Position numbers and translations under genes: made by a program
Shown: positions 1 to 48,670 of the stretch, one piece after another
Layout: each line of letters begins with the position of its first letter
How positions within the stretch are numbered: position 1 is the stretch's first letter
The notes under the pieces: generated by a model
Database searches by the model: none
What the model was told of the DNA's origin: nothing
What the model saw: the letters and a program-made list of their open reading frames with translations, nothing else
Source: Thermoleophilia bacterium
GTDB taxonomy: Bacteria; Actinomycetota; Thermoleophilia; Miltoncostaeales; Miltoncostaeaceae
Length of the DNA stretch: 48,670 nucleotides
Assembly (NCBI GenBank): GCA_028285405.1
Contig: JANQPH010000049.1
Coordinates: 1-48,670 of the forward strand
Direction: 5' to 3'

Positions 1-147
1 GCGGCTGATCGCGCGGGGTCCCGGGCGCCGTCCCCTGTTGGTGCACGGATCGGCCTGGGCTAGCCTGCCGCCCGCGGCGAGCATTCCCCCGGCGAGCGCG
101 GCGGCGCCGAGCCAGCGCAGCGAGCTCGTTGCACGTGGGGCAGCCAT
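1..147 (-). CDS. 5' end of a possible secreted protein gene (partial, doubtful)
   Basis: An ATG at 147 on the minus strand opens a frame with no stop to the window edge. It lies 68 bases downstream of the otsA stop, on the same strand. The first 35 or so residues look like a Sec signal peptide: basic N-region (MAAPRATSSLRW), an Ala/Leu/Gly-rich hydrophobic core and an AQA-type cleavage site before Asp-Pro. However, everything after about residue 24 lies in the left arm of the inverted repeat. If that arm is an assembly fold-back, the later residues are not real. No ribosome binding site is visible. No function can be assigned. Confidence 0.25.
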   Translation of the reverse strand, partial: MAAPRATSSLRWLGAAALAGGMLAAGGRLAQADPCTNRGRRPGPRAISR

Positions 148-223
148 CGCGGGCGGCAGGCTAGCCCAGGCCGATCCGTGCACCAACAGGGGACGGCGCC
201 CGGGACCCCGCGCGATCAGCCGC
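1..223. repeat. perfect 76-bp inverted repeat, 71-bp spacer
   Basis: Bases 1-76 are the exact reverse complement of bases 148-223, with a unique 71-base spacer (77-147). The match ends abruptly at 77/147. The right arm covers the last 8 bases of otsA, including its stop. The left arm starts at base 1, so the repeat may extend beyond the window. Arms this long and perfect are unlike a normal terminator. A fold-back (chimeric) junction at a contig end is the simplest reading; a genuine genomic inverted repeat is the alternative. Confidence 0.9.
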
Positions 224-1694
224 GAGCGCCGACCCGCTCGGCCGGAGCGCCTGCGCGTCGGGCGGAGATGTCGTGCAGCTGCGCCTCCAGCCACTTCGTC
301 ACGTCGTTCTCCCGGACGATCCGCCGGATCTCGTCGTTGCGCGCGATGCGCTCCTCGTGGGGCATCGTCAGCGCCGAATGGAGGGCCTCCGCCTGCGCCT
401 CGACGTCGAACGGATTCACCGTCAGGCAGAACGCCCCGAGCTCGTCGAACGCGCCGGTGTTCTCGCTCAGGATCATCACCCCGCCGCGCTCGTTGACGAG
501 CGGCGCCTCCTTGGCGACGAGGTTCATGCCGTCGAAGATCGAGTTCACCATCAGCACGTCGAAGTGCTTGTAGGCCGCGACGGCCCGGGGCAGGTTGTTC
601 TCGATGTTCAGGTCGATGGGCATCCAGTCGGTGTTGCCGTGTTTCGTGTTGATCCGGCTGGCGAGCTCCCTGATCCTGTCCAGGTACTCGACGTACTCCG
701 GGACGTCCTGGCGCGAGGGCTGCAGCAGGGCGAAGAACGTGATCTCCTCCCGGAACTCGGGGTACCGGTCGAGGAAGACGTCGAAGGCCTCAAAGCCGCG
801 CAGCGTGTTCTTCGAGAGGTCGGTGCGATCGACTCGGACGACGAGATGCGCTCGGCGGCGGCGGAGGATCGGCCCCTCGAAGCTCGATACCTCGTCCGAG
901 CGCGCCATCCGCTCGAAGGCCGCCGTGTGGATGGAGATCGGGTACGCCCGCACCCAGATGTCCCGACCTTCGTAGCGGACGGTCTGACGGCTGTAGTCGA
1001 CGGGCAGGTCGAGCAGGTCGTCGCAGCACAGCAGGAAGTTGCGGGCATACCGGGGCGTGTGGAATCCGACGATGTCGTTCGCGAGCACCCCGAGCAGAAG
1101 CGGCTCGCGCATCGACGGCGGCAGCACCCGCCACGCGTCCGGCTGCGTCCACGGGATGTGGCAGAAGAAATGCAGGAACGCGCGCGGGCGCTCGGCGCGG
1201 ATCCTCGGCGACGCGGTGTACAGGTGGTAGTCATGCACCATGACGAGTGCGTCTTCGTCGGGTCGGAGCTCGTCGATGACGGCATCCGCGAAGAGCTCGT
1301 TCGCTCGCTGGTACCCGTCCTCGAATGCGTCGAGCTCGGTCCGCGTGATGTTCGGGGCGTTCGAGAGGTCCCACAGGTAGTGCTGGATGAACCACAGCAG
1401 CGGGTTCGCGATGACGTTGTAGTAGGCGTCGTACGTCGCCTCGTCGATCGCGACGAAGCGACCGCGGGTGTCGACGCCCATCCCCTCGAGAGGAAACGCG
1501 CGCCCGGCCTTCTCCGCGTCGACGTCGCTGTTCGCCGCCGAGATCCAGAGCGCGGACGACCTCTCGACCAGCCCGAGCAGCGCGGTGACGAGGCCGCCAC
1601 CGCCGCGGGTCGCGATCTCTCGCCCCTGCCGGTCTCGACCGAAGGTCACCGGACCGCGGTTCGAGACGAGGATCAGACGCTCGGAGTCAGCCAC
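216..1694 (-). CDS. otsA: alpha,alpha-trehalose-phosphate synthase (GT20)
   Basis: Retaining glycosyltransferase of family GT20, expected to join UDP- or other NDP-glucose to glucose 6-phosphate to give trehalose 6-phosphate in the cytoplasm. About 492 residues, normal for OtsA. Family blocks are in order: N-terminal LILVSNRGPV, VHDYHLY, FFCHIPWTQPDAW, GFHTPRYARNFL, RVDRTDLSKN (in place of the usual ERLDYSKG), then DGMNLVAKE and VNPFDVEAQAEAL near the C-terminus. GTG 1694 is chosen because GAGGG lies 6 bases upstream and the protein then starts just before the first conserved strand; an in-frame start at 1808 adds a non-conserved extension. No OtsB phosphatase is in the window. A glucosylglycerol-phosphate synthase is an alternative. 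Confidence 0.9.
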   Translation of the reverse strand: MADSERLILVSNRGPVTFGRDRQGREIATRGGGGLVTALLGLVERSSALWISAANSDVDAEKAGRAFPLEGMGVDTRGRFVAIDEATYDAYYNVIANPLLWFIQHYLWDLSNAPNITRTELDAFEDGYQRANELFADAVIDELRPDEDALVMVHDYHLYTASPRIRAERPRAFLHFFCHIPWTQPDAWRVLPPSMREPLLLGVLANDIVGFHTPRYARNFLLCCDDLLDLPVDYSRQTVRYEGRDIWVRAYPISIHTAAFERMARSDEVSSFEGPILRRRRAHLVVRVDRTDLSKNTLRGFEAFDVFLDRYPEFREEITFFALLQPSRQDVPEYVEYLDRIRELASRINTKHGNTDWMPIDLNIENNLPRAVAAYKHFDVLMVNSIFDGMNLVAKEAPLVNERGGVMILSENTGAFDELGAFCLTVNPFDVEAQAEALHSALTMPHEERIARNDEIRRIVRENDVTKWLEAQLHDISARRAGAPAERVGARG

Positions 1695-1750
1695 GGTCGC
1701 CCTCTGACACGCCTGACGGACCTCCCGGATCCCCGATTTGCGGCCTGGAC

Positions 1751-1760
1751 ACTCTATCCT
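1751..1760. promoter_or_regulatory. interlocked divergent -10 elements (otsA / envelope operon)
   Basis: The sequence ACTCTATCCT reads TATCCT on the plus strand (1755-1760) and TAGAGT on the minus strand (1751-1756), sharing the central TA. Each would start a transcript with a leader of about 50 bases: toward GTG 1817 on plus and GTG 1694 on minus. Predicted only from the TAnnnT pattern; no convincing -35 box was found. Confidence 0.4.
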
Positions 1761-1816
1761 CCGCCGCTCGGCGCGCTCTCGCCGGTATTCGCCGGCCGCG
1801 CCGACCACGAGAACCG

Positions 1817-3517
1817 GTGCTGAACCTACGCCTCTACCGGATGGCTTGGCTCGTGGCGGGAGTCGCCGTCGTGGTCGCCCTCCTCACGCTCCAGCCGGTG
1901 GATCCGGCCGAGGAGCCACGCAACCCCGTGGTCTTCGACGGCGAGGCCGCCCTCGAGCTGAACGACCGCCTCGTCGCGGCCGCGCCGGAGCGCGCCCCGG
2001 GAACCGAGGGTGGCCGGCGCGGCGCCGAGTGGGTCCGCCAGGAGCTCTCCCGGGTTCCAGGAGCACGGAACCGGGTTCAGGTGCAGGACTTCTCGGCGCG
2101 CTCCGACGACCGGCTCGTGGAGATGCAGAACATCTACCTGGCGAATCCGGGATCCGGTGGCGCCGACGGCGGGATCCTGATCGTGGCTCCGCGCGACACC
2201 CCCAGGGGCGTCGTCGCGGGGAGCTCCTCGAGCGCGCTGCTCGTCCGTCAGGCACGCCTCTGGGCGACATCGGCCCACCGGCGGCCGCTGCTCTTTGTCT
2301 CGACGGACGGGTCGACCGTCGGCAACGCGGGCATCCGGTGGTTCCTGTCCCGCTTCTCGGACTTCACGATCTCGGCCGCGGTCGTCCTCGACGCGCCGGG
2401 CGAGCTGGTCGGCGACGATCTGCACATCTGGGCGAGCGGGCGCTCGTCCGATGCGGCGCTCAGCCTCGCCTCGTGGGCCGAGGACTCGATCGAGCGGTCG
2501 GGTGAGTCCGCGGTCGCGTATCCGGGCCTCTGGACGCAGCTCGCGACGAGGGCGATCCCGCAGACGTTCGGAGACCAGGGCCCGATGGTCACGGCGGGAA
2601 TCCCGGCCGTGACGATCTCGGGACGACCCGACTCGCCGCCGAAGGCGGGTGTCGCGGTCGATGGCGAGGTCCTCGAGAACGCCGGGGTGGCGGTCGCGGA
2701 TCTGATCGCCAGCCTGGACGAGACGCGAGATCCGCCCGCGCCCGCCGCCGAGGTCGAGGTCGGCGGCCAGATCCTCGGCCCGACGCTGGCCCGAGCGATC
2801 CTCCTGATCCTCGCGCTGCCGGTCCTCGTCGCGGGTGCCGACGTGCTGTCCCGGATGCGGCGTGCCGGGGTCCCGCGCGGACCCGGTCTTCGCGGCCTGG
2901 GTCATCGTGCGCTCCCGTTCGTCGCGCTCGCGGCGGTCGCGTACGGATGGGCGCTGGTCGGGATGTTCCCGCCGAGCGCCGCCGGTGCGCCACCCCTTCC
3001 CGACGACATGCCGTTCGGCGCGACGAGCGGGCTGGGTGTGGCGTTGGCGATCGGCGCCGCGGTCGGCGTGGTGGCGATCAGCCGCTCGCGGGTGCAGACC
3101 GCTCCCGCGTCCGAGGCCGGCGTCGCGGCGGTTGCCCTGTCCCTCCTCCTGCTCGTGGCATGGGTGATCGAGCCGTTCTCGCTGATCCTGATGCTCCCGG
3201 CCGCACACGCCGCGTTGCTCGCGACCGCGGTGACACGGCGGTGGCAGGTCGCCGCGCTCGCGCTCCTGGCGATCGTGACGCCACTCGCCGCGGTCGCCGT
3301 GATCGCCGAGCGCCTCGACCGGAATCCAGCGTTTGCGGCCTGGTATCTGGTGGCGAGCACCGCGGACGGGTCCCGCGGGGCCGTCGGGCCGCTGATCGCG
3401 ATTGGCGCCCTCGGGTGTATCGCTGCCCTGTCCGGGCTTGCAATCCTGAGGGCGCGCAAGTCCCTTCCCTCCAGAGCACCCGACTCCCGCGCTCGCCGGC
3501 GGGCGGAGCAGGCATGA
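1817..3517 (+). CDS. membrane-anchored M28 peptidase-like protein, metal site lost
   Basis: About 566 residues. One N-terminal membrane segment (residues about 9-25), an extracytoplasmic M28 aminopeptidase-like fold (about 40-300), then roughly seven hydrophobic segments to the C-terminus. The M28 zinc site looks destroyed. The His-x-Asp block reads APRDTP, the GANDxxSG block reads GSSSSALL, and the catalytic Glu-Glu pair in the strand LLFVSTDG is replaced by Ser-Thr; only the Asp in VVLDAPGE is kept. A binding or scaffold role is therefore more likely than proteolysis (inference). It heads the glycosyltransferase run and overlaps the next start by ATGA. Start is GTG 1817; ATG 1841 is an alternative that keeps the membrane segment. 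Confidence 0.7.
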   Translation: MLNLRLYRMAWLVAGVAVVVALLTLQPVDPAEEPRNPVVFDGEAALELNDRLVAAAPERAPGTEGGRRGAEWVRQELSRVPGARNRVQVQDFSARSDDRLVEMQNIYLANPGSGGADGGILIVAPRDTPRGVVAGSSSSALLVRQARLWATSAHRRPLLFVSTDGSTVGNAGIRWFLSRFSDFTISAAVVLDAPGELVGDDLHIWASGRSSDAALSLASWAEDSIERSGESAVAYPGLWTQLATRAIPQTFGDQGPMVTAGIPAVTISGRPDSPPKAGVAVDGEVLENAGVAVADLIASLDETRDPPAPAAEVEVGGQILGPTLARAILLILALPVLVAGADVLSRMRRAGVPRGPGLRGLGHRALPFVALAAVAYGWALVGMFPPSAAGAPPLPDDMPFGATSGLGVALAIGAAVGVVAISRSRVQTAPASEAGVAAVALSLLLLVAWVIEPFSLILMLPAAHAALLATAVTRRWQVAALALLAIVTPLAAVAVIAERLDRNPAFAAWYLVASTADGSRGAVGPLIAIGALGCIAALSGLAILRARKSLPSRAPDSRARRRAEQA

Positions 3518-4533
3518 GCACACCACCCGAAGAGGCGCTCGCGGTCCCCCCGGTCGAGCCGGTCGCCGCCCCGCGCGAGGTGCGGCCGGTGCCGCCATCG
3601 CGGGTGTCGGTGGTCATCCCCGTCTACAACGAGCGGGACTCCGTCGAGCCCCTCACGCGAGAGCTCCTCCCCGTCCTGCGGGGAATGGGACACGACTTCG
3701 AGGTGATCTTCGTCGACGACGGCTCGGTCGACGGGACCGCCGACGAGCTCGCTCGGGTGGTGGCGAGGGAGCCCGAGGTGATGGCGGTGCGGCTGCGACG
3801 GAACTTCGGGAAGGCCGAGGCGCTGATGGCCGGGTTCCGAACCGCCCAGGGGGACATCGTCGTCACGATCGACGGCGACCTGCAGGACGACCCCGCGGAA
3901 ATCCCGAGCCTGATCGCCGGCCTCGAGGACGGTGCGGACCTCGTGAGCGGCTGGAAGCGCACGAGGCGGGACTCGTTCGGCAAGCGCGCGGCGTCGAAGG
4001 TCTTCAACGGCGTGACCAGGCGCCTCTCGGGGGTCCCGCTCCACGACCTGAACTGCGGGCTCAAGGCCTATCGCGCGGAGGTCGTGCGCTCGCTCGAGCT
4101 CACCGGCGATCTCTATCGCTACATCCCGGTGCTCGCCGCCGCCGAGGGCTTTCGGGTCACCGAGCTGCCGGTCAACCACCGGCCTCGGGCCCACGGACAC
4201 AGCAAGTACGGCTTCGAGCGGTACCTGCGCGGCTTCCTCGATCTGCTGACGATCAGCTTCATTGGCCGCTACCGGCACCGGCCGATGCACCTCTTCGGGG
4301 GTCTCGGGGTCCTGTCGTCGTTCATCGGCGTCGTGATCTGCGCCTACCTGGCCGTCCTCTGGATCCTGGGTGAGGGGATCGGGAACCGGCCGCTGCTGCT
4401 GCTGGGCGTCCTGCTGATCGTCGTTGGCGTCCAGTTCCTCACGATCGGCTTGGTCAGCGAGATGATCCAGCGGTACCACGTCAGGCCGAAAGCCGATGAG
4501 TCGGAGGCCCGGGTCGAGCGCACCCTCCGCTAG
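3514..4533 (+). CDS. GT2 glycosyltransferase, polyprenyl-phosphate mannosyl/glucosyltransferase type
   Basis: 339 residues, similar in plan to DPM1/GtrB enzymes, which transfer a hexose from a nucleotide sugar to polyprenyl phosphate at the inner membrane face. A Pro-rich leader of about 30 residues precedes the GT-A domain: VSVVIPVYNE, IFVDDGSVDGT, FGKAEALMAGF and the metal-binding DGDLQDDP. Two membrane helices (about residues 260-320) close the protein, as in GtrB-like members. The start ATG overlaps the previous stop (ATGA). The product would supply lipid-linked sugar to the multi-membrane-span transferases encoded at 7428-11888, which are of types that use polyprenyl-linked donors (inference). 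The exact sugar cannot be read from sequence. Confidence 0.88.
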   Translation: MSTPPEEALAVPPVEPVAAPREVRPVPPSRVSVVIPVYNERDSVEPLTRELLPVLRGMGHDFEVIFVDDGSVDGTADELARVVAREPEVMAVRLRRNFGKAEALMAGFRTAQGDIVVTIDGDLQDDPAEIPSLIAGLEDGADLVSGWKRTRRDSFGKRAASKVFNGVTRRLSGVPLHDLNCGLKAYRAEVVRSLELTGDLYRYIPVLAAAEGFRVTELPVNHRPRAHGHSKYGFERYLRGFLDLLTISFIGRYRHRPMHLFGGLGVLSSFIGVVICAYLAVLWILGEGIGNRPLLLLGVLLIVVGVQFLTIGLVSEMIQRYHVRPKADESEARVERTLR

Positions 4534-5665
4534 CGCACCCCGCCCCGTGCGCCTGCTGTGGCTCGGCTCGTACGAGTCCGACTACCCACGCAACCGGGTG
4601 CTGATCACGGGCCTCCAGGAGCTCGGGGTCGAGGTGGTGGAGTGCCACACCCCGCTCTGGGAGCAGCAGCGCCACAAGGCGGGCTCCTTCCTGCGCCCGA
4701 AGCGGCTGGCGGCGACCGGTCGATCGCTCGTCTCGTCGTGGCTGCGGCTGTCTCGCGAGCAGGCCCGCCTGGGACCGTTCGATGCGATCGTGCTCGGCTA
4801 TCCGTCACAGCCCGACGCGATCCTCGGCTGGGTCGTCGCCCGCCGGCGCCGCGTGCCGCTCGTGACCGACGCGATGATCGCGATGTCGGACGCGTTCTCG
4901 AGCCGGGGCGTGGGTGGCCCGAGTGCACGGCTGCTCGGCCTCGCCGATCGGATCGCCCTCTCCGGCGCGCGCGCCGTGATCGCCGACTCGGATGCCAACC
5001 GCCGCTATCTGGATGAGCGGTTCGGGCTGTCCGACGGGCGGGTCGTGGTGGTGCCGGTCGGTGCGGACGCCGAGGTGTTCCGCCATGCGCCGGTGGACTC
5101 CCAGATGGGACACGCGCTGTTCGTGGGCAAGCTCGCTCCGCTCCACGGACTCGATGTCGTCGTCGCCGCGGCGCGGATGGCCGGCGTGCCGCCCGTGCGC
5201 ATCATCGGCAGCGGCCAGCTCGACGGATGGCTCGCGCAGGAGCTGGAGCGGGATCCGCCGCCGGGGCTCTCGCACGTGCCGTGGGTGCCGTTCGAGCGGC
5301 TCGGCGAGGAGATCCGCGCCGCGTCGATCTGCCTCGGCGTCTTCTCGGCCTCGGAGCGCGTCGGTCGGGTGATCCCCAACAAGGTGTGGCAGGCGATGGC
5401 CGTGGGGCGCCCGATCGTCACCGCCGACGGCCCCGCGGCGCGCGAGGTGCTTCGCGACGGCCGGGACGCCCTGCTCGTGACCCCGGGGAGCGCCGACGCG
5501 CTGGCGAGCGCGCTCGCCCGCCTCGCCGAGGATCCCGAGCTGCGCGCACGCCTTGCGACCTCGGCCCGGCGCCGCTTCATGGCGCTCGGAGCGCCCGATC
5601 GGGTGGCGGCGCGCTTTCTGGCGGGGATTCGTCCGGCTGTCGGGTATCCGACCGAGGCACGCTGA
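4496..5665 (+). CDS. GT4-type glycosyltransferase
   Basis: 389 residues with a GT-B fold pattern: N-terminal strand VRLLWLGSYESDYPRNR, and a C-terminal nucleotide-sugar half with ALFVGKLAPLHGLD, RIIGSGQLDGWL, and the block GRVIPNKVWQAMAVGRPIV followed by AREVLRDGRDALLV. This corresponds to the E-x7-E region of GT4, although the first Glu is not obvious. Cytoplasmic and probably membrane-peripheral. The ATG at 4496 lies 38 bases inside the preceding gene, so the pair is probably translationally coupled; a GTG near 4548, just before the first strand, is a possible shorter start. Substrate unknown. It is the last gene before the internal promoter at 5713. Confidence 0.82.
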   Translation: MSRRPGSSAPSASAPRPVRLLWLGSYESDYPRNRVLITGLQELGVEVVECHTPLWEQQRHKAGSFLRPKRLAATGRSLVSSWLRLSREQARLGPFDAIVLGYPSQPDAILGWVVARRRRVPLVTDAMIAMSDAFSSRGVGGPSARLLGLADRIALSGARAVIADSDANRRYLDERFGLSDGRVVVVPVGADAEVFRHAPVDSQMGHALFVGKLAPLHGLDVVVAAARMAGVPPVRIIGSGQLDGWLAQELERDPPPGLSHVPWVPFERLGEEIRAASICLGVFSASERVGRVIPNKVWQAMAVGRPIVTADGPAAREVLRDGRDALLVTPGSADALASALARLAEDPELRARLATSARRRFMALGAPDRVAARFLAGIRPAVGYPTEAR

Positions 5666-5712
5666 GTGGGCTCGTCTCGGCCTGCGAAGGCGCCGCCGCA
5701 CGAAATGGGGAC

Positions 5713-5718
5713 TATCGT
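5713..5718 (+). promoter_or_regulatory. -10 box of a leaderless transcript
   Basis: TATCGT lies exactly 7 bases before ATG 5726. This spacing recurs at other genes in the window and places the transcription start on or next to the start codon. It decides the methyltransferase start and splits the envelope block into two transcription units. Confidence 0.5.
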
Positions 5719-5725
5719 GTCTGCG

Positions 5726-6508
5726 ATGCGGGTGTCCGGGGAGCTCCCGGAACACGACTGGGGCAGCGCCCCGCTCATGTTCGGGCCGCGCCATGACTAT
5801 CGCGAGTCGCTGATGCTGCGACTCCTGCTGCCGGCCATGCCCGGTCCCAGAGTCCTGAACGCGGGGGCGGGAGCGGGGAGCATGACCCTGCGCCTCGCCG
5901 CGCTCGGCCTGCGCACCACGTCACTCGACGAGAGCCCCGAGCTGTGCGCGCACCTGCAGCACGAGCTGAGCGAGCGCCCCGTCCAGGGGCGTCACATCGT
6001 CCGGGTGGGTGATGTCTCTCGCCTCGGCTTGAGCGACGCGTCCTTCGACGCGGTGGTCTGCGGCGAGGTGCTCGAGCACGTCGACGACGACCGCGGCGCG
6101 CTGGTCGAGATCGCCCGCGTGCTTCGGCCGAGCGGCGTGCTCGTCATGAGCGTCCCCCTCGACCCGTTCCGCTACGACTGGACCGACTTCTGGGCCGGCC
6201 ACCGGCGCCGCTACACGGAGGCCGGTCTGACCCGCCGGCTCACCGATGCCGGCTTCGAGGTCGCCGACATCCGCACGTGGGGATTCCCGCTGTCGCGGGC
6301 GTTTCACGCGATGGTGTTCAGGCCGACGCTGAAGCGGCGCCTGAAGGCGGGCGCCACGTCGCGCCCCGATCTCGGCGGTCCGCCCAGGCTGGCGTCCCGG
6401 GCCGCGCGATGGATCCTCGAGCTCGACAGCGTCGCGGGTGGCCGCGGTCCTGGCGTCGGGCTGATCGCGCTCGCCCGAAAGCCCTCGTCCAGCGGACCCT
6501 CGGGGTGA
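5726..6508 (+). CDS. class I SAM-dependent methyltransferase
   Basis: 260 residues, Methyltransf_11 type. Motif I is VLNAGAGAGSMTLRLA (Asn replaces the usual Asp or Glu), the post-I acidic residue is in TTSLDESPELC, motif II is DAVVCGEVLEHVDDD, and motif III lies around LRPSGVLVMSVPLD. Such proteins often methylate sugars, lipids or quinones; the place between glycosyltransferases suggests a glycan or lipid carrier (inference). ATG 5726 is chosen because of the TATCGT box 7 bases upstream; GTG 5666 and ATG 5705 are upstream in-frame alternatives. The stop overlaps the next GTG (GTGA). Confidence 0.82.
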   Translation: MRVSGELPEHDWGSAPLMFGPRHDYRESLMLRLLLPAMPGPRVLNAGAGAGSMTLRLAALGLRTTSLDESPELCAHLQHELSERPVQGRHIVRVGDVSRLGLSDASFDAVVCGEVLEHVDDDRGALVEIARVLRPSGVLVMSVPLDPFRYDWTDFWAGHRRRYTEAGLTRRLTDAGFEVADIRTWGFPLSRAFHAMVFRPTLKRRLKAGATSRPDLGGPPRLASRAARWILELDSVAGGRGPGVGLIALARKPSSSGPSG

Positions 6509-7431
6509 GAGCCGCGAGCACCGCGTCGGCGCCGCGATCCGATCGTCGCCGACTGGCCGGGCTCCTCGCGGGACTCCTGATCTTCGGCTTCCTGGCGTGG
6601 AGTCTCGTCAGCGGCTGGCGCCGGGTCGCCGACTACGACTGGCAGCTCGACATCCCCCTCCTCGTTGCCGGGATCGCCGTGCTGCTGGTCTTCTACGCCG
6701 CCAGTGGGATCGGGTTCGTCGCCGTCCTCGAGGCGCTCGGTCCGTCGCCACCGCGACGGGCGACGATGTCGATCTGGGCCAAGTCGCTGCTCGGGCGATA
6801 CGTGCCCGGGAACATCCTCATGGTCGTCGGTCGGGTGGTCCTGCTGTTCGAGCGCGGCGTCGCGCGCCGGGTCGCGCTGGCCGCGACCGTCTACGAGCAG
6901 GCGCTCGCGCTGGGCGTCGCCGCGGCGCTCGGCGTCGTGCTGCTCGCCGTCTCGGGGTCGAGCGCGCTCGGGCCGGCGGCGTGGGCGCTCGCGGTCGTCC
7001 CCGTCGGGCTCGTGTTCCTCCACCCGAAGCTGTTCGGCCCGATCTCGGCCTGGTTGCTGAGGCTGTTCAAGCGCGAGCCGCTGCCGCAGCTGCTTCGGGG
7101 GCGGGTGGTCGCGTATCTGGCCGCGTGGTACGCGCTCACGGCGCTCGTTCTCGGGGTCGGGATCTGGCTGCTCGTCATCTCCGCCGCGGGAGGCGACGAC
7201 CTCGACGTCTGGCTCGTCAGCGCCGGCTTTCTCCTGTCCTTCGTCGTCTCGATGCTGGCGTTCGTGTTTCCGTCCGGCATCGGGGTGCGTGAGGGCGCAT
7301 TCGCGCTGGCGCTCGCCACGGCGCTGCCCGGGGCGGTCGCGATCACGCTCGCGGTCGGCGTGCGGCTGGTCCTCACCCTCGTCGAGCTCGCGTACGTGGG
7401 CGCGGCGGTTCTCGCGGGGCGGCGGGCATGA
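6505..7431 (+). CDS. UPF0104 / LPG-synthase-TM-like integral membrane protein
   Basis: 308 residues with about eight hydrophobic segments. The signature FPSGIGVREGAF near residue 256 matches the P-x-G-x-G-x-R/E-x-A region of the lysylphosphatidylglycerol synthase transmembrane family (PF03706), as does the earlier RYVPGN. Members act as membrane domains of MprF-like flippases or as stand-alone proteins in glycolipid loci. Here there is no soluble transferase domain, so a lipid or lipid-linked sugar flippase role is plausible but inferred. GTG 6505 overlaps the upstream stop by 4 bases and the downstream ATG 7428 overlaps its own stop, so it is translated within the operon. Confidence 0.78.
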   Translation: MRAASTASAPRSDRRRLAGLLAGLLIFGFLAWSLVSGWRRVADYDWQLDIPLLVAGIAVLLVFYAASGIGFVAVLEALGPSPPRRATMSIWAKSLLGRYVPGNILMVVGRVVLLFERGVARRVALAATVYEQALALGVAAALGVVLLAVSGSSALGPAAWALAVVPVGLVFLHPKLFGPISAWLLRLFKREPLPQLLRGRVVAYLAAWYALTALVLGVGIWLLVISAAGGDDLDVWLVSAGFLLSFVVSMLAFVFPSGIGVREGAFALALATALPGAVAITLAVGVRLVLTLVELAYVGAAVLAGRRA

Positions 7432-8945
7432 GCGTCTCCACCCTGGGTCGCAGGCGCATCGGGACGGCGGCACGCGAGGTCGCCATCTCGCGCGGGACCG
7501 TCATCACGCTCGCGCTCGCCGGTGCGTGGTCCGGGCTGTTCGCGACGCTCGCGATCGCCCGCCACGAGGCGTTCTGGACGGCCCGCTTCGACCTGGGGAA
7601 CATGGTGCAGGCGATCTGGAGCACCCTCCAGCTGCGACCGCTCGAGAGCACGAGCGCTGCGGGGGAGCAGATCACCCGGTTCGCCGCTCACGCCGATCCC
7701 TTGCTCGTGGCCTTCGCGCCGGTCTACGCGATCTGGCCGGATCCCAGATCGCTGCTCGTCGCCCAGGCGGTGGCGGTGGCGAGCGGCGCGCTGCCCGCGT
7801 ACTGGCTGGGCCGGCGGTGGATCGGCGACGAGAACCTGGCGCTCGTGGGGCCCGTGGCCTACCTGCTGTATCCCACCCTGCAGTGGGCGGTCCTGACCGA
7901 CCTGCACGCGGTCACCCTGGCGGCGCCGCTCCTGATGTTCGCGATCTGGGCGGCCGAGGCCGATCGCGTCCTGTGGCTCGTCACGTTCGCGACCCTCGCC
8001 GTGCTCACCAAGGAGCAGGTGGGCCTCGCCGTCGTGGGTCTCGGCCTCTGGGTGCTCATCCGGCACCGTCGGCGCGTGATCGGCGCGGCGATCGCCATCG
8101 GCGGGCTGGTCTGGACCGTGCTCGCGATCGCGGTGATCATCCCGAGCGCGGCGACCTCCGACGAGAGCCCGTTCGCCGGTCGGTACTCGGAGCTCGGCGA
8201 CACCCCGGCCGCGGCCGCCGGGGCCGTGTTCACCCGGCCGTGGGAGGCCGTCGCCATCATGGCCGGCAACGGAGGCGCCGAGTATCTCGCCGCGTTGCTG
8301 CTCCCGCTCGCGCTGCTGCCGCTGGCGGCGCCGCTCCTCCTCCTGGTCGCGGTCCCCGAGATCGCCCTGAACCTCCTCTCGGACTGGCCTGCTCAGAACT
8401 CGATCGAGTTCCACTACGGGGCCGTGATCGTGCCCTTCGTCGTCGCCGCGACGCTGCTCGGATTCGGTCGCGCCATCCGCGGCGAGCTTCCGGGGCCGCT
8501 CCGCCGGCTGGCCGGGAGAGGTCGGGAGCTCGCGGTCGTCGTCGCGGTCGCCGGGCTCGCCGGAACGCTGCTGATCGGGCCGCTCCCGACGGGATCTCCG
8601 CTGGGATCCGAGTCGCGCCGTGCGCAATACTCGGCCGGCGCGCACGCGGACGCGATGCGCGCGGCGACCGAGATCATCCCCGAGGGCGTACCGGTGTCGG
8701 TGGGGAACTACCTCGGGGCGAGGCTCAGCGAGCGAGAGCGGGTGCTCACCTTCCCGGAGATCCAGGACGCGGAATGGGTCGTCGTGGACCAGGAGCGTCC
8801 ATACCTGTTCGATCGGCGCGCGCCGATCGGTCACGCGGCCGCGGTCGAGCGACTGCGCACGGATCCGCGCTTCGAGGTGGTCTTCGAGCGCGATGGCGTG
8901 CTGGTCTTCGAGCGATCGGCCCCCGGTCGAGGGGCGGGACCGTGA
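7428..8945 (+). CDS. DUF2079 polytopic membrane protein
   Basis: 505 residues with ten or more hydrophobic segments. DUF2079 hallmarks are present: FDLGNMVQAIWST, then AAHADPLLVAFAPVYAI, then PVAYLLYPTLQWA and DLHAVTLAAPLLMFA, then an ALPAYWLGRR loop. The family resembles GT-C membrane glycosyltransferases, with acidic and His residues in the first extracytoplasmic loops. The C-terminal 120 residues form a soluble domain ending in a Pro/Gly-rich tail. The likely role is transfer of a sugar from a polyprenyl-phosphate donor outside the membrane (inference). ATG overlaps the preceding stop; the following gene starts with GTGA at its stop. Confidence 0.85.
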   Translation: MSVSTLGRRRIGTAAREVAISRGTVITLALAGAWSGLFATLAIARHEAFWTARFDLGNMVQAIWSTLQLRPLESTSAAGEQITRFAAHADPLLVAFAPVYAIWPDPRSLLVAQAVAVASGALPAYWLGRRWIGDENLALVGPVAYLLYPTLQWAVLTDLHAVTLAAPLLMFAIWAAEADRVLWLVTFATLAVLTKEQVGLAVVGLGLWVLIRHRRRVIGAAIAIGGLVWTVLAIAVIIPSAATSDESPFAGRYSELGDTPAAAAGAVFTRPWEAVAIMAGNGGAEYLAALLLPLALLPLAAPLLLLVAVPEIALNLLSDWPAQNSIEFHYGAVIVPFVVAATLLGFGRAIRGELPGPLRRLAGRGRELAVVVAVAGLAGTLLIGPLPTGSPLGSESRRAQYSAGAHADAMRAATEIIPEGVPVSVGNYLGARLSERERVLTFPEIQDAEWVVVDQERPYLFDRRAPIGHAAAVERLRTDPRFEVVFERDGVLVFERSAPGRGAGP

Positions 8946-9382
8946 GCGTCGCGACCCGGATGATGGGAGTGGTCACCGCGCTCGCGGGTGCCGCGCTGAT
9001 CGTCCTTCCGTTCGCCACCTGGTACGTCGCGCAGCTTCCGTCCGGAGACGAGCGCGCGAGCGGTATCGACGCGGCCGGCGAGCTCTGGCTCGTCCCCGCG
9101 CTGGGTGCGCTCGTCCTGGTGAGCGGCATCGGCATCGCCCTCGGCCGGGCTCCGCTCCTGGCCGGGACCACGGCGGTGGTCGCCGGTGGCCTCGCGGCCG
9201 CGTGGGCGGCGGTCAACATCGCGCGGATCCCGGTCGGGGCGGTTCTCGATGACGGCCTCGACCCCGTCCCGGTCACGGCGGACGTCGACGTCGTGGTCGC
9301 GGCGCCGCTCACGGCCGTTGCGGGAGCGCTCGCGGTGCTGGCCGCCGGCGTCGTCGCGCTGAGAGGCTGGGTGTCCTCGTGA
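8942..9382 (+). CDS. small four-helix membrane protein, unknown function
   Basis: 146 residues. Four hydrophobic segments are visible (about 8-30, 47-63, 69-90 and 118-142), with a short extracytoplasmic loop of Ser/Gly/Asp character after the first. I do not recognise a family. The topology resembles small membrane proteins annotated near actinobacterial trp genes, but no motif supports that link. GTG 8942 and its stop both sit in 4-base overlaps (GTGA) with neighbours, so it is clearly part of the operon and probably an accessory subunit of the DUF2079 or PIG-V-like proteins on either side (inference). Confidence 0.7.
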   Translation: MSVATRMMGVVTALAGAALIVLPFATWYVAQLPSGDERASGIDAAGELWLVPALGALVLVSGIGIALGRAPLLAGTTAVVAGGLAAAWAAVNIARIPVGAVLDDGLDPVPVTADVDVVVAAPLTAVAGALAVLAAGVVALRGWVSS

Positions 9383-10575
9383 GCACCCGAGCCGAGACGT
9401 TCCCAGGGTCCCCGACAGGGTCTCCTCCCGAGACGGCGGTCGCCGAGGCGGCCTGGCGCGTGCCGCTCCAGGCGTGGGCCGCCTCGCGCGCCCTCATCCT
9501 GGGTCTGGCACTCATCACCGGACTGCTGATCCCCTCCTCGGACCGGGGCCTCGACCCGTCGGTCCCGTCGGCGCTCGCGCCGCTCGGCGCGTGGGACACC
9601 GGCTGGTATCTCGACGTGGCTCGGTACGGCTACTCGGTCGACTACGGGCAGGTCGGGCTCGTCGAGACGAACCTCGCGTTCTTCCCCGGGCTCCCGATGC
9701 TCATGGCCGGTGCGCTCACGCTGGGACTCAACCCGTTTGCGGTGTCGTTCGCGGTCGCCAACATCGCGTTCCTCGTCGCCCTGATGGGCCTGCACTCGCT
9801 GACGTCGACCCTCTGGGATCGCCGTCTCGCCGACCGCGCGGTCTGGTGCCTGGCGCTGTTTCCGCCCAGCCTGTTCGCCTCGCTGGCTTACACGGAGGGT
9901 CTCACCCTGGCGCTCGCGATCGGGGCGGCGCTGGCGGCAGTTCGCCGCAACCCGATGCTCGCGGGGGTCCTGGTCGCGGGCGCGACGCTGATGCGGCCGA
10001 CCGGTGTGCTGGCGGGGATCCTCGTGGCCGTGATCCTCGCTCGAGACCCCAGTCCCGGCCGGCTCAAGCGCATCGGTCTGGCCATCGGGCCGGCCATCGG
10101 CGTGTCGATCGCCTTCATGGTGTGGATGCAGCTCGCCCGGGGCTCGGCGACGCTCCCCTACGACGCCCAGGCGGCATGGGACCGAGGGCCGCTCCTGGTC
10201 GGCCTGGTCACGCACCTTCCGGGTGAGCTGGCGGGATTCGTCGGCGAGTTCGCCTCGCTCGACCCCAGCCACGAGTGGGCCGCGATCATTCGCGACGTCG
10301 GCTTCTTCGCGCTCTACGTGCTGCTCCTCGGGTTGCTGGTCCACCGGTTCGGATGGCGCTCCCCGTGGGTCCTCTACTCGCTCTTGGTGCTGGCGCTCCC
10401 GCTCGGGAGCGGGAGCTTCACCTCGATGGCTCGGCTCGGATTGCTCGCCTTCCCGCTCATGTGGCCGCTCGCTGAGTGGCTCGAGCGCGACCACCGGCGA
10501 ATACGGCCAGCGGCGACCGTCGCCGTGCTGTTCATCGCGATGGGTGTCCTGCAGCTGGCGGTGAGGAGCCCATGA
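9379..10575 (+). CDS. PIG-V-like membrane mannosyltransferase
   Basis: 398 residues, about ten membrane segments. It shows the Mannosyl_trans2/PIG-V pattern (GT76-like): WDTGWYLDVARYGY in the first outer loop (acidic catalytic candidate in WDT), LAFFPGLPML, then FPPSLFASLAYTEGLTLAL and MRPTGVLAG. In eukaryotes PIG-V adds mannose from dolichol-phosphate mannose; bacterial homologues are thought to use polyprenyl-phosphate mannose. The GT2 enzyme at 3514 could make that donor (inference). GTG 9379 overlaps the upstream stop, and its own stop overlaps ATG 10572. The substrate is unknown. Confidence 0.8.
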   Translation: MSTRAETFPGSPTGSPPETAVAEAAWRVPLQAWAASRALILGLALITGLLIPSSDRGLDPSVPSALAPLGAWDTGWYLDVARYGYSVDYGQVGLVETNLAFFPGLPMLMAGALTLGLNPFAVSFAVANIAFLVALMGLHSLTSTLWDRRLADRAVWCLALFPPSLFASLAYTEGLTLALAIGAALAAVRRNPMLAGVLVAGATLMRPTGVLAGILVAVILARDPSPGRLKRIGLAIGPAIGVSIAFMVWMQLARGSATLPYDAQAAWDRGPLLVGLVTHLPGELAGFVGEFASLDPSHEWAAIIRDVGFFALYVLLLGLLVHRFGWRSPWVLYSLLVLALPLGSGSFTSMARLGLLAFPLMWPLAEWLERDHRRIRPAATVAVLFIAMGVLQLAVRSP

Positions 10576-11888
10576 GCGCGGGCCGTCTCGGCGCCGGCGA
10601 CTGGTGGAGATCTCCGCTCGCGCTCGCCGCGGGGATCTCGGCGCTGGCGGCGTTCGTCTGGCTCGTCCCGCTCCAGCTCGGCTGGTACGGCGCCGGAACG
10701 CTCGGGGACGTGCCGCTCTATCGGGACGCGGCGGCGCAGATGGCGTCGGGGGCGCTGCCGTACCGTGACTTCGCGCTGGAGTACCCGCCCGGTGCGGCGG
10801 CGATCTTCCTCGCCGCCTGGCCGTGGCCCGGCCCGTACTCGGCTGCCTTCTCGGGTCTCATGCTCGCCGCGCTGATCGTGACCGCGCTGGCGGTGGTGGG
10901 CACCGCGCGCGCGCTCGGCTACGGGCGGCGCAGGGTGGCGGCGGCGGGCGCCGCCGTCGCCGTCTCGCCGTTGCTCCTCGGGAGCTTCGTCGAGACCCGT
11001 TTCGACCTGGCGCTGGCCGCCGCGCTGGCGGTGATGCTCTACGGCGCGACGACCCGGCGGTTCGGCCTCGCGTGGGGGGCACTGGCCGTGGGGGTGCTCA
11101 TCAAGCTCGTCCCGCTCGCCCTGGTTCCCGCGCTCTTCATCTATCACCGCCGTGTCCGTGGCGGGCGCGCCGCGTCCGTCGGCGCGGGCGCGAGCCTCGG
11201 CGCCGTCGCGCTGGCGTTCGTGCCCTTCGCCGCGCTGTCCGCCCGCGGCACGTTCGAGCTAGCGCAGTATCACCTCGATCGCCCGCTCCAGATCGAGTCC
11301 GGCGGTGCGGCCGTGCTCCACGCCCTCAACCAGCTCGGCCTGCTCGGGCTCGACGTGACCACGTCGTTCGGGAGCCAGAACCTCGTCGGGACGGCGCCCG
11401 AGATCGTCTCGGCGATCTCGTCGGTCCTGGCCGTCGCGCTGGTCGGGGCGATCGTCGTGATCGTCGCGATCCGCCTCCGGCGCGCCTCGCCGCCCGAGGA
11501 CGCCCGCCTGTTCGTCGTCGCCGTCGCGAGCACCCTCGTCGCGCTGCTCGTGGCCGGGAAGGTGCTCTCGCCCCAGTTCTTGGTCTGGCTGCTGCCGGTC
11601 GCCCTGCTCGTGCCCGGCGCCAAGGGGCTTCGGGTCGGCGCGCTGGTGGCGCTCGCGTTCCTCCTTACTCAGGCGTACTTCACGGCGCTGTACTGGGGCC
11701 TGGTCGACCTCGACCCCGGCCCGGTGGCGCTGCTGGTGCTTCGCGACGTCACCCTCGTCGCGCTCCTGGTCGCCGTCTGGCCACGCTGGCGCACCGAGTC
11801 GGCGCCGACCTCGCGTGCCGCTCGAGCGCCCGCCACGTCGTTCGACGGCCTCAGCCCCACGTCGCTGCCGAGCCAAACGGTCCCCTGA
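10572..11888 (+). CDS. GT87-type (DUF2029) membrane glycosyltransferase
   Basis: 438 residues, about ten hydrophobic segments. The first outer loop carries DVPLYRDAAAQMASGALPYRDFALEYPPGAA split over a helix, the arrangement of the GT87 alpha-mannosyltransferases of mycobacterial lipomannan synthesis (Asp and Tyr-Pro-Pro conserved). Further family-like blocks are KLVPLALVPALF and KVLSPQFLVWLLP. It ends the envelope operon. A hairpin terminator follows at 11894-11918 and the next gene is convergent. Probable role: sugar transfer from a polyprenyl-phosphate donor to an envelope glycan or protein. The acceptor is not known. Confidence 0.85.
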   Translation: MSAGRLGAGDWWRSPLALAAGISALAAFVWLVPLQLGWYGAGTLGDVPLYRDAAAQMASGALPYRDFALEYPPGAAAIFLAAWPWPGPYSAAFSGLMLAALIVTALAVVGTARALGYGRRRVAAAGAAVAVSPLLLGSFVETRFDLALAAALAVMLYGATTRRFGLAWGALAVGVLIKLVPLALVPALFIYHRRVRGGRAASVGAGASLGAVALAFVPFAALSARGTFELAQYHLDRPLQIESGGAAVLHALNQLGLLGLDVTTSFGSQNLVGTAPEIVSAISSVLAVALVGAIVVIVAIRLRRASPPEDARLFVVAVASTLVALLVAGKVLSPQFLVWLLPVALLVPGAKGLRVGALVALAFLLTQAYFTALYWGLVDLDPGPVALLVLRDVTLVALLVAVWPRWRTESAPTSRAARAPATSFDGLSPTSLPSQTVP

Positions 11889-11893
11889 CGCGA

Positions 11894-11918
11894 CACACCC
11901 CGGATGTCCGGGGGTGTG
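11894..11918. terminator. bidirectional hairpin terminator
   Basis: CACACCCCGGA (11894-11904) pairs with TCCGGGGGTGTG (11907-11918, one bulged G) around a 2-base loop. It lies exactly between the stop of the GT87 gene (11888) and the stop of the convergent PBP1A gene (11926). There is no T-run on either side, which is common in high-GC actinobacteria. Confidence 0.65.
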
Positions 11919-11925
11919 AGCGGCC

Positions 11926-14178
11926 TTACGGTGTGGGAGGCGGTGGCTCCGCTGGAGGGGGCTCCGGTGGAGGCGGCTCTGCCGGCGGAGGCTCGGCTGG
12001 CGGCGGTGCCGCTGGCGGCGGCTCTGGCACGGGCGGTGGTGCCGGCTCGGCGGGCGCGGGCGCCGGCTCCGGCACGGGTGCCGGCGCTGGCTCCGGGATC
12101 GGCGCGGGGTCGGGAGCGGGAGCGGGAGCCGGCGCCGGAGTGGGCTCGTTGGGCTCCTGGGTCACCGTCTCCTCGGTCGTGCTCTCCTCGGTGGTGCTCT
12201 CCTCTTCCTCTTCCTCCGGACTCGCCGGCGAGCGGTCGGCGGTGATCTGCGACTGGAGGGTGCTCGAGAACGAGCGCCACTCGACGGGCTCCTTGACCTC
12301 GGGCCAGTCCGGCCGACCGTCGCGGTCCGCGACCCACCGCATGTAGCGACCCCAGATCTGGGCGGGGAAGGTTCCCCCGGCGACCGACATGCCGTGGACG
12401 CTGTACATCGAGATCCGCTCGTCCGGATAGCCGACCCACGTCACCGTTGTGTACTTGGGCGTGTACCCGGCGAACCAGGCGTCCGAGAACTCGTCCGTGG
12501 TCCCGGTCTTACCCGCCGCGGGGGCGCCGATGTTCGCGGCCGTCCCGGTGCCGCCCTGGATGTTGGCCTCGAGGATGTTGGTGACCTCGGCGGCGACGCC
12601 GTCGCTGAAGACGCGCGAGCGCTCCGGGGTGAACTTCTCCACCGTGCCGTCCGGGCGGACGATGCGCGAGATCGCGAGCGGCGCGACGCGGAAGCCGCCG
12701 TTCGACAGCGGCGAGTAGGCCGTCGCCATGTCGAGCGGCGTGACCTCACCGGAGCCCAGTCCGACCGACGGGAAGGGCGGCAGGTCGCGCTCGGCGGGGA
12801 TGCCCATCTTGACGGCCGTCTGGACCACGTTCGCCGGGTCCAGGTCCAGCGTCATCTGGGTGTAGACGCTGTTGTCGGACGACAGCGTCGCCTGGCGGAT
12901 CGAGGTCGGGCCCGAGTAGGTGTTCGAGTAGGTGCTGACGTCGATGCGACCCCACCGAGCGTGGTCGAAGTCGAGGCGCCGGGAGTTGTACGCCGTCGTG
13001 TTGGGGTTGATCCCCTCCTCGATCGCACGCGCCAGGACGAAGGTCTTGAAGGTCGAGCCGGGCTGGCGCAGGGCCTGTGCCGCCAGGTTGAACTGGTTGT
13101 TCTGGCCGTACTGCTGGCTCGACGCCATCGCCCTGATGGCGCCGGTGCGCGAGTCCATCGTCACGAGCGCGCCCTCGGGGTCCGAGTCCAGGTAGAGGCT
13201 CTCGTTGATCGTCCGGCGGGCGACGGCCTGCATCTCGGAGTCGATCGTGGTGTAGACCTTGAAGCCGCCGCGCTGGACTTCCTTCTCGCCGTACCGGTCG
13301 ATCAGGACCTGGCGGACGTAGTCGAAGAAGTAGCCGTGGCGGCGGACCTGGTAGGCCTCGCCGCGCTTGAGGCCCAGCCCGGACTTCTTGGCCTTCTCGC
13401 CCTGCTCGGCGGTGATGTACCCCTGGTCGATCATCTCGTCGAGCACGACGTTGCGGCGACTCTTGGCCTCGTCCGGCTGGCTGAACGGGTCATAGGCGCT
13501 CGGCGCCTGGGGCAGTCCGGCGAGAAGGGCGGCCTGGGGAAGGGAGATCTTCGCGGCCGGGCGATCGAAGTAGGTCAGCGACGCGGCCTGGACGCCGACG
13601 GCGTTGCTGCCGAAGAAGACGCTGTTCAGGTACTTGGTGAGGATCGCGTCCTTGTCGAACTCCTTCTCGTACTGGAGCGCGAGGTAGACCTCTTCGATCT
13701 TGCGCGAGAACGTCCGGTCTGCGCCGGGGTCGTAGAGGTTCTTCATCAGCTGCATCGTGATCGTCGACCCGCCCTGCCTGGCCGACGTGTCCTGGACGTT
13801 GCGCACCGCCGAGCCGGCCACCCGGTACCAGTCGACGCCGTCGTGCTCGAAGAAGCGCTTGTCCTCGATGGCGACCGCGGCGTCCTTCAGGTGCTGCGGG
13901 ATGCGATCGCTCGGGACCTCGGTCCGGTTCGTCACCCCGGCGATGTAGCCGAGCAGCGCGCCGTCCTTGTCGAAGATCCGCGTGTTCTGGCCGAGCCGGA
14001 TCTCCTTGACGTCCTGCTCGCGCAGGCTGTCCCCGACCGAGTCGAACGCCAGCGCGCCGCCGACGAGCACGACGGCGAGGATCGCGACGAGCGATCCGAG
14101 GACGGCGCGAAACGCCGTGCTCCGCTGACGGCGTCGCTGCCGCTGGCGGCGCACTCGGCGGCGGCGCTCGAGCCTCAC
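11926..14178 (-). CDS. bifunctional penicillin-binding protein 1A
   Basis: 750 residues. A basic N-terminus and one membrane helix (22-45) anchor it. The GT51 glycosyltransferase domain (about 65-245) has EDKRFFEHDGVD (catalytic Glu 105), GGSTITMQL (136-144), RKIEEVYLAL and the FFGSNAVGVQAAS block. The transpeptidase domain (about 305-620) has S375-T-F-K378, S434-D-N436 and K557-T-G559, all intact. It polymerises and crosslinks peptidoglycan outside the membrane. The last 100 residues are an acidic run (655-670) and then a Pro/Ala/Glu tail. GTG 14178 is preceded by GGAGGG at 6 bases. Paralogues are usual, so ponA is not assigned. Confidence 0.95.
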   Translation of the reverse strand: MRLERRRRVRRQRQRRRQRSTAFRAVLGSLVAILAVVLVGGALAFDSVGDSLREQDVKEIRLGQNTRIFDKDGALLGYIAGVTNRTEVPSDRIPQHLKDAAVAIEDKRFFEHDGVDWYRVAGSAVRNVQDTSARQGGSTITMQLMKNLYDPGADRTFSRKIEEVYLALQYEKEFDKDAILTKYLNSVFFGSNAVGVQAASLTYFDRPAAKISLPQAALLAGLPQAPSAYDPFSQPDEAKSRRNVVLDEMIDQGYITAEQGEKAKKSGLGLKRGEAYQVRRHGYFFDYVRQVLIDRYGEKEVQRGGFKVYTTIDSEMQAVARRTINESLYLDSDPEGALVTMDSRTGAIRAMASSQQYGQNNQFNLAAQALRQPGSTFKTFVLARAIEEGINPNTTAYNSRRLDFDHARWGRIDVSTYSNTYSGPTSIRQATLSSDNSVYTQMTLDLDPANVVQTAVKMGIPAERDLPPFPSVGLGSGEVTPLDMATAYSPLSNGGFRVAPLAISRIVRPDGTVEKFTPERSRVFSDGVAAEVTNILEANIQGGTGTAANIGAPAAGKTGTTDEFSDAWFAGYTPKYTTVTWVGYPDERISMYSVHGMSVAGGTFPAQIWGRYMRWVADRDGRPDWPEVKEPVEWRSFSSTLQSQITADRSPASPEEEEEESTTEESTTEETVTQEPNEPTPAPAPAPAPDPAPIPEPAPAPVPEPAPAPAEPAPPPVPEPPPAAPPPAEPPPAEPPPPEPPPAEPPPPTP
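11929..12147 (-). repeat. low-complexity Pro/Ala/Glu repeat of the PBP1A tail
   Basis: Degenerate direct repeats of the type PPPAEP and PAPAP encode residues about 678-750 of PBP1A. On the plus strand they appear as GGCGGCTC- and GGCGCTGG-like units. It is a wall-spanning or flexible tail, not a mobile repeat; replication slippage and length variation between strains are expected. Confidence 0.85.
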
Positions 14179-14450
14179 GCGCGACCCTCCGCGCGCCGGT
14201 GCGGCGCGACCGCGCGCGAGCGGTCGGCTGGCGAGGCGGTGCGTGCTGTCAGGTGTCGGGCCATCGTCGGCTTCAGATCAGGGATCGCAACTCTCGAGCT
14301 GGTCGTTCGTCTCGGGCGGCTACGTACCATCTCGCTGGCCGGCGGCCACGCTCTGCGCCGCGGTTCCGATCGAACAGGCTTGCCCGGCGGACTCGCAGAC
14401 GACGATTTCGCGACTATAGCGCCAGTTTGGCCGATCTCAGACCAGCACCG
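14179..14450. other. divergent intergenic region, PBP1A / HAD
   Basis: 272 bases without a supported gene. It holds a possible interlocked promoter pair: TATAGC on plus (14415-14420, toward the HAD gene) and TATAGT on minus (14413-14418, toward PBP1A with a leader of about 230 bases). I see no strong hairpin or tRNA-like fold. The frame of the HAD gene stays open upstream here, but those codons are unlike the rest of the protein. Confidence 0.45.
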
Positions 14451-15125
14451 GTGACCCGGGCCGTCACCGTGGACGCGCTCGGGACGCTCGTGGAGCTCGT
14501 TCCGCCGGCGCCGACCCTCGCCGTCGCCCTCGCCCGGGCCGGGTTCCCGCAGCCCGATGGCTCGGTCGACGAGGCGATCGCGGCCGAGATCGCCTACTAC
14601 CGGGCGCACATGCAGCGGGGTCACGATGCCGAGAGCCTCGCCGAGCTGCGGCGCGATTGCGCCCGTGTGCTCGCCGCGCACCTGCCGGGGCCCACGCCGC
14701 CGATCCCCGAGCTGGCGGATCTGCTCGTGTCGAGCCTCGTGTTCCGTGCCCATTCGGATGCGATACCCATGCTCGATGCGCTCCGGATGGCGCGCGTTCC
14801 CGTCGTCGTGCTGAGCAACTGGGACTGCTCGCTCCCGGGCACGCTCGAGGGTCTCGGTTTGGCGCACTACGTGGAGCTGATCCTGACGAGCGCCCAGATC
14901 GGCAGCCAGAAGCCCGAGGCCGAGGCGTTCGCTCGTGCCGTCGAGCACTTCGCGCTGGATGCCGATCAGGTTCTGCATGTGGGTGACGATGCCCACCGTG
15001 ACGCCCAGGGCGCCCACTCGGCCGGGCTGCGGGCGGTGCACCTCGACCGGTCCGGAACGGGTCCGCGGGGCCCGTGGACGACCGTCCGGAGCCTTCTCGA
15101 CGTCGTGCCGCTCGCGGTCGGCTAG
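14451..15125 (+). CDS. HAD-superfamily hydrolase
   Basis: 224 residues. HAD motif I is VTVDALGTLVEL, with the nucleophile Asp kept but the second Asp replaced by Leu, as in the DALGTL-type members. Motif II is VVVLSNWD, motif III is the Lys in SQKPEAEAF, and motif IV is HVGDDAHRDAQGA. The helical cap lies between residues 15 and 90. The lost second Asp of motif I, which acts as general acid in phosphatases, leaves phosphatase activity uncertain; a haloacid-dehalogenase-like reaction is also possible. Start GTG 14451 sits just before the first strand. Its stop overlaps the convergent CsoR-family gene by 4 bases. Substrate unknown. Confidence 0.85.
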   Translation: MTRAVTVDALGTLVELVPPAPTLAVALARAGFPQPDGSVDEAIAAEIAYYRAHMQRGHDAESLAELRRDCARVLAAHLPGPTPPIPELADLLVSSLVFRAHSDAIPMLDALRMARVPVVVLSNWDCSLPGTLEGLGLAHYVELILTSAQIGSQKPEAEAFARAVEHFALDADQVLHVGDDAHRDAQGAHSAGLRAVHLDRSGTGPRGPWTTVRSLLDVVPLAVG

Positions 15126-15403
15126 CGCCCGATGCTGCCGTAGCGCAGCAGCGTCTCCATCGCCTGCTCGAAGCTGGTCTCGCACGGCTCGCCGTCGCCG
15201 TCGAGGACACACGAGCGCAGCTCCTCGCCGATCAGGTGCAGGCCCACGCGGTCGATCGCCGACTTGACGGCCGCCAGCTGCATGAGCACCTCGCGGCATT
15301 CGGCGCCCTCGTCGAGCATCCGCTGGACGCCCCGCAGCTGGCCCTCGGCTCGCCGAAGCCGTGCGTGCAGGGCGGTGTGGTCCGATCCAGCGGTGGTGCT
15401 CAC
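15122..15403 (-). CDS. CsoR/CstR-family transcriptional repressor (likely CstR-like)
   Basis: 93 residues, all-helical DUF156 family. It aligns without gaps to Mycobacterium CsoR in the sensor helices. The two Cys (C36 in ECREVL and C65 in LRSCV) are present, but the copper ligand His 61 is Glu (E61). Loss of that His with both Cys kept is the CstR pattern, which senses per- and polysulfides through a Cys-Cys link; a different metal site is the alternative. It is the last gene of trxB-trxA-fmdB-csoR. GTG 15403 overlaps the fmdB stop by 4 bases. A matching operator lies at 16964-16979, so the operon is probably self-repressed. Confidence 0.85.
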   Translation of the reverse strand: MSTTAGSDHTALHARLRRAEGQLRGVQRMLDEGAECREVLMQLAAVKSAIDRVGLHLIGEELRSCVLDGDGEPCETSFEQAMETLLRYGSIGR

Positions 15404-15636
15404 GCGCCGCCTCCGCAGCCGCAGCTGCCCCCGCAGCAGCCGCCCCCGCCCCCGCCTCCGAGCGCGACGCCCGCCTGCGGCGTGGAGACACCCGCGACGA
15501 AACCCGCCGTCAGGAGCTGCTCCGCACCCGGCTCACCGCACTCGGGGCATCCCCGGTCCTCGTCTCGGAGGAATCCGGGGCGGAAGAACTCGAACTGCTC
15601 GCCGCAGCTTCGACACTGGAGGTCGTACGTCGGCAT
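15400..15636 (-). CDS. FmdB-family zinc-ribbon protein with Cys/Gly tail
   Basis: 78 residues starting MPTYDLQCRSCGEQFEFF, the typical FmdB start. Two CxxC pairs (C8/C11 and C30/C33) should bind one zinc. The C-terminus is a Gly-rich tail with four Cys (C67, C68, C72, C74) that FmdB proteins of similar length often carry in some form. FmdB function is not settled; links to formamidase regulation are by name only. Here it lies between thioredoxin and a thiol-sensing repressor, which suggests redox or metal/sulfur handling (inference). The ATG shares one base with the trxA stop (TGATG). Confidence 0.85.
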   Translation of the reverse strand: MPTYDLQCRSCGEQFEFFRPGFLRDEDRGCPECGEPGAEQLLTAGFVAGVSTPQAGVALGGGGGGGCCGGSCGCGGGA

Positions 15637-15959
15637 CAGGTCAGCCCGAGGGCGCGCTCGAGCTGGGCCTTCGGCATCGCGCCGACCGCGTGGCGGGCCA
15701 GGCGACCGTGCTCGAAGAGGCCCAGGAAGGGGATGCCCTGCACGTTGTAGCGCTGGGCGATGTCGGGGTGGCTGTCGACGTCGAGCTTGCCGACGACGAG
15801 GTTCTCGCTCCGCTCGTTCGCGATCTCCTCGATCACCGGGGCGACGACGCGGCACGGACCGCACCACTCGGCCCAGAAGTCGATCAGCACCGGCTTCTCG
15901 TTCTCGAGCACCGTCGCCTGGAAGTTGTCGGAGGTGATCTCGAGGATCTCTTGCGCCAT
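15636..15959 (-). CDS. trxA: thioredoxin
   Basis: 107 residues, the usual length. Active site W32-C33-G34-P35-C36, followed by the cis-Pro loop GIPF (about 76-79) and the buried Asp in LIDFWAEW. Small cytoplasmic disulfide reductase that receives electrons from the thioredoxin reductase encoded 26 bases upstream. The protein starts MAQEILEITSDNF, a common thioredoxin opening. It is the second gene of the operon and is followed directly by fmdB with a 1-base overlap. Confidence 0.97.
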   Translation of the reverse strand: MAQEILEITSDNFQATVLENEKPVLIDFWAEWCGPCRVVAPVIEEIANERSENLVVGKLDVDSHPDIAQRYNVQGIPFLGLFEHGRLARHAVGAMPKAQLERALGLT

Positions 15960-15985
15960 CTCTGCTCTCCCTTGTCTACGTGGGC

Positions 15986-16942
15986 TCAGGCGCTGGCCGT
16001 GGCCGCGTCTGTCGCCGGTTCCAGATCCGCGGTCTCCAACCACCGTTCCGCGTCGATCGCCGCCATGCACCCGCTCCCCGCCGCGGTCACCGCCTGGCGG
16101 TAGACCGTGTCCTGCACGTCGCCGCAGGCGAACACGCCCTCCACGTTGGTCCTGGTCCCGTCGGTGACGATGTAGCCCTCCTCGTCCAGCTCGATCTGTC
16201 CGGCGAAGAGGCTCGTGGCGGGGTCGTGGCCGATCGCGACGAACATCGCCGCGGCCGGCAGGTCCTCCGTCTCGCCCGTCACGACGTCCCGGATGCGAAC
16301 GGCCTCGACCTTGCCGTCCCCCAGGACCTCGTCGACCAGCGCGTTCCATCGGACGTCGACGTTGGGAAGGCTGAGCGCCCGGTCGGCCATGATCTTCGAC
16401 GCGCGGAACGCGTCCCGGCGATGCACGATCGTCACCTGCTCGGCCATCCGCGACAGGTAGATGGCCTCCTCCATCGCCGAGTCCCCGCCGCCGACGACGA
16501 CCATCCGCTTGTCCTTGAAGAAGAACCCGTCGCAGGTCGCGCACGTCGAGACGCCGAAGCCGCGGAGGGCCGTCTCGCTCTCGAGGCCGAGCCAGCGCGC
16601 CGTCGCGCCGGTCGCAATGATCAGGCTTCGCGCTCGGTGCTCCTCGTCGTCGACCCAGACGCGAAACGGCGTCTCGGAGACGTCGACGCGGGTGGCGTCG
16701 ACCTGCTCGATCCGGGCCCCGAACCGTGCCGCCTGCGCACGGAACATCTCCATCATCTCCGGGCCCTGGACGCCGTCCGGAAAGCCCGGGTAGTTCTCGA
16801 CGTCGGTGGTCGTCATGAGCTGTCCACCGGCCCCGAATCCCTCGATGACCAGCGGATCCAGGTTGGCCCGGGCCGCATAGATCGCGGCCGTCAGGCCGGC
16901 CGGCCCGCCGCCGACGATGATCACGTCGTGCACGTCACTCAC
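15986..16942 (-). CDS. trxB: thioredoxin reductase (NADPH)
   Basis: 318 residues, low-molecular-weight bacterial type. FAD-binding GGGPAG (11-16), redox pair C134-A-T-C137, NADPH-binding GGGDSA (151-156) and HRRDAFR (174-180), and the C-terminal FAD block FACGDVQD. Reduces thioredoxin with NADPH. GTG 16942 is preceded by GGAGGA at 7 bases. It heads the operon trxB-trxA-fmdB-csoR, and its promoter carries a CsoR-type palindrome on the transcription start, so its expression probably rises when the repressor at 15122 is oxidised or ligand-bound. Confidence 0.97.
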   Translation of the reverse strand: MSDVHDVIIVGGGPAGLTAAIYAARANLDPLVIEGFGAGGQLMTTTDVENYPGFPDGVQGPEMMEMFRAQAARFGARIEQVDATRVDVSETPFRVWVDDEEHRARSLIIATGATARWLGLESETALRGFGVSTCATCDGFFFKDKRMVVVGGGDSAMEEAIYLSRMAEQVTIVHRRDAFRASKIMADRALSLPNVDVRWNALVDEVLGDGKVEAVRIRDVVTGETEDLPAAAMFVAIGHDPATSLFAGQIELDEEGYIVTDGTRTNVEGVFACGDVQDTVYRQAVTAAGSGCMAAIDAERWLETADLEPATDAATASA

Positions 16943-16963
16943 CGATCGTCCTCCGGTCGTTCG

Positions 16964-16979
16964 ATACCCAGGGGGGTAT
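16964..16979. promoter_or_regulatory. CsoR/CstR-type operator of the trxB operon
   Basis: ATACCC-AGGG-GGGTAT is a palindrome with half-sites ATACCC and GGGTAT, the G/C-tract architecture known for CsoR-family operators. It lies 21 bases upstream of the trxB start codon, directly downstream of the -10 box, so it covers the predicted transcription start. A bound repressor would block initiation. The repressor is encoded by the last gene of the same operon. Confidence 0.75.
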
Positions 16980-16983
16980 TGTA
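16978..16983 (-). promoter_or_regulatory. -10 box of the trxB operon
   Basis: TACAAT on the minus strand (plus strand ATTGTA) overlaps the edge of the operator by two bases. Predicted start is about 16971, inside the palindrome, giving a leader of about 29 bases that carries the GGAGGA ribosome binding site. The -35 region falls near the end of the upstream gene and is weak. Confidence 0.6.
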
Positions 16984-16998
16984 GCGCGTGCGCCTGGG

Positions 16999-17598
16999 CT
17001 ACGCCCGAGCCCCCGACGCATCCCTCCTCGGGGCGCGCTCCTCACCGTCCTCGGCCGGCACCCAGACGAGCTTGTGGCCGACTCCCGTGGGCCGCTTGCA
17101 GGCGGCGTAGTAGCGCCGGCCCTGCTCGGCCTCGGCGCTCGAGATCTTGCGCGTGTCTCGAAGCGTGGCCAGGCCCCAGGCGGCGATCATGCCCACGGTC
17201 ACCCCCTCGGCGGTCCCGCCGCGCCCGAGCAGCGCGACGAGGAACACCATCACCGCGGCGCCCCCGGCGAAGATCAGCACGGTGGTGATGACACCCCACT
17301 TGCGCCAGTCCGCGGACGATGCCGCCAACAGGCGCCGACTTCCGGATGGCTCTGCGTGCTCCAGCCGGAGCGAGGGCATCGCCGATCGGCGGAGCCACAT
17401 CAGGAAGAACGGGTAGAGCACGGCCGCGGTCAGGACGCTCATCACGACCAGCGAGATCAGATACCTGGCGTCGAGTCCGCCGGGACTTCCGGCCTCGAGC
17501 GGGATCGCCAGCACGAGCAGCCCGAGCGATGCCACGATGAGCGCCCAGGACCAGAGCCGCGCCAGACCGCTGTAGCGCCAGAGCTTCTCGTCTCGCAC
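16999..17598 (-). CDS. hypothetical membrane protein
   Basis: 199 residues. Three clear membrane segments (about 14-34, 46-69 and 104-128) and perhaps a fourth (133-147), with a cytoplasmic loop between the second and third and a basic, hydrophilic C-terminus of about 45 residues. No family recognised. GTG 17598 is chosen because TACCCT lies 6 bases upstream on the minus strand, the leaderless pattern of this genome; an in-frame start at 17691 would add an Arg-rich stretch with no other support. It ends only 19 bases before the trxB operator, so read-through into trxB is possible. Confidence 0.65.
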   Translation of the reverse strand: MRDEKLWRYSGLARLWSWALIVASLGLLVLAIPLEAGSPGGLDARYLISLVVMSVLTAAVLYPFFLMWLRRSAMPSLRLEHAEPSGSRRLLAASSADWRKWGVITTVLIFAGGAAVMVFLVALLGRGGTAEGVTVGMIAAWGLATLRDTRKISSAEAEQGRRYYAACKRPTGVGHKLVWVPAEDGEERAPRRDASGARA

Positions 17599-17604
17599 GC
17601 CACG

Positions 17605-17610
17605 AGGGTA
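17605..17610 (-). promoter_or_regulatory. -10 box of a leaderless transcript (membrane protein)
   Basis: TACCCT on the minus strand, 6 bases before GTG 17598. Divergent from a second TACCCT at 17738 on the plus strand; the 127 bases between them hold no gene. Confidence 0.45.
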
Positions 17611-17737
17611 GCGGCGCAGGGTCCGCCGCGAGGGCGCTCGTCTCGAGGAGGGGCCGACCGTCCGTCGCGTCCGGGGGCCGCGGCGAAGCACGGCCGCCAG
17701 CGGGAGATGCGCGGCGAGCTGGTGACGGGCCCGTGGT

Positions 17738-17743
17738 TACCCT
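17738..17743 (+). promoter_or_regulatory. -10 box of a leaderless transcript (MFS gene)
   Basis: TACCCT exactly 7 bases before ATG 17751. It decides this start over GTG 17733, which would lie upstream of the box. Confidence 0.5.
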
Positions 17744-17750
17744 TCGTCGA

Positions 17751-19229
17751 ATGACCTTCGGTCCGGACATGGCTCGATCGGGCCGTCTTCAGGGGTGGCG
17801 CCACTTCCGCTGGCTGGCGCTGATCGTGGTGACCGGCGGGATGATGCTCTCGGTCCTGAACGTGACCGTCGCCAACATCGCGCTGCCCGACGTGGCCGAG
17901 GAGTTCGGCGCGAGCCCGTCCGCGACCGGCTGGGTCGTCACCGGCTTCCTGGTCACGCAGGCGACCCTGCTCGCGATCGCCGGCCGGGCCGGCGACGTGT
18001 TCGGTCGCCGGCGCGTGTTCGTCGCCGGCGTGCTGATCCTGTCCGCTGCGTCCGTCGCCGCCGCGCTGGCGCCGAGCCTGCCGGTGCTGATCGTGGCGAG
18101 GATCGTCCAGGGCATCGGCGGCAGCGCGATGGCGCCCACCGCGTTCAGCTTCGCGGCCGAGCTGTTCGGGCCCCGCGAGCGCGGTCAGGCCCTCGGGATC
18201 ATGGGCGGTGTCCTCGGTCTCGCGCCGGTCATCTCGCTGAACCTGGCGGGGGCCCTCGTCGAGGTCGGTGGCTGGAGGACGGTCTTCTGGTTCTCGCCGG
18301 TGGTGGGCGCCATCGTCCTGGTGGGCGCGGCCGCGGTGCTTCCCGAGATGAGACCGGCGCGGCCCAACCAGCGGTTCGACCTGCCGGGCGCCGCCCTCGC
18401 GGCCGCCGCGCTCTTCTCGCTCCTGTTCGGCCTCTCGCAGGGCGACGACTGGGGCTGGCTGTCTGCGCCGGTCCTCGGGGGCCTTGTCGCGGGCGTCGGG
18501 TTCTCGCTGCTCTTCGTGTGGCGCGAGATGCGTACGGAGGAAGCGATGATCGACCTGCGCCTGTTCCGGCTGCGCTCGGTGGCCAGCTCGAACCTGGCGG
18601 CCATGGCGTCGTCCGGGGCGCTCTTTGGGATCCTCCTCGTCCTGCCGTTCGTCTTCACGGCCGGCCTCGGCTTCGGGCCGATCGAGCTCGGGCTGGCGAT
18701 CACGCCGATCGCGCTGTCCTTCGTCCTCGTGGCACCGCTCGCGGGCCGCCTCATGCGGCGTACGGGTGCCGCCAGGATGGCGTTCGCCGGTTTCCTGCTC
18801 TCGGCCCTCGGCGTCGGGGCGATGGCCCTCGTCGCGCCGGAGCAGGACTACTTCGTCCTGCTCCCCGGACTCGCCGCATTCGGCGTCGGTCTTGCGATGT
18901 CGTCCGCTCCCATCACGACGACGGCGATCTCCGAGGCGCCGAGAGAGCGGCTCGGGGTGGCGTCCGCGCTTCCGAACATCAGCCGGTACGTGGGCGGTGC
19001 GCTCGGGAGCGCGATCCTGATCGCGCTCGTCCAGGCCGAGGCCGGCGACCTGGGTGTCGCGAGCGTCAGCGGAGCGGCGGTCGCCGACGGGTTTCGGTTG
19101 GCGCTGCTCGCGGCGGGGAGCCTGCTGGTGATCGCGGCGGCGATCGCGACGCGGATGCCCGACTTTCGGGCGCCGGGGCGACTCCCCGAGCCGGTCAGCG
19201 CGCCGGCCCGAGAGGCCGCGAGCCCGTGA
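17751..19229 (+). CDS. MFS drug exporter, DHA2 (14-helix) type
   Basis: About 492 residues with roughly 14 hydrophobic segments. The first helix ends in LNVTVANIALPDV, the DHA2 motif D1-like signature (V/L-D-x-T-I-V-N-x-A-L-P in the family, here with Asn for Asp). Motif A is GRAGDVFGRRRVF; motif B is ARIVQGIGGSAMAP. Such EmrB/QacA-like proteins export drugs or lipophilic ions with proton exchange. Asn in place of the helix-1 Asp could alter the coupling. ATG 17751 follows the leaderless promoter. Its stop overlaps GTG 19226 of a second MFS gene. Confidence 0.9.
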   Translation: MTFGPDMARSGRLQGWRHFRWLALIVVTGGMMLSVLNVTVANIALPDVAEEFGASPSATGWVVTGFLVTQATLLAIAGRAGDVFGRRRVFVAGVLILSAASVAAALAPSLPVLIVARIVQGIGGSAMAPTAFSFAAELFGPRERGQALGIMGGVLGLAPVISLNLAGALVEVGGWRTVFWFSPVVGAIVLVGAAAVLPEMRPARPNQRFDLPGAALAAAALFSLLFGLSQGDDWGWLSAPVLGGLVAGVGFSLLFVWREMRTEEAMIDLRLFRLRSVASSNLAAMASSGALFGILLVLPFVFTAGLGFGPIELGLAITPIALSFVLVAPLAGRLMRRTGAARMAFAGFLLSALGVGAMALVAPEQDYFVLLPGLAAFGVGLAMSSAPITTTAISEAPRERLGVASALPNISRYVGGALGSAILIALVQAEAGDLGVASVSGAAVADGFRLALLAAGSLLVIAAAIATRMPDFRAPGRLPEPVSAPAREAASP

Positions 19230-20431
19230 CGCGGGCATCGTGGGCCGCCTTTCTGGCCCTCCTCATCTTCACGATGGGGACGAGCATCATCACCCCGCTG
19301 CTGCCGCTCTATCAGGAGCGCTTCGACCTCAGCAACGGCGAGGCGACGCTCCTGTTTGCGACCTACACCGGCGCGGTCGTTCCGACGATGCTCATCATGG
19401 GCAACGTCAGCGACTCGGTCGGTCGCAAGCGGGTCCTGCTTCCGGCGATCGCCATCATGACGGCGGCGTCGCTGGTGCTCGGGCTCGCGGGCGGGGTCCC
19501 CGAGCTCTTCATCGGCCGGGCGCTGCAAGGGGTCGCGATCGGCAGCTTCCTCGGCGTCGGGAGCGCGTTCGTCGTGGACGGTGCCCGGCCCGACGGCAAG
19601 GCGATCGCGGCGGGCTTCGCCGGCGTTGGCTTTCGCGTGGGCTTCGGCCTCGGCCCCGGGATCGCCGGCCTGGTCGCCGAGTATGCGGCCAACCCGTTGC
19701 GAACGCCGTGGCTCGGCCACGCGGCGCTCATGCTGGTGGCGGCCGCCGCGGTCCTGGTGGCGCCCGAGACCATCGCCTCGCGCGTGCGCTGGCGCGCGCG
19801 GATCAGCGTGGGCGTCCCGACGGGGCAGATGGCCGGCTTTGCGACCTTCCTGGCGCCGGCCGCCTTCCTGCTCAGCTTCATGGACGGCACCGTGCTCTCG
19901 GTCGTCCCGCTCTACATGGTGGATCGACTCGGCGTCGAGAACATCGCGCTGGTCGGGCTCGTCGGTTTCCTCGTGCTGGCCGCGGGCGGGGTGGCGCCGC
20001 TGTTCGGGGGTCGCGTCGATCCACGACGCGCGGTCATGGTCGGGGTGGTGCTCGGTGCGGCCTCCACGCTGCTCATCGTCGCGGCCGCCGGTGCCGGAAC
20101 CGTCGCGTTCGTCCTGGTCGCGGCCGCGCTGATCGGGCTGACGAACGGCGTGATCCTCGTCGGCGCGACGGTCATCTGTGGCATCTCGGTCCCGATCGAG
20201 GAGCGCGGGAAGCTGATGTCGGCCCTCTACATGTGCGCCTACGCCGGGACGCTTCCGACCGTCGCGCTCGGATACCTGTCCGAGGCCATCGGCCTGACGG
20301 CCGCGCTCGGCGTCTTCTCGGCGTGCGCGTTCGTTCTCGCGGCGTTCGTAGTGATCGTCGGCGGGCGGACGTACCGGACCGTGACCCCGTACGTCGAGGT
20401 GACCCCCGGGACGCGCGACGCGCCGGCCTGA
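19226..20431 (+). CDS. MFS transporter, 12-helix type
   Basis: 401 residues, about 12 membrane segments. Helix 1 contains GTSIITPLLPLY; motif A is GNVSDSVGRKRVLLP; a motif-B-like block is GRALQGVAIGSFLGVGSAF; the second half has VDRLGVENIALVG and FGGRVDPRRAV. Substrate unknown; most likely an exporter of the DHA1 group. GTG 19226 sits in a GTGA overlap with the upstream DHA2-type gene, so the two are co-translated. Two different MFS exporters made from one message is unusual enough to suggest related substrates or sequential transport (inference). Confidence 0.88.
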   Translation: MTRASWAAFLALLIFTMGTSIITPLLPLYQERFDLSNGEATLLFATYTGAVVPTMLIMGNVSDSVGRKRVLLPAIAIMTAASLVLGLAGGVPELFIGRALQGVAIGSFLGVGSAFVVDGARPDGKAIAAGFAGVGFRVGFGLGPGIAGLVAEYAANPLRTPWLGHAALMLVAAAAVLVAPETIASRVRWRARISVGVPTGQMAGFATFLAPAAFLLSFMDGTVLSVVPLYMVDRLGVENIALVGLVGFLVLAAGGVAPLFGGRVDPRRAVMVGVVLGAASTLLIVAAAGAGTVAFVLVAAALIGLTNGVILVGATVICGISVPIEERGKLMSALYMCAYAGTLPTVALGYLSEAIGLTAALGVFSACAFVLAAFVVIVGGRTYRTVTPYVEVTPGTRDAPA

Positions 20432-20466
20432 TCCCCGGCCCACCGACCGCCGTCTCGGCGGCGATC

Positions 20467-20494
20467 TTGACACGGCGCGCTGAGCCAAGATGCT
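20467..20494 (+). promoter_or_regulatory. sigma70-like promoter of the secreted-protein gene
   Basis: TTGACA (20467-20472), 16-base spacer, GATGCT (20489-20494). The -35 is a perfect consensus match, rare in this window; the -10 matches four of six. Predicted start is about 20501, so the message would begin within or at the edge of the hairpin at 20499-20516. Confidence 0.5.
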
Positions 20495-20498
20495 GGAG

Positions 20499-20516
20499 CC
20501 TCGCTGACCAGCGAGG
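20499..20516 (+). promoter_or_regulatory. 5'-leader hairpin overlapping the ribosome binding site
   Basis: CCTCGCT (20499-20505) pairs perfectly with AGCGAGG (20510-20516) around the loop GACC. The right arm contains the start of the GAGGGGG ribosome binding site (20513-20519) of the gene starting at 20524. It could mask translation or protect the 5' end of the message. Confidence 0.5.
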
Positions 20517-20523
20517 GGGCAAC

Positions 20524-21870
20524 ATGACACGCAACACCAGACCACTCGGGTTCGGGTTGGTCGTCGCCGGTGTGGGGCTCGCAGTGATGGCGGTGCCGGC
20601 GATGGCGTTCCAAGCGCCCGGGTACGTCGACATCACGACCCAGGGCAACGGAACGGCGACTGGGCCGGCCAACATCATCTACGGCAACCTGCCAGCGGAC
20701 TTCCAGCCGATGCGGGGGAGCGAGGCGTTCCAGGGTCTCGGCGGTCCGTTCGCCGCGGTGGACCAGCTCGACGGGCAGCAGATCAGGGGCGGAGGGCTCT
20801 TCAACGGCAACCTCCAGGTCCAGGCCGGGCCTGGCAAGGACACGTTCACGGTTGCTGGGCAGGGCGGCGGCGAGGTCAACTTCGACGACATCCCTCGCCC
20901 CCCGGCGCCCCGCCCAGCGCCGCCGTTCACACCGCTCGTGCAGCCCACCCTCAACCAGATCGGGGGTCAGCCGGGCCAGGCGACCATCCCGCAGACCCTG
21001 TTCGCGCCTCAGCTCGCGGACAGCGTTCCACCCAACGCGCCCGTCCAGGCCGATCAGAACGCGCTGCGCTTCAGCCACTTCAAGTGCTACCAGGTGGTAC
21101 GTCGCACGAAGTTCAGCCAGAAGCGCGTCGATCTGCACGACCAGTTCAACCGGTATCGGAACGTCCGCGCTGTCCGGGCCCTCGAGGTCTGCAATCCGGT
21201 GCTGAAGCGCCACAACGGGCGGACGACCCAGGTCACCGACACCCGGGAGCACCTCGTCGTCTACCGGGTGAAGGCGAGGCCGGCCCTGCAGTTGCAGCTG
21301 ACGACCCGCAACCAGTTCGGGACCCAGCGCATCGAGAACCGGAACCTCACGGCGCTGCTCGTTCCGTCGCGCAAGCAGCGCGTCGCGGGTCCGGGCAACC
21401 GGCTCAACCGGCGCTCCGACCGGAGGCAGCTCGACCACTTCGCCTGCTATCCGGCCCGGGCCACGGCGGGAAGGCCGGCCGGCCGAGTGATCCTCGCCGA
21501 CCAGTTCGAGCGCAAGGCTCACCGACTCGGGATCCTCAACGGCATCTGCAACCCGACGCAGAAGGTCCACCGGCGCAAGACCACGCCGCTGCGCCACGCG
21601 GACTCGCACCTCGTGTCGATCCAGCTGCGCCAGCAGCGAAGCAGGGTGCGCGGGGTGGTGGTCCGGAACCAGTTCGGGATCCAGGGCTTCGTCACGAGGA
21701 ACGCGACCCGTCTGCTCGTGCCGTCGACCAAGCGCATCTGCACGACGATTGGCGCAGACGTGAACGTTCCGATCGTCGGGTCGCAAGGGCAGCAGATCGA
21801 CCTGCTGAGGAGCTTCTCCTTCCAGCCGTACGGTGGGGACCCGGCCGGGGCATGCCCGACGGTCAGGTGA
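20524..21870 (+). CDS. secreted protein with two copies of a Cys-containing DQF/NQF domain
   Basis: 448 residues. Signal peptide 1-32 (basic start, hydrophobic core, AMA cleavage before Phe-Gln). A Gly/Asn-rich N-terminal region (33-125) and a Pro-rich linker are followed by two tandem domains of about 100 residues (about 180-285 and 303-404). Each has the pattern HFxCY, then DQF, then CNPxxK, then HL, then RNQFG, then LLVPSxK; the two Cys could pair. This resembles DUF7450-type domains, but the name is tentative. ATG 20524 follows GAGGGGG. The role is unknown; extracellular or wall-associated. The next gene is a paralogue. Confidence 0.8.
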   Translation: MTRNTRPLGFGLVVAGVGLAVMAVPAMAFQAPGYVDITTQGNGTATGPANIIYGNLPADFQPMRGSEAFQGLGGPFAAVDQLDGQQIRGGGLFNGNLQVQAGPGKDTFTVAGQGGGEVNFDDIPRPPAPRPAPPFTPLVQPTLNQIGGQPGQATIPQTLFAPQLADSVPPNAPVQADQNALRFSHFKCYQVVRRTKFSQKRVDLHDQFNRYRNVRAVRALEVCNPVLKRHNGRTTQVTDTREHLVVYRVKARPALQLQLTTRNQFGTQRIENRNLTALLVPSRKQRVAGPGNRLNRRSDRRQLDHFACYPARATAGRPAGRVILADQFERKAHRLGILNGICNPTQKVHRRKTTPLRHADSHLVSIQLRQQRSRVRGVVVRNQFGIQGFVTRNATRLLVPSTKRICTTIGADVNVPIVGSQGQQIDLLRSFSFQPYGGDPAGACPTVR

Positions 21871-21880
21871 TCTGATTCAC

Positions 21881-21910
21881 CCGGGTGCGGCGACGTCGCG
21901 CCGCACTCGG
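21881..21910 (+). terminator. hairpin terminator between the two paralogues
   Basis: A 12-bp stem with one G-U pair (inner arms GTGCGGCG at 21885-21892 and CGCCGCAC at 21899-21906, loop ACGTCG) starts 11 bases after the stop of the first secreted-protein gene. No T-run follows. It may also lie in the leader of the second gene. Confidence 0.55.
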
Positions 21911-21951
21911 GGCCATGGGTCCCGCCGACGACAGCTGGGGAAGGGATCGAC

Positions 21952-23352
21952 ATGACGCCTCGCGGGCGGTGGACGCTCACGGTCGTGCTCGCCGCCGGAG
22001 GCGCCCTGGCGCTCGGGGTCGCGCCCGGGAGCGCCGGTCAGTCTCCCGTCGGTCTCGATCTGCGCTTCGAGCAGAACGGCGAGGCGAGCGGTGGCGGCAC
22101 GCTCTTCTTCCAGAACTCGCCGCGACCGGCGACGCAGGGCCTCGCGGACCTCCTCGGCGCCTTCACGTTCAGCGGGAACGTCGACGGTGGCCTGAACGGC
22201 GGTGTCGCCGACGACTTCCGCGCGGGCGGTGAGCTGTTCCTGGTCGGCCCGGACGGCAACCCGGTCTCCATCGAGGCCGGCGACCGGCTGAGGGCGCTCG
22301 GCGACCGGCTCGGCACCCCCGCGGGCAACGACGTGCTGCTCGGGGGAGGCATCGAGGGTGGCGCGGACTTCACCGCGTTTCCGGGTGCCGCTCAGGCCGC
22401 CCGGTCCGCCGCCGGGCAGCGCGCCCAGCAGCTGATCGGCCCTGCGGCCCTCGCCGGCTTCGCCAGGACACGGCTCTCGCCACAGCTGATCGACAGCGTG
22501 CCTCCCAACGGACCGAAGGCCTTCAGGAAGAACGCCCTGCGGTTCAGCCACTTCAAGTGCTACCGGGTCGTGCGGCGGGTCGGGGGATTCCGCGCGCGGA
22601 CCGTCGATCTGGCGGACCAATTCGCCGACTACTCGCGGGTGCGCGTGACCCGTCCGGTCGAGGTGTGCAACCCGGTCGCGAAGCGTCATCTGGGGAGGAC
22701 GTTCCGGATCACGGACTCCCGTCGGCACCTCGTCGCGTTCGCTATCGCGCCCCGGAGCGCGCCCCGGCTCGATCTGACGACGCGGAACCAGTTCTCCACG
22801 CAGCGGGTTCGAAACGGCAGCCTCAATCGACTGCTGGTCCCGTCACGCAAGCGACAGTCGCTCGGGCCACGGAACGCCGTCGGTCGAACGTCGAGCTCGC
22901 GGGTGCTCGACCACCTCGCGTGTTACCCGGCTCGGGTCGACGCGGGCGCGATCGGCGGCGGCCGGGTCGGGCTCACCGACCAGTTCGAGCGCAAGCGCCA
23001 CCGCCTGGCGAGTCAGAGCGGGATCTGCAACCCCGCGGTGATGCGACACCGGGGCACGCGGACCCCGGTCAGGTTTCCCGACTCGCACCTGATCTCGATT
23101 CGTCTCCGGAACGTCGCCAGTCCCGCGCGCGCGGTGACCGTCCGGAATCGGTTCGGGGTCCAGCGCCTGGTCACCGGGAACGCGACCCGGCTGCTCGTGC
23201 CGTCCACCGTGCGCGTGTGCGCGACCTGGGACGCCCGGGTCGACGTGCCGGTGACGACCCTCGCCCGCCAGCAGCTGGACACGCTCCGGACGGTGTCGCT
23301 CACGCCGTACGAGGGCGAGCAACGCGGGGCCTGCCCGACGGTTCTCGACTGA
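21952..23352 (+). CDS. secreted paralogue with two copies of the same DQF/NQF domain
   Basis: 466 residues. Signal peptide 1-29 (MTPRGRWT, Ala/Leu-rich core, SAG cleavage before Gln). The N-terminal 190 residues are Gly/Asn/Leu-rich and differ from the upstream paralogue. Then come two tandem domains (about 194-300 and 318-420) with RFSHFKCY, LADQF, CNPVAKRH, RNQFSTQ and LLVPSRK in the first, and LDHLACYPAR, TDQFERK, CNPAV, RNRFGVQ and LLVPSTV in the second. Both paralogues end in GACPTV. ATG 21952 is preceded by GGGGAAGGGA. It arose by tandem duplication; the function is unknown. Confidence 0.8.
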   Translation: MTPRGRWTLTVVLAAGGALALGVAPGSAGQSPVGLDLRFEQNGEASGGGTLFFQNSPRPATQGLADLLGAFTFSGNVDGGLNGGVADDFRAGGELFLVGPDGNPVSIEAGDRLRALGDRLGTPAGNDVLLGGGIEGGADFTAFPGAAQAARSAAGQRAQQLIGPAALAGFARTRLSPQLIDSVPPNGPKAFRKNALRFSHFKCYRVVRRVGGFRARTVDLADQFADYSRVRVTRPVEVCNPVAKRHLGRTFRITDSRRHLVAFAIAPRSAPRLDLTTRNQFSTQRVRNGSLNRLLVPSRKRQSLGPRNAVGRTSSSRVLDHLACYPARVDAGAIGGGRVGLTDQFERKRHRLASQSGICNPAVMRHRGTRTPVRFPDSHLISIRLRNVASPARAVTVRNRFGVQRLVTGNATRLLVPSTVRVCATWDARVDVPVTTLARQQLDTLRTVSLTPYEGEQRGACPTVLD

Positions 23353-23380
23353 TTCGACCGGTGATCGCGCGGGGCGGGGA

Positions 23381-23386
23381 TATGCT
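23381..23386 (+). promoter_or_regulatory. -10 box of leaderless rlmN
   Basis: TATGCT exactly 7 bases before GTG 23394. The ATG at 23382 lies inside this box, which argues against it as the start codon. Confidence 0.5.
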
Positions 23387-23393
23387 CGCCCGC

Positions 23394-24431
23394 GTGGATC
23401 GCAACCGACTCGAGGCGCTCCTCGCCGAGCTCGGTCAGCCCTCGTACCGCGCCCGGCAGGTGCTCGACGCCCGGCGCGCCGGTGCGGTGAGCTGGCCGGA
23501 TGTCACTGCGCTTCCGAAGGCGCTGCGAGCGCGCTTGGGCGGGGAGCTGTCGCTGTGGGCGCTGCAGCCGGAGGACGCGCAGGAGTCCGCCGACGGGACG
23601 ATCAAGTGGCGGATGCGCGGATCCGACGGCGTTACCGTCGAGACGGTCTTGATCGCCCACGATCGGGGGCGCCGCACCGTCTGCATCTCGAGCCAGGCCG
23701 GGTGCGCGCTCGGGTGTCGCTTCTGCGCAACGGGGCTGGCCGGGCCCGGCCGCGACCTCTCAGCGGACGAGATCGCCGACCAGGCCGAGTTCGCCGCCGC
23801 CCAGGCGGCGACGCGCGGCGCGCGCCTCGGCAACGTCGTCTTCATGGGGATGGGAGAGCCGCTCCAGAACCTCGAGGCCGTCCTGGGCGGCGTGCGCACG
23901 CTTCGCTCCGTCGACGGGCTCGGCCTGTCGGGTCGTCGGATCGCGATCTCGACCGTCGGCTGGGTGCCGGGGATCCGGGCGCTCGCCGAATCGGGCGAGC
24001 CGGTGCGTCTGGCTGTCTCGCTCCACGGCTCGGACGACGCCACCCGCTCGGAGCTGATGCCGATCAACACCCGGTGGCCGATCGCCAGCCTCCTCGCCGA
24101 GTGTCGGCGCTACTGCGACACGACGGGCCGGCGTGTCTTCATCGAATACCTGCTGCTCGACGGCGTGAACGATGCGCCCGCGGACGCCCGCCGGCTGGCG
24201 GAGCTCCTTCGGGACGGGCGGTTCCATGTGAACCTGATCGAGTACAACCCGACGGGGACGCCGTATCGGGCGAGTCCCGGCGACGCGCGTGAGCGGTTTC
24301 GGGCGGCGCTGGCCGCCGCCGGGATCGAGGCGTCGGTTCGTCGCTCGCGCGGCGCCGACGTCGACGCCGCGTGCGGTCAGCTCGCCGGTCGGTCCGAACC
24401 GACGTTGCAGCTGGCGAGCTCGGCGAAGTAG
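23394..24431 (+). CDS. rlmN: 23S rRNA (adenine2503-C2)-methyltransferase RlmN
   Basis: 345 residues. Radical-SAM enzyme that methylates C2 of A2503 in 23S rRNA and A37 of some tRNAs. N-terminal HhH-like domain (1-90); the cluster motif CALGCRFC; GNVVFMGMGEPLQN; RIAISTVGWVPGIR; LAVSLHGSDD; EYLLLDGVND; and the C-terminal DVDAACGQL with its Cys. GTG 23394 is chosen from the leaderless box; ATG 23382 gives four extra residues. The last 55 bases, coding a tail beyond the conserved CGQL, overlap the convergent peroxiredoxin gene on the opposite strand. Confidence 0.95.
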   Translation: MDRNRLEALLAELGQPSYRARQVLDARRAGAVSWPDVTALPKALRARLGGELSLWALQPEDAQESADGTIKWRMRGSDGVTVETVLIAHDRGRRTVCISSQAGCALGCRFCATGLAGPGRDLSADEIADQAEFAAAQAATRGARLGNVVFMGMGEPLQNLEAVLGGVRTLRSVDGLGLSGRRIAISTVGWVPGIRALAESGEPVRLAVSLHGSDDATRSELMPINTRWPIASLLAECRRYCDTTGRRVFIEYLLLDGVNDAPADARRLAELLRDGRFHVNLIEYNPTGTPYRASPGDARERFRAALAAAGIEASVRRSRGADVDAACGQLAGRSEPTLQLASSAK

Positions 24432-24868
24432 TCCTCCTCGAGGATGTCCTGGCCGGGGTTGTCGGTCAGGACGACGCTACGCACGACGCCGGCCTTGTCG
24501 ATCACGAACGTCGCCCGGCCCGAGACCCCGAAGCGGTCGAGGTAGACCCCGTATTCGGTCGCCACCGCGCCCTTCGGCTCGAAGTCCGCGAGCAGCAGGG
24601 TGCCGTCCAGGCCGAGCGATTCCGCGAACGCCCGCAGGCTGTCGCTGTTGTCGACCGAGACACCGATCACCTGCGCGTCCTCACCCGCAAAGCGCCCCTC
24701 GTTCTCGCCGATGCGGGTGAACTGTCCGGTGCAGACGTTGCTGAACGCGGCGGGAAAGAACGACAGGACGACGTTCTTCTCGCCCCGGAAGGACCAGAGG
24801 GTCACGTCCTCGTCGTGGTGGCTCCTCAGGGTGAAGTCCGGCGCCTGCTGGCCCACGGCGACCGCCAT
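24377..24868 (-). CDS. AhpE-type peroxiredoxin
   Basis: 163 residues. Reduces H2O2, organic peroxides or peroxynitrite through a peroxidatic Cys. The active site reads FFPAAFSNVC (Pro 39, Ser 43, Cys 46), where Ser replaces the usual Thr of PxxxTxxC. The partner block GVSGRATFVID includes the conserved Arg. A second Cys lies close to the C-terminus (about residue 153), unlike 1-Cys AhpE; it could act in resolution. ATG 24868 is preceded by AGGGAG at 5 bases, with a TACGCT -10 candidate upstream. The 3' end overlaps rlmN antisense. Confidence 0.92.
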   Translation of the reverse strand: MAVAVGQQAPDFTLRSHHDEDVTLWSFRGEKNVVLSFFPAAFSNVCTGQFTRIGENEGRFAGEDAQVIGVSVDNSDSLRAFAESLGLDGTLLLADFEPKGAVATEYGVYLDRFGVSGRATFVIDKAGVVRSVVLTDNPGQDILEEDYFAELASCNVGSDRPAS

Positions 24869-24963
24869 CGCGTCTCCCTCCGCTCGTTGGATCGGAGCGT
24901 ATCTCGGGTTCGGGCTCGGCCCGGGGAGAGCCGCCGAGAAGTGAAGGCGGCGCGCCCTTCGAC

Positions 24964-24969
24964 TACTCT
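24964..24969 (+). promoter_or_regulatory. -10 box of a leaderless transcript
   Basis: TACTCT, 6 bases before GTG 24976, serving the small membrane protein and the coupled IscX-like gene. Confidence 0.45.
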
Positions 24970-24975
24970 CGAACC

Positions 24976-25242
24976 GTGGCCGAGCAACGGACGGCTCCAG
25001 AGCGAGAGCGGCCCGCCGAGCGCGTGTCGGCTCCGGCGGTCACTCGGGAGGAGCCCGAGCAGCCGACCCGCCCCCCCGGCGCCGGCTGGGAGCTCGGCGC
25101 CGCCGGGCTCGGCAAGGTGTCGTGGGCAGCCCTGGCGGTGCTCCTGATCGTCATCGGGATCGTGTTGCTCCTCGCCGGCTACGTCGGCTACGGAGCGATG
25201 ATCCTCGTGCTGGCCGCCGCCGCCGGAGTCAACCTGATTTGA
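24976..25242 (+). CDS. small membrane protein, unknown function
   Basis: 88 residues. The first 45 are hydrophilic and rich in Glu, Arg and Pro; two adjacent hydrophobic segments (about 49-68 and 70-87) form a short hairpin with a Tyr-Gly turn. No family recognised. GTG 24976 follows a leaderless -10 box. The stop overlaps the TTG start of the IscX-like gene by 4 bases (TTGA), so the two are probably co-translated. Confidence 0.6.
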   Translation: MAEQRTAPERERPAERVSAPAVTREEPEQPTRPPGAGWELGAAGLGKVSWAALAVLLIVIGIVLLLAGYVGYGAMILVLAAAAGVNLI

Positions 25243-25424
25243 CGTCGCCGCTCGACGCGGACGCGATCGCGGAACGGCTCCACAGCGACCATCCCGACGT
25301 CGAGCCGCTCGATGTCGACGGTCAGACGCTACGCGGGTGGGTCGCCGCGACCGGTGCCGACCCCGAGAACGGCGATCTGCTGGGCGAGGTCGTCGCCGCG
25401 TGGGAGGCGCTGCTTCCCGGCTGA
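25239..25424 (+). CDS. IscX-like small acidic protein
   Basis: 61 residues. The pattern D-x3-IAE-L, HPDVEPLDV, LRGWV, a DPEN-type acidic turn and a final helix ending VVAAWEALL follows E. coli IscX (YfhJ) in order and length (66 residues there). IscX is a small acidic adaptor that binds the desulfurase IscS and iron during Fe-S cluster assembly. No other isc or suf gene is in the window. The start is TTG 25239 in a 4-base overlap with the upstream stop. The last 96 bases overlap lipB on the other strand. Confidence 0.6.
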   Translation: MTSPLDADAIAERLHSDHPDVEPLDVDGQTLRGWVAATGADPENGDLLGEVVAAWEALLPG

Positions 25425-26102
25425 CGTGGTCTCGAGCAGGTCGTCGAGCTCCGCGGGCTCGGGGACCAGCTGGAGCTGATCGGCGAGCGCGTCGAGCAGG
25501 CGCGATTCGGTCGTCGTGCGATCCGGGCTCGCACCTTCGGCGGCGAGTGACGTCGCCGGGACCCCCGGTGCCCCGCAGGCCGTCATCTGCGCATACCAGT
25601 CGAGGTCGGGGTCCCGGTTCAGCGCGAGTCCGTGCAGGCTGACGCCGCCCGACACCCTGACCCCCACGCTCCCGAGTTTGCGCGTCTGCACGTAGGCGCC
25701 GTGGTCGGCGTGGTCGGCGCGGATGCCCGAGACGCCCATCCCCTCGGCCGCATGGGCGGTCGCCTCGACGAGGGCCGCGACGAAGCTGCGCACGGATCCA
25801 CCCGTGAGCTCGCGCAGGCCCGCGATGACGTAGGCGGTGGTCTGGCCCGGGCCGTGCCAGGTCATCTGCCCACCCCGGTCGAGCTGCACGAAGCTCGCGC
25901 CGCGCGCGGCCAGCTCGGCGTCGCTCAGCCACAGGTCGCCGCGCGGGCCGTGCCGGCCGGTCGTGTAGACGGGATCGTGCTCGAGGAGCCAGATCACGTC
26001 GAGCAGCTCACCCGCCCGGCGGGCGTCGGCCAGCGCCCGCTGGATCCCCCACGCCTCGACGAGACCGATCCGGCTCGTTCGGATCACGTAGGCGCTTCTC
26101 AC
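25329..26102 (-). CDS. lipB: octanoyltransferase (lipoate biosynthesis)
   Basis: 257 residues. Transfers octanoyl from ACP to lipoyl domains, the first step of lipoate assembly; the E1 genes at 47155 and 48075 belong to a complex type that needs lipoate. Motifs: LLEHDPVYTTGRHG, RGGQMTWHGPGQ, RKLGSVGVRV with the catalytic Lys, SLHGLALN, and the catalytic Cys in ACGAPG. GTG 26102 overlaps the acetyltransferase stop by 4 bases. The C-terminal 30 residues exceed the conserved core and are encoded opposite the IscX-like gene. Confidence 0.93.
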   Translation of the reverse strand: MRSAYVIRTSRIGLVEAWGIQRALADARRAGELLDVIWLLEHDPVYTTGRHGPRGDLWLSDAELAARGASFVQLDRGGQMTWHGPGQTTAYVIAGLRELTGGSVRSFVAALVEATAHAAEGMGVSGIRADHADHGAYVQTRKLGSVGVRVSGGVSLHGLALNRDPDLDWYAQMTACGAPGVPATSLAAEGASPDRTTTESRLLDALADQLQLVPEPAELDDLLETTSAGKQRLPRGDDLAQQIAVLGVGTGRGDPPA

Positions 26103-26623
26103 GCGGATCCCCCCTCACCTGCCCCGAGGTGGCGCTCGACCAGCGTGACGTTGCGCCAGCGTCCGTCGATGCGCCCATGGGCCTCGTGTGTCCCGACGAC
26201 GCGAAACCCCGCCTGCTCGGCCAGTCGCAGGCCGGCGGTGTTCTCGGGGAGGATCATCCCGACGAGCTTCCAGTAGCCGTGGTCGGGTGCGATGCCGATC
26301 AGGTGGGAGAGCATCTGCGCTCCGATGCCCCTCGCGCGTGCCTCGGTCCGAACGTAGACGGTGTACTCGGCGACCCCCGAGTACCAGTCCCGATGAGAGT
26401 AGGGCGCAAGCGCGCTCCAGGCGATGGCGCCGTCTGCAGGATCCTCCCCCACGAACACCGGCGCCGTGTCCGGACGGGCCGCGAGCCACGCCCGCCGTTC
26501 GGCGGGTCCGTGCGTGCCCGAGGCGAACGTGGCGATCCCGGTGGCGATGGCCTCGTCGTAGATCTCGCCGATCGCGTCGGCGTCCGCCGGGGTCGCCTGG
26601 CGAATCGTGACGTCGGCAGCCAT
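26099..26623 (-). CDS. GNAT N-acetyltransferase, phosphinothricin-acetyltransferase-like
   Basis: 174 residues. PAT-like GNAT: VTIRQATPADADAI at the N-terminus, the AEYTVYVRTEARARGIG block that binds acetyl-CoA (R/Q-x2-G-x-G/A is ARGIGAQM here), then ILPENTAGLRLAEQAGF and GRIDGRWRNVTLVER. Family members acetylate small amines such as phosphinothricin, methionine sulfoximine or amino acids. ATG 26623 has a TAGGTT box 6 bases upstream on the same strand and no ribosome binding site. Its stop overlaps the lipB start, so lipB is expressed from this promoter. Confidence 0.88.
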   Translation of the reverse strand: MAADVTIRQATPADADAIGEIYDEAIATGIATFASGTHGPAERRAWLAARPDTAPVFVGEDPADGAIAWSALAPYSHRDWYSGVAEYTVYVRTEARARGIGAQMLSHLIGIAPDHGYWKLVGMILPENTAGLRLAEQAGFRVVGTHEAHGRIDGRWRNVTLVERHLGAGEGGSA

Positions 26624-26629
26624 CGCGGC

Positions 26630-26635
26630 AACCTA
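26630..26635 (-). promoter_or_regulatory. -10 box of a leaderless transcript (GNAT-lipB)
   Basis: TAGGTT on the minus strand, 6 bases before ATG 26623. The terminator hairpin of the upstream htrA gene ends just in front of it. Confidence 0.45.
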
Positions 26636-26640
26636 GCGCC

Positions 26641-26657
26641 TGACCCGTGGCGACGGG

Positions 26658-26660
<3 letters not shown>
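26641..26660 (-). terminator. hairpin terminator of htrA
   Basis: TGACCCGT (26641-26648) and ACGGGTCA (26653-26660) form a perfect 8-bp stem around GGCG. The htrA stop codon (26658-26660) is part of the stem. No T-run follows. Confidence 0.55.
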
Positions 26661-27920
<1,260 letters not shown>

Positions 27921-28060
27921 ACCGCTCCGGGTGGTCGACGACGATCGAGAGTCACGGTACTCGGCCTGCGGCAAAGGCCGGCGGGCCTCGGGAGCGCCGG
28001 AACGGCATCGCGGGCCATTGCGCGTGGACCTTCGGGGAAGATGCCGGTGGGTTTGCGGGC

Positions 28061-28066
28061 TACGAT
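28061..28066 (+). promoter_or_regulatory. candidate -10 box of the response-regulator operon
   Basis: TACGAT, about 74 bases before TTG 28140. The leader then contains the ribosome binding site GAGGAG. Confidence 0.35.
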
Positions 28067-28139
28067 CGGGAGAGCCGCAACGGCATGCGGCTCATGGCAC
28101 GTTCAGCCGCCTGCCCGCCGGCGCACGCGAGGAGCACCG

Positions 28140-28847
28140 TTGTCAGAGCGAATCCTGCTCGTCGAGGACGACAAGTCGATCCGAACGATCGTTGAGTACG
28201 CGCTCCAGGACGCCGGCTTCGAGGTGGTGAGCGTCGAGCGCGGGGATGCGGCGCTCGAGAGCGTCGCCCACGACCGCGTCGACCTCGTGATCCTCGACCT
28301 GATGCTCCCCGGGATGGACGGCCTCGAGGTGTGCCGGCGCATCCGCGCCGAGCGGAGCATGCCGATCATCATCCTCTCGGCTCGCGGCGAGGAGCTCGAC
28401 AAGGTGCTCGGGCTCGAGCTCGGCGCGGACGACTACGTCACCAAGCCGTTCTCGCCCCGAGAGCTCGTGTCCAGGGTCAAGGCCAACCTGCGACGTGCCC
28501 GGCTCGAGCCGGACCGCAGCGAGCTCGTTCGCTCGGGGGATCTCGAGATCGATCCGGTCGCGCGCACGGTGCATCGAGCGGGCGCGGAGGTCGGGCTCAC
28601 CTACAGCGAGTTCGAGATCCTGAACAAGCTCGCCGGCTCGCCGCGTCGGGTGTTCACGCGCGAGGAGCTCATGAACCACCTGTGGGACGGCAACTTCTAC
28701 GGCGATCTGCGCTCGGTCGACGTCCACGTCCGGCACCTGCGTCAGAAGATCGAGGACGACCCGTCCAACCCGGCGCTGATACGCACCGTGCGCGGTGTCG
28801 GCTATGCGTTCGGCGGCGCCGAGGCACCCGCCCAGCCGCAGTCGTGA
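28140..28847 (+). CDS. OmpR/PhoB-family response regulator
   Basis: 235 residues. Receiver domain with acidic pocket E9-D10-D11, phospho-acceptor Asp 53 (LVILDLMLPGMDG) and Lys 102 (TKPF). The C-terminal winged helix (about 128-225) has LTYSEFEILNKL, REELMNHLW and SVDVHVRHLRQKIEDDP. TTG 28140 is taken as the start because GAGGAG lies 5 bases upstream and the protein then begins with the first receiver strand. The partner kinase starts 42 bases after the stop. Targets are unknown; phosphate or envelope stress are typical for this PhoB/MprA-like group. Confidence 0.93.
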   Translation: MSERILLVEDDKSIRTIVEYALQDAGFEVVSVERGDAALESVAHDRVDLVILDLMLPGMDGLEVCRRIRAERSMPIIILSARGEELDKVLGLELGADDYVTKPFSPRELVSRVKANLRRARLEPDRSELVRSGDLEIDPVARTVHRAGAEVGLTYSEFEILNKLAGSPRRVFTREELMNHLWDGNFYGDLRSVDVHVRHLRQKIEDDPSNPALIRTVRGVGYAFGGAEAPAQPQS

Positions 28848-28889
28848 GCGAGGTCGGCCCTGGCTGAGTCACGCCGGAGCGGGGGCACG

Positions 28890-30692
28890 ATGACCCTGCG
28901 GGGCCTGTTCGGGCTGCAGGGGCTGCTCGTGGCCGCGCTGGTCGTGGTGGGCTTTGCGGCCAGCCTCGCCGTGCTGCTCGTCGTGCTGCCGACGCTGGAG
29001 TCCAGCGTGAGCCGCGACCAGGCGGCGCGGCAGGCGGACGCGCTCAGCGAGCAGGTGCGGGCGATCGCCGCCCGGCGCGAGCTCGAGGCGCCGGTCACCA
29101 GAGAGGAGCTGCTCGACTTCGCCAGGGCCATGCGCGCCGCGACCGGCGGCGACGTGTTCGTCAGCTCCAACCAGAGCTTCGTGACGCCCGCGTACCAGGT
29201 GCAGCTCCCCGCGAACTCCGAGCTCCTGTCCCAGTTTCGGATCGGGCCGCTGCCGGCGCAGGTGACCGCCGATCGCGAGGCAGTCTCGGCCTCGGCGCCG
29301 CTTCAGATCGGCAACGGCCTCAGCACGACGAACACGGGCTTCGTCCAGGTCGCGACCCCGGTGTCGGGGCTGGCGCCCGAGCTCGCGGCCGTTCAGCGCC
29401 GGGTGATCGTGGCGGTGTTCCTCGTTCTCGCCCTGGCTGTCTTCGCGGGTCTCGCGCTCTCCCGCCTGATCGGCAAGCGAACGGCCCGCCTGGCCAAGAC
29501 CGCCTCCCAGCTGGCCGGCGGCGACCTGTCGGCCCGCGCTCCGCGCGAAGGGCCCGAGGAGCTGCGGATGCTCTCGGACGCGCTCAACCTCATGGCGGGG
29601 CGGGTCGAGGGGCTCGTCAGCGACATCACCCACGAGCGCGATCGCGCGCAGGCGATGATCGGCTCGCTCGAGGAGGGTGTGATCGCCGTCGGTCCCGGGG
29701 GCGGCGTGACCGTCGCGAACGAGGCCGCGTACCAGTTCCTCGGAGTCCCGTCGGGTGCGCAGTTCCTTCGCATCGAGGAGCTGCCCCTCCCGATCGCCGA
29801 GGCAGCTCGGGCGGTGCTCGATCTCGACTCCCCGTCGACCGCCGTCCGGCAGGTCGCGCTTCCAGGTGGCATCGAGGCGGATCTCACCGCGGTGCGGCTG
29901 TCGGGCGAGGGCGCGGGCGCGGTGCTCGCGTTGCGCGACGTCACCGAGGCCCGGCGCCTCGAGCGCGCCCGGCGCGATCTGGTGGCCAACGTCTCGCACG
30001 AGCTCAAGACCCCGCTCGCCGCGATCCGTGGATTCGAGGAGCTGCTCGAGGATCCGACGCTCGACGAGGCGCATCGCACCGAGTTTCTCGGGATGATGCG
30101 GGGCGAGATCACCCGTCTCGAGCGCCTGGTCGAGGAGCAGCTGCAGTTGGCTCGGCTGGATGCGGGCGCGCTGCCGATGGAGATCGGCTCGGTCGACCTC
30201 GGCGACCTCGCGGCGGGCGTCGCCGAGCCGCGCCGCGTGCTCGCCGAGCGCGACGGGGTGGAGCTGACCGTGCGCGTGGTGCCGAGGACGCCGGTGATGG
30301 CGCGCGCGGATGGCGCTCGCGTCGAGCAGATCCTTCTGATCCTGCTCGACAACGCCCAGCGCCATGCCGGTGGCAACATCCGAGTCGTGGTGAGCCGGGA
30401 GGGGGGCAGCGCGGTCGTGGACGTCGTCGACGACGGCCACGGCATCCCGCCCGAGGACCAGGAGACGGTGTTCGATCGCTTCTACCGGCGCGACGCCTCC
30501 CGCTCCCGGCCCGGGGCCGGCCTGGGGCTCGCGATCGCTCGTGGCCTCGCCGTGGCACAGGACGGCGAGCTGACCCTCGAGTCCGAGGTCGGTGTCGGGA
30601 GCACGTTCAGCCTGCGGCTGCCGCTCGACGACGACTCGGTCGAGCCCGCGCGGGGCGACGAGGAGCGGACTGACACGATGGTCCTGAAGTGA
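28890..30692 (+). CDS. sensor histidine kinase (HAMP, PAS, HisKA, HATPase)
   Basis: 600 residues. Membrane helices at about 10-34 and 171-194 flank an outer sensor domain of about 130 residues. HAMP (195-245), a PAS-like domain (250-350), the phospho-accepting His 370 in NVSHELKTPLAAIRGF, then the ATP-binding domain with N488 (LLDNAQRHA), DDGHGIP (514-520) and GAGLGLAIA (542-550). The architecture is PhoR-like. All catalytic boxes are intact. The stop overlaps GTG 30689 of the SDR gene, so the kinase, SDR and glycerate kinase are translationally linked. Confidence 0.93.
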   Translation: MTLRGLFGLQGLLVAALVVVGFAASLAVLLVVLPTLESSVSRDQAARQADALSEQVRAIAARRELEAPVTREELLDFARAMRAATGGDVFVSSNQSFVTPAYQVQLPANSELLSQFRIGPLPAQVTADREAVSASAPLQIGNGLSTTNTGFVQVATPVSGLAPELAAVQRRVIVAVFLVLALAVFAGLALSRLIGKRTARLAKTASQLAGGDLSARAPREGPEELRMLSDALNLMAGRVEGLVSDITHERDRAQAMIGSLEEGVIAVGPGGGVTVANEAAYQFLGVPSGAQFLRIEELPLPIAEAARAVLDLDSPSTAVRQVALPGGIEADLTAVRLSGEGAGAVLALRDVTEARRLERARRDLVANVSHELKTPLAAIRGFEELLEDPTLDEAHRTEFLGMMRGEITRLERLVEEQLQLARLDAGALPMEIGSVDLGDLAAGVAEPRRVLAERDGVELTVRVVPRTPVMARADGARVEQILLILLDNAQRHAGGNIRVVVSREGGSAVVDVVDDGHGIPPEDQETVFDRFYRRDASRSRPGAGLGLAIARGLAVAQDGELTLESEVGVGSTFSLRLPLDDDSVEPARGDEERTDTMVLK

Positions 30693-31543
30693 GCCCCGAC
30701 CCCGCGCAGCAGCCGACCGTCCTCATCACCGGTGCGTCCCGTGGCATCGGGCGGGCGTCCGTCGACGCCTTTCTGGAGCGGGGCTGGCGGGTCGCCGCCG
30801 GTGTCCGAGACCCGAGCGGTGTGCCCGATCTGACCGACGCTCCCGGCGTCGAGGTCGTCCACGTCGACCTCGCGGACGAGGCGACGATCCCAGACGGCGT
30901 GCGGGCCGCCGAGGCGTTCGCCGGAGGTGCGCTCGGGGCCGTCGTCTCGAACGCCGCCTGGGCGCTGGCCGGCGCGGTCGAGGACGTCGACCTCGATGCG
31001 GCCCGCGAGGAGTTCCAGGTGAACCTCTTCGGCGGGGTCGCCGTGCTCCAGGCAGCGCTCCCGGCCATGCGAGCGGCGCGGGCCGGTTCCGTGGTCTTCG
31101 TCTCGTCGATCGCCGCCCGGGTGACCCATCCGCTCCTCGGGATGTACTGCGCGAGCAAGTACGCCCTCCGCTCGATCGCCGAGGCCCTCTCGCTCGAGGT
31201 GCGACCGTTCGGGATCAGGGTCACGATGGTGGAGCCCGGGATGGTCGGCACCGAGTTCGCGGCGTCGACGACCGCGACGGGGTCGATCACCGACCCGGAC
31301 GGGCCGTATTCGGGCCTCTTCGGGGAGCTGAGGGCGGGCTTCGGCGAGTGGCGGCGGGTGCACGAGGTCCCGGGCGAGCTGGTCGCCGAGGCCGTGGTGC
31401 GGGCGACGATCGAGCCCGAGACCCCGCTTGCGGTGCTCGTCGGTGACGACGCGGCGTGGCTCTCGCACGAGCGCGAGACCCGTGACGACGCCTCGTTCAA
31501 CAGCCAGCTGCTCGAGTTCCTGCAGATCCGGGAGCACCGGTGA
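30689..31543 (+). CDS. short-chain dehydrogenase/reductase
   Basis: 284 residues, classical SDR. NAD(P)-binding TGASRGIGRAS, VVSNAAWAL (NNAG position reads SNAA), the catalytic Ser in FVSSIAA, and YCASKYAL with Tyr and Lys. The R after the Gly-rich loop and the VAAGVRDP strand suggest NADPH preference (inference). Substrate unknown. GTG 30689 overlaps the kinase stop, and its stop overlaps GTG 31540, placing a metabolic pair downstream of a two-component system. Confidence 0.87.
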   Translation: MSPDPAQQPTVLITGASRGIGRASVDAFLERGWRVAAGVRDPSGVPDLTDAPGVEVVHVDLADEATIPDGVRAAEAFAGGALGAVVSNAAWALAGAVEDVDLDAAREEFQVNLFGGVAVLQAALPAMRAARAGSVVFVSSIAARVTHPLLGMYCASKYALRSIAEALSLEVRPFGIRVTMVEPGMVGTEFAASTTATGSITDPDGPYSGLFGELRAGFGEWRRVHEVPGELVAEAVVRATIEPETPLAVLVGDDAAWLSHERETRDDASFNSQLLEFLQIREHR

Positions 31544-32751
31544 GCCAGGCCGGCTCGGGCCACGTCGTCGTGGCGCCGGCCCACTTCAAGGACGCCCTCT
31601 CCGCTCCACGCGCCGCGCGGGCGATCGCCGCCGGCATCCGCCTCGTCGCGCCAGGGGTCGAGACGCTCGAGCGACCGATGGCGGATGGGGGCGAGGGGAC
31701 CCTCGACGCGCTGGTCGCCGCCGGCGACGGCAGCCGGCGTGGCGTCGGGGTGCGGGATCCACTGGGGCGTCCGGTCGCGGCGGATCTGGGGCTCGTTCCG
31801 GGGGGAACGGCGGTCGTCGAGCTCGCGCGGGCATCGGGGCTGGAGCTGCTGAGCGAGACGGAGCGCGATGCGCTTCGCACGAACACGCTGGGTGTCGGCG
31901 ATCTCATCCGTGAGGCGCTCGAGCTGGGCGCGACGCGGATCGTCGTCGGGCTCGGTGGGAGCGCGACCAACGACGCCGGTCTGGGTGCCGCGCACGCGCT
32001 CGGCGTGCGGTTCCTCGATCGAGACGGCGAGCAGCTGCTGCCCTGCGGGGCGAACCTGCACGAGATCGCGACCATCGACACGGCCGGCCTCGACCCGCGC
32101 GTCGCCGACGTCCAGATCGACCTCGCGTGTGACGTGGACGTGCCGTTCCACGGGCCGGCCGGGGCGGCCGCCACCTTCGGGCCGCAGAAGGGCGCGAACG
32201 AGGAGGCGGTATCGCACCTCGATCGCGGCCTCGCGCACGTGGCGCAGGTGCTCGGTGCCGTGAGCGGCGTCGACGTGGCGTCGGTGCCGAACGCCGGCGC
32301 CGCGGGCGGCACGGCGGGTGGGCTCGCCGCGCTGCTCGGCGCGCGACCCACCGGTGGCGCCCAGCTGGTGATCGAGGCCAGCGGGCTCGAGGCGGACCTG
32401 CTCGGCGCGGCGCTGTGCGTGACCGGCGAGGGGCGCCTCGACGAGCAGACTGCGCATGGCAAGGCTCCCGCCGCGGTCGCCAGCGCCGCGGGAGCGGTTG
32501 GTGTGCCGTGCGTCGGGGTGGCGGGCCAGCTTCGCCTCGGCCCGAGAGGCGCCCGTGAGCTCGGCTTCGCGGCGGCGCTTCCGATCGGCCGGGAGCCACG
32601 GGCGCTCGCCGACGCGCTCTCGGCCACCGAGACCGACCTCGCGGCGATGGGCGCGGCCATCGGCGGCCTTGCGCGCCTCGGCGCCACCGATGGGGAGCGG
32701 CGACGGGCACGCCCGTCCGGTCCGTCCGGCCGGTGGAAGCTCGAGGGCTGA
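31540..32751 (+). CDS. glycerate 2-kinase (GarK/GlxK family)
   Basis: 403 residues. Family blocks: VAPAHFKDALSAPRAARAI (usually PDSFKGSLSA), ERPMADGGEGTLDAL, LGGSATNDAGLGAAHALG, FGPQKGAN, and the C-terminal VTGEGRLDEQTAHGKAP. Phosphorylates D-glycerate with ATP, feeding lower glycolysis. His replaces Ser in the opening FKDALSA segment, and a charged C-terminal extension of about 20 residues is unusual. GTG 31540 overlaps the SDR stop by 4 bases; the SDR could supply or use a related hydroxy acid (inference). Confidence 0.9.
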   Translation: MSQAGSGHVVVAPAHFKDALSAPRAARAIAAGIRLVAPGVETLERPMADGGEGTLDALVAAGDGSRRGVGVRDPLGRPVAADLGLVPGGTAVVELARASGLELLSETERDALRTNTLGVGDLIREALELGATRIVVGLGGSATNDAGLGAAHALGVRFLDRDGEQLLPCGANLHEIATIDTAGLDPRVADVQIDLACDVDVPFHGPAGAAATFGPQKGANEEAVSHLDRGLAHVAQVLGAVSGVDVASVPNAGAAGGTAGGLAALLGARPTGGAQLVIEASGLEADLLGAALCVTGEGRLDEQTAHGKAPAAVASAAGAVGVPCVGVAGQLRLGPRGARELGFAAALPIGREPRALADALSATETDLAAMGAAIGGLARLGATDGERRRARPSGPSGRWKLEG

Positions 32752-32775
32752 CCGGGGCCCGAGCGCTGCCCTTGG

Positions 32776-32781
32776 TACCGT
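32776..32781 (+). promoter_or_regulatory. -10 box, near-leaderless rmlA
   Basis: TACCGT, 8 bases before GTG 32790. It marks a new transcription unit after glycerate kinase, with only 38 bases between the genes. Confidence 0.4.
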
Positions 32782-32789
32782 CACCGGCT

Positions 32790-33863
32790 GTGTCACGGAG
32801 CATCAAGGGGCTCGTGCTCTCGGGCGGCGCCGGCACGCGCCTGCGTCCGATCACGCACACGTCGGCGAAGCAGTTGGTGCCCGTGGCGAACACGCCGGTG
32901 CTCTTCTACGGGCTGCGAGCCCTCCGGGATGCGGGCATCACCGACGTCGGGATCATCGTCGGCGACACCCAGGCCGAGATCGAGGCCGCGGTGGGCGACG
33001 GGTCCCGGTTCGGGCTCGACGTCACCTATCTGCGCCAGTCGGCCCCCCTCGGGCTCGCCCACGCCGTTCTGACCGCCGAGGAGTATCTCGGCGACAGCCC
33101 GTTCGTCATGTACCTCGGCGACAACCTGCTTCGCGACGGGATCACCGAGCTCGTCCGTCGCTTCGAGGCCGAGGAGCCCGACGCGCTGATCCTGCTCCAG
33201 CAGGTGCCGGACCCCGAGTCGTACGGCGTCGCGGAGCTCGAGGGCGATCGGGTCGTCCGTCTCGTCGAGAAGCCGGCCGAGCCCAGGAGCGACCTGGCGC
33301 TGGTCGGCGTCTACATGTTCCGATCGTCGGTCCTCGACGCGTCCAAGGCGATCTCGCCGTCGGGGCGCGGTGAGCTCGAGATCACCGACGCGATCCAGCA
33401 CCTGATCGACTCGGGGCTGCGGGTGGACGCCCACACGGTCACCGGCTGGTGGAAGGACACCGGGCAGCTGGACGACATGCTCGAGGCGAACCGCCTGATC
33501 CTCGACACGCTGGAGCCGTCCACCGACGGGGAGCTGCACGACAGCACGATCGAGGGCCGGGTCGTGGTCGAGGCGGGGGCCCGGGTGATCGGGTCGTCGA
33601 TCCGGGGCCCGGCGATCATCGGCGCGGGCGCGCGGATCGAGCAGGCGTACGTCGGTCCGTACACGGCCATCTCGGAGGACGTCGTGGTCAGGCGCGCCGA
33701 GGTCGAGCACAGCATCTTCCTCGCCGGCAGCCGGATCGAGGATCTCGACGCCAGGGTCGAGGGCAGCCTCGTCGGCAAGGACGTGACGATCTGCCGGTCG
33801 ACCCAGAAGCCGCGTGCGTACCGGTTCGTGGTCGGCGACTCCTCGACCATCGGTCTCACGTAG
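32790..33863 (+). CDS. rmlA: glucose-1-phosphate thymidylyltransferase, long form
   Basis: 357 residues. The nucleotidyltransferase domain (1-235) has KGLVLSGGAGTRLRPIT, KQLVPVANTPV, YLGDNLL (metal-binding Asp), EKPAEPRSDLALVGVY and WWKDTG. A left-handed beta-helix follows (about 245-350) with hexapeptide-like turns (IEGRVVVEAGARVIG). This is the long-form RmlA architecture (StrD-like, about 355 residues). Makes dTDP-glucose from dTTP and glucose 1-phosphate. GTG 32790 sits at the first conserved residues. rmlB follows after 2 bases. Confidence 0.92.
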   Translation: MSRSIKGLVLSGGAGTRLRPITHTSAKQLVPVANTPVLFYGLRALRDAGITDVGIIVGDTQAEIEAAVGDGSRFGLDVTYLRQSAPLGLAHAVLTAEEYLGDSPFVMYLGDNLLRDGITELVRRFEAEEPDALILLQQVPDPESYGVAELEGDRVVRLVEKPAEPRSDLALVGVYMFRSSVLDASKAISPSGRGELEITDAIQHLIDSGLRVDAHTVTGWWKDTGQLDDMLEANRLILDTLEPSTDGELHDSTIEGRVVVEAGARVIGSSIRGPAIIGAGARIEQAYVGPYTAISEDVVVRRAEVEHSIFLAGSRIEDLDARVEGSLVGKDVTICRSTQKPRAYRFVVGDSSTIGLT

Positions 33864-33865
33864 CC

Positions 33866-34873
33866 GTGCGGCTGCTCATCACCGGGGGCTGCGGGTTCAT
33901 CGGCTCGGCCTTCGTTCGGCTGGCACTCGCGCGCGGGGCCGAGGTCACGAACCTGGACAAGCTCACCTACGCCGGCAACCCGAAGAACCTCGCCGAGGTC
34001 GAGGGCGACCCCGCGTATCGGTTCGTCCACGGCGACATCGCCGACGCGGACGCCGTGCGCGCTGCGATCGGTGACGGCGCGGACGCCGTGGTCAACCTGG
34101 CGGCCGAAAGCCACGTCGACCGGAGCATCCTGGCCCCGGCGGAGTTCCCGCGCACCGATGTGGTCGGGACGACGGTGCTGCTGCACGAAGCCCGGACCGC
34201 GGGGATCGAGCGGTTCGTCCAGGTCTCGACCGACGAGGTCTACGGCTCGATCGAGTCGGGCAGCTTCACCGAGACCGACCGGCTCGCCCCGAGCAGCCCG
34301 TATTCGGCGAGCAAGGCCGGGGGCGACCTCCAGGCGCTCGCGTGGCACCACACGTTCGGGATGAGCGTCGTGGTGACCCGGGGGTCGAACACCTTCGGCC
34401 CGCGCCAGTACCCCGAGAAGCTCATCCCGCTGTTCGTGACGAACGCGCTCGACGGCCAGCCGGTCCCGGTCTACGGCGACGGGATGCAGGTGCGCGACTG
34501 GATCTCGGTCGACGACCACTGCACGGGGATCTGGACCGCGCTCGAGCGCGGTGAGCCGGGCGCGATCTACAACATCGGCGGCGGCTACGAGGCGACCAAC
34601 CTCGACATCACGCGCCGCATCCTCGATCTCACGGGCCGGGACGAGTCGCTCATCGAGCACGTGGCCGACCGTCCCGGGCACGACCGGCGCTACAGCCTCG
34701 ACAGCTCCCGCCTGCGCGCCCTCGGCTGGGCACCGACCGCCGCCTTCGCCGACGCCCTCGTGGCGACGGTCGGCTGGTATCGCGATCGGCGGGACTGGTG
34801 GGAGCCGATCAAGAGCGGCGAGTACCGCCGGTACTACGAGGCGCAGTACGGCAGGGGCTCCGCCAGCTCCTGA
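33866..34873 (+). CDS. rmlB: dTDP-glucose 4,6-dehydratase
   Basis: 335 residues, extended SDR. NAD-binding GGCGFIGSAFVR, VVNLAAESHVDRSI, the active-site segment STDEVYG with Thr-Asp-Glu, YSASKAGGDLQ (Tyr and Lys), and TRGSNTFGPRQYPEKLIP. Converts dTDP-glucose to dTDP-4-keto-6-deoxyglucose, the branch point for rhamnose and other deoxysugars. GTG 33866 starts 2 bases after the rmlA stop, without a clear ribosome binding site, so it is probably coupled. rmlC and rmlD are not in the window, so the final sugar cannot be read here. Confidence 0.94.
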   Translation: MRLLITGGCGFIGSAFVRLALARGAEVTNLDKLTYAGNPKNLAEVEGDPAYRFVHGDIADADAVRAAIGDGADAVVNLAAESHVDRSILAPAEFPRTDVVGTTVLLHEARTAGIERFVQVSTDEVYGSIESGSFTETDRLAPSSPYSASKAGGDLQALAWHHTFGMSVVVTRGSNTFGPRQYPEKLIPLFVTNALDGQPVPVYGDGMQVRDWISVDDHCTGIWTALERGEPGAIYNIGGGYEATNLDITRRILDLTGRDESLIEHVADRPGHDRRYSLDSSRLRALGWAPTAAFADALVATVGWYRDRRDWWEPIKSGEYRRYYEAQYGRGSASS

Positions 34874-34930
34874 CCGTCTCGTCCCGCGCCTGCCCCCACC
34901 CGCTCGTCGCGGGCGTGGCCGCCTCGTGGC

Positions 34931-35065
34931 CTACTTCCTCGGTTGGCCGTCCCGCGCTGTCGTCGGGCGCCGACTGGGCCGCCGTGTCTGGCGCGCGCCG
35001 AGCGCGCGGATGCGGCGCTGCTGCTCGCGCATCACGGTCCGGTGAACACGCTGTCGGTACGACAT
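34931..35065 (-). CDS. 44-residue Arg-rich small protein
   Basis: A short gene with a strong ribosome binding site: AGAGGAGGA 6 bases before ATG 35065. The product starts MSYRQRVHRTVMREQQRRIR and is very basic (about 15 Arg) with almost no hydrophobic residues, so it is probably a nucleic-acid or ribosome-associated peptide (inference). It lies 145 bases downstream of the acetyltransferase gene on the same strand and 57 bases from the convergent rmlB stop. A TACCCT box about 35 bases upstream of the start could drive it separately. No family recognised. Chance occurrence cannot be excluded. Confidence 0.5.
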   Translation of the reverse strand: MSYRQRVHRTVMREQQRRIRALGARQTRRPSRRPTTARDGQPRK

Positions 35066-35210
35066 CGCGATCCTCCTCTGGGGGTGATCACGAACGAGGG
35101 TAGGCGGCCCGTCGGCCGTCCCGGATGGCCCCGGGTCCAAATGTGCGCCCGAGTTCCTGTGCGCTCGGGCGATCGCGGCCGGCGATCCGTCGGAACGCCC
35201 GCCGCCGGGG
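35066..35210. other. short intergenic region upstream of the small basic gene
   Basis: 145 bases. On the minus strand it contains TACCCT (near 35100) and the AGAGGAGGA ribosome binding site at about 35071-35080 for the 44-residue gene. Inverted GC-rich segments are present but none stands out as a terminator of the acetyltransferase gene. Confidence 0.35.
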
Positions 35211-35903
35211 CTAGTCCTCGAGCATCTCCTCGGAGGGCACGTCCCGCCAGACACGGGCCGGGAGCCCGGCGACGAGCTTGCCCGCCGGGACGTCCTTGGT
35301 CACCAGCGCTCCGGCCGCGACGAACGCCTCTTCCCCGATCTCGATGCCAGGCAGCAGGATCGAGCCACCTCCGACACGGGCCCCCCGACGCACGTGCGGC
35401 CCCTTCACCAGCTCGTGGCGAGCCTCGGTCCGCCCCATGAAGTTGTCGTTGGTGGTGACGACACACGGCGCGATGAAGACGTCGTCCTCGAGCTCCGAGT
35501 AGGCGGTGACGTAGGCATTGGACTGGATCTTGGTCCTGTGGCCGATCTTGACGCCGTTCTCGACGCACACCGCTCGTCCGATGACGACCTCGTCGCCGAT
35601 CTCGCAGCGCTCCCTGACCCATGCCTGATCGCCGACGATCGACCGCGCTCCGATCCGCGTGCCCGCAAAGACGATGGCCCCGGTGCAGACGGCGGAGCCC
35701 GGACCGATCTCGAGCGGATCGAGGGCGGCTCCCTTCGATGTCGAGCGCGCGCCGAGCTTCGGCTGCTTGCCGAGCACGACGTTGTCCTGGATGACCGCGC
35801 CGTCACCGATCTTGGTGCCCGCGTGGATGACCACGTTGGCGCCGATCTCGACGTCCTCGCCGAGCTCGACGTCGTCGGCGATGTGCCGCGCCCCGTCGCT
35901 CAT
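35211..35903 (-). CDS. left-handed beta-helix N-acetyltransferase, WbpD/WlbB-like
   Basis: 230 residues made almost entirely of hexapeptide turns (for example VEIGANVVIHAGTKIG, AVIQDNVVLG, EVVIGRAVCVENGVKIG). The segment TTNDNFMGRT carries the Asn-Asp pair typical of WbpD-type UDP-sugar 3-N-acetyltransferases, and the protein ends with GKLVAGLPARVW. WbpD acetylates the 3-amino group of UDP-GlcNAc3NA using acetyl-CoA. ATG 35903 overlaps the oxidoreductase stop by 4 bases. Context with WbpA- and WbpB-like genes supports the assignment; the amino-sugar substrate is inferred. Confidence 0.82.
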   Translation of the reverse strand: MSDGARHIADDVELGEDVEIGANVVIHAGTKIGDGAVIQDNVVLGKQPKLGARSTSKGAALDPLEIGPGSAVCTGAIVFAGTRIGARSIVGDQAWVRERCEIGDEVVIGRAVCVENGVKIGHRTKIQSNAYVTAYSELEDDVFIAPCVVTTNDNFMGRTEARHELVKGPHVRRGARVGGGSILLPGIEIGEEAFVAAGALVTKDVPAGKLVAGLPARVWRDVPSEEMLED

Positions 35904-36916
35904 GCCCGCGCTCCCGCGTCGAGGCGGATCGGCGCGCCGGCCGAGCGCATCGACTCCGACATCGCCTCGAGCACCTCGACGACCGTCGCTCCCGCGTCCC
36001 CGTCGGCGACGGGGGGCTCTCCCGATCGGATGGCGCTCACGAACTCCTGGCACACGAGCCGGAGCGGCTCGACCGCCTGGATCTTCGGGATGCGGATGTC
36101 GCCGCTGCGTACCTGGATGTACTCGCCGTACGTCTCGGTTCGGGGAATCGGGCCCTTGTCGTACACGGTCACCTTGCGCTCGGTCTCCATGTCGTCGAAC
36201 ACCGCCATCTTGTCTGATCCGATCACCGTCATCCGCCGCATCTTGTGCGGGTCGAGCCATGACAGGTGCAGGTGCCCGATCACCCCGGAGGGGAACTTGA
36301 CCTGCCCGAACACCACGTCCTCGACCTCCGGCTGCAGGTAGCACTCGCCGGTCGCCACGACCTCGACCGGCTGCTCTCCGACCAGATAGAGCATCACCGA
36401 GATGTCGTGGGGCCCGAGGCTCCAGAGGGCGTTCTCGTCGGGACGCACGACCCCGAGGTTGAGCCGGTTGCCGTAGAGGTAGAACACGTCGCCGAGCTCG
36501 CCGGTGTCGATCAGCTCCTTGAGCGTGGTCACGCCCGGGTGGAAGACCAGCAGGTGGTCGACCATCACCACGAGCCCCGCGTCCTTGCCGGCTGCCGCGA
36601 TCCGGCGAGCGTCGGCGGGATCAGTGGCCAGCGGCTTCTCGACGAAGACGTGCTTGCCGGCGTCGAGCACGCGGGTGGCCAGCGGCGCGTGGGTGGGGAC
36701 GGAGGTCGCGACCACGACCGCGTCGAGGTCGTCGTCGGCCAGCACCTCGTCGAGGTCCGTCGTGAACCTCGTCGACGGGTACGCGCCGCGATGGCGATCC
36801 AGCAGGCCCTCGTCCAGGTCGCAGCACCACCTCAGCTCGCAGTCCTCGAGGCGCGCGAAGTTGCGGGCGAGGTTCGGCCCCCAGTAGTTCATTCCGACGA
36901 CTGCGACTGTGGTCAA
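35900..36916 (-). CDS. Gfo/Idh/MocA oxidoreductase, WbpB-like
   Basis: 338 residues. N-terminal Rossmann domain (VAVVGMNYWGPNLARNF, with MNYWG replacing the common GxGxxG), then HVFVEKPLA, the Gfo/Idh signature with catalytic Lys; a C-terminal beta-sheet domain contains LGPHDISVML with the catalytic-region His. WbpB oxidises the 3-hydroxyl of UDP-GlcNAcA. TTG 36916 is chosen because AAGGAG lies 6 bases upstream and the Rossmann strand follows at once. It lies 23 bases after the WbpA-like gene and overlaps the acetyltransferase start. Confidence 0.88.
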   Translation of the reverse strand: MTTVAVVGMNYWGPNLARNFARLEDCELRWCCDLDEGLLDRHRGAYPSTRFTTDLDEVLADDDLDAVVVATSVPTHAPLATRVLDAGKHVFVEKPLATDPADARRIAAAGKDAGLVVMVDHLLVFHPGVTTLKELIDTGELGDVFYLYGNRLNLGVVRPDENALWSLGPHDISVMLYLVGEQPVEVVATGECYLQPEVEDVVFGQVKFPSGVIGHLHLSWLDPHKMRRMTVIGSDKMAVFDDMETERKVTVYDKGPIPRTETYGEYIQVRSGDIRIPKIQAVEPLRLVCQEFVSAIRSGEPPVADGDAGATVVEVLEAMSESMRSAGAPIRLDAGARA

Positions 36917-36939
36917 TCCGTTCTCCTTGGACCGCGCGG

Positions 36940-38208
36940 TCAGAGCTTCCAGACGCGGCCGTCGACGTCCGGGACGACGTTTCGCAGGTCGACCACGAGG
37001 CTCGAGCGCTCGGCGACCGCCTGCCAGTCGATCCCGTCGTGCGCCGTCACCACGACCACGGCGTCGTAGCCGGCGAGCGCGTCGGGGTCGAAATCGACGC
37101 TCCGAAGGCCCTGGCGCGGCAGCTCGGCCACGTACGGGTCGGAGTACTCCACCGCGGCGCCTTCGCTCTCGAGCAGCGAGATGACGCGCAGTGCCGGGCT
37201 CTCCCGGGTGTCGTTGACGTTCGCCTTGTAGGCGACGCCCATGACGAGGATCCGGCTGCCGTTGAGCGCCTTTCGCTTGCTGTTCAGCGCCCGCATGATC
37301 TTCTCGACGCAGAACTTGGGCATCTGCGAGTTCACCTTGCCGGCGAGCTCGATGAACTCCGTGTGGAAGTCGTACTCGCGCGCCTTCCAGGTCAGATAGA
37401 AGGGGTCGATCGGGATGCAGTGCCCGCCGAGCCCAGGGCCGGGCCGGAACGGCATGAATCCGAACGGCTTGGTCGCCGCGGCGTCGATCACCTCCCACAC
37501 GTCGACGTCCATCCGGTCGCAGAGGACGGCCAGCTCGTTCACGAGCGCGATGTTGACGGCGCGGAAGATGTTCTCGAGCAGCTTGGTCATCTCCGCGACC
37601 TCGGGGCTGGCGACGGGGACGACGGTGTCGACGGCCTCCGAGTAGAGCGCGATCGCTCGCTCGGTGCAGGCCGGCGTCAGCCCGCCGACCACTTTCGGCG
37701 TCGTCTTGGTCGTCCAGTCGGTCCGGCCCGGATCGACCCGCTCGGGCGAGAAGGCGACGTAGAAGTCGCGACCCGCGCGAAGGCCCGAGCGCTCGAGTGC
37801 GGGGGCGAGCTGCTCACGGGTCGTGCCGGGGTAGGTCGTGCTCTCGAGCACGACGAGCTGGCCCGGGCGCAGGCGCTGGGCGAGGCTCTCGGCCCCGCCG
37901 AGCACGGCCGACAGGTCCGGCTCGCGGTGCTCGTTCAGCGGGGTGGGCAGGCAGATCAGGATGGCGTCGAGCCATCGCATCGCGTCCCAGCTCGTGGTGG
38001 CCCGGACGAGCCCGCGCTCGGTCAGCGGGGCGAGGCGCTCCGAGGGGACGTCTTCGATGTAGGAGTCGCCGGCGTTGATCCGCTCGACCTTGGCGGGCAC
38101 GGCATCGAGGCCGAGCACGGGGACCCCGGCCTCGGCGAAGGTCACGGCGAGCGGGAGGCCGACGTACCCGAGCCCCACGACACCGACCTTCGGGGCATCA
38201 GCGGACAA
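36940..38208 (-). CDS. nucleotide-sugar dehydrogenase, UDP-GlcNAc 6-dehydrogenase (WbpA) type
   Basis: 422 residues. NAD-binding VGVVGLGYVGLPLAV, LICLPTPLNEHREPDLS, ESTTYPGTTRE, FSPERVDPGRTD, catalytic Cys in GPGLGGHCIPIDPFYL, and the C-terminal VAYKANVNDTRESP. Oxidises C6 of a UDP-hexose(NAc) in two steps with NAD. The SPERxxPG and GGHCIPIDPFYL blocks match the WbpA/WecC group better than plain UDP-glucose dehydrogenase. TTG 38208 has GGAGG 5 bases upstream. It heads the run WbpA-WbpB-WbpD; the aminotransferase WbpE that acts between them is missing. Confidence 0.9.
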   Translation of the reverse strand: MSADAPKVGVVGLGYVGLPLAVTFAEAGVPVLGLDAVPAKVERINAGDSYIEDVPSERLAPLTERGLVRATTSWDAMRWLDAILICLPTPLNEHREPDLSAVLGGAESLAQRLRPGQLVVLESTTYPGTTREQLAPALERSGLRAGRDFYVAFSPERVDPGRTDWTTKTTPKVVGGLTPACTERAIALYSEAVDTVVPVASPEVAEMTKLLENIFRAVNIALVNELAVLCDRMDVDVWEVIDAAATKPFGFMPFRPGPGLGGHCIPIDPFYLTWKAREYDFHTEFIELAGKVNSQMPKFCVEKIMRALNSKRKALNGSRILVMGVAYKANVNDTRESPALRVISLLESEGAAVEYSDPYVAELPRQGLRSVDFDPDALAGYDAVVVVTAHDGIDWQAVAERSSLVVDLRNVVPDVDGRVWKL

Positions 38209-38250
38209 CCCGGGCCTCCGTTGCGAGGCGGCGGGAGATCAACAGCGAGC

Positions 38251-38257
38251 TATCGTA
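38251..38257. promoter_or_regulatory. interlocked divergent -10 elements
   Basis: TATCGTA reads TATCGT on plus (38251-38256, 11 bases before GTG 38268) and TACGAT on minus (38252-38257, toward TTG 38208). Same symmetric design as at 1751 and 14413. Confidence 0.4.
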
Positions 38258-38267
38258 TCCCTCGCCG

Positions 38268-38885
38268 GTGCAGACCGAAAGGAACCGCGACGCGAGGGAG
38301 ACGGCGCTCGCCAAGGCGCCGCGTCTCGTCCGCCTGAGCGAGGAGTTCCAGTGGCGGGCCAGTGCCGCGCTCGGCGCTGCCGTCGCCGTCGTCGGCTACT
38401 GGGTCATGTCGTGGCTGGTGGGCCTGCCCGTGGACGCCGCACAGGCCGGCGCGGCCTTCGGCGTCGCGTTCGTGCCGACGCTCGCGCTCGGGATCCCCGC
38501 GGCCCGGCGCCGAGCCGCGGCGGCCCGCGAGTCGAGCGGCAGGCTGCCCCCCGGGGGGATCAGGGAGACGCGCGCGGCGGCGCGAGAGCGCCGCGGCAAG
38601 CTGGCCGGCATCGTGCTCACCGGCGTGCTCGCGCTGCTGGTCTTCGACGCGGTGTTCGACGGCGGTGGCCCGATCGCCGGTCTGGTCGCGGGCGTCCTCG
38701 GGGGCATCGGCCTCGCCGACCTGCTCGAGGCCCGAGGGTGGCGCAAGGCCGAGGAGGAGCGGGAGGTGCGTCTGCTCGCCCTGATCGCCCACGACGCGCT
38801 GACGGTCGCGCCGACGTCCGATCGCGTCTACGAGGATCGGCGCGGGATGCCGGAGCCGGCGGGCCCCTCCCCGTTCGACCTCTAG
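38268..38885 (+). CDS. hypothetical membrane protein
   Basis: 205 residues. Two hydrophobic pairs (about 31-66 and 109-141) separated by a basic, Ala/Arg-rich loop of about 40 residues and followed by a charged helix and a hydrophilic C-terminus. No family recognised. GTG 38268 follows the divergent promoter. It separates the epimerase gene from the WbpA-WbpB-WbpD set although it is on the other strand, and it ends 4 bases before the epimerase stop. A link to glycan export is possible but nothing in the sequence shows it. Confidence 0.65.
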   Translation: MQTERNRDARETALAKAPRLVRLSEEFQWRASAALGAAVAVVGYWVMSWLVGLPVDAAQAGAAFGVAFVPTLALGIPAARRRAAAARESSGRLPPGGIRETRAAARERRGKLAGIVLTGVLALLVFDAVFDGGGPIAGLVAGVLGGIGLADLLEARGWRKAEEEREVRLLALIAHDALTVAPTSDRVYEDRRGMPEPAGPSPFDL

Positions 38886-38889
38886 GCGG

Positions 38890-39960
38890 TCAGGCGAGCC
38901 ACTCCGCCAGGGAGCCGGCGATCCGCTCGGCGGAGCGGCCGTCCCCGTAGAGCGGCGGCGGGTCGCCGGCGGGTGGGGGCGTCGCGAGCGCGGCCCGGAG
39001 GCGGTCCGGGTCGAGCCCGACGAGGGCGTTCCATCCTGCCGAGACCGTCTCGACCCACTCGGTCTCCTCGCGAAGGGTGACGCACGGGACCCCGTGGAAG
39101 AGCGCCTCCTTCTGGACGCCGCCCGAGTCGGTGACGACCGCACGCGCGGTCAGGAGCAGCGCGGTGAAGTCCAGGTAGCCGAGGGGCTCGCTCACGAGCA
39201 GTCCGTCGATCCCGGCGATCTCGCCGAGGAGGCCTTCGGCCTCGAGCCGCGCCCGTGTGCGCGGGTGCATCGGGAAGACCGAGGGTCCGTCGATCGCCCC
39301 GATCATCGCGATCAGGTCGACGAGCGCCGCCCGAGTGTCGGTCGTGGCGGCGCGGTGGGCCGTGACGAGCACGTATTCGCCGGGCGTGAGCCCGAGCGCG
39401 TCGGCACCGGGCCGGGAGCGGGCCGCGGGCGCGAACGCGATGCTGGCGTCGTACATCACGTCCCCGACGAGCTCGACGCCGTCCGTGATCCCCTCCGCGC
39501 CCAGGTTCGTGACCGCGGTCGGGGTCGGGCAGTACAGGCGCTGTGACAGGTGGTCGGTGACCACCCGGTTCTGCTCCTCGGGCATCCGCCGGTCGAACGA
39601 GCGGAGCCCCGCCTCGACGTGGGCCAGCGCCACGTCCGACTTGGCGGCTGCGACGGCTGCGGCGAGCGTCGTCGTCGTGTCGCCGTACGCCAGCACCGCG
39701 TCGGGGGACTCGCCGACGAGGATCGGCTCGAGCGCGGCGACGATCGCGGCCGTTTGGCCGGTCGGAGTGCCCGGCCCGACCCCGAGCGCGTGGTCCGGCT
39801 CGGGGATCCCGAGCTCGTCGAAGAACAGGTCGGCGAGCGCCGGGTCGTAGTGCTGGCCGGAGTGGACCAGGACCTCCTCGCCGATGGCGCGGACGGCCCG
39901 CGAGACCGGCGCGGCCTTGACGAACTGGGGGCGGTTTCCGACGACCGAGAGGATCTTCAT
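38890..39960 (-). CDS. UDP-N-acetylglucosamine 2-epimerase family (WecB/WbpI-like)
   Basis: 356 residues, GT-B-like fold. MKILSVVGNRPQFVKAAPVS, SGQHYDPALADLFF, YGDTTTTLAAA, HVEAGLRSFDRRMPEEQNR, VTAHRA, and TDSGGVQKEALFHGVPCVTLREETEW are all family blocks with the acidic residues present. Converts UDP-GlcNAc to UDP-ManNAc, or, next to a WbpA-WbpB-WbpD set, UDP-GlcNAc3NAcA to its manno form as WbpI does. ATG 39960 is chosen because TAGTGT lies 8 bases upstream on the same strand; four extra residues are possible from 39972. Confidence 0.92.
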   Translation of the reverse strand: MKILSVVGNRPQFVKAAPVSRAVRAIGEEVLVHSGQHYDPALADLFFDELGIPEPDHALGVGPGTPTGQTAAIVAALEPILVGESPDAVLAYGDTTTTLAAAVAAAKSDVALAHVEAGLRSFDRRMPEEQNRVVTDHLSQRLYCPTPTAVTNLGAEGITDGVELVGDVMYDASIAFAPAARSRPGADALGLTPGEYVLVTAHRAATTDTRAALVDLIAMIGAIDGPSVFPMHPRTRARLEAEGLLGEIAGIDGLLVSEPLGYLDFTALLLTARAVVTDSGGVQKEALFHGVPCVTLREETEWVETVSAGWNALVGLDPDRLRAALATPPPAGDPPPLYGDGRSAERIAGSLAEWLA

Positions 39961-39968
39961 CCGACCGC

Positions 39969-39974
39969 ACACTA
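39969..39974 (-). promoter_or_regulatory. -10 box of the near-leaderless epimerase transcript
   Basis: TAGTGT on the minus strand, 8 bases before ATG 39960. The upstream in-frame start at 39972 would fall inside this box, so it is disfavoured. Confidence 0.4.
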
Positions 39975-40018
39975 GACGGAGGCAGCGCGTACCACCGCCC
40001 GGCGCACGGGTGGCGCGG

Positions 40019-40024
40019 TAGGGT
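40019..40024 (+). promoter_or_regulatory. -10 box of the leaderless dehydrogenase transcript
   Basis: TAGGGT exactly 7 bases before ATG 40032, with no ribosome binding site between. Confidence 0.5.
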
Positions 40025-40031
40025 CGGCGAC

Positions 40032-41288
40032 ATGGCGACGACGGCGCAGCCCGACGCGACCGAGCTCGAGACCGTCGAGCACGCGTTCGACGAGGCGGCC
40101 ACCACCCTCGACCTCTCGCCGGACGTCCGCGAGCGGCTCGACCTGCCCGAGCGGGAGCTGATCGCTCAGGTCCCGGTCCGGATGGACGACGGGCGGGTCG
40201 AGGTCTTCACCGCGTACCGGGTCCAGCACAGCAACGCGCGGGGTCCGTACAAGGGCGGATTCCGCTACCACCCGAAGGTCGACCTGGACGGTGTCCGGGC
40301 GCTGGCCGCGACGATGACCTGGAAGACGGCGCTGACCGAGCTTCCGTTCGGCGGCGCGAAGGGTGGAGTGAACGTCGACCCGAAAGGCCTCTCGTCCTCC
40401 GAGCGCCAGGCTGTGACGCGGGGGCTGATGGGGCCGCTCGAGTGCGTGCTCGGCCCGATGAAGGACATCATGGCCCCGGACATGGGCTCGGGACCGCCCG
40501 AGATGGCGTGGATGATGGACGAGTGGTCGCGGTTGCGCGGCTACGCACCGGCCATCGTGACCGGAAAGCCCGTCGTCCTCGGGGGCACCGAAGGCCGGGT
40601 CGAGGCCACCGGCTACGGCGTCGCGCTGATCACCAGGTCGATCGTGCACGAGCTCGGCTGGGACATGGAGGGCCTGCGCGTCGCGGTGCAGGGCTTCGGC
40701 AACGTCGGAAGCCACGCCGCGCACTCTTTGAGCCGCATGGGCTGCAAGGTGGTCGGTGTGAGCGACGTCAACAGCGCGTACGTGAACGACTCCGGGCTCG
40801 ACGTCGGCGAGCTCGTGCGTCGGGCGCGCTCCGGGATCATCGGACACGAGGGGATGGACCTGGAGGAGGCGAGCAACGACGAGCTCCTGACACTCGACTG
40901 CGACGTGCTGATCCCGGCGGCGCTCGGCATGGTGCTGCACGCGGGCAACGCCGACGACGTCAAGGCGTCGCTCGTCGTCGAGGCCGCCAACAGTCCGACC
41001 ACCCCCGGCGCCGATGCGATCTTCGAGGAGCGGGGCATCCGCGTGCTGCCCGACGTGCTGGCAAACGCGGGCGGTGTCATCGTCAGCTACCTCGAGTGGA
41101 TCCAGAACACCCAGAACGTCCAGTGGTCGCGCCGGCAGGTGGACGACGAGCTCGAGGAGCGGATGCGCTCGGCCTTCGAGGCGGCGTGCTTTCGGGCCCA
41201 TCACGACGGCTGCACCCTGCGCCAGGCGGCGTACCGGCTCGCCGTCGAGCGTGTCGTCGAGGCGGTGGGCCTGCGGGGGCATCCCTAG
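40032..41288 (+). CDS. gdhA: glutamate dehydrogenase-type amino acid dehydrogenase
   Basis: 418 residues, the length of hexameric NAD-type GudB/RocG enzymes. Substrate block YRVQHSNARGPYKGGFRYHP, catalytic Lys region LPFGGAKGGVNVDP, the MAPDMGSGPPEMAWMMD segment, Rossmann loop VAVQGFGNVGSHAA, and VEAANSPTTPGAD. Interconverts glutamate and 2-oxoglutarate plus ammonia. Leucine or phenylalanine dehydrogenases are shorter and differ in these blocks, so glutamate is favoured. ATG 40032 follows a leaderless box. The symbol follows family usage. Confidence 0.92.
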   Translation: MATTAQPDATELETVEHAFDEAATTLDLSPDVRERLDLPERELIAQVPVRMDDGRVEVFTAYRVQHSNARGPYKGGFRYHPKVDLDGVRALAATMTWKTALTELPFGGAKGGVNVDPKGLSSSERQAVTRGLMGPLECVLGPMKDIMAPDMGSGPPEMAWMMDEWSRLRGYAPAIVTGKPVVLGGTEGRVEATGYGVALITRSIVHELGWDMEGLRVAVQGFGNVGSHAAHSLSRMGCKVVGVSDVNSAYVNDSGLDVGELVRRARSGIIGHEGMDLEEASNDELLTLDCDVLIPAALGMVLHAGNADDVKASLVVEAANSPTTPGADAIFEERGIRVLPDVLANAGGVIVSYLEWIQNTQNVQWSRRQVDDELEERMRSAFEAACFRAHHDGCTLRQAAYRLAVERVVEAVGLRGHP

Positions 41289-41416
41289 CCGAGGACGATC
41301 GGCACCGGTCCGCTTCGCGCTGGCCGGCAGCTCGTGACAAACGCGCCTGGTGGGCGCGATTCCTGGGGTCCCTCCCGCCGGTACCCTAAGGTCGACCCCA
41401 GGCCGCACCCGCATTC

Positions 41417-41422
41417 AGGAGG
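41417..41422 (+). promoter_or_regulatory. strong ribosome binding site of fbaB
   Basis: AGGAGG 6 bases before GTG 41429. A TACCCT box lies about 40 bases upstream of the start codon, so this gene has a normal leader, unlike its neighbour gdhA. Confidence 0.6.
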
Positions 41423-41428
41423 AAGGAC

Positions 41429-42505
41429 GTGGCGACCACCACCGCCGGCTCGCGGATCGAGGAGCTCCTCGCAGGCGACGCCGAGGGACTGCTCTCGCAC
41501 CGCTGCGAGACGATCCCCGCCGACCAGCTCGTGCACCCCGGGCCCGACTTCGTCGACCGGGTGGTCGCGCTCAGCGATCGCCCGACTCCCGTGCTGCGCT
41601 CGCTCGAGTCGATGTTCGACCACGGGCGCCTGGCGGGGACGGGTTACCTGTCCATCCTCCCCGTCGACCAGGGCATCGAGCACTCGGGCGGCGCGTCGTT
41701 CGCGAAGAACCCGGAGTACTTCGACCCCGAGAACATCGTTCGCCTGGCCATCGAGGGTGGCTGCAACGCCGTCGCCACGACGTATGCGGGGCTCGGGTCG
41801 GTGGCGCGCAAGTACGCGCACAAGATCCCCTTCCTGCTGAAGCTCAACCACAACGAGATGCTGAGCTACCCCAACACCTACGACCAGACCATGTGGGCGA
41901 GCGTCAAGGCCGCTCGCGACATGGGCTGCGTCGCGGTCGGGGCGACGATCTACTTCGGCTCGGCGGAGTCCCGCCGGCAGATCTGGGAGGTCTCCGAGGC
42001 GTTCCACGCCGCCCACGAGCACGGGATGGCCACGGTGCTCTGGTGCTACCTGCGCAACTCCGCCTTCAGCGCCAAGAACGGAGGTCCCGACTACCACGTG
42101 AGCACGGACCTCACGGGTCAGGCCAACCACATGGGCGCCACGATCGAGGCCGACATCCTGAAGCAGAAGCTGCCCGAGACGGCGGCGCCGGGCTTCACGG
42201 ACCTCGGTTTCGGCAAGTCGGACCCGCTGATGTACAGCGACCTGATGTCGCCGCACCCGATCGACATGACGCGCTACCAGGTCGCCAACGGCTACATGGG
42301 GCGCGCGCCGCTGATCAACTCCGGGGGCGCGTCGGGCGCGAACGACCTGCACGACGCCGTGCGCACCGCCGTCATCAACAAGCGGGCCGGTGGCACGGGG
42401 CTGATCACTGGCCGCAAGGCGTTCCAGAAGCCCATGAGCGAGGGCATCGAGATCCTGAACGCCGTCCAGGACGTCTACCTGGCCGAGGACATCACGCTCG
42501 CGTGA
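41429..42505 (+). CDS. fbaB: class I fructose-bisphosphate aldolase (DhnA/FbaB family)
   Basis: 358 residues. Close to E. coli FbaB through the second half: [90 protein letters not shown] and [18 protein letters not shown]. Cleaves fructose 1,6-bisphosphate through a Schiff-base Lys, without metal. GTG 41429 follows AGGAGG. Its stop overlaps the next GTG (GTGA), linking it to a redoxin gene. No class II aldolase is in the window. Confidence 0.94.
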
Positions 42506-43020
42506 GCGACGGTCTGCGACCCGCGCTCCAGCCGGGGGCGCGGGTTCCGGATCTCGAGCTCCCGGATCACAACGGGAGCGTCCGCCGGCTGTCCGAGCTC
42601 GTTGCGGGCGACCCGACACTGCTGGCGTTCAGCCGCGGGTGGTGGTGCCCGAAGGAGCAGACGTTCTTTCGCGGCCTCGTGCGGCTGCAGGAGGAGCTCG
42701 AGGTCGGCTACGCCCGTTTCGTCACGGTCTCGGTCGACCCGCCGGAGGTGCAAGCCGCCTTCCGGGCCGGTCTCGGGGCCCGCTGGACGTTCCTCTCGGA
42801 TGCGGACCGGGTCTATCTGGACGCGCTGGAGCTCCGCGAGGTGGCCGACACGCTGCACGATCCCTACGTCCCCGCGTGCGCGACGCTTCGTCCTGACCTG
42901 ACGGTCCACCGCGGGTACAACGGCTACTACTTCTGGGGCCGCCCGACGCTCGAGGAGATCCGCGCGGACTTTCGCGAGATCACCTCCGCGATCCGGTCCG
43001 ACTACGAGCCGCCGCGGTGA
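42502..43020 (+). CDS. AhpC/TSA-like redoxin with a single active-site Cys
   Basis: 172 residues, thioredoxin fold of the AhpC-TSA/redoxin group. The active-site helix reads [13 protein letters not shown]: Cys 49 is present, but the second Cys of the usual WCPxC is Glu. Other blocks: [41 protein letters not shown], then a conserved-looking [12 protein letters not shown]. One more Cys (in PACATL) lies in the second half. A 1-Cys peroxidase or a regulatory redoxin fits. GTG 42502 overlaps the aldolase stop and its stop overlaps the next gene, so it is co-made with glycolytic aldolase. Confidence 0.8.
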
Positions 43021-43538
43021 CCGACGCCGGTGGCGCCTATCTGTGGCTCGCCGCCGGATCCTTCGAGGCGCCGGCCGGCGCGATCGCGTCGGTGGTCGCC
43101 GAGCCGCTCGACGGCGGGGATCCGCTGCGGCTCGCCGCATGGCCCGAGCACGCCCGTCCAGCGGGGGTGCGTGTCGCCAAGGTGGCAGCCGGTTTCGTGA
43201 GCCCCGATGGCGCGCCGGCGGTCGTCTCGCTCGTGCTTGCGCCCCGGGGGGTCCGCGTGCCGTTCGACGACCAGGCCGTGATCGGTGCGCGGCGGGCGGC
43301 GTTGACGTACTGGCCCTGGCGAGCGCTCTCGACGCTCGTTCGCGGCGACTCGGAGTTCGCCGGCGCGGTGTCGGCGGTCAGTCCGGGCACGCCGAGCCCG
43401 CTCGACCCCTTCGCGCGGATCGTGCCGGCACGCCTCCTCGCGGTCCCCGCGGGTCTCGTCGGCCAGATGACCCCACCGGCCGGGCCGGTGCTCGAGCGCT
43501 ACGGCAGCGCCAAGCCGTGGCCGCTCGACCGGTTCTGA
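43017..43538 (+). CDS. hypothetical protein
   Basis: 173 residues, no membrane segment or signal peptide, no Cys, rich in Ala, Pro and Val. The opening half alternates short strands (YLWLAAGSF, VSLVLAPRGVRVPFDDQ) and a Trp-containing helix follows (TYWPWRALSTLV). I do not recognise a family. GTG 43017 is in a 4-base overlap with the redoxin stop, making it the third gene of fbaB-redoxin-hypothetical. The stop is 1 base from the convergent glycosidase stop. Confidence 0.65.
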   Translation: MTDAGGAYLWLAAGSFEAPAGAIASVVAEPLDGGDPLRLAAWPEHARPAGVRVAKVAAGFVSPDGAPAVVSLVLAPRGVRVPFDDQAVIGARRAALTYWPWRALSTLVRGDSEFAGAVSAVSPGTPSPLDPFARIVPARLLAVPAGLVGQMTPPAGPVLERYGSAKPWPLDRF

Positions 43539-43539
43539 G

Positions 43540-44763
43540 TCAGCTGCCGGCTGTCGCGGGGGGCGGCAGCAGGCGATCCCCGCCCTGGGACGTCTCGTCC
43601 AGGAAGCGGTCGTAGCTCGGCTTCTTCGAGCCGTCCTCGCGCAGCAATCCGGCTGGCCAGGCCGAGTTGTCCTGCAGGTTGAACCACACGATGGTGGCGA
43701 CCCGCTCCTGGTTCACCTGGGGCAGGTCGAAGATCTGGGTCAGGTACTCGGCCTGCTCCTCTTCGGTCACCGACACCTTGCGGAACTCGGTGGGGGTCGT
43801 CGTGTACCCGGCCTCGGTGATGTAGAGGTCGAGGCCCGGCTTCCACTTGTCGAGCTCCTCGAGGAATCCGTCGATCGAGCTCCAGCTCGGAAACGCCGTG
43901 GTCGGCACGTCCGGCGCGGCGGCCGGGTAGATGTGCTGCGAATACGCGTCGAGCGGGATGTCCGCCGAGCGCAGGCCGTCGAGCCAGTCGAGCGCGCCCG
44001 TTCCGTTGGGGCCCGAGGTCCCGCGGGGCCCGCCGACTCCGACGATCACCACGGTGTCAGGGTTCGCTCGCTTGATCGCCGGGTAGGCGGCGCGGGCCAT
44101 CTCGACGTATCCCTCGAGCGCCGGCATCGTGTCCCCATCGGTCTGCGGGCTGAGGAACGACCCGAAGTTGGGCTCGTTCCAGATCTCGAAGTGGTTGACG
44201 GCCGGGAGCGGATCGCTCGCGCCGTCCGGAACGAACGACCCCGAGTAGCGCGTGGCGACGGCTTCCATGAACTCGCCGTACGCCTCGGCGTTCGGGATGG
44301 CCGGGTTCACGGTTGGAATCAACTCCTCGCCACCTTCGACGGCCTCCGCCCAGGCGGGGGTGTTGTAGGTGGAGACGAGCGGCTGGATGCCGTTGTCGGC
44401 GAATCCCTGGATGATCTGGTCCGGGCGCGTCCAGTCGTACGCCGGATCGTCCGGATCGGTCGCGTCCGCGGGCTGCGTGGGGGCGACGTCCTTCCAGAAG
44501 AAGTCGGCGCGGCTGACCTTGGCGCCGGTGGCGGCGACCATGTCCAGGCGCTCCGCGAGACCGTCGAGCTCGACGGACGGCAGGCGGTCGTCCTGGATGG
44601 CGACGGCCGGCCGGGGCCCGTTGCTCGGCTCGGGTGAGTCCCCGTCGTCGCCGTTCGACGCGCAGGCGACCGCGAACGCGGCGATTGCGATCGCCACGAG
44701 CACGACCATCGCGACGAGGCCGATCTGACGGAGGTTCGGGCGACGTGTCTCTGGGTCCGGCAC
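43540..44763 (-). CDS. secreted clan-A glycoside hydrolase, probable lipoprotein
   Basis: 407 residues. A membrane segment (about 13-33) ends in AVAC-A (Cys 34), a weak lipobox; an acidic linker follows. The (beta/alpha)8 domain has the acid/base Glu 197 in HFEIWNEPNFG and the nucleophile Glu 317 in YITEAGYTTT, the GH5/GH39-like clan GH-A arrangement. ISQHIY-like SQHIYP lies between. Substrate unknown; a beta-glycan or envelope sugar is likely. GTG 44763 has TACGAT 5 bases upstream on the same strand; the in-frame start at 44844 would overlap the divergent protease gene. Confidence 0.82.
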   Translation of the reverse strand: MPDPETRRPNLRQIGLVAMVVLVAIAIAAFAVACASNGDDGDSPEPSNGPRPAVAIQDDRLPSVELDGLAERLDMVAATGAKVSRADFFWKDVAPTQPADATDPDDPAYDWTRPDQIIQGFADNGIQPLVSTYNTPAWAEAVEGGEELIPTVNPAIPNAEAYGEFMEAVATRYSGSFVPDGASDPLPAVNHFEIWNEPNFGSFLSPQTDGDTMPALEGYVEMARAAYPAIKRANPDTVVIVGVGGPRGTSGPNGTGALDWLDGLRSADIPLDAYSQHIYPAAAPDVPTTAFPSWSSIDGFLEELDKWKPGLDLYITEAGYTTTPTEFRKVSVTEEEQAEYLTQIFDLPQVNQERVATIVWFNLQDNSAWPAGLLREDGSKKPSYDRFLDETSQGGDRLLPPPATAGS

Positions 44764-44768
44764 GCGCG

Positions 44769-44774
44769 AGATCG
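44769..44774 (-). promoter_or_regulatory. -10 box of the near-leaderless glycosidase transcript
   Basis: TACGAT on the minus strand, 5 bases before GTG 44763, inside the very short divergent gap to the subtilase gene. Confidence 0.35.
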
Positions 44775-44797
44775 TACTCGTCAGCTCTGATGAGCGC

Positions 44798-47089
44798 GTG
44801 ATCGAGACGTGTTCGACTGACGGACGGCCCTCATCTGTCCACAATGCGGGCCCGGCCGAGGCGTCTGCGACGCTGCCGCGAGTGCCGGACGAGGATCACG
44901 CGTCGCCGACCCCACCTGAGCGATTCGACAACCCGCGGGGTGGTCTGTTTGGCTTCCCGGTCGTGTTGTGGGGCCGAAACGGAGCCGCTCGCGCGCTTGC
45001 GCTCACCGTCGCCGGCCTCTCGGCCGCGGGGGCCGGCGTGGCGAGCGCGGCGCCGGCCGCGGCTGCTCCGGACCGCGAGTCGGTGCTCGTTCGTGCGGCG
45101 CCGGGCCAGGCCGATGCGGCCGCATCGGCGATTCGTGCCGCCGGCCACCGCGTCGACCGCCGTTCCGGCGCACAGCTGCAGGTCGCTGCCGGTTCCGGTC
45201 AGCGCTCCCAGATCGCGCGACTCCCCGGCGTCGCCCACGTCGAGGGCGCGCCCGCGGTGTTCCCCGACGCGACCGCCGAACGATCCAGCAAGCGCCTCCG
45301 CAGCCAGGGGATCCTCCGCAGCGGGGCCACGGCCTTCCTGGACAAGTCCGGCAAGGGAGCGGGGATGACGATCGCCGTGCTCGACCTGGGCTTCGGCAGA
45401 TCGATCGAGCGGTTCCAGGCGGCTGGCGAGCTGCCGCCCGCGTCCCGCTTGGTCACGCGCTCGTTCGATCCGGTCGGGGGACTGGCCGGCGCGAATGCGT
45501 ACGGCAACCCGACCAACCACGGCGAGCTCGTTGCGCAGACGGTCTTCGACTACGCGCCGAATGCCCGGTACATCTTCGCCAACTACCGGACCCAGCTCGA
45601 TTTCGACGCCGCGGTCACATGGCTGATCCAGCAGCGACCGGACATCGTCGTCCACTCGAACAGCATTCTCGAGGGACCGTTCGACGGGACCGGTCCGTAC
45701 GCGCGCAAGGTGAACGAGGCCGCGGCGGCGGGGATCCTGTGGTTCAACTCGGCCGGCAACTATGCCCAGCGCCACTGGGAAGGCCCGTTCTCGGATCCCG
45801 ACGGCGACGGCGCCCACAACTGGCCGCACTCGGGCGGCTGGATCTTCTTCCGGCCGAGGGGCAAGCCGATCTCGTTCGCGGTGTCCTGGAACTCACCGCC
45901 CGGGGCGACGACCGATCTCGACATGGCGCTCGAGGTGCTCGAGCCGGGCAACACGTGGCGGACGGTGGCCGAGTCGCGCCGACCGCAGGGCGACGGCGCG
46001 CTGAACAGCGAGCGGATCACGGGCTACGCCGGGCCCGAGCAGGCGTTCTATCGACTGCGCGTCTGGCGGGCATCCGGGCCGGCTCCGGTCGGCAACATGA
46101 CCCTCTTCTCGCGGGAGATCCCGACGTCGCCGATCGGCGGGACCTCGGTGAGCAGTCAGCCGACTCCCGGCGACGCCACCGGCGCGATCTCGGTCGGCGC
46201 CGTGGATTGGCGCGGCGATGCCCTCAAGGACTACTCGTCGAACGGCCCGACCGACGACGGGCGGGTGAAGCCGGATCTGGTCGCCTCGACCAACACACGT
46301 GTCGCCGGCCCGCGCGGGCCGCGAGCGGTGGGCGGAACCAGCAACGCGGCGCCGAACGCCGCGGGCGCGGCGGCGGTGCTCCTCGGTCGACTCCGCAGGC
46401 AGGGGCTCAGCCCCACCGCGGGCGACATCCGCACGCTCCTGATGCGCGATGCGATCGACCTGGGTGAGGAAGGCCACGACAATCTCTACGGCGCCGGCAG
46501 GGTGCGCATCGACACCGGGCTGCCGCGAGTCACCCGGATCAGGCCGAAGCCCCGCAGCGACGTCAGCGGGGTGGTGAGGATCTCCTTCCGGCTCAGCGAC
46601 AAGTCGCCGGTCGCCGGATGGCGGTTCCTACGCAACGGCAAGCAGATCGGTCGGGAGCGCAAGTCGACCACGAGGACCTCGGTCCGCCTGGACACGCGTC
46701 GTCTCGAGGACGGCTGGCACCGAGTCGGGATCGCCGCCCGGGACTGGCCCGGCAACGTGCGCGAGCGGCAGTGGCCGATCCGCGTCGACAACACCCCGCC
46801 CGCGATCACGATTCGCAACCTCGCCCAGCGGCGGCAAGGTGCGCGCAGCCAGCTGCTGGCGTCCGTGCGGGCACGAGACGCGGTGACCAAGCGCAAGCTG
46901 CGGGTCAGGTTCGAGGTCAAGCGCGGCGGGCGCACGGTGCTCTCGTCGACGCGGCGGGTGTCTCGCGGCAACACGCGGGCCGTGGTGGGCTCGGTCGGTC
47001 CGGGCCGGTACGTCCTGGTCGCGACGGCGATCGACCGGGCCGGCAACGAGCGATCCGCCAGGCGAGCGTTCGCGGTGGGCGGGGCCTGA
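44798..47089 (+). CDS. secreted subtilisin-family (S8) protease with inserted domain
   Basis: 763 residues from GTG 44798. A hydrophobic signal segment lies at 61-86, so the true start may be later (GTG 44882, or GTG 44960 right before GRNGAARALAL). Triad Asp 196 (AVLDLGFG), His 241 (TNHGELVAQ), Ser 515 (GGTSNAAPNAAG), and oxyanion Asn 318 (WFNSAGN). Between Asn and Ser sits an insert of about 120 residues with beta-sandwich character (ISFAVSWNSP, TDLDMALEVLEPG), resembling a PPC-type domain. The C-terminal 180 residues look like Ig-like repeats (DNTPPAITI). Extracellular; probably degrades proteins for nutrition or wall turnover. Confidence 0.88.
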   Translation: MIETCSTDGRPSSVHNAGPAEASATLPRVPDEDHASPTPPERFDNPRGGLFGFPVVLWGRNGAARALALTVAGLSAAGAGVASAAPAAAAPDRESVLVRAAPGQADAAASAIRAAGHRVDRRSGAQLQVAAGSGQRSQIARLPGVAHVEGAPAVFPDATAERSSKRLRSQGILRSGATAFLDKSGKGAGMTIAVLDLGFGRSIERFQAAGELPPASRLVTRSFDPVGGLAGANAYGNPTNHGELVAQTVFDYAPNARYIFANYRTQLDFDAAVTWLIQQRPDIVVHSNSILEGPFDGTGPYARKVNEAAAAGILWFNSAGNYAQRHWEGPFSDPDGDGAHNWPHSGGWIFFRPRGKPISFAVSWNSPPGATTDLDMALEVLEPGNTWRTVAESRRPQGDGALNSERITGYAGPEQAFYRLRVWRASGPAPVGNMTLFSREIPTSPIGGTSVSSQPTPGDATGAISVGAVDWRGDALKDYSSNGPTDDGRVKPDLVASTNTRVAGPRGPRAVGGTSNAAPNAAGAAAVLLGRLRRQGLSPTAGDIRTLLMRDAIDLGEEGHDNLYGAGRVRIDTGLPRVTRIRPKPRSDVSGVVRISFRLSDKSPVAGWRFLRNGKQIGRERKSTTRTSVRLDTRRLEDGWHRVGIAARDWPGNVRERQWPIRVDNTPPAITIRNLAQRRQGARSQLLASVRARDAVTKRKLRVRFEVKRGGRTVLSSTRRVSRGNTRAVVGSVGPGRYVLVATAIDRAGNERSARRAFAVGGA

Positions 47090-47112
47090 GGATCGGCGAC
47101 GAGCCGCTCCAC

Positions 47113-47148
47113 TAGTCTGAGCACGACCCAGGCACTCCGATTGAGGAC
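47113..47148 (+). promoter_or_regulatory. promoter and ribosome binding site of the E1 operon
   Basis: TAGTCT (47113-47118) is a -10 candidate, followed by a leader of about 30 bases carrying GAGGAC (47143-47148), 6 bases before GTG 47155. Confidence 0.4.
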
Positions 47149-47154
47149 GTCCGA

Positions 47155-48078
47155 GTGACCGTCGACGTCACCCCCGCCGAGCTGTATCGGCGCATGTACC
47201 GGATCAGGCTGCTCGAGGAGCGGTTGCTCGACCTGTTCGCGACCGGTGCGCTGGTGGGGACCACACACACGTGCATCGGTCAGGAGGCGAACGCCGTCGG
47301 GGTGATCGCCCACCTCGACCCCGAGCGCGACATCGTCGTCAGCAACCACCGCTGCCACGGCCACTACATCGCGTTCCAGGACGACATCTTCGGCCTGCTG
47401 GCCGAGGTGATGGGCCGCGTCGACGGCGTGTGCTCGGGCAAGGGCGGCAGCCAGCACCTGTGCAGCGGGAACTTCTACACCAACGGCGTCCAGGGCAGCA
47501 TCGTGCCCCTGGCCACCGGGATGGCGATGGCCGAGAAGCGCACCCACGGCGACACGGTCGTCTGCGTGTTCATCGGCGACGGGACGCTCGGGCAGGGCGT
47601 GGTCTACGAGTGCCTCAACATGGCCTCGCTGTGGCGTCTGCCGCTGCTCGTGGTCTGCGAGGACAATCGGATCGCCCAGACCACCCCGCGCGCGCTCGCG
47701 ATTGCGGGGGACGTGGCGGCCCGGGCGACGCCGTTCGGCGTCGAGAGCGCGGCGTATGCGACCACCGACGTCCTGGAGGTGCTCGACGCGGCCGGTGCGG
47801 CGGTCGAGTACGTGCGGCGCGAGCAGGCCCCGTACTTCCTGGTCCTCGAGACCCATCGCCTGCGCGCCCACAGCAAGAGCGACGACACGAGGGACCCGGT
47901 CGAGATCGCGGCGATGGCTGCCGAGGACCCGCTGCTGGTCCTCGCCCCGCACCTTCCCGACGCGGAGCGACGCGAGATCGAGGCCGAGGCCGAGGCCGAG
48001 CTCGCCGAGGTCGCCGCGGCGGCCGAGCGGAGCCCGGTCGCCGGACGCTCGGTGACCGGCGCTGGGGCGCCCTCGTGA
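47155..48078 (+). CDS. 2-oxoacid (pyruvate/acetoin type) dehydrogenase E1 alpha
   Basis: 307 residues. Thiamine-diphosphate-dependent E1 alpha: YRRMYRIRLLEERL, GTTHTCIGQEANAVG, SNHRCHGHYIAF, GKGGSQHL, and the ThDP-binding GDGTLGQGVVYE followed by CEDNRIAQTT. The regulatory Ser-loop region reads RLRAHSKSDDTRDP. Decarboxylates a 2-oxo acid and acylates lipoamide with E1 beta and E2. Length and the SGKGGSQHL block fit the pyruvate/acetoin subgroup; branched-chain E1 alpha is longer. The C-terminal Glu/Ala helix is an oligomer contact candidate. The stop overlaps the E1 beta GTG. Confidence 0.88.
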   Translation: MTVDVTPAELYRRMYRIRLLEERLLDLFATGALVGTTHTCIGQEANAVGVIAHLDPERDIVVSNHRCHGHYIAFQDDIFGLLAEVMGRVDGVCSGKGGSQHLCSGNFYTNGVQGSIVPLATGMAMAEKRTHGDTVVCVFIGDGTLGQGVVYECLNMASLWRLPLLVVCEDNRIAQTTPRALAIAGDVAARATPFGVESAAYATTDVLEVLDAAGAAVEYVRREQAPYFLVLETHRLRAHSKSDDTRDPVEIAAMAAEDPLLVLAPHLPDAERREIEAEAEAELAEVAAAAERSPVAGRSVTGAGAPS

Positions 48079-48670
48079 GCACCCGCTGCGTCGAGGATCT
48101 GAACGCCGCGCTCGTCGAGATCTTCGAGACGCGGGACGACGTCGAGCTGATCGGGGAGGACCTGCTCGACCCGTACGGCGGTGCGTTCAACGCGAGCAAG
48201 GGCCTCAGCGAGCGATGGCCGGATCGGGTCCTCACCACGCCGATCAGCGAGGCCTCGCTGTTCGGGATCGCCGCCGGCATGGCGATCCGGGGACGCCGGC
48301 CCATCCTCGAGATCATGTTCGGGGACTTCCTCGCGCTCGGCTTCGACCAGATCGTCAACGGCATCTCGAAGTTCCGCGAGATGTACGACGACCAGGTATC
48401 GGTCCCGTTGGTGGTCCGAGCCCCGATGGGCGGGCGTCGCGGCTACGGACCGACCCACAGCCAGTCGCTCGAGAAGCTCCTGATCGGCGTTCCGAACCTG
48501 ACCGTCGTCGCGGCCAGCGAGTTCCACGACTGGGGCGCGCTGCTGCACGCCGCCGTCGACAGCGACGACCCGGTTTTTTTCATCGAGAGCAAGATCGCGT
48601 ACGGAAAGCCCGCTCGGCGCCCGGCCGGTGGGTACGTCGACGGCTGGGCGGTACGCGAGACACCGGGTCC
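48075..48670 (+). CDS. 2-oxoacid dehydrogenase E1 beta (partial, runs off the window)
   Basis: The first 198 residues are present; the frame is open to the last base. E1 beta blocks: LNAALVEIFETRDDVELIGEDL split over the first helix, TPISEASLFGIAAGMAIRG (catalytic-region Glu), FGDFLALGFDQIVN, RAPMGGRRGYGPTHSQS (His near the cofactor) and DPVFFIESK. Forms the alpha2-beta2 E1 component with the upstream gene. GTG 48075 overlaps the E1 alpha stop (GTGA). A run of seven T at 48575-48581 lies inside the gene but keeps the frame. Confidence 0.88.
   Translation, partial: MSTRCVEDLNAALVEIFETRDDVELIGEDLLDPYGGAFNASKGLSERWPDRVLTTPISEASLFGIAAGMAIRGRRPILEIMFGDFLALGFDQIVNGISKFREMYDDQVSVPLVVRAPMGGRRGYGPTHSQSLEKLLIGVPNLTVVAASEFHDWGALLHAAVDSDDPVFFIESKIAYGKPARRPAGGYVDGWAVRETPG

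Follow-up and report, generated by a model that had tools for sequence, protein, structure and literature searches.

A tandem pair of DUF7450 genes

On the forward strand of the window, by which we mean the whole 48,670 nt stretch of Thermoleophilia DNA that was analysed, two neighbouring open reading frames encode exported-looking proteins. The sequence-only reading of this DNA had described them as tandem paralogues, and this description was confirmed. The following features were assigned, with those marked accordingly being seen by eye.

20524..21870, forward strand: gene A, exported-looking DUF7450 protein, 448 aa (P0001)
20524..20607, forward strand: signal-peptide-like N-terminus of A, ending in AMA before FQAP (by eye)
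20608..21018, forward strand: N-terminal region of A, acidic, G/P/A/Q/N-rich, pI 4.3
21070..21375, forward strand: domain 1 of A, half A with the Cys pair C188/C223, half B without a pair
21430..21732, forward strand: domain 2 of A, half A with the Cys pair C308/C342, half B without a pair
21733..21867, forward strand: C-terminal tail of A with the Cys pair C406/C444, pLDDT mostly <50
21952..23352, forward strand: gene B, paralogue of gene A, 466 aa (P0002), 49% identical to A
21952..22035, forward strand: signal-peptide-like N-terminus of B (by eye)
22036..22491, forward strand: N-terminal region of B, acidic, pI 4.5
22546..22854, forward strand: domain 1 of B, half A with the Cys pair C203/C239, half B without a pair
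22894..23214, forward strand: domain 2 of B, half A with the Cys pair C324/C359, half B without a pair
23215..23349, forward strand: C-terminal tail of B with the Cys pair C423/C461

A Shine-Dalgarno-like stretch was seen by eye ahead of each open reading frame (GAGGGGG and GGAAGG), and the signal-peptide-like starts suggest the secretion that had been claimed for both proteins. An export signal is usual among DUF7450 proteins, although Pfam does not require one. No C-terminal membrane helix, LPXTG motif or lipobox was seen by eye in either protein. Elsewhere in the window, a class A penicillin-binding protein (Transgly plus Transpeptidase) is encoded at 11929-14178 on the reverse strand.

Both proteins belong to the Pfam family DUF7450 (PF24247), matched in two stretches per protein (E 1.4e-23 and 8.6e-18; 83.8 and 65 bits against a curated cut-off of 27). 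The sequence-only reading had suggested a profile search, a structure prediction and a survey of domain copy number as checks; the first of these returned DUF7450 as the sole Pfam family at E up to 1, and no characterised enzyme or binding domain. CWB2, GW, SLH and other wall-binding families gave no profile matches in the window proteins (Pfam, E up to 1; NCBIfam), NCBIfam yielded no match of any kind for them, and a sequence search of the PDB with protein A gave none. The domain had been called uncharacterised, which is right as to function, whereas a name already existed. Literature searches on DUF7450, on Binatota and DUFs, and on LCP and Thermoleophilia returned nothing on the family; DUF7450 is a repeat of unknown function that is known by name alone.

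The N-terminal regions had been taken as strongly different and therefore as indicating different partners. That argument gains no support: the two regions are weakly alike (z 2.6; 12 of 500 shuffles scored equally high), both are acidic, and G, P, A, Q and N make up half or more of each. The broader idea of partners on a shared scaffold survives in kind, in other members of the family. DUF7450 was matched by 75 of the 79 family proteins scanned (the set of 81 described below minus the two of the window), and the partners among the 25 commonest of 54 families included DUF4215 in six proteins, FG-GAP_3 in four and Dicty_CTDC in three, as well as, in one or two proteins each, Exo_endo_phos and families of the Ig-like, cadherin-like, EGF-like and beta-propeller kinds. 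Among the matches listed, the partner names are, in our reading, mostly extracellular or adhesin-like.

A half-domain as the repeat unit

The pattern HFxCY..DQF..CNP / HL..Y..NQFG..VPS is present in the window domains. Its fixed motif order, claimed earlier, was recovered in each of the four window domains, with protein B deviating slightly (HLACY, CNPAVM, NQFS, NRFG and LVPSTV). Profiles of the two halves of the domain, built from 143 and 145 of 148 domain rows, aligned to each other over 44 columns with an hhalign probability of 99.3% (E 1.9e-20), and the controls (five column-shuffled, one reversed) all remained below 1%. This match indicates that the basic repeat unit is a half-domain of ~50 aa, present four times per protein, with two homologous copies in each domain. 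The earlier count of four domain copies in the gene pair was thus correct in assigning two domains to each protein, but at the level of the basic unit the copies number eight.

A family set of 81 non-redundant proteins was obtained with our own profile (E 1e-3) from loci L010 to L098 plus the window; locus ends truncate some of these proteins, and the set still includes close copies. The copy number survey in this set identified the two-domain layout as the commonest arrangement and the norm of the family (58 of the 81 proteins; 18 have one domain and 5 have three to five), with a median interdomain linker of 14 residues. The first domains of A and B share 60% identity, against 37% between domain 1 of A and domain 2 of either protein, which supports the earlier suggestion that the two-domain unit is older than the gene duplication. 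The domain tree agrees, though on branches that are not strongly supported and with four of the six focus rows shown: each window first domain has as its nearest rows its counterparts in the other window protein and in the DUF7450 protein of genome G004, and the same applies to the second domains. The tree path between genes A and B is shorter than that from either of them to the gene of G004, suggesting that the duplication took place within their own lineage. After each other, the nearest rows of the first domains from this class are the second domains of the same proteins and not other first domains; a separate doubling of the domain in this lineage may have occurred, and the domain tree does not resolve a common origin for the first domains.

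Cysteine pairs are gained and lost as units

We counted cysteines in 153 domain rows, taking as informative those with letters at both positions and ignoring relatedness, also in the p-values. In half A, 129 of 145 informative rows contained both cysteines, one a single cysteine and 15 neither; in half B the corresponding numbers were 88, 0 and 56 of 144. No association of the pairs across halves was found among the domain rows. Such joint retention or loss of both cysteines strongly implies disulfides within half-repeats. In the class proteins fetched later (n=7), inspection by eye gave the same picture, with both cysteines in 11 of 11 A halves and, for half B, both in 10, neither in 2 and a single one in 0 of 12; two partial frames of locus L108 contain no complete pair. 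The best tree, built from 148 rows after removal of five gappy ones, has 8 changes for each half-B cysteine and 7 and 6 for those of half A. Strong branch support is limited to one independent pair of half-B changes, and the tree therefore contributes little significance.

The half-B pair was kept in 9 of 57 first domains and in 51 of 54 second domains of two-domain proteins, and the three second domains without it are those of window A, window B and the G004 protein. All four window domains have the half-A pair, and a C-terminal tail with a further pair is common to the window and G004 proteins. The window proteins are therefore a variant in which the last half-repeat lacks its Cys pair and the tail has another. 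The previous description of a Cys-paired domain applies to the first half of each domain and not to the second halves, and it had missed the pair in the tail.

A predicted beta module

Prediction of the A module (aa 160-448, nine rows) gave a mean pLDDT of 75.9 and a pTM of 0.77; ten-residue blocks ranged from 79 to 95 except for the linker (53) and the module end (73), and pLDDT dropped below 50 in the first 21 residues and across most of the tail. A single-domain model (21 rows) reached a pLDDT of 89.8 and a pTM of 0.76. Both models are beta throughout, with three-residue helical turns in the two-domain model only. For the two-domain model, nothing in the PDB matched at E 0.001 (the best hit was Ail, E 0.017, TM 0.12), and in a second structural comparison 27 of 999 chains had a Z of at least 2 and none a Z of 5 (best 3.3, a dirigent protein). 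For the single-domain model, Foldseek found no PDB match at E 0.001 (best 0.49), 0 of 996 chains reached a Z of at least 2, and a comparison with viral models gave nothing significant (best E 0.2). SH3-like and other known wall-binding folds were absent among the matches listed, an absence that excludes nothing. The predicted single domain thus has no significant PDB match, which is not proof of a new fold; a propeller and a barrel are both candidate readings of its fold.

Distribution and gene neighbourhood

In its own genome, DUF7450 occurs solely in genes A and B. It was found in 2 of 61 relatives, own genome counted, in 8 of 399 genomes sampled from the class, those two among them, and in 1 of 396 genomes sampled from the phylum, namely the own genome. 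Genes this rare are not a universal wall component. Scanning named genomes with a DNA pattern yielded 13 loci, of which 12 were used (L025 shares its record prefix with L018), and DUF7450 was present in 9 of the 12 genomes reached in this way, including some titled Deltaproteobacteria, Binatota or Thermoanaerobaculia; among the 12, it was absent from the gammaproteobacterial, Flavobacterium and Dojkabacteria genomes (G434, G435 and G436). One of the carriers, Deltaproteobacteria OFTM125 (G431; loci L059-L078), has 49 DUF7450 matches, a large expansion. Its locus title gives Deltaproteobacteria and the origin table Myxococcota, and 5 of 198 genomes drawn from its phylum, G431 counted, have DUF7450. 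A scan of genome contigs with P0001 confirmed 0 of 46 stretches as relatives, tblastn of plasmids and phages gave no matches, and scans of viral contigs with domains 1 and 2 of A gave no relatives. Five stretches of viral contigs found by DNA pattern were rejected as chance, their translations containing stops throughout.

No conserved gene neighbour was seen by eye in the G004 region and seven regions from the class. Downstream of the G004 DUF7450 gene, a basic (0.107) L,D-transpeptidase (YkuD) is encoded at L010:4334-5377 on the forward strand, which is not the case at the window genes. At L114:4259-5680 (genome G719), a separate exported-looking frame precedes a DUF7450 module, with one match containing an in-frame TAG, and at L112:129-1510 (forward strand) two tandem exported-looking proteins have similar N-terminal stretches, the first without a Pfam match at E 0.001.

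Module charge and envelope type

The G004, window A and window B modules have the highest net charge per residue of all 58 two-domain modules (0.170, 0.164 and 0.149; 0.160, 0.153 and 0.143 on domains only), followed by 0.066 for the next and with a median of 0.008. All ten modules from the class, these three and seven more, are basic, at 0.065 to 0.236 measured across linkers and leaving out the two partial L108 frames (0.028 and 0.106). The 78 modules from outside the class, measured on domains only, have a median of 0.013 and do not exceed 0.103, with at least five at 0.075 to 0.103 and hence overlapping the class range; the p-values of this comparison ignore relatedness. Charge did not track GC content among the 78 outsiders (rho 0.04, p 0.75). 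Thirteen other exported-looking proteins of the class loci lie between -0.094 and 0.107, three of them at 0.067 to 0.107, and the 31 open reading frames of the window have a median of -0.023; both backgrounds are crude calls, some probably in wrong frames. The class modules are extreme in charge, yet they overlap the upper end of other exported-looking proteins.

LCP proteins attach anionic glycopolymers to the wall. The LCP family (PF03816) was present in 8 of 8 DUF7450-bearing genomes of the class and in 0 of 9 outside it, and Omp85 showed the reverse distribution (0 of 8 and 9 of 9). LCP alone is not a mark of monoderms, because among 14 controls it also occurred in Synechococcus, Thermus, Deinobacterium and Thermotoga, and some controls with LCP also have Omp85. 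The combined pattern fits a monoderm class with anionic polymers on its walls and suggests what the ligand may be. Charge and envelope together contrast one lineage with others, which is effectively one comparison and not proof of a ligand.

Possible roles of the DUF7450 module

Family membership, half-repeat duplication, paired gain and loss of cysteines, the beta prediction, and basicity with its lineage contrast were computed here. The explanation that we favour, at somewhat less than an even chance, is that the products of genes A and B are exported surface proteins without enzymatic activity, retained by non-covalent binding to anionic glycopolymers of the wall. The C-terminal half would consist of four ~50-residue beta half-repeats, forming two DUF7450 domains and pinned by disulfides inside the half-repeats; this basic module would retain the protein on the wall polymers, and the acidic low-complexity N-terminal region would point outward. 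If such binding is true, DUF7450 would be a new non-covalent anchoring module in this lineage.

Possible, though we would not lean towards it, is that DUF7450 is a general extracellular scaffold or adhesion module that binds proteins or neutral glycans, or that spaces and stabilises, with charge incidental to lineage. The outside modules are near neutral at the median, yet they keep the same motifs and Cys pairing, so a family-wide role needs no charge, and the Ig-like, cadherin-like, FG-GAP, EGF-like and beta-propeller names among the partners also speak for it. It leaves the positive charge of all ten class modules unexplained, for which GC content offers no account among the outsiders.

The strong positive charge of the window modules would also suit a matrix protein with extracellular DNA or an acidic exopolysaccharide as its target instead of the wall, and a UDP-sugar dehydrogenase and a UDP-GlcNAc 2-epimerase, which fit a uronic-acid-type polysaccharide, are encoded ~14 to 16 kb downstream (36943-38208 and 38893-39972 of the window, both on the reverse strand). 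We consider this unlikely, as these genes are not adjacent to genes A and B and the window proteins have no nucleic-acid-binding Pfam match at E up to 1. More improbable still is an enzymatic role, either direct or as an accessory domain that targets an enzyme: Exo_endo_phos occurs in two near-identical family proteins (L019 and L023) and a metallopeptidase-like HExxH stretch, seen by eye, in two others (L024 and L048), but L024 has no Pfam peptidase match at E 0.001, the window proteins match no catalytic family (Pfam, NCBIfam), and the conserved residues look structural.

A wider reading is possible, though less likely than not: DUF7450 might be a beta module absent from solved structures and made of four pseudo-equivalent half-repeats, in which every half-repeat has a closing disulfide of its own that evolution adds or removes as one unit, and it might serve surface binding across diderm and monoderm bacteria with its charge tuned to the host envelope. 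This work gives the family a defined repeat unit in the half-repeat, a map of its putative disulfides, a confident structure prediction that has no significant PDB match, and a hypothesis on the ligand that can be tested.

Comparison with known systems

The window proteins resemble other DUF7450 proteins in their half-repeat motifs and common two-domain layout. They differ, together with the G004 protein, in having the most basic modules of the 58, in lacking the usual Cys pair in half B of domain 2 and in having the extra tail with a Cys pair. The GW modules of Listeria InlB are repeated basic modules that retain the protein on lipoteichoic acid; the window proteins have no GW profile match (Pfam, E up to 1), and the comparison with the role proposed for DUF7450 would concern the way of working only. 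The CWB2 motifs of Clostridioides difficile wall proteins are tandem motifs through which secreted proteins attach non-covalently to an anionic polymer of the wall (PMC4973711). No CWB2 profile match was obtained at E up to 1 in Pfam, and it is again in its way of working alone that the putative DUF7450 anchor would be like CWB2.
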